Shown: positions 1 through 20,279 of the stretch, piece after piece
How positions within the stretch are numbered: position 1 is the stretch's first letter
Layout: every line of letters begins with the position of its first letter
Virus record (IMG/VR): IMGVR_UViG_3300043137_000253
Span: 1-20,279 of that record
Length of the DNA: 20,279 nt
Strand: one strand, 5' to 3'
Source of the DNA: a virus
Notes under the pieces: model-generated
What the model was told of the DNA's origin: nothing
Databases searched by the model: none
The model's input: the letters and a program-made list of their open reading frames with translations, nothing else
Program-made: the position numbers and the translations under genes

Positions 1-2263
1 TAGCAACAGTTGGAAAAGATGTATATGTACCAGCACCCGTGTTAGTAATCGCAGTAACAGTACCACCATTAGAGATATTCACCCCTGAACTACCAGCGGC
101 TAGGTCTATTGCTCCTGTTCCTTTGGATTGAAATACTTGGGAGATGTTGGTGTCAGGCCCTTGTGACGAAAATACTGGAGATTGAGTTGTTGATGCTCCA
201 GCAACTTGCAAATAATTAACCGCTGTTGCTACAGAGCCATCAATCCTAAATTGACGAGATGTATAACCGTTTTGGTTATAAAAATTAAATGCGCCTGTGC
301 TTTTAGTTATGAAAGCCAAGTTTGGGGCGGCATCGCTACCTTGAGCAGAAATTGTAGGAGGCAAGCCAGTAGCCGCACCAGTCACCTGAACGTAATTGAC
401 TGCTGATGCGGTGTGGGCTACTTGGAATTGATTAAGCCCGCCATTACTTGTTGTAAAAGAAATAGAGCCTGTACCTTTAGAAGTTATAGCAAGGCTTACA
501 TTTGTGTCTGAACCTGCTGAACCTAAAACTGGAGGATTACTTGCTTGTCTACCAGCCGCAAAAATATAATTTACAGCCGACCCAGATAGAAAATACTCTG
601 TTGCTTTAAATGCAGTCCCGTTAGCTGTATTTAAGTTAACAGCACCAGTACCCTTGGTAGTCAGGTTTAGGTCTATGTTGGTGTCTGAGCCTTGAGATGA
701 CAGAATTGGCCCTGAAGCAGTAACAGAGCCAGATGCTTGCAAATAGTTAATAGGGGCTGTAACTGTTCCTGAAACTTGAAACTGTCTATTTCCAGAAGCA
801 CCATTTGTGGAAAAGATTAAAGCACCAGTTCCCTTTGAAACAGATGCCAAAGAAACATTTGTATCACTACCCTGTGCGCTAATTGCTGTCCAGTTGGTTG
901 TTGATGAACCAGTTACCTGAACGTAATTGACTGCTGAACCAGTATTGGCAACAACAAGTTGTTTTTGAGTGTTATTGCTTGCGGTGTAAAAGTTAATTGT
1001 TCCACCGCCAGTAGAAATCAATCCAAGGTTGGCGGTATTTGCGGCAACAATCTGTTGTTCATTGATGCCAGCGTTTCGTGTAAATTGCGTGTATGTTGTT
1101 GTTCCACCAGCAACAGGGTCAACCTGTACGTTACGAGAAGTTGACGAACCTCCTAAGTAAGAAGTTCCAGTAGCAGTAAGCGTAGTAAACGTACCAGCCG
1201 CAGGGGTTGTGCCTCCTATGACTGTGTTGTCAATAGTGCCACCAGTAATTGCAACGGCATTAGCACCTTGTGTAGCAATAGAACCTAATCCAAGATTAGT
1301 CCTTGATGTAGATACATCAGCAACGTCTGAAAGATTATTAGCAGACATCAATGCACCAGCAGCAGACACATATGCGGCTACCCACATAGTGCCTTCATAT
1401 ACTTTCATTACATTAGATGTTGTATTAAAATACAATGCACCAGTAATTAGTGGATTACCATCGTTATCCACTGTTGGGTCGCTTGCTTTAGGACCAAGAT
1501 AACGGTCATCAAAGTTATCAAATGCCGCAAGAGCCGCATCTTTAGCCGCAACAGCAGTTGCCGCTGATGCGCTTGCATTAGACGCACTTGTTGCAGCTCC
1601 AGACGCAGAGGATGCAGACTGTACCGCATATGCCTGTGCATCAATAGCTGAAAGGTTAGCACTACCACTATAACTTAAAGCACTGTTCTTATATCCTTCG
1701 GCTTGTGACGCTGAGGTAGCCGCATTTGAAGCAGAGATACCCGCAGACGTAGCTGAGGTACCCGCAGTTGTTGCACTGGCAAAAGCTAAGTTAGCCTGTG
1801 TAGTCGCTGTGTTAGCTGAAGATGAAGCACTGCTTGCTGAATTACTTGCGTTAGTTGCTGAGGTAGATGCGTTAGATGCTGAAGTAGAAGCATTAGACGC
1901 AGACGTACTTGCGCTAGTAGCACTTGCTAAAGCCTCAGCCGCCTTTGTTGTTGCTACACCAGACGCAGATGTTGCGGTAGTAGCTGAATTAGTTGCAGAC
2001 GTTGCCGCATTAGTTGCCGTTGTTGCCGCAGATGTTGCTGTTGAAGCAGAAGCCGTAGCAGAGTTAGCAGAGGATAAAGCAGATGAAGCAGAACTTGCAG
2101 CAGCAGTTGCAGAAGCTTGTGCTTGTGTTGCAGCTAATTCAGCCGCAGCCGCTTCCTCTGCAGCCAATTGTTGATAACTTACATTTGTTGTTGTGTTTAC
2201 GTCATCATATTGTCCACCACTAGATATACTAGCGGTTGACCCAGGTTTTTGTTCATATGCCAT
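1..2263 (-). CDS. Tail fiber protein, C-terminus beyond the window
   Basis: An open frame of 754 codons starts at ATG 2263 behind GAGAGGT and is still open at base 2. The short N-terminus (MAYEQKPGSTASIS) is followed from about residue 35 to 235 by an Ala/Ser/Thr-rich stretch of the kind seen in the stalks of lambda side-tail-fiber-like proteins. Around residues 245-295 is a segment with FDDRYLG, DPTVDNDGNPL and ALYFNTTSNVMKVYEG, a pattern I recognise from many phage tail fiber proteins. Next comes NNLSDVADVSTSRTNLGLG, also common in fibers. From about residue 432 on there are five tandem 60-residue repeats. The probable role is an elongated trimeric virion fiber that contacts the host surface. 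It starts 11 bases after the adaptor gene. The receptor-binding tip, or a chaperone domain if present, would lie outside the window. Confidence 0.88.
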   Translation of the reverse strand, partial: MAYEQKPGSTASISSGGQYDDVNTTTNVSYQQLAAEEAAAAELAATQAQASATAAASSASSALSSANSATASASTATSAATTATNAATSATNSATTATSASGVATTKAAEALASATSASTSASNASTSASNASTSATNASNSASSASSSANTATTQANLAFASATTAGTSATSAGISASNAATSASQAEGYKNSALSYSGSANLSAIDAQAYAVQSASSASGAATSASNASASAATAVAAKDAALAAFDNFDDRYLGPKASDPTVDNDGNPLITGALYFNTTSNVMKVYEGTMWVAAYVSAAGALMSANNLSDVADVSTSRTNLGLGSIATQGANAVAITGGTIDNTVIGGTTPAAGTFTTLTATGTSYLGGSSTSRNVQVDPVAGGTTTYTQFTRNAGINEQQIVAANTANLGLISTGGGTINFYTASNNTQKQLVVANTGSAVNYVQVTGSSTTNWTAISAQGSDTNVSLASVSKGTGALIFSTNGASGNRQFQVSGTVTAPINYLQASGSVTASGPILSSQGSDTNIDLNLTTKGTGAVNLNTANGTAFKATEYFLSGSAVNYIFAAGRQASNPPVLGSAGSDTNVSLAITSKGTGSISFTTSNGGLNQFQVAHTASAVNYVQVTGAATGLPPTISAQGSDAAPNLAFITKSTGAFNFYNQNGYTSRQFRIDGSVATAVNYLQVAGASTTQSPVFSSQGPDTNISQVFQSKGTGAIDLAAGSSGVNISNGGTVTAITNTGAGTYTSFPTVA
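60..960 (-). repeat. Five tandem ~60-residue repeats in the tail fiber
   Basis: The motif VNYLQV/VNYVQV recurs at about 922, 742, 562, 391 and 211, giving spacings of 180, 180, 171 and 180 bases. Each unit has the order AVNYxQVxG, then SxQGSDTNxSL, then SKGTGAxxF, then a QFxV-like end. Units 2 and 3 are the most diverged. The protein repeat is clear, but the DNA is too diverged for this to be a recent slippage product. It probably forms successive beta-rich shaft segments. Confidence 0.8.
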
Positions 2264-2273
2264 TATTTACCTC

Positions 2274-3185
2274 TCAAATTAAACCATTTGTATTAAAATT
2301 GGTTTGAACATTACCACCCAGACTTCTACGCCACTTTTCTTCTTTGTTCAAAGATTGAATGTTATCGGAGAATTTACCGTAGTATCGCTGTTCCATTTTA
2401 TCGTCAAACAGGTATGCACCTAAATTATAGAGTGCACCCCAGATTAATAGTCGTTCATTCTGGTCTCTCAACCAGTTATCTACTTCATTACCAATATACA
2501 TCTTTGTTGTTACTGTTGGGTTATACGCTGACGCTTCTGCATAAGTAGCAAAACATTGCGTAACACCATCTTTTGTACTAAAATAAAGATTAGTACCACC
2601 AGACACAACCAGAGTTAAATATGGTTGATAAGCATCTGAAAGATTAATAATGTAGTTAATAGGTGTAACATTATAAACAGCATTAAGAGATGGAAGTCGT
2701 TTGTAATAATGAATCTCTAATGTAGCACCAACAGCTAATTGTGGGTGAATATAAATTTTATTGTCTTGCCACATCCAGTTGTATACAGAATATTTTTCAC
2801 TGTATAAATCAAAGAATGTTCTTTTGTCTGTTACTTCATTAAATACTTTACTTACATTAGATGGATAAGTAGAATATGTTGTACCCATATTATCCTGAGC
2901 AAGTGTACGAATATAAGTAAACTGTGTTAAGTCTTCAGGAATATTAAACGAGGTATAAGCGTTACCATAAGGAAGACCTGCGCTTCCGTCTCCTGTATTG
3001 TCTCCAGCTACAACTGTGTAGGTTACTGTTTCTTCCAATGGGGGAATACGTAACAATCGATAGCACTCATCAGCAGAATATGATAAGCAATCCTGAATGA
3101 CGCTGTCTGGAATAGTATTTACTTCGGGTTTGTTTGACCAGTCACGTACTTTAGCTACGAGTGCGTCATATCGGGGTGTTGCCAT
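2274..3185 (-). CDS. Head-tail adaptor-like protein (SU10 / T7 gp11 type)
   Basis: The 303-aa protein starts at ATG 3185 behind TAGGAGAA. The N-terminus (MATPRYDALVAKVRDWSN) leads into a helical part, a beta-rich middle with WMWQDNKIYIHPQL and LEIHYYKRLPSL, and a C-terminal helical part with NERLLIWGALYNLGAYLFDD. This order (helix, then aromatic beta strands with an IxYYKRLP-type strand, then a GALYxLGxYLxD helix) matches what I know of adaptor proteins that bind under the portal ring in SU10- and T7-type virions. Its place between the capsid cluster and the tail fiber agrees. The family call rests on pattern recognition, not a search. An alternative is another tail-tube or nozzle-proximal protein. 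Confidence 0.65.
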   Translation of the reverse strand: MATPRYDALVAKVRDWSNKPEVNTIPDSVIQDCLSYSADECYRLLRIPPLEETVTYTVVAGDNTGDGSAGLPYGNAYTSFNIPEDLTQFTYIRTLAQDNMGTTYSTYPSNVSKVFNEVTDKRTFFDLYSEKYSVYNWMWQDNKIYIHPQLAVGATLEIHYYKRLPSLNAVYNVTPINYIINLSDAYQPYLTLVVSGGTNLYFSTKDGVTQCFATYAEASAYNPTVTTKMYIGNEVDNWLRDQNERLLIWGALYNLGAYLFDDKMEQRYYGKFSDNIQSLNKEEKWRRSLGGNVQTNFNTNGLI

Positions 3186-3205
3186 ATTATTATTCTCCTA
3201 ATATA

Positions 3206-3529
3206 TCAGAGAGCCTTTACATTACTTGTTTTAAGCAAAGGATAGTCTGTTTCAATAATTTGTTTTAGTCGTCTCATGCTTGCGGGATCGTGCATGAATG
3301 TGTCTGAATGAATATCCAGACCATATTTAGTTAAGATATCGATAGCTACAATATCTGGGATAATAGCAAATGATCGATAAGTACGACCATTAGCGGCAAA
3401 GGAGTCTAGCTCACGTTGCTGTGCGGCATACTCTTTGTATGCGCCTACATCTTGTTCAAGACGAAAGTCTTTTTCGTCAGTCTTAACTTGGAAACTATTT
3501 TTGTTTCCTTCTTGTGATAGAAAGCCCAT
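3206..3529 (-). CDS. Hypothetical protein of the virion module, 107 aa
   Basis: ATG 3529 follows AGAGGACAC, a good ribosome-binding site, and the gene starts 13 bases after the previous stop. The charged N-terminus (about residues 9-42) is likely helical. The second half (residues 50-107) is compact, with RTYRSFAIIPDIVAIDI and DPASMRRLKQIIETDYPLLK. There is no signal peptide or membrane segment. I do not recognise the family. Lying between the capsid gene and the adaptor-like gene, it could be a minor head or head-completion protein, but that is inferred from position only. Confidence 0.72.
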   Translation of the reverse strand: MGFLSQEGNKNSFQVKTDEKDFRLEQDVGAYKEYAAQQRELDSFAANGRTYRSFAIIPDIVAIDILTKYGLDIHSDTFMHDPASMRRLKQIIETDYPLLKTSNVKAL

Positions 3530-3542
3530 GTGTCCTCTTACA

Positions 3543-3830
3543 TTAATTGGTCATGTAGTTGCTGAAAGCACCGTCATTAGTGAAACAACCATATTCATAT
3601 TTTGTATTAGCACCTGTAAACGCAGGTGTTGCCGCAACCACCAAAGCTCCAGCAGTTCCATTAGCACCGTCATAATATTTTACCTGAGTAATCTTACCAC
3701 GAATAACTTTTGGTGCGGCATAACTAGAGCCAGCATCATAAGTGTCTGCAGATGTAGCAACATTTACTACATGATTATCAGGAATATATTGACGAGTACC
3801 ATCTGTAGCAGTAATTCGTAGAAATTCCAT
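3543..3830 (-). CDS. Hypothetical protein downstream of the capsid gene, 95 aa
   Basis: ATG 3830 follows AAAAGGAACACAA. The small protein is Gly/Ala/Thr-rich and probably beta-rich: an MEFLRITATDGTRQYIPDNH start, a central VIRGKITQVKYYDG and a short acidic tail. It lies just past the terminator that follows the major capsid gene. Small beta-rich proteins next to capsid genes are sometimes head decoration proteins, and that role is possible here, but no diagnostic motif is seen. The family is not recognised. Confidence 0.7.
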   Translation of the reverse strand: MEFLRITATDGTRQYIPDNHVVNVATSADTYDAGSSYAAPKVIRGKITQVKYYDGANGTAGALVVAATPAFTGANTKYEYGCFTNDGAFSNYMTN

Positions 3831-3850
3831 TTGTGTTCCTTTTGAGATTT

Positions 3851-3891
3851 AAAAATAAAAAGGGAAGTAAGGTTTCCCTCACCTCCCTTTA
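3851..3891 (-). terminator. Rho-independent terminator after the major capsid gene
   Basis: Read leftward, AAAGGGA (3890-3884) pairs with TCCCTTT (3865-3859), followed by a TTTTTATTTTT tail (3861-3851). It sits about 20 bases past the capsid stop. It would end or attenuate transcription after the most highly expressed virion gene, leaving the genes to its left at a lower level. Confidence 0.8.
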
Positions 3892-3909
3892 TAGGTTAGT
3901 TAGCTACTA

Positions 3910-5025
3910 TTAAGCGCCAGACAAACCGAAAATCATTCCGCATCCTTTTGGATTCCTGCACTCAAGTGTACCCTCTTCAACGATTTGACCGATGATAGAG
4001 TCACCCAGCTGACCGAGGTCAACTTCTTGCAGAGGACGCAAGCTAGCGTAGCTGAACCACATTGGGTCATACAAGAACGCTGTGAAGTTAGCTGCATTGT
4101 CTAAACCAGAAACAGCAGTATTAGAAATACCCATTACGTAGTTAGGAACAACCATGATGTCACCGAAGTCAGACATGTAGATTTCAACTGACTGACGGAG
4201 TTTACCGTCTGCGTCAATGTTACGGCGAACGTTACCGTCACCAGCATTAGAAGTGCTAGAACCTGCAGACTGAGCCTTAGCAGAGAACACACGACGGTTA
4301 GCAGGAGACAACATCAATTTAGTTGCCTTACCACCGTTTTCGTAGATGCCTTGCATTACTGTGTCAACGTGTGACAAAGCCAAAGAGACTTTATCAGCAG
4401 AAGTAACAGTAGTGAAAGTACCGCAAACACCACCACCTGGATTTGTAGGTGCTGTGTACTCAGAAGGAGTAGTTAACACGTTCAAAGCAGTAGCAGGAGT
4501 TGTGCTAGCAGCAGTGTAGTTAACCCAAGCTTGGTAGCCACCGAAAGTACGGGTGCCAGAACCGTTAGAAGATTTCCAACCGTTTACCAAGTCGAACTCA
4601 ACGTCACGGCGAAGTTCGGTACCACGCTTTTTGAGCTGGTAAGCGTATTCGTCAGCAACACCAGCTTGGTCAACAGCACGTTTAGTGCCAGTAACTGTAA
4701 CTGTTTTAGAGTTGATCTGTGTGTAGTTACCCAAACGTGTACGGAAGGGTTCAGCTGCTTGAGCTGCATTTTGTGTAGAATATGATACACCCTCGGCAAC
4801 AGGAGCAGAAGTTGGGGCTGCCAACTCGTCTGTTTGCCACTCGTGAAACACAGCCGTAGCTTTTGTCTTGCCGATAGAGGACAAGAAAGGTGTCTCATCA
4901 CGAGAGATCATAGAAATAAAGTTCGCCAAGTCTTCACGCTCACCAGCGTTGACAGCGTTACCAGTAGCAGATGCGCTACGTGCGGCAGCCTTAGGGCCAC
5001 CTGTTGCAAAAGTTTGTCCAGCCAT
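3910..5025 (-). CDS. Major capsid protein, SU10 type (DUF5309 family)
   Basis: This 371-aa protein starts at ATG 5025 behind AAAAGGAAA. Features I recognise from the DUF5309 / SU10 major capsid family are REDLANFISMISRDETPFL near residue 30, then HEWQTDELAAP, a TRLGNYTQINSKTVTVTGT segment, AVDQAGVADEYAYQLKKRG, the MLSPANRRVFS strand, VEIYMSDFGDIMVVPN and the C-terminal LRPLQEVDLGQLGDS with VEEGTLECRNPKGCGMIFG. The order and full length match a HK97-fold coat protein of this family. It would form the icosahedral shell around the scaffold encoded just upstream. The gene is flanked by the scaffold gene and a strong terminator. No separate prohead protease is seen in the window. Confidence 0.92.
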   Translation of the reverse strand: MAGQTFATGGPKAAARSASATGNAVNAGEREDLANFISMISRDETPFLSSIGKTKATAVFHEWQTDELAAPTSAPVAEGVSYSTQNAAQAAEPFRTRLGNYTQINSKTVTVTGTKRAVDQAGVADEYAYQLKKRGTELRRDVEFDLVNGWKSSNGSGTRTFGGYQAWVNYTAASTTPATALNVLTTPSEYTAPTNPGGGVCGTFTTVTSADKVSLALSHVDTVMQGIYENGGKATKLMLSPANRRVFSAKAQSAGSSTSNAGDGNVRRNIDADGKLRQSVEIYMSDFGDIMVVPNYVMGISNTAVSGLDNAANFTAFLYDPMWFSYASLRPLQEVDLGQLGDSIIGQIVEEGTLECRNPKGCGMIFGLSGA

Positions 5026-5054
5026 TTTTTATTTTCCTTTTAGTGAGAAATGTT

Positions 5055-6191
5055 TTAAAGTTTTTTGCTCACCGAAGAAATACGTTTTAGAAAATCTAAT
5101 TCGTCTTGTTTAGATCCTTGACCATTAAGAACTTTAGCTCGGTTATTATTAACGGCTTGCTTCTCTTTTTGAGAACTCGGTGTTCCCTTCTTTGAGGGTA
5201 TCGATTTCACGTTTGGAGTTGCCTTTCGTTTTGCTTCACCTGTTTCTTTTGCAGTTTTAAGTTTACGATAATCATTGATGAATTTGACTACGTTAGGGTC
5301 ATAAATACCCTCTAGTAATTCTTCAGGAATACCTTCTTTAATAGCGAACTCACGAATATTCTTAGCAACTTTTTCTGAGTAGTCAGGAATAAGAGTCGTA
5401 ATCGTCTCTTCATACTGCTTCAGTAACACTTGTTGTTGTTCAATTTGTTGAGCTTGAATCTTTTCGACTACAGATTTAGTTTGTTGTTCACGTTTATTAC
5501 GTGCGTTCCAATACTTTTCCTGTACTTCTTCAAGTTGCTCTTTGAGTTCCCTAGCTGTGTAGGTATCACCTTCTTCTCGGGCTTTATCGATTTCGCCTTT
5601 GACTTTATGATATTGTTGTGCAAGATTAGTTTCAACAGCGGTTAGTTCTTCATTAATAACTGAACCAAGTTGAATAATCTCTTGTAACTTTTCTGCTCGT
5701 TCTTGGTCGATCTGTTTCTTCAGTTCGCCTAATTCACGCCCCTTTTGAGATAGATGTTTGTCAGTAGAATAACCCTTACGGATTTCTTCTAGGGTAACAT
5801 ACTCGGTTTTACCGTCAACTGTGACAGGTACTTTGTACTCCCAGTCAATATCTTCTTCAGAAGGCAATTCAGTATCTTGGGTAGACGTATCATCCTCAAC
5901 ATTATCTTCTTCCTCTGAGTCACTTGACTCTTCCTCTTCATCTAGGTCATTTTCAGACTCGGTATCGTTCTCTTCTTGGGCTTCTTCTTCCGATACTTCA
6001 TCTGGACTTGGGACGTCATCGCCTTCTTCTGGTAGAGATTCTTTAAGACCCAACAGTTCTGCTGCTGGAGAATTACGTAGAATGTCATCAAGGCTCTTCA
6101 CTTCCAAGTCTGCACTATTCGATCCGTCATCAAAACTCTGGCTACTGATTTCAGAAGCTGGAGTGCTGGTAGAGAGATGTGGTAGATTCAT
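5055..6191 (-). CDS. Capsid scaffolding-like protein
   Basis: The 378-aa protein is encoded directly before the major capsid gene, 29 bases away. Its make-up is typical of phage scaffolds. Residues about 45-115 are a strongly acidic, disordered Glu/Asp/Ser tract (DLDEEEESSDSEEEDNVEDD). Residues about 155-265 are a Gln/Glu/Lys-rich coiled coil. The C-terminal third is basic (KRKATPNVKSIPSKKGTP, NNNRAKVLNGQGSK). A basic C-terminus is where scaffolds usually bind coat protein. ATG 6191 has a weak upstream AAAGG about 12 bases away. Scaffolds diverge fast, so the call rests on composition and gene order. Confidence 0.78.
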   Translation of the reverse strand: MNLPHLSTSTPASEISSQSFDDGSNSADLEVKSLDDILRNSPAAELLGLKESLPEEGDDVPSPDEVSEEEAQEENDTESENDLDEEEESSDSEEEDNVEDDTSTQDTELPSEEDIDWEYKVPVTVDGKTEYVTLEEIRKGYSTDKHLSQKGRELGELKKQIDQERAEKLQEIIQLGSVINEELTAVETNLAQQYHKVKGEIDKAREEGDTYTARELKEQLEEVQEKYWNARNKREQQTKSVVEKIQAQQIEQQQVLLKQYEETITTLIPDYSEKVAKNIREFAIKEGIPEELLEGIYDPNVVKFINDYRKLKTAKETGEAKRKATPNVKSIPSKKGTPSSQKEKQAVNNNRAKVLNGQGSKQDELDFLKRISSVSKKL

Positions 6192-6215
6192 AATATTCTT
6201 TTACCTTTGTGTCCG

Positions 6216-6452
6216 TTATTGTTTGGCTTCAGCTTTAGCTTTTTTAGCTACAGCCATACGTTCAGCGAAATCTGCCTTAGGTTTTTCCATAAGACGATCA
6301 ATAGCATCAATTGCATTTGTTAAATTAACAAAAGTTGGTGCATAATTCCCCGCTCGACCTACGCCGCCATTTGATCCGCATTGGACCAATTCACGTAGGA
6401 TTTCTTCTCGTGCTTTCTCAAGCACATCTTTTGCCTTACTCATATCACTCAT
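6216..6452 (-). CDS. Small helical hypothetical protein, 78 aa
   Basis: ATG 6452 was chosen because GAGGA lies five bases upstream, overlapping the end of the preceding gene (stop 6456-6454); a second in-frame ATG at 6443 is the alternative. A longer reading to 6533 would lie wholly inside the neighbouring gene and was discarded. The protein is mostly helical: residues 5-22 (KAKDVLEKAREEILRELV), a short glycine-rich link (CGSNGGVGRAGNYAP), a helix around 40-55 and a Lys/Ala-rich tail. It lies between a 118-aa gene and the scaffold. The family is not recognised. Confidence 0.72.
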   Translation of the reverse strand: MSDMSKAKDVLEKAREEILRELVQCGSNGGVGRAGNYAPTFVNLTNAIDAIDRLMEKPKADFAERMAVAKKAKAEAKQ

Positions 6453-6453
6453 A

Positions 6454-6810
6454 TTATTCCTCAGACCCCTCTTGGGTATTTTTGTTTTGTTGATTAATGA
6501 ACTTAACGTTATTACCGTACATTTCAATACCAACTAGTTTTTCCTTAACACTACCTAATGCCATAGCAGTATGATACAGATACTCTCGTTCCTTGGAACA
6601 ATGAGGCTCTGTCTTCAACCACGTAACAAAAAGGTCAGCGAGGATTTCGCTATATGCGTCACCAAAGAATTGTTCACGTTCTCGCTGAACAAACTCTGCA
6701 CGACCTAAAGCGACTTGGGCTTCACGGAAAGGTTCTACCTTCATATGCCCGTCTTCATGATCCATCCGTGGTTTCACTTTCTTGTGGAACCCATCTCGGT
6801 ATTTATCCAT
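6454..6810 (-). CDS. Hypothetical protein after the portal gene, 118 aa
   Basis: ATG 6810 is preceded by an A/T-rich leader with only a weak ribosome-binding site, just past a terminator-like hairpin. The His/Lys-rich N-terminus (HKKVKPRMDHEDGHMKVEPF) leads to a helical core with REREQFFGDAYSEILADLF and TWLKTEPHCSKEREYLYHTA, and an Asn/Gln/Glu-rich tail. Proteins of about this size with an ExLxxLFxxWLKTEPxxxxxREYLY pattern occur beside portal genes in other phages in my memory, but I know no function. Position suggests a role in head assembly. Confidence 0.72.
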   Translation of the reverse strand: MDKYRDGFHKKVKPRMDHEDGHMKVEPFREAQVALGRAEFVQREREQFFGDAYSEILADLFVTWLKTEPHCSKEREYLYHTAMALGSVKEKLVGIEMYGNNVKFINQQNKNTQEGSEE

Positions 6811-6821
6811 AATTTATTTCT

Positions 6822-6849
6822 AAAAAGACTCCCCCATTCCTGAGGGAGG
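6822..6849 (-). terminator. Probable terminator after the portal gene
   Basis: Read leftward, CTCCC (6848-6844) pairs with GGGAG (6833-6829), followed by CTTTTTA (T-run at 6826-6822). The stem is short with a 10-base loop, so it is more likely an attenuator than a full stop. Confidence 0.5.
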
Positions 6850-6855
6850 TTATTG

Positions 6856-9111
6856 TTACATCATTGGGTTTTCACCAGCAGCCGCAGGACCAGCCTGTGG
6901 TTGAGGTGCTTGACTACCTGTAGGTTTACTTGCATCCATATGCAAGTCACCTTGAATAAAGGATTGTGCAAGTGTTAGGAGTTCTTTAACATCAGGGTGG
7001 GGAGGAGGTTCAACACCTTCTTTAGCCGCTTGAATATAAAGTTTACCCCATTCTTGGTAACTCTTGTCCAAAGCAACCATAAGCTGTTTGGTATTATCCT
7101 GCATAGCATTCTTAGCTTGTACATTAGTGAGATCAAGGGTTGCTTGATTCTGTGCTATAGTAAGCATCTTGATTTGTTCTTCAAGTTGCTTCTGCTTCTC
7201 CATTGCCGCCATTTCAGCTTCTCGAGACTTCTTAGCTTGTTCAATGAAATTAGGATCAGTGTAATCAACAAGGAAGTCAAGTGGATCAAGATCCATAGAC
7301 TCAATTGCCTTACACGCAATAGTTACTGCTGCTTGTGGGTTAACAGCACCACCAGCTCCTGCTTGTTGCAGTGCTGGAATAATCTGTTGACCAACAACAT
7401 TCATCTTCTTCATGATATTGCTGTTACTGTTTTCACCAACATCAACATCAACATAGAGCATCAAGTTACTTGGCAAAGTACCAGGATCAACTGACTTATA
7501 CAAGTCATTCTGATCATAGTAACCAACTTCTTGACCACGGAGTTTATCCCGCATTGTCTTGTAAATACCTTCACATAAACGTTTAAAACCTGTTTCAGCA
7601 AATCTACGAGCCATAAATTGAATACGTACTTGAGCCGCAGACATAGCTCTCTGCATCTTTTCTTCTGAGTTACCAGATACGTATAGCGTGTCGTTGAGAC
7701 CCTGAGCTGCTTTAGACAAACCAGTAGCTTGTTCTTTATGTAGTTGTAACAACTCAAGAACAGGAACTGTACCAGTACTGATAGTGTCTGGTGTCAAAGC
7801 CGCCACAGCATTGTTTGGATTACCGTTTGTGGCAATAATCTGTTTAGGCTTCATGTTCTGTAGAGCACTGAAGTCAACAACATTAGGGTCAGCAAGCTTA
7901 GGTGAGTAGTTAGTAAGATATACGTTCTCAATAAAACCACGCATAACTGCTGTTGAAGCAAGCGTAGTTGGACGAATCATATCTGCAACTGACAAACCAA
8001 AGAATTCGTGAGGTACTTCAAAGGGACAAAGAGTCGCCAATGGAATCATATCACAATCTTCTTCAAGGAGAATAGTTGAGCCAGCAATAATAAAGTGCTT
8101 TAACTCAGCAATACCGTCTCCATCACGGTCTACACGTAACCAACACTCAATAACAGTAAGTTGTCGATTAGCTTCTGACGGGAATAGCTCCCGTGAATTT
8201 CCCCCAAGCCAGTACTCTTCACCAACCAGACGCTTACGAGCAGCTTGCTCTTCGGTGTACTTGGTAGCCCAATCATAGCTACCGTCTCCAATGGCGTCCC
8301 AGTCGATATTCTCTGCTATGTCAGGGAAAAACTTTCTAACTTCAGAACGAGTCATGTCGATCTGAATACCCACAAATGCCGCATCATCAAGTGAGTGCGC
8401 ATCCCGTGTAATACGGAAACATTCTGGGTGTACATTCTTAATCAAGACACGAGTCTTGTTATGTTTCTTTTTAAGGCGAACATCTTTGTATACCATGTTG
8501 TATACAGCATTACCTTGTTCATCGGTACCTAGTTCTTGTTCATACTTAAGGTCACCAATGATTTCTACATTATCTTCAGATAACAAAAGATCTAGATTTT
8601 CTTGGCTGATAGAGTCAAACTCTTCAAACTGATAATCAAAATCTTCAATATATTCCCAACGGACAATACTATTCTTCCACAAAAGAGCAGACTTAACCCA
8701 TGTATTGAGAACTTCCCAACCAGGATTCTGCTTAAAGATTCCATAGTTAACAAGGTCAGAAGCTACTTTAGCTTCATGATACGCCTTAGGGGAATTACCA
8801 GCAGGGATAAACCTTGCAATCTTATTGTTGTTAAACATAAGTTCAGCAAGGATAGCTGTGTATCCTTCAATAGCTTCTACAGTGTCTGATGAGACAATCT
8901 GAGAAGCACCCTGAGGAGTCAGGTGGAACATTGGCATCATGCCGTATTCGTATGTGGCTTTCTGACGTTCACGAGCAAGGTCGGAACTATTCAAGAAGTC
9001 ACCAACAGAGTTCATTACACCCTGTTCGATCATGGCTAGGAGTTCATTGTCTCCTACCGGATCTTTATATCTATCCACAAAGCGGATAATATCTTTTGTC
9101 GAATCACTCAT
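6856..9111 (-). CDS. Portal protein
   Basis: The 751-aa protein starts at ATG 9111 behind AAAGG. It has the length and layout of the large P22-like portals of short-tailed phages. The N-terminal part has the clip/stem-approach region with YEYGMMPMFHL and WKNSIVRWEYIEDFDYQ; a mid segment has VIECWLRVDRDGDGIAELKH; and the core has PFEVPHEFFGLSVADMIRPT followed by STAVMRGFIENVYLTNYSPK and the helical crown segment AMSAAQVRIQFMARRFAETG. Residues about 630-700 are a Gln/Lys-rich coiled coil, and the end is Pro/Gln/Ala-rich. It would form the dodecameric DNA entry ring at one capsid vertex and dock with the large terminase. The gene order terminase, portal, scaffold, capsid supports this. Confidence 0.88.
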   Translation of the reverse strand: MSDSTKDIIRFVDRYKDPVGDNELLAMIEQGVMNSVGDFLNSSDLARERQKATYEYGMMPMFHLTPQGASQIVSSDTVEAIEGYTAILAELMFNNNKIARFIPAGNSPKAYHEAKVASDLVNYGIFKQNPGWEVLNTWVKSALLWKNSIVRWEYIEDFDYQFEEFDSISQENLDLLLSEDNVEIIGDLKYEQELGTDEQGNAVYNMVYKDVRLKKKHNKTRVLIKNVHPECFRITRDAHSLDDAAFVGIQIDMTRSEVRKFFPDIAENIDWDAIGDGSYDWATKYTEEQAARKRLVGEEYWLGGNSRELFPSEANRQLTVIECWLRVDRDGDGIAELKHFIIAGSTILLEEDCDMIPLATLCPFEVPHEFFGLSVADMIRPTTLASTAVMRGFIENVYLTNYSPKLADPNVVDFSALQNMKPKQIIATNGNPNNAVAALTPDTISTGTVPVLELLQLHKEQATGLSKAAQGLNDTLYVSGNSEEKMQRAMSAAQVRIQFMARRFAETGFKRLCEGIYKTMRDKLRGQEVGYYDQNDLYKSVDPGTLPSNLMLYVDVDVGENSNSNIMKKMNVVGQQIIPALQQAGAGGAVNPQAAVTIACKAIESMDLDPLDFLVDYTDPNFIEQAKKSREAEMAAMEKQKQLEEQIKMLTIAQNQATLDLTNVQAKNAMQDNTKQLMVALDKSYQEWGKLYIQAAKEGVEPPPHPDVKELLTLAQSFIQGDLHMDASKPTGSQAPQPQAGPAAAGENPMM

Positions 9112-9148
9112 TGTAAACCTTTCTTGGTTTCAATCTATCAATCAATCA

Positions 9149-9164
9149 AAGCCTACAATGGCTT
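9149..9164 (-). terminator. Weak hairpin between the 248-aa gene and the portal gene
   Basis: AAGCC (9149-9153) and GGCTT (9160-9164) form a five-pair stem with a six-base loop. The T-rich tract lies on the plus-strand side, while leftward the hairpin is followed by GATT repeats, so termination of the leftward transcript is doubtful. Confidence 0.3.
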
Positions 9165-9172
9165 AATATATT

Positions 9173-9919
9173 TTAGGTGGCGGCTACTGTTACAATAACG
9201 TATTCATACACCATGTAGTCTGTAGCTACTGCCAACTGACCTGTAAAAGTAAGAATTACATCAGAACTTGTATCTTCTGAAGCATATACTGCTGCGGTAG
9301 CGGAAGCACCATGGCCAAGAGCAGTCAATGGGGTACCAAGCTGTCGTGTTAATTTACCACGGTTAGTCAAATCTTTATCAATGTTAGTGCAAAGACTTGT
9401 TGTAATTGCTGAATTATGAATCGTTGTAGATCCAAAAACAACCTTAGGTGTTTTAGCATTAGCGTTACTTGGAGTTGAAATCAAAAGTTTAATAACAACT
9501 TGTCCAGTAGGACCTATCAAATTAGCTGGGATTGTTTCCCGCATCAAAGTCAAGTCAGATGCAGTTGTTTGTGTATAAGCACTATTAGAGCCTACTGCAT
9601 TAACATGAAGTACATTTGCTGGGTCATATGGAGCAAAATCATAATTTGCTGGATTAGCATAAATAGCAAACACTTGTCCTACAGTAGTAGAACTAAACTC
9701 AGCATAATACAAACCTGCTGCACCACCTACTACCGCACCTGCGGGTAGCCATACCCATGCATCACTGTATACTGTAGGCAAAGCAGTAGATAAAGTAATT
9801 GTACCGTTAGTTGCTACTGTACCGTTAGATGGAATAATAACTGGAACACCAGCTCCCATAATACTAACTTCTGACACCGCTGTACTAACAAAAGTACTGC
9901 CTAATTTTAATTGACCCAT
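9173..9919 (-). CDS. Beta-rich putative virion protein, 248 aa
   Basis: The start at ATG 9919 (MGQLKLGSTFVSTAVSEVS) is fixed by AAGGAGAA seven bases upstream; the open frame extends to 10009, but that extension covers the non-coding hairpin region and looks non-protein. The protein is rich in Thr, Val, Ala, Gly and Asn, poor in charge and lacks a signal peptide, as many beta-sandwich virion proteins are. Recognisable patches are IPSNGTVATNGTITLSTALP and a C-terminal DVILTFTGQLAVATDYMVYEY. It lies between the portal and terminase genes. Candidate roles are a head decoration protein, head fiber or base of a spike. I do not recognise the family. Confidence 0.78.
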   Translation of the reverse strand: MGQLKLGSTFVSTAVSEVSIMGAGVPVIIPSNGTVATNGTITLSTALPTVYSDAWVWLPAGAVVGGAAGLYYAEFSSTTVGQVFAIYANPANYDFAPYDPANVLHVNAVGSNSAYTQTTASDLTLMRETIPANLIGPTGQVVIKLLISTPSNANAKTPKVVFGSTTIHNSAITTSLCTNIDKDLTNRGKLTRQLGTPLTALGHGASATAAVYASEDTSSDVILTFTGQLAVATDYMVYEYVIVTVAAT

Positions 9920-9928
9920 ATAAATTCT

Positions 9929-9959
9929 CCTTATGATTGTCCTTATGATCGTCATAAGG
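9929..9959 (-). promoter_or_regulatory. Candidate SD-masking RNA switch upstream of the 248-aa gene
   Basis: On the leftward RNA, CCTTATGA (9959-9952) can pair perfectly with TCATAAGG at 9948-9941 (loop of three) or with a second identical TCATAAGG at 9936-9929. The second copy contains the AAGG of the Shine-Dalgarno sequence of the 248-aa gene. The two pairings exclude each other: the first leaves the SD free, the second hides it. The pairing is directly visible; its regulatory use is inferred. Confidence 0.45.
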
Positions 9960-10041
9960 GTATGTGTATGTGCTACTAATTCTTTAATCACCCTGCTAGT
10001 AGCCAACAAAGTAGAAGTAAACTTCTCTTAGGACACAAGGA

Positions 10042-10188
10042 CTAACTCTTTCGGGGATTAAAATCTTTAAGAATTTTATCACCGATTTTTTCCTGTGGAT
10101 TCAAGAGACGACCACCTTGTTGAGGTTTAATCAAACTCTTGAATTGTTCTTTTTCTTTACCTGTCAGAGGTACATTCATTTGTGCCAT
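10042..10188 (-). CDS. Small basic hypothetical protein, 48 aa
   Basis: ATG 10188 lies three bases past the stop of the preceding gene (10192-10194), with GGTGA just upstream serving as a ribosome-binding site. The protein starts MAQMNVPLTGKEKEQFKSL, continues with a Gln/Gly/Arg stretch (KPQQGGRLLNPQEK) and ends KDFNPRKS. It is Lys-rich and probably partly helical. Tight coupling to two other small basic genes just after the terminase argues that it is real. I do not recognise a family. Confidence 0.68.
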   Translation of the reverse strand: MAQMNVPLTGKEKEQFKSLIKPQQGGRLLNPQEKIGDKILKDFNPRKS

Positions 10189-10191
10189 ATA

Positions 10192-10452
10192 TCACCATTT
10201 AACTTTATTAGCCCAATATGCCGCAGACAGTGGTCCCTTAGCAATATTGGATGCATGACGAGCTTTAAAAGCTTCATTACGCTTTGAACCATCGGGACTA
10301 CCCTGTGTACCTTGTTGACCAAAACGAATCGTCTTAATTGTGTCATTACTCTTGGCAACAACAATATGACTCTTTTTAGGGTGACTAGGTGTACGCTTAG
10401 GCTTATTAAAGCCAGATACACCAGCTCTTTCTAGACGTGGATCTTTTGCCAT
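10192..10452 (-). CDS. Conserved small phage protein (DUF6321-like), 86 aa
   Basis: The start at ATG 10452 (MAKDPRLERAGVSGFNKPKR) follows AAGGGAA; the frame is open upstream to 10524, but that part overlaps the 51-aa gene. The sequence has the pattern I recall for a small family found in many marine and freshwater phages: RAGVSGxNKPKRTPxHPxKSH, VVAKxxDxIKTIRFGQQG and a C-terminal SFKARHxxNIAKGxxSAAYWANKVKW-like end (here EAFKARHASNIAKGPLSAAY then WANKVKW). It is strongly basic and has no membrane segment. The function is unknown to me. A role in DNA packaging or as a minor head protein would fit its place after the terminase, but that is inference. Confidence 0.8.
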   Translation of the reverse strand: MAKDPRLERAGVSGFNKPKRTPSHPKKSHIVVAKSNDTIKTIRFGQQGTQGSPDGSKRNEAFKARHASNIAKGPLSAAYWANKVKW

Positions 10453-10453
10453 T

Positions 10454-10609
10454 CTATTTTCCCTTCTTAGCAGTCTTAGCAGACTCTTTAAAACTCTTAT
10501 CTGTTGGAGCACCTTTGCTACCAACTTTACGCATTTTCTCTCCGGAACCCTCGGCTATACGTTTTCGTTTAGCATGGATGTTGTCATACAATCCTTGTTT
10601 AGTTGCCAT
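10454..10609 (-). CDS. Conserved small basic phage protein, 51 aa
   Basis: ATG 10609 follows ATAGGGAATTAAT, directly after the terminase stop at 10619-10621. The sequence begins MATKQGLYDNIHAKRKRIAE and continues GSGEKMRKVGSKGAPTDKSF, ending in a Lys-rich tail. The pattern GLYxNIxAKRxRIAxGSGEKMRKxGxKGAPT is one I recall from many tailed phages as a short conserved protein of unknown function. The stop codon is one base from the ATG of the DUF6321-like gene, so the two are probably translated together. About a third of its residues are Lys or Arg, so nucleic acid binding is plausible but unproven. Confidence 0.78.
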   Translation of the reverse strand: MATKQGLYDNIHAKRKRIAEGSGEKMRKVGSKGAPTDKSFKESAKTAKKGK

Positions 10610-10618
10610 ATTAATTCC

Positions 10619-12259
10619 CTATAACCAAGTGGTTTCTATTTGTTGATAGTTACCCATCTTCTGTGAGAAAGGTACTGTTGTGTTTGTTAGCCTATCCCCG
10701 TGAGTCCTGATAACCTCAAGGGCAATAGCAAGGGCAATAACCGTATCATCATTCTGACCTAGAATAGCGTTAGTCTTGCCTGTATCGTCTGCTACATAGT
10801 TCATCAGTTCACCGATAATAACTCTGGACGGAATCCAGATATCTTCCTGTTCAATAGCATTCTTCAAGAATCCAATAATAGCTGGTTTAGAGGCTGAAGT
10901 AGTTCTCCAACCAATTCTGCTACCTTCTTCTTTGGATACATTCGCCATCTTAGTCTGATAGTACATATTCAGGTAACCCATCTGTGTTAACCTGTTTAGT
11001 GTAGCAATACCCATACTGTTAGACTCTACAGCTAACAAAGCATTATTGTAGTACCTACCTAAATAAAATAGTAAATCGCCAAACTGACTAGGATCAATCG
11101 TATTATTTCTATAAACTGCGCAAACTTCTCTTCGTGCATTAATGACCACGGCTGTAGAATAATCCTTCCCAACACCCAGGCTAACGTCAGCACCAATAGC
11201 AAAAGCATCTTCAAAAGTAGGATACTTAAATATTTCAATCGATCCATCTCTTAAATCCTCCATCATAGAGGACTCAAAGTTAAATTCTCTCTTCGCTAAT
11301 ATTGGTTGTGGTACCAGCTTACTCAGCTTTTCAATGTTAAATACATTAGAGCCTGATACAATAAACGCTTCCTCAGGTGTTGCAGGATACTCTTGACGGA
11401 ACTTATCCTCACCACCCTCCGCAATCTTTAACCTTCTCCAGTATAACTGGTCATCAGTTAGATTGTACCTTGTAACTAATACTTCTTCTTCTGTTGTTCT
11501 TTCAAAACCTTCAGGAGCTTTCCTCTGATACTCTGTCATCAAGTACCACGGAACAAAGATAGCTATATAATCATTCTCACCCTTTACAGCTCCTTGCCAT
11601 AACCTGTGAAATGAATTACCTACTCCATTCGCTGTACTCTCAAGAATAACTTCGGTACCTTCCGCTTGAGAAATACCTTGGAATAAACCAGCCAAGATTT
11701 TTTCATCATGATTCCAGAAGGCTACCTCAGACAAGTGAGCAATAGTAGGAGTCGTTCCCCTACCCGCCTCAGGTGCACCAGCCGTGTATAGCCTGTACCC
11801 TGAATCATTATGCTCAAACATAATCTCTTTTGCATTAGACTTCTTTAACACTGGTCTGAAGGTATCAGACATGTTATAGATCGTATTTCTAGACATACCA
11901 AACAATGCATCACTGGTAGCGGCATCATGAGCCATAACTACTGACTTGTTGTAAGCATTAAAGTAACTCTTCCAGAATACTCGTCCTGTTGTGTATGTAC
12001 TTAAACCCATTTGTCGAGCTTTAAGAATAATAGCTCTGACTCTCCCTGTCTCCTTGAGTTGTTTCTCAAGAGCTTCATTCACAATCTTTTGAGCTTCATT
12101 AAACTCAAAGAATTGGAATCCCTTGGAGGAGTCCTTGGGTAAGATTTTAATTTGTTCTTTGGCGAATAATTCAAAGTCGCCTTTATAAGCAGAAAGTTTC
12201 TCCCGCTTTTTTAATTCCCTCAGAGCCTCTAGCTTATCAGAATTGTTTTGTTGTTTCAT
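10619..12259 (-). CDS. Terminase large subunit (TerL)
   Basis: The 546-aa protein carries the packaging ATPase and nuclease signatures. The Walker A variant ARQMGLST is at residues 81-88, the Walker B-like segment AHLSEVAFW at about 174-182, and the coupling motif STANG at 208-212. The C-terminal RNase H-like nuclease starts with AIGADVSLGVGKDYST (Asp at about 358) and continues with LAVESNSMGIA (Glu at about 412); the third acid is probably among NAILGQNDDTVIALA near the end. The length is usual for the family. The protein would cut concatemeric DNA and pump it through the portal. It is the first gene of the leftward late operon, with a promoter-like site about 25 bases upstream of its ATG and AGGT as ribosome-binding site. 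Confidence 0.95.
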   Translation of the reverse strand: MKQQNNSDKLEALRELKKREKLSAYKGDFELFAKEQIKILPKDSSKGFQFFEFNEAQKIVNEALEKQLKETGRVRAIILKARQMGLSTYTTGRVFWKSYFNAYNKSVVMAHDAATSDALFGMSRNTIYNMSDTFRPVLKKSNAKEIMFEHNDSGYRLYTAGAPEAGRGTTPTIAHLSEVAFWNHDEKILAGLFQGISQAEGTEVILESTANGVGNSFHRLWQGAVKGENDYIAIFVPWYLMTEYQRKAPEGFERTTEEEVLVTRYNLTDDQLYWRRLKIAEGGEDKFRQEYPATPEEAFIVSGSNVFNIEKLSKLVPQPILAKREFNFESSMMEDLRDGSIEIFKYPTFEDAFAIGADVSLGVGKDYSTAVVINARREVCAVYRNNTIDPSQFGDLLFYLGRYYNNALLAVESNSMGIATLNRLTQMGYLNMYYQTKMANVSKEEGSRIGWRTTSASKPAIIGFLKNAIEQEDIWIPSRVIIGELMNYVADDTGKTNAILGQNDDTVIALAIALEVIRTHGDRLTNTTVPFSQKMGNYQQIETTWL

Positions 12260-12604
12260 ATAACCTATGTAATAAAAAGTTTTCTCTATTATGTACCGGC
12301 TAACTAAGGAGCAGTGTCTGCGACCCTGTGTTGATTTATTTATAAAAATAATTCCAATAATTTTAGAAATGTAATCTTTTGTATACTTTTTTTCGGGTAC
12401 CCCTGCTTTTTATTGGGGGTGTTGTGTGGGAATGTCTTTGGAGAATTGTCGTGGGTAGAAGTCTTTGTGTGTGTTTAAAAGAATCCAGTGTTGGTTTGGC
12501 GTACCCTCTGTGGGTTTCCCTGCCCCCCTTGTTTTCCTTGCCGTGTCGGTGCGTGGCGCTGCCCGTCTCGGCTTTCCTTGTCCTGCGCTCTTTGGAGGTG
12601 TTCC
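12260..12604. other. Divergent intergenic region between late and early modules
   Basis: This stretch holds the leftward site A, an AT-rich part (12330-12390, with a weak TATACT at 12382 and no good -35) and, from about 12400, a G/T/C-rich part that passes into the adenine-depleted tract. No convincing gene was found here. It is where rightward early transcription should start, but I cannot name a promoter. A replication origin or packaging site could also lie here; nothing in the sequence decides that. Confidence 0.5.
12281..12308 (-). promoter_or_regulatory. Putative phage promoter for the late operon (site A)
   Basis: Read leftward the site is GTTAGCCGGTACATAATA followed by GAGAAA. It shares the core TAGYCGGWWCMTAATA with three other sites in the window (16232, 16653, 17245). 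It ends about 25 bases before the terminase ATG, where a transcript would be expected to start. The layout (about 18 bases ending AATAG, then purines) resembles SP6/T7-class promoters. The repeat is seen; the promoter function is inferred. Confidence 0.55.
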
Positions 12605-13192
12605 GTGGTTTCTTCTCTTTCTTCTTGGGTCTCTTCTCTTCCCGTCCTTGGCTCTGTGGCTCCGGCTGCTCGCCCGTCTCTTGCCGCTTCCGTTCCTCGT
12701 GGTTCTGTCTCTGCTCCCGTGTCTGTTGTTGCGGTTGCTTTGTCTGGTGCTGACGCTGTGTCTGTTGTTTGCTCTGACGGTCGTGTTCGTGTCTGCCGTG
12801 TCCCGTACGCTGTTCGTGCCCTTGGTCGTCCTGTGTCTCGTGACGCTGTGTTTGCTCGTTTGTCTGCTCGTGTTGGTGGCACTCCTGTTCGCTTTGTTGC
12901 CGCTTTTGGCTACTCTGCTGACTCTTGGTTCGTTGCTGTTGAAGCCGCTTGAGGGCTTTCTCGGTTGGCTCCTTTGTCGGGGTCTTCCGAGAGCGTCTTG
13001 CTCTACCTGCTCCTCGGGGTTTCTGGGGTTGGAGTTGTAATGTCTTCTTCTCTTGGCGCTTTGTTGCGTGCTAAATTGGAGGAGTCTGCTTTTGCTCCTC
13101 GTGTTCCTTTTGTTCGGGATGCGTCTGCTGTTGTGCCTGTTTGGTATGATGGTAGTACGTATTATCGGCTTGAGGCTGGGGAGCGTGGTATG
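12504..13192 (+). other. Adenine-depleted tract spanning two genes and their leader
   Basis: From 12504 to 12752 (249 bases) there is one adenine, at 12596, inside the SD sequence GGAGG. In the 12605 gene up to 12940 the only adenines are at 12753, 12777, 12807, 12843, 12881, 12912 and 12921, all in Asp, Tyr or Thr codons that require A. In the next gene 50 of the first 51 codons lack A at the third position; after 13192, 13 of the remaining 56 end in A. The boundary falls inside a gene, so this is a property of the nucleic acid, not of one protein. Confidence 0.9.
12605..12952 (+). CDS. Hypothetical early protein, A-depleted paralog of the 14494 gene
   Basis: A GTG start at 12605 follows GGAGG (12594-12598) by six bases and gives 115 aa. 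The C-terminal half aligns with the protein at 14494-14778: SRD...SARVGGTPVRF against SRN...IARGLVGKQVRF, and GYSADSWFVAVEA against GWSSDTWFNEIVEA, with about 11 identities in the last 20 positions. That homology and the fact that adenines occur only where Asp, Tyr or Thr codons need them show that this frame is translated. The N-terminal 40 residues are Ser/Ala/Pro/Val-rich and uncertain. The frame is open further upstream to 12488, and a start there is possible but lacks an SD site. The function is unknown; it is the first rightward gene after the divergent junction. Confidence 0.75.
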   Translation: MVSSLSSWVSSLPVLGSVAPAARPSLAASVPRGSVSAPVSVVAVALSGADAVSVVCSDGRVRVCRVPYAVRALGRPVSRDAVFARLSARVGGTPVRFVAAFGYSADSWFVAVEAA

Positions 13193-13363
13193 GAATACTG
13201 GACTGAAGACCAGTGGGACAACTACGAAGCAGATCAGCGTGAGGATTCTATCTGTAATGATATGAATGCTTGCGATGAAGCATTTGACGATGGTGCATAT
13301 GAACGTATGCAACAAAAACGTGAGCAGCGTTATTTAGAGAACGATGCTAACTGGGTCAAATAA
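13040..13363 (+). CDS. Hypothetical early protein, 107 aa
   Basis: The start at ATG 13040 follows GGAG by five bases; the frame is open upstream to a TTG at 12965 but without a ribosome-binding site. The first 51 codons almost never use A at the third position, as in the preceding gene, and then use becomes ordinary. The N-terminus is SSSLGALLRAKLEESAFAPR. A PVWYDGSTYYRLEAGERG segment and a W/E/D-rich part (EYWTEDQWDNYEADQREDS) follow, then a charged helical end (EQRYLENDANWVK). It is acidic overall and has no membrane segment. The family is unknown. It may be an early host-interaction protein by position, without direct support. Confidence 0.78.
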   Translation: MSSSLGALLRAKLEESAFAPRVPFVRDASAVVPVWYDGSTYYRLEAGERGMEYWTEDQWDNYEADQREDSICNDMNACDEAFDDGAYERMQQKREQRYLENDANWVK

Positions 13364-13373
13364 GGCTTTGTCT

Positions 13374-13433
13374 ATTGGGTGTAACAACCCAATGGAGAAC
13401 GTCTTTCGTTCGTCCGTGCCTGTCGGTTACAGG
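13374..13433 (+). promoter_or_regulatory. Three consecutive hairpins between early genes
   Basis: ATTGGGT/ACCCAAT (13374-13393, six-base loop), GAACG/CGTTC (13397-13411, loop TCTTT) and CCTGT/ACAGG (13419-13433, loop CGGTT) follow each other with 3-7 base gaps. There is no T-run, so this is not a standard terminator. A processing site, stabilising leader or regulatory RNA for the next gene are options. Confidence 0.45.
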
Positions 13434-13457
13434 TTGTCATAGCTCAAGGAGATTAAT

Positions 13458-13640
13458 ATGACTAAGTTAATGCACGTTGTTTACATTCTGTTGTGGTCGC
13501 AACTAATGGTGTTCTGTGTCGATAAGATACAGTTTGAGGCAATGTATGGTTGGTTCCATGTCATTGGTCTGATCGCTGCAAGCATCTGTGCTGGTGTACA
13601 GATTGCTATCCTGTTAATCGAAATCAACGAAGGAGAATGA
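13458..13640 (+). CDS. Small two-helix membrane protein, 60 aa
   Basis: ATG 13458 follows AAGGAGATTAAT, a strong ribosome-binding site. Hydrophobic segments at about residues 4-21 (LMHVVYILLWSQLMVFCV) and 32-54 (WFHVIGLIAASICAGVQIAI and following) suggest an inner-membrane hairpin protein with a short acidic tail (EINEGE). The stop overlaps the SD region of the next gene, so the two are coupled. Size and topology would allow a holin or an early membrane-acting host-control or exclusion protein. Its place in the early cluster, away from any lysin, makes a holin less likely. No family recognised. Confidence 0.78.
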   Translation: MTKLMHVVYILLWSQLMVFCVDKIQFEAMYGWFHVIGLIAASICAGVQIAILLIEINEGE

Positions 13641-13641
13641 A

Positions 13642-14124
13642 ATGGCTAAACGTTATAGCTTGACGTCTAATCTTATTAACCGTAGAATTAGATCTGCACC
13701 TATTGATGTTCTCATTGGACATCCCTGTGGAGCTATTGCTCCTGCCTCGTACCTACGTACGCATCCTAAGGCATCAAGGAATGTTGCTTATTACCTGCAA
13801 GGTGATGCCTCATTTGCTGGTGACTTTGAACTCATGCTGATAGAGATGGGTCTTTGTGGTTGTGAAATGCCTCGGTCCACTTGGCGACACCTTAAGTTCT
13901 GGGTGTCTAAGGGTTGTCCTCACTGGTCAGGTAACAGTGCCTTTTCTAAGGCAATGGTGTGGTGGTGGAAGAGGCATGCATGGTGCTTTGTTCCTAACAG
14001 AAATGGGTCAAGCCAAGAAGCAAAGGATGCTGCTGAGTATTATGTGAATATAGCATACTTAGAGTTAGAGCAACTTCAACTGGCAAGAAACAAAGCTGAA
14101 ACACCTTTAAACCTACCATTTTAA
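13642..14124 (+). CDS. Hypothetical Cys/Trp-rich early protein, 160 aa
   Basis: ATG 13642 lies two bases past the preceding stop, with AAGGAG inside the end of that gene. The basic N-terminus (AKRYSLTSNLINRRIRSAP) is followed by a stretch with HPCGAIAPASYLRTHPKAS, then GLCGCEMPRSTWRHLKFWVS and KGCPHWSGNSAFSKAMVWWW, and a helical Glu/Ala-rich end. Five cysteines and nearby histidines are spread over residues 29-114, which could bind a metal, but they do not form a zinc-finger spacing I know. No membrane segment. Family and function are not recognised. Confidence 0.78.
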   Translation: MAKRYSLTSNLINRRIRSAPIDVLIGHPCGAIAPASYLRTHPKASRNVAYYLQGDASFAGDFELMLIEMGLCGCEMPRSTWRHLKFWVSKGCPHWSGNSAFSKAMVWWWKRHAWCFVPNRNGSSQEAKDAAEYYVNIAYLELEQLQLARNKAETPLNLPF

Positions 14125-14134
14125 GGAGATAATT

Positions 14135-14293
14135 ATGTATGAAGTATGGGTTGTTAGACCAGACGAGTCTGAAGAGTTACTCGAGACTTTTGAGTTTGAG
14201 TACCAAGCAGATTTTGTCTGTAACGAGCTTAATATTGCCGCATCAGATGTACCTGGGTGTGGTGACTATCGTGTTTGCTTTAACAAAGGTTAG
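14135..14293 (+). CDS. Small acidic hypothetical protein, 52 aa
   Basis: ATG 14135 follows AAGGAGATAATT. The protein starts MYEVWVVRPDESEELLETFE and ends GCGDYRVCFNKG. It is acidic, with a predicted strand-helix-strand pattern. The stop TAG is followed after one base by the ATG of the next small gene. The strong ribosome-binding site and tight spacing support it. Similar short proteins with a VxxYExxxxAxxxCNELN-type helix occur in phage early regions in my memory, without a known function. Confidence 0.72.
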   Translation: MYEVWVVRPDESEELLETFEFEYQADFVCNELNIAASDVPGCGDYRVCFNKG

Positions 14294-14294
14294 T

Positions 14295-14408
14295 ATGTAC
14301 TTAGTATACTGTAACAAAACAAACAAGTTAATCGACAAAGTAGTATCAGCCATTGACTTACTCAAGTACAAACCAGAAGATGTAACGATTCACATCGTTC
14401 ACCTGTAA
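14295..14408 (+). CDS. Very small hypothetical protein, 37 aa
   Basis: ATG 14295 starts one base after the previous stop (TAGTATG), with AAAGG about six bases upstream inside the end of that gene. The peptide is MYLVYCNKTNKLIDKVVSAI then DLLKYKPEDVTIHIVHL. The strand-helix-strand pattern looks protein-like, and the coupling to the preceding gene is typical of this cluster. A longer reading from 14139 in the same frame overlaps the preceding gene fully and has no ribosome-binding site. Confidence 0.6.
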   Translation: MYLVYCNKTNKLIDKVVSAIDLLKYKPEDVTIHIVHL

Positions 14409-14419
14409 TCACCTGCTCT

Positions 14420-14460
14420 TCTCGGGCTTACGGAGAGACCTCTTGGGGTAAGTACCAAGA
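14420..14460 (+). promoter_or_regulatory. Hairpins in the 85-base gap before the 14494 gene
   Basis: TCTTGG (14441-14446) and CCAAGA (14455-14460) form a six-pair stem with an eight-base loop; a weaker TCTC/GAGA stem lies just before. There is no T-tail. Its role is unknown. Confidence 0.3.
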
Positions 14461-14493
14461 TTTCATTAACAGTCATCACCAAAAGGATCTAAC

Positions 14494-14778
14494 ATGACTA
14501 CAGCAACCATGAACTTCGCTACTAAAGGCGATACAGTATCAGCATCATTCACTATGGAGACATCCATGTTGATGGTAGTGTACACAGACCCAGCTAATCG
14601 GTATGTATATGCAGTAGATGACAAAGAAGTTGTCCGTAAACTGTCTATCAGCCGTAATGTTGAGCATGCTCGTAAGCAATACAAGATTGCTCGTGGCTTA
14701 GTTGGCAAACAAGTAAGGTTTGGTGTCACAGCTGGTTGGAGTTCTGACACTTGGTTCAATGAAATCGTAGAAGCATAA
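14494..14778 (+). CDS. Hypothetical early protein, paralog of the 12605 gene
   Basis: ATG 14494 follows AAAGGATCTAAC and gives 94 aa. The protein has a beta-rich front (TVSASFTMETSMLMVVYTDP, RYVYAVDDKEVVRKLSISRN), a basic helix (EHARKQYKIARGLVG) and the C-terminal signature VRFGVTAGWSSDTWF. That signature and the SRN...IARGLVG segment match the protein encoded at 12605-12952, so the two are diverged duplicates. Base composition here is normal, unlike the other copy. The function is unknown; a KTxx-like short phage domain with a terminal W-F is all I can say. Confidence 0.82.
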   Translation: MTTATMNFATKGDTVSASFTMETSMLMVVYTDPANRYVYAVDDKEVVRKLSISRNVEHARKQYKIARGLVGKQVRFGVTAGWSSDTWFNEIVEA

Positions 14779-14788
14779 GGAGAATAGC

Positions 14789-15040
14789 ATGTCTACAAAG
14801 TATTTACTCTTAAACCCACTCAAAGCAAGACACTTTCACTGCACAACAGAGGAAGTCATCGAGTCACTACACGAGTTTGGCTGTAAAGCTATCCTCTCTC
14901 CAGACACAACAGGAGAAACACTCATTTATGCCACAGCAGACAGGAAAAGTGTGCTGGAAAACATGGTAAACGAGGTAGAACTCAACGGAATCATCATAGA
15001 ATACACAGGAATCTATGATCAAGTAGTGGAGGGTACCTGA
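14789..15040 (+). CDS. Hypothetical protein, 83 aa
   Basis: ATG 14789 follows AAGGAGAATAGC ten bases after the preceding stop. The protein reads as two similar halves of strand-helix-strand: KYLLLNPLKARHFHCTTEEV, a helix ending LHEFGCKAILS, then ETLIYATADRKSVLENMVNE and a strand GIIIEYTGIYDQVVEGT. This ferredoxin-like outline is common among small phage proteins, but no family is recognised. It is tightly linked to the 67-aa gene that follows. Confidence 0.78.
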   Translation: MSTKYLLLNPLKARHFHCTTEEVIESLHEFGCKAILSPDTTGETLIYATADRKSVLENMVNEVELNGIIIEYTGIYDQVVEGT

Positions 15041-15042
15041 AA

Positions 15043-15246
15043 ATGGCATTCCTAAGACAGTCTTTCGGGAAATACACTCTAGATCTCTCTGACAAAGAGC
15101 TAGACGCTATCACATTAGCTATGGCTAACATAGGTGTCTTCACAGAAGTGGAGAAAGGTATATATCATCAACTAACAAAGTACAGGGATTACTTGAAAAT
15201 GGAAGATAAATGGTACAGAGAACAGGAAAAGGAGTTGGATAAGTAA
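15043..15246 (+). CDS. Hypothetical helical protein, 67 aa
   Basis: ATG 15043 starts two bases after the preceding stop, with GGAGGG about ten bases upstream. The sequence begins AFLRQSFGKYTLDLSDKELD, with a helical middle (AITLAMANIGVFTEVEKGIY) and a charged end (KMEDKWYREQEKELDK). The pattern LxLSxxExxxIxxAL...xYxxLxxYxxxL is typical of short phage proteins. The function is unknown. Confidence 0.75.
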   Translation: MAFLRQSFGKYTLDLSDKELDAITLAMANIGVFTEVEKGIYHQLTKYRDYLKMEDKWYREQEKELDK

Positions 15247-15249
15247 CCA

Positions 15250-15404
15250 CAAGACACTCTCTCAAGACATACAACAGTATAACTGTTGCCATCCTCTCAA
15301 GAATGTAATCGAAAGACTACATTCGCTGAGAAACAGGCGAGAACTGTGGGAAGTCTTGAGGGATTTTTGTGGGTGAAAAACCTGAACGTTCTTTTTGAAC
15401 GTTT
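15250..15404 (+). ncRNA. Candidate structured RNA with terminator-like 3' end
   Basis: The 194-base gap between genes contains CAACAGT-ATA-ACTGTTG (15272-15288), GAATGTA/TACATTC (15301-15324), a weak ACAG/CTGT (15333-15347) and AACGTTC-TTTTT-GAACGTT (15385-15403). CTCAAGAC (15261-15268) can pair with GTCTTGAG (15353-15360) to close the first hairpins into one structure. A second element, CTCTCAAGA (15294-15302), competes for the same partner (TCTTGAGGG, 15354-15362), which is followed by GGATTTTT. The pairings are seen; whether an independent RNA, a riboswitch-like attenuator or just a leader is made is not known. Confidence 0.45.
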
Positions 15405-15440
15405 CCTGTCACTTTTTGTAATTTTTAAACAAAGGTATAT

Positions 15441-15662
15441 ATGCAAGCCATCACAAGACGCACCAAACCAGTAGCCTTCCAACCCTTTGAGCTAACAGTC
15501 TCAATCACCACCCGAGAAGAATTCAATGATATGATTTCATTGTTCTCATACTACACGGACATCCCAAATGTAACTCACACAAAGGATACCGAAATGCACA
15601 AACGTATGACACTCATATGTATGTCCATCTATGACGCACTCGAAGCAGAAGATCAATACTAA
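15441..15662 (+). CDS. Hypothetical protein, 73 aa
   Basis: ATG 15441 follows AAAGGTATAT. The protein has a strand-rich front (TRRTKPVAFQPFELTVSITT), a helix (REEFNDMISLFSYYTDIPNV) and an acidic helical end (MSIYDALEAEDQY). The middle resembles the second part of the following protein in outline: ELTVSITTREEFNDMIS against EYTITMSEEDALTILNG. The two may be old tandem relatives. It begins a tight run of four genes. Function unknown. Confidence 0.75.
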   Translation: MQAITRRTKPVAFQPFELTVSITTREEFNDMISLFSYYTDIPNVTHTKDTEMHKRMTLICMSIYDALEAEDQY

Positions 15663-15663
15663 T

Positions 15664-15870
15664 ATGAAAATCTCCAAAGACACCCAAATCGAATACACCA
15701 TCACAATGTCTGAAGAAGACGCATTAACGATTTTGAACGGCTTAGGTCGTTTAGACTACCATGAATTAGCCAGGCTATCAGACAACCTAAAATTTGGCTC
15801 TGTGATGAATAACCTATATGAAACGCTTGTTAGTAAAATCAAACGAGGTTCAATCCTGAAAGACTCATAA
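15664..15870 (+). CDS. Hypothetical protein, 68 aa
   Basis: ATG 15664 begins one base after the preceding stop (TAATATG). A longer reading to 15631 would overlap the preceding gene and has no better site. The sequence starts MKISKDTQIEYTITMSEEDA, then a helix (LTILNGLGRLDYHELARLSD) and an end LYETLVSKIKRGSILKDS. The stop TAA shares its last base with the next ATG. The ITMSEEDALTILNGL segment is typical of short helical phage proteins; no function is known. Confidence 0.75.
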   Translation: MKISKDTQIEYTITMSEEDALTILNGLGRLDYHELARLSDNLKFGSVMNNLYETLVSKIKRGSILKDS

Positions 15871-16028
15871 TGCACTCTGCAGCACAAATCTATACAGACT
15901 TAATCAAAAAGATTAAATCTCAAGTAAAGTCTGAAATATCCGTAGTATTTGACGATACAACAGGTATCCAAAAGGCTTTCCTTAAAGGCAAACTATTGTG
16001 GATCAAGAAAGTGAGATTAGATAAATGA
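15870..16028 (+). CDS. Small basic hypothetical protein, 52 aa
   Basis: The ATG overlaps the previous stop by one base (TAATG), and its own stop overlaps the next ATG (ATGA), so it sits in a translationally coupled chain. The sequence is MHSAAQIYTDLIKKIKSQVK, a strand EISVVFDDTTGIQKAFLKGK and an end LLWIKKVRLDK. It is Lys-rich, with one helix and three strands likely. The family is unknown. Confidence 0.7.
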   Translation: MHSAAQIYTDLIKKIKSQVKSEISVVFDDTTGIQKAFLKGKLLWIKKVRLDK

Positions 16029-16213
16029 ACAACCCCTTATGGATATGCGTTGATGAACGTTTTTGCACAGAGTTCGGTATCACAATCGAACAATGTATTG
16101 AAAGATACAGAAAATCAGTGGATGAAAATGTAGATATCTCTAAACTAACATTCTACTCATTAGCTCAACCTTATGAAGTAGAAGTACTCTACGTGTTAAA
16201 GGAGAAAAAGTAA
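16025..16213 (+). CDS. Hypothetical protein, 62 aa
   Basis: The start overlaps the preceding stop as ATGA. The protein begins MNNPLWICVDERFCTEFGIT and goes on IEQCIERYRKSVDENVDISK to an end YEVEVLYVLKEKK. It could be one alpha/beta domain with a central helix carrying the Cys and Arg residues. It closes the coupled chain starting at 15441 and is followed by a putative promoter site and the HNH gene. Not recognised. Confidence 0.72.
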   Translation: MNNPLWICVDERFCTEFGITIEQCIERYRKSVDENVDISKLTFYSLAQPYEVEVLYVLKEKK

Positions 16214-16231
16214 AAGACTATCTAGTGGGAA

Positions 16232-16255
16232 CGCTGTTAGTCGGTACCTAATAAG
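16232..16255 (+). promoter_or_regulatory. Putative phage promoter before the HNH gene (site B)
   Basis: The site reads GTTAGTCGGTACCTAATAAG, matching the core of site A (TAGCCGGTACATAATA) with only two changes. It lies 16 bases before the ATG of the HNH nuclease gene and points into it. Confidence 0.5.
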
Positions 16256-16270
16256 AAAGAAAGGAAGTAT

Positions 16271-16669
16271 ATGGCTAACAGATACGTTACTGGTGATAGA
16301 CCAGAAATATGTATTTCAGATGGATGTAATAACAAAACTACTATAACCAGTAGTTATGGAAAACCTAAATACAATTCTAGATGTAGAAAATGTAAAGACA
16401 ACCTATCTAAATACAAAATAACAACTCCAGAAAGAAATAAACTACTAGAAGACCAAAACAATGAATGTAAAATTTGTAAACACACAATAAGTTTTACAGG
16501 TGTAATAGGTGTAAACGGAGACAGTGCAGTAATAGACCACTGTCACACAACAGGTAAAATAAGGGGAATACTATGTAACACATGTAACGTAGGACTAGGA
16601 AAATTCAAAGATGACAAAGAACTACTAGAAAAGGCTATGAAGTATATAGAAAATTCAGCCGGAACCTAA
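16271..16669 (+). CDS. HNH endonuclease, endonuclease VII type
   Basis: The 132-aa protein starts at ATG 16271 behind AGGAAG. Residues 66-69 (CKIC) and 102-105 (CNTC) supply the four zinc-binding cysteines that frame the HNH core, and DHCHTTGKIRGILC at 89-102 carries the catalytic Asp/His pair, followed by Asn106. This is the recombination endonuclease VII domain. The N-terminal part has two more Cys pairs (C14/C19 and C38/C41), perhaps a second zinc knuckle for DNA binding. It may be a free-standing homing nuclease, because its codon use (AGA, ATA, AAA, GTA) is more AT-rich than that of its neighbours and it is bracketed by copies of the promoter-like site. Holliday-junction resolvase is the alternative. 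Confidence 0.88.
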   Translation: MANRYVTGDRPEICISDGCNNKTTITSSYGKPKYNSRCRKCKDNLSKYKITTPERNKLLEDQNNECKICKHTISFTGVIGVNGDSAVIDHCHTTGKIRGILCNTCNVGLGKFKDDKELLEKAMKYIENSAGT

Positions 16670-16676
16670 TAGAGAA
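16653..16676 (+). promoter_or_regulatory. Third copy of the promoter-like site at the end of the HNH gene (site C)
   Basis: TTCAGCCGGAACCTAATAGA, then GAAC, overlaps the last codons and the stop of the HNH gene. It matches sites A, B and D over the core and site A also in the following GAGAA. It points rightward, where no plus-strand gene follows for 600 bases, so it may be a remnant of insertion rather than a working promoter. Confidence 0.4.
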
Positions 16677-16738
16677 CCGTCCCTAAGTAGTATTATATAA
16701 TATATTTAATAAAAGTATATTATTAAAGAGTAATAAAA

Positions 16739-16779
16739 AAGAGAACATCAATAGGGTATTTCCCTAAAGACATTCTCTT
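16739..16779. terminator. Convergent (bidirectional) terminator hairpin
   Basis: AAGAGAA (16739-16745) pairs with TTCTCTT (16773-16779), and inside it TAGGG (16752-16756) pairs with CCCTA (16762-16766). A-runs upstream and T-rich bases downstream allow function on both strands, as expected between the rightward HNH gene and the leftward 16798 gene. GACATTCTCTTA is repeated directly at 16769 and 16782. Confidence 0.6.
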
Positions 16780-16797
16780 ATGACATTCTCTTAAGAC

Positions 16798-17187
16798 TTA
16801 CTTATCAAGACCTTCTTCTGAGATAATTCTCTGAAGTTCTTCATCTGTGAGGTCTGCTGTACGTGTAGTAGTAGTCTGATCAATCCTCTGTAGTTTAGGT
16901 TGTTCATATTCTGCTACCATGTTAGCATACCTAGCAGCATCTTCAAAGTTATCTTGTTGAAGTGCTTGATGCATAGCCATGCGTAAAACATCCAATGAAG
17001 ATAGTTGAGGTAAGTCTTTCATTACTTCTTGGAAGTTTTTAGCATTGAGTTTAAACTCATCTCTGATCTGTTTATTCAACATTCTTGATTGAATAGATTT
17101 CTTTTGATTCTCTCTAGCTGTCTCTGAAGTAATTAACTTTAAGTTAGCCAGTGAGTTAATGTTACGGGCTTTACCACCTGATGACAT
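16798..17187 (-). CDS. Candidate terminase small subunit, inverted gene
   Basis: The 129-aa protein starts at ATG 17187 behind AAGGAGAACAGTT. It is basic and helical in the front (KARNINSLANLKLITSETAR, ENQKKSIQSRMLNKQIRDEF), has a central helical hairpin (LDVLRMAMHQALQQDNFEDA), an EYEQPKLQRIDQTTTTRTAD linker and the C-terminal LTDEELQRIISEEGL. The EYxxPKLQRID ... DLTDEELxRII ending is common in small terminase-like phage proteins I know; the N-terminal DNA-binding helix-turn-helix is not obvious. It is the only minus-strand gene in the right half and has its own site D upstream, as if it were a late gene. Other short DNA-binding phage proteins could have the same look. Confidence 0.5.
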   Translation of the reverse strand: MSSGGKARNINSLANLKLITSETARENQKKSIQSRMLNKQIRDEFKLNAKNFQEVMKDLPQLSSLDVLRMAMHQALQQDNFEDAARYANMVAEYEQPKLQRIDQTTTTRTADLTDEELQRIISEEGLDK

Positions 17188-17225
17188 AACTGTTCTCCTT
17201 GTTTGTTACTGATAATACACAATAT

Positions 17226-17245
17226 CTATTAGGAACCGACTAGCG
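17226..17245 (-). promoter_or_regulatory. Putative phage promoter before the inverted gene (site D)
   Basis: Read leftward, CGCTAGTCGGTTCCTAATAG matches sites A-C. It is 39 bases upstream of the ATG at 17187 and points into that gene. With site B it forms an inverted pair around the HNH and inverted genes (CGCTGTTAGTCGGTACCTAATA against CGCTAGTCGGTTCCTAATA). Confidence 0.5.
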
Positions 17246-17294
17246 AGAAATATACTTGAAACACAAATTTAATTTAAATCCATAGGAAAATATC

Positions 17295-17798
17295 ATGACA
17301 CAAGCAACAAACACACCTAACATCATCATCAAAGACGTAGCCTTGTTCTGGGCTAAGTTAGACAAACCTGTATCACCATTCGGTGTTGATCAGTATGAGT
17401 TACAGATTCAAGGTGAAAAGAAACGTGAGAAAGAGTTCTCTCAATTCGGTAAAGTTAAAGCCATTGAAGGCGGTAAAATCTCTGTTAATCTTAAGAAGAA
17501 AGCCTTTAAGAAAGATGGTAGTGATGCCGCCAAAGTTCGTGTAGTTGATGCAGGTAAAAAAGAGCTTAATCCAACATTAATCGGTAATGGTTCTATCGGT
17601 AACGTTATGGTGTATTGCTCTCCATATGAAATCAAACTGCCTAACGGTAAAATTAGTAAGTCAGGTATTTCTACCATGTTAGTTGCTGTTCAAGTAACTG
17701 ATCTTGTTCGTTATGAACGTAAATCTGAGAACTTTGTTGACTTCGATGTTGAAGGTGCTTCTGTTGATACAGAAGTTACTGAAGAACCAATGTTCTAA
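17295..17798 (+). CDS. Single-stranded DNA-binding protein, T7 gp2.5-like
   Basis: The 167-aa protein starts at ATG 17295 behind TAGGAAAATATC. The fold pattern is the OB-type domain of the gp2.5 / DUF2815 kind: DVALFWAKLDKPVSPFGVDQ at the front, a basic middle (GKISVNLKKKAFKKDGSDAA), GNGSIGNVMVYCSPYEIK and STMLVAVQVTDLVRYE. The tail is acidic and ends in phenylalanine (DTEVTEEPMF), as in T7 gp2.5, where the tail contacts the replication proteins. It would coat single-stranded DNA during replication and recombination. It stands alone between a divergent region and a strong terminator, suggesting it is expressed as its own unit. T7 gp2.5 is longer, about 230 residues. Confidence 0.8.
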   Translation: MTQATNTPNIIIKDVALFWAKLDKPVSPFGVDQYELQIQGEKKREKEFSQFGKVKAIEGGKISVNLKKKAFKKDGSDAAKVRVVDAGKKELNPTLIGNGSIGNVMVYCSPYEIKLPNGKISKSGISTMLVAVQVTDLVRYERKSENFVDFDVEGASVDTEVTEEPMF

Positions 17799-17807
17799 AT
17801 TATAATT

Positions 17808-17854
17808 ATCCCTTGTGATAGTCTCTAAAGAGTCTGTCATGAGGGATTTTTATT
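17808..17854 (+). terminator. Strong terminator after the SSB gene
   Basis: ATCCCT (17808-17813) pairs with AGGGAT (17842-17847), and the stem continues inward through TGTGATAG/CTGTCATG with a few G-T pairs and one mismatch to TCTC/GAGA at the loop. TTTTTATTT follows. The stem is about 16 pairs long, so this should be an efficient stop. Confidence 0.85.
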
Positions 17855-17887
17855 TCTCTCGTTATTAAACTTTATAGGATATACAAA

Positions 17888-18256
17888 ATGAAACTAAATA
17901 AAACACAACGTGACTATGCTATCTCTCGTCTCAATGACAAGATCCGTGAGAAATCTTCTGCTGAAATGCCTGAATACATCCCATCAAAAAAAGATGATAT
18001 GTCTGCTATCTATCGTTTGTTAGAAAGCTGTAATGTCCCTATGATTCCTGAAGACCAATTCAAAAGTTTATGGAATATCCGTGTGTTAAATGAAGTACTA
18101 ATTTTCCCTGTATACTTTGATAAAGAGTATGAAGAAAACGAAAAGAAATGTAGAGATATCCGTGTTAAATACGAAGATATGCAACAACAAATCCTCGATA
18201 AAATCTACCTGTGTGACGAAGCAGAAGAAGCCCTTGCATTAATCAACTCAATCTAA
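17888..18256 (+). CDS. Hypothetical charged protein, 122 aa
   Basis: ATG 17888 follows TAGGATATACAAA just past the terminator of the SSB gene. The front (KLNKTQRDYAISRLNDKIRE) has a helix with mixed charge, the middle has MSAIYRLLESCNVPMIPEDQ, and the back (EYEENEKKCRDIRVKYEDMQ) is a coiled-coil-like helix ending in an acidic stretch. It begins MKLNKTQRDY, a start often seen in short phage early proteins with a helical hairpin. No function known. It opens the last operon of the window. Confidence 0.8.
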   Translation: MKLNKTQRDYAISRLNDKIREKSSAEMPEYIPSKKDDMSAIYRLLESCNVPMIPEDQFKSLWNIRVLNEVLIFPVYFDKEYEENEKKCRDIRVKYEDMQQQILDKIYLCDEAEEALALINSI

Positions 18257-18266
18257 AGGAAATATC

Positions 18267-18554
18267 ATGAAACTCAATCCATTCTTTTCCACAACACTAC
18301 AATTCGAAGTAAATGTTGTTGAAACAGTACCTGAAGAATACTACAGCGCAGATAAATGGGAGCAAGGTGAAGGTGTGTATTACCATAAGGAAAAAGATTG
18401 TATGTATTTCGTAAATAAATACTCAGTAGATACAATGTGGAATCCATCACAAAAGAATTTCTTCCAAATCATTGATAACACATATGATTCACCTAAAGTT
18501 GAAGAACGTCTTCTGCTTCAAATCGTAGCTGCCTCTCACGGACATAACCTATGA
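18267..18554 (+). CDS. Hypothetical protein, 95 aa
   Basis: ATG 18267 follows AAAGGAAATATC. The protein is mixed alpha/beta and rich in aromatics: FSTTLQFEVNVVETVPEEYY, then KWEQGEGVYYHKEKDCMYFV and a C-terminal IDNTYDSPKVEERLLLQIVA. No membrane segment or catalytic motif is visible. Its stop overlaps the next ATG (ATGA). Not recognised. Confidence 0.78.
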   Translation: MKLNPFFSTTLQFEVNVVETVPEEYYSADKWEQGEGVYYHKEKDCMYFVNKYSVDTMWNPSQKNFFQIIDNTYDSPKVEERLLLQIVAASHGHNL

Positions 18555-18766
18555 AACCTGATAGGTTTGACTTAGAGCAAGCTATCATGGATTGTTGGCA
18601 AGTATGTGATGATCTAAAAGAAAATATAGATCCTAATGTACTTAGCCAATATTATCATGCTAAATTTGATAAACTCTGGAATATCTTTGAAGAATTAACA
18701 CATGACAAATACTTTGATTCTAATCCCACCAAAACACAAAAATCAACTAGTAAAAGTTCTTCGTAA
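18551..18766 (+). CDS. Hypothetical acidic protein, 71 aa
   Basis: The ATG overlaps the preceding stop by four bases. Helices cover most of the protein (RFDLEQAIMDCWQVCDDLKE, LSQYYHAKFDKLWNIFEELT), and the end is a Ser/Thr/Lys-rich tail (NPTKTQKSTSKSSS) that overlaps the start of the next gene. The helical part with DLEQAIMDCWxVxDDL resembles short proteins found in T4-like and other phages; function is unknown. Confidence 0.75.
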   Translation: MKPDRFDLEQAIMDCWQVCDDLKENIDPNVLSQYYHAKFDKLWNIFEELTHDKYFDSNPTKTQKSTSKSSS

Positions 18767-18956
18767 TCGTTTGTATACACTCGAAGACGATTTATCTTAC
18801 TACAAAGAAATGATTGGTTTCTACTGGAGACTGTCTGATAAAGACAAACCTGATACAGCCACGCAATTTGCAAACCTAAACCACTGCAAAACTCGTGCTC
18901 GTATTATTCGTAAAGAACTTAAACTAATCCGTGAATCATTGAAAGCTCTTAAATGA
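18702..18956 (+). CDS. Hypothetical basic helical protein, 84 aa
   Basis: ATG 18702 overlaps the end of the preceding gene by 65 bases; GAAGAA upstream is only a modest ribosome-binding site, so a later start remains possible (the well-formed protein begins around LVKVLRNRLYTLEDDLSYYK). The rest is helical and basic, with YKEMIGFYWRLSDKDKPDTA and HCKTRARIIRKELKLIRESL. It looks like a helical hairpin. The stop overlaps the next ATG as ATGA. Not recognised. Confidence 0.68.
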   Translation: MTNTLILIPPKHKNQLVKVLRNRLYTLEDDLSYYKEMIGFYWRLSDKDKPDTATQFANLNHCKTRARIIRKELKLIRESLKALK

Positions 18957-19192
18957 CACAATACAATCATTGGTACTACACTGATAATGCAGACTTTGAA
19001 TGCACTATCGAAGTAGAAGCAGGTAGCATTTGTCAAATCCGTGATGAAAAAGGAGGCTATGAACCAGACTACGCTGATGAAATCTATGTCATTGAAGTTA
19101 AACACAAAGACACTGATATCATTGATGTAATCCATCCAGATGTACTCAAAGAAATCGTGTCTCAATTCGTTGAAGTAAATTCCTCACTCTGA
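18953..19192 (+). CDS. Hypothetical acidic protein, 79 aa
   Basis: The start is coupled to the preceding stop (ATGA). The sequence MTQYNHWYYTDNADFECTIE continues VEAGSICQIRDEKGGYEPDY and ends HPDVLKEIVSQFVEVNSSL. It is acidic, beta-rich in front and helical at the end. The strand-rich part with CTIEVEAGS and EIYVIEVKHKDTDI suggests a small beta barrel. Some phage early proteins in this size range with this outline have been described only as hypothetical. Confidence 0.75.
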   Translation: MTQYNHWYYTDNADFECTIEVEAGSICQIRDEKGGYEPDYADEIYVIEVKHKDTDIIDVIHPDVLKEIVSQFVEVNSSL

Positions 19193-19200
19193 AAGCCTAT

Positions 19201-19644
19201 ATGCAAAATCCTTTAAGTGAATACCGTAGTAATCTGTTTGCTACTCATGATAACCTTGATGAGTCATTCGCATACCTAAACAGTATGATCTCCACAATGA
19301 CAATCAGTGATCAACAAGGTATCAATGTAGCTGTACGTTGCTTAATCAATACTCTTGCAGAAGAAATTGATAAAGTATACCATCCAAGTAAAAACACTTC
19401 TATTGCAACTCTTGTAGAAAACTACCTTAACAGTAACCTTGCAGAACGTGTTGAAGAACTTGTTAATGACCAGTTAAATAACGCTATCGGTGAATACATG
19501 AACAACGAGTTTGATATCAATGACTATGAAGACAACATTGACTGGTCTTATCGTATTGAATCTAACCTTGACAAAGAAGTTCTAAGAGAACTTGTTGAAG
19601 AAACAATCAAAGACAACATAACATTTGAGGTGCGTGTATCTTGA
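19201..19644 (+). CDS. Hypothetical acidic helical protein, 147 aa
   Basis: ATG 19201 follows a weak GAAAG. The protein is helical and acidic: QNPLSEYRSNLFATHDNLDE, then QGINVAVRCLINTLAEEIDK, a long amphipathic stretch (ATLVENYLNSNLAERVEELV, NDQLNNAIGEYMNNEFDIND) and a C-terminal ESNLDKEVLRELVEETIKDN. Repeated LxxxVEExV patterns suggest a coiled coil. It overlaps the next start (TTGA). No family recognised. Confidence 0.75.
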   Translation: MQNPLSEYRSNLFATHDNLDESFAYLNSMISTMTISDQQGINVAVRCLINTLAEEIDKVYHPSKNTSIATLVENYLNSNLAERVEELVNDQLNNAIGEYMNNEFDINDYEDNIDWSYRIESNLDKEVLRELVEETIKDNITFEVRVS

Positions 19645-19874
19645 ACCAACCAGAAAATAACGGATACTTTGTATTCACCAAACAAGGTTACGATCGAACC
19701 TACTATTGTGTAGGCGGTCGTGAAATTAAACTTGAAGACGCAGTGTGCTATCTGTTCTCAACAGAAGCTTCCCGAGTATGTACAAAAATGAATCAAAGGC
19801 TTAATGATGAACTCCGTCAAAAAGAAACGCTCGATGAATCCAGAAGTCCTAGCCAAGGGCAAAGCGGCTCTTGA
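19641..19874 (+). CDS. Hypothetical protein with TTG start, 77 aa
   Basis: The start is TTG at 19641, overlapping the preceding stop (TTGA), with GAGGTG about 11 bases upstream; no ATG lies near. The protein is MNQPENNGYFVFTKQGYDRT, then YYCVGGREIKLEDAVCYLFS and a helix SRVCTKMNQRLNDELRQKET. Its C-terminal part shares 71 bases with the next gene in another frame, and its Ser/Gln/Gly-rich last residues may be non-essential. Not recognised. Confidence 0.65.
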   Translation: MNQPENNGYFVFTKQGYDRTYYCVGGREIKLEDAVCYLFSTEASRVCTKMNQRLNDELRQKETLDESRSPSQGQSGS

Positions 19875-20109
19875 ACAGTGGCGTAAAGAAAAAGCTTATG
19901 CTGTAAAGAAAGGTGGTAAGTTCCTTGAAGCATGGAATGAAGAACAAGAGCTAAAGAAAGCTCAAAAACGTACTTCACCCATGCAAGCTATTAAGAATTT
20001 CTGTAATGACTGTGTAGGAGGTATTCGTACAGACATAACCAACTGTACTGCTAAACAATGTTCTCTGTATATCTATCGTCCATACAAGAAAGGTGATGAT
20101 AATGAATGA
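19804..20109 (+). CDS. Conserved small phage protein with Cys cluster, 101 aa
   Basis: ATGATG at 19804-19809 follows AAAGGC, so the start is 19804 or 19807; both lie inside the preceding gene. A further ATG at 19834 is the later alternative. The front is basic and helical (MNPEVLAKGKAALEQWRKEK). The C-terminal segment AIKNFCNDCVGGIRTDITNC, TAKQCSLYIYRPYKKG matches a small family I know from many phages and prophages (C-x2-C-x-GG ... C-x4-C ... L-x-x-Y-R), probably a zinc-binding element. The function of that family is unknown to me. It overlaps the next gene by eight bases. Confidence 0.78.
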   Translation: MMNSVKKKRSMNPEVLAKGKAALEQWRKEKAYAVKKGGKFLEAWNEEQELKKAQKRTSPMQAIKNFCNDCVGGIRTDITNCTAKQCSLYIYRPYKKGDDNE

Positions 20110-20248
20110 ATACTGCTTTCAAATTAGTCGTACATCAACAGTGTGGGTATGCGCTATTGATGAAGAAGAAGCTGAGTCTAAAGTCTATGAAACAATAGGC
20201 TATGATCCAGAAGAAATGGAACTTGTTGATGTAAACTTTGATATATGA
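20102..20248 (+). CDS. Small acidic hypothetical protein, 48 aa
   Basis: ATG 20102 overlaps the stop of the previous gene, with GGTGATGAT as nearby ribosome-binding sequence. The peptide is MNEYCFQISRTSTVWVCAID then EEEAESKVYETIGYDPEEME and a short end. A strand-helix-strand outline like the 52-aa protein at 14135 is visible, without clear homology. Its TGA overlaps the next ATG (ATATGA). Confidence 0.68.
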   Translation: MNEYCFQISRTSTVWVCAIDEEEAESKVYETIGYDPEEMELVDVNFDI

Positions 20249-20279
20249 AACTCTACGAACTACCCAGAGGATCATACTT
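20245..20279 (+). CDS. Start of a further early gene, cut by the window edge
   Basis: ATG 20245 overlaps the stop of the 48-aa gene (ATGA). Eleven codons are visible (MKLYELPRGSY) before the window ends. The coupling and the plausible start peptide suggest a real gene; nothing can be said about its function. Confidence 0.55.
   Translation, partial: MKLYELPRGSY

Follow-up and report, generated by a model that had tools for sequence, protein, structure and literature searches.

What is the multi-hairpin region that separates two small genes in an uncultivated virus of bacteria, and what might it do to the transcripts that pass through it? The window, i.e. the whole stretch of DNA that was analysed, is the 20,279-base virus record IMGVR_UViG_3300043137_000253, and an earlier note made from its sequence had suggested a new structured RNA at this junction. 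The window carries leftward late genes and many small rightward genes; the genes that orient the reader are the following.

2-2263, leftward, late: tail fibre gene
3910-5025, leftward, late: major head protein gene
6856-9111, leftward, late: portal gene
10619-12259, leftward, late: large terminase gene
16271-16669, rightward: endonuclease VII-like gene
17295-17798, rightward: Gp2.5-like ssDNA-binding protein gene

The closest isolate by terminase was Roseobacter phage CRP-7 (60% identity), described as a podovirus of 58.1 kb with a distant T7-like RNA polymerase (PMC6918029). A single-subunit RNA polymerase (PF00940) was detected in all five of the larger relatives searched, and the same search of the window fragment itself detected none. 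Before the rightward operon, positions 12450-13040 form an unusual T/G/C-rich, strand-biased stretch whose + strand is open in several frames.

The junction element, designated E1, occupies about positions 15255-15370 of the + strand and consists, together with the adjoining leader, of these parts.

15259-15268, +: 5' arm of the outer helix P1, CTCTCAAGAC, 12 nt past the stop codon of the ORF at 15043-15246
15272-15288, +: hairpin CAACAG-TATAA-CTGTTG (arms 15272-15277 and 15283-15288), present, among the listed copies, in the window copy only
15294-15302, +: second 5' unit, CTCTCAAGA, the competing element of the earlier note
15303-15322, +: optional hairpin ATGTA/TACAT (arms 15303-15307 and 15318-15322), a group-specific insert
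15322-15341, +: hairpin P4, TTCGC-loop-GCGAG (arms 15322-15326 and 15337-15341)
15343-15352, +: inner 3' unit, which is the 3' arm of helix P2, ACTGTGGGAA in the window and CYTGAGGGAA in most relatives
15353-15362, +: 3' arm of P1, GTCTTGAGGG
15364-15368, +: T-run TTTTT directly 3' of P1
15369-15440, +: leader of the next gene, with a hairpin AACGTTC/GAACGTT (15385-15391 and 15397-15403) that is absent from some relatives

The local stems and the closing pairing described in the earlier note were all recovered: CTCAAGAC (15261-15268) is complementary to GTCTTGAG (15353-15360), and this helix lengthens to 10 pairs, including one U-G, between CTCTCAAGAC (15259-15268) and GTCTTGAGGG (15353-15362). 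The region folded with an MFE of −58.4 kcal/mol (z −5.08), which was equalled by 0 of 200 shuffles. As the minus strand was likewise structured (z −5.33), energy alone cannot assign the strand. In the predicted window fold the CAACAG 5' arm (15272-15277) pairs with the inner 3' unit, and the second CTCTCAAGA (15294-15302), which is able to pair with TCTTGAGGG (15354-15362), takes TGAGA (15327-15331) as its partner instead; the TTCGC/GCGAG helix of P4 had a probability near 0 in this copy. The absence of a tRNA match and of a hammerhead core, both stated before, agreed with the searches: ARAGORN found 0 tRNA or tmRNA genes in the window, and Rfam, hammerhead ribozymes included, gave 0 matches at the gathering score, either for the window or for 17 loci with relatives, so that the proposed search against RNA family models returned no known family. 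Two sub-threshold Rfam matches in the region (E 2.8 and 7.8) were at chance level, with E values allowed up to 10.

When the downstream gene, the terminase, the upstream gene and the P4 pattern were used as queries, E1 turned up at this junction in about 27 related viral contigs, giving 23 distinct sequences when the window is counted. Not included were L024 and three P4-pattern matches inside apparent coding regions (L093, L095 and L106). At the start of the L024 locus the contig end has a partial E1, after which the sequence runs in reverse orientation; the contig was probably folded back on itself in assembly. A covariance model detected one strong copy in each of 10 out of 10 close contigs; strong copies were lacking from 10 out of 10 more distant contigs chosen by a terminase identity of about 82-86%, where the best matches had E values of 0.24 and 1.0, and a wider E1 DNA pattern run across viral_contigs retrieved no additional contigs; E1 is thus confined to one clade as far as searched. 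Blastn of E1 against sequenced phages gave short chance-level matches only, the E1 model gave no strong match in CRP-7 in a run made without a positive control, and the exact pattern of P4 plus inner arm had 0 matches in the cellular contigs of genome_contigs. A literature search found no report of E1 among the papers listed, and a term search of the CRP-7 paper (PMC6918029) found no promoter, terminator, non-coding or structured RNA.

The copies share a common plan, which reads on the + strand: P1 5' arm, short bulge, P2 5' arm, optional insert hairpin, P4, P2 3' arm, P1 3' arm and ATTT[TC]+. The consensus arms are CTCTCARGAC or a diverged unit for P1 5', CYTGAGGGAA for P2 3' and GTCYTGAGGG for P1 3', and the consensus of P4 is TTYGC - UGWGANNNAG - GCGAGA. 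ATTT[TC]+ follows P1 immediately on the + strand in 23 of 23 homologs, a count that, like the run length, is conditional on the ATTT required by the search pattern; with this condition dropped, nhmmer added no other full-length copy from the loci except L024 and L002-type duplicates. Some relatives have only a short U-run (TTTCT, TTTTC). With these homologs, and with + strand z values below −2 in 22 of the 23 (L062 folds poorly, z −1.5), the idea of a conserved structured RNA beside a T-run was borne out.

The E1 arms are mutually similar 10-base units, and for this reason alternative pairings exist. With the 5' unit placed as in MAFFT alignment A1, 16 of the 23 sequences pair at 9-10 of 10 positions of the outer 3' unit, and 15 pair at all 8 positions of the inner unit. 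Partition-function folds usually had the outer and inner arms paired simultaneously, with different upstream units, with a mean outer-arm pairing of 0.89 (n=23; 0.42-0.45 in L062) and a mean P4 probability of at least 0.6 in 21 of 23 copies, the exceptions being the window (about 0) and L015 (0.04). The two competing pairings of the earlier note therefore stand as alternative partners; most sequences are able to carry the nested inner and outer helices at once, so that the pairings need not exclude each other. Internal loops interrupt the continuous helix in several copies, and some copies have folds of about 20 bp.

Conservation and pairing were then read from the alignments. Between pairs of copies among the 23 homologs, the P4 arms were 97% identical and the UGWGA loop part 93%, compared with 67% identity at the third codon positions of the upstream gene. 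In A1, 93-95% of cells pair, against 24-63% after sliding by one to three columns. Covariance analysis with homologs, which the earlier note had proposed as a check and made part of its refuting condition, gave a negative result on A1, an alignment not fitted to the structure. The A1 covariation score was reached by 337 of 500 shuffles for the outer and 284 of 500 for the inner helix, no better than chance; the copies differ too little from one another, and in some groups MAFFT puts the inserts in the wrong place, so that A1 and A2 understate pairing there, and A2 was not counted. A hand register, itself fitted to pairing and hence biased towards it, had 154 Watson-Crick and 22 G-U among 198 cells of P1 (20 of 23 copies) and 119 Watson-Crick and 19 G-U among 170 cells of P2 (17 of 23 copies); both sides of the pair had changed at position 5 and position 7 of P1 and at position 9 of P2. 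The strand signal is less affected by this bias: 41 G-U against 9 A-C cells in the hand register points to the + strand as the folded RNA. In per-sequence folds the + strand MFE was below that of the − strand in 21 of 23 copies, and its z was the lower in 20 of 23.

The position of E1 at the gene junction was equally constant. Relative to the upstream stop codon, every one of the 23 copies has the first base of its P1 5' arm at −5 to +13 nt, and the upstream protein is 41-80% identical to that of the window in the other 22. The next start codon follows the end of P1 by 75-80 nt in 18 of the 23 copies and by 96 nt in one, while the script found no start codon in four. The next gene varies: a 73-aa gene follows directly in the window and in L062, and another small Cys-rich gene comes first in many others. 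A stop-proximal site combined with a differing next gene argues for the position of a terminator or processing signal rather than of a regulator of one gene. P4 lies 19 to 75 nt from the upstream stop codon. Short ORFs are present in the region; a coding role for E1 was considered and set aside, since this distance varies by non-multiples of three and a kept reading frame is thus unlikely.

When the 15 nt after the stop codon were masked in the folding, as by a ribosome, mean pairing of the outer 3' arm fell from 0.89 to 0.23 and that of P4 only from 0.87 to 0.84 (n=23). The effect was weak in the window, L010, L011, L017 and L023, where pairing was still 0.6-0.8; in the window copy outer-arm pairing decreased from 1.00 to 0.69 only. 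In Escherichia coli, ribosomes repress terminators located a few bp past a stop codon, and shifting the stop codon from 28 to 5 bp before the terminator reportedly lowered efficiency from about 90% to below 10% (PMC4824070). The terminator that the T7 genome itself carries is reported to be inefficient (PMC9157156). Taken with the masked folds, these accounts make a leaky, ribosome-sensitive terminator a reasonable model. Terminators commonly stand just after stop codons, so that this location is by itself no demonstration of coupling, and ribosome coupling may fail to apply with a fast phage polymerase.

We give an even chance to E1, at a gene junction of the rightward operon, acting in cis as an intrinsic terminator or attenuator that sits near a stop codon and lets some transcription read through. 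As the RNA emerges, P4, then P2 and then P1 would zip into one irregular hairpin, and the complete helix at the U-run would stop the polymerase in a fraction of passages. A ribosome terminating upstream would cover the P1 5' arm, leaving P1 open while P4 persists, as in the masked folds, and this might serve regulation: with a ribosome close behind, read-through would follow, and otherwise termination or protection of the 3' end. Because the P1 5' arm is near the stop codon, where a ribosome would hold P1 open, termination is probably partial, and partial termination at E1 would set the ratio of upstream to downstream gene expression. Of the attenuator or riboswitch design put forward earlier, the attenuator or terminator half is accordingly plausible and the best reading; the riboswitch half found no support, there being no Rfam match and the downstream genes being different.

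The main rival, rather unlikely in our judgement, is a processing hairpin of the RNase III type, in which host RNase III would cut the irregular helix and thereby separate and stabilise early mRNAs. Long, bulged, irregular helices between small genes in a phage group with a T7-type polymerase would suit such a site, as would a placement of E1 beside the upstream stop codon that all 23 copies share, but the kept U-run after P1 is unnecessary for cleavage, and the internal loops of several copies shorten the continuous helix. Termination and RNase III processing are compatible, not exclusive.

A conserved P4 loop is unnecessary for a plain terminator. The P4 arms (97%) and the UGWGA loop part (93%) are among the most conserved stretches of the element and could be recognised by a phage or host protein acting in anti-termination or repression; we regard a binding site of this kind as doubtful, as P4 is missing from the predicted ensemble of the window, Rfam gave no match and the partner protein is only hypothetical. 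A stable trans-acting small RNA, processed from the junction or started in it, would agree with the compact and stable fold, but no promoter of its own was identified and all copies lie very near the upstream stop codon, which makes this reading improbable. Equally improbable is a translation-coupled attenuator that discriminates between polymerases: a ribosome at the stop codon would hold P1 open for the slow, ribosome-followed host polymerase, which would read through, and the single-subunit phage polymerase, outrunning the ribosomes, would terminate. If this were true, the downstream early genes would be turned off once the phage takes over transcription. A riboswitch or leader attenuator of the next gene is very unlikely, despite the alternative partners beside the U-run and the spacing of 75-80 nt between P1 and the following start codon in 18 of 23 copies, since the gene downstream is not the same in relatives, as would be expected of a gene-specific cis-regulator, and no Rfam riboswitch matched.

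As a leaky terminator or attenuator, E1 would add a conserved control point to the expression map of the CRP-7-related aquatic phage group, which is almost without isolates, and the kept spacing between stop codon and terminator (23 of 23) may bear on the coupling of translation and termination in phages with their own polymerase.

A promoter-like motif, TATTAGGTACCGACTA, was found in the window at 12287(+), 17227(+), 16253(−) and, in weaker form, 16671(−). It is repeated on both strands in relatives carrying the T7-type RNA polymerase and, judged by this recurrence, is probably the promoter of the phage polymerase. P4 had also been considered as such a promoter and was rejected, the recurring motif being a different one. 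E1 lies about 3 kb downstream of the 12287(+) copy, and because the leftward copy at 16253 stands among rightward genes, late transcription may run antisense through E1. No near-consensus phage-type promoter was found in the window on the + strand for the genes at 15441-16669; lacking a promoter of their own, these genes would be silenced by strong termination at E1. Between converging genes, positions 16750-16797 hold a tandem GACATTCTCTTATGACATTCTCTTAAGAC similar to the 5' units of E1, and in L007 one GACATTCTCTTATGACATTCTCTTAAGAC-type unit is an arm of an AAGAGAA...TTCTCTT hairpin.

The window has a second candidate terminator:

17808-17851, +: simple terminator-like hairpin ATCCCTTGTGATAG...CTGTCATGAGGGATTTTTATTT, after the ssDNA-binding protein gene

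The hairpin ends in TGAGGGATTTTTATTT in the window and is also present in the 11 related loci listed, of which two have TAAGGGATTT. Like E1, it has TGAGGGATTTTT or a near form at its end and comes right after a stop codon; unlike E1, it has a near-perfect simple stem, a small loop and a longer U-rich tail, ATTTTTATTT.

A neighbouring element, E0, was seen upstream of E1:

14408-14462, +: compact element just past a stop codon

E0 consists of a stem GCTC/GGGC whose loop TTCTC pairs with a downstream GAGAG to form a pseudoknot, followed by a hairpin CTTGG-GGTAAGTA-CCAAG. In 24 aligned copies from close and distant relatives, a subset of those found, the stem showed paired changes at two positions and the middle pseudoknot pair was U-A in 15 and A-U in 9. 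In all, 99.7% of cells pair, and the covariation was 0.201 against 0.095 in shuffles, none of 500 being as high, for a structure chosen after viewing the alignment and with shuffles that ignore relatedness. The exact pattern occurred in 61 stretches of viral contigs. E0 is present in two copies in L071, L074 and L077, and the genes downstream of it differ. Rfam returned nothing beyond chance level for E0, blastn against the phage collection gave no match, and neither did the E0 model in CRP-7. On these comparative grounds E0 is a strong candidate for a new phage RNA family, a better one than E1. A kinship between P4 of E1 and E0, which share TTCNC...GN'GAGA, found no support: the E0 model gave no match at E1, local alignment scores were reached by 11 to 121 of 500 shuffles in the 7 of 23 copies tried, and by a rough estimate the motif is expected about 0.7 times by chance in the window.

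How, then, does E1 compare with known systems? A stable stem directly before a U-rich tract marks a canonical terminator and is present in E1, with varying stem strength, whereas the canonical loop of 3-8 nt is replaced by the 84 nt that P1 encloses in the window. A simple terminator scan of the window did not include E1 among the sites found, because this loop is far beyond the 3-8 nt limit. As modelled here, E1 is terminator-like in its working and outside the canonical terminator class. It resembles intrinsic (Rho-independent) terminators and class I terminators of T7-type RNA polymerases in having a hairpin followed immediately by a U-run just past a stop codon, and differs from them in an outer stem that holds a large structured loop with a conserved inner hairpin, and in a U-run that is partly short. 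The RNase III sites between T7 early genes are irregular hairpins as well, at which cutting separates and stabilises the early mRNAs; E1 shares with them the irregular hairpin between small genes and differs in ending on a conserved U-run.
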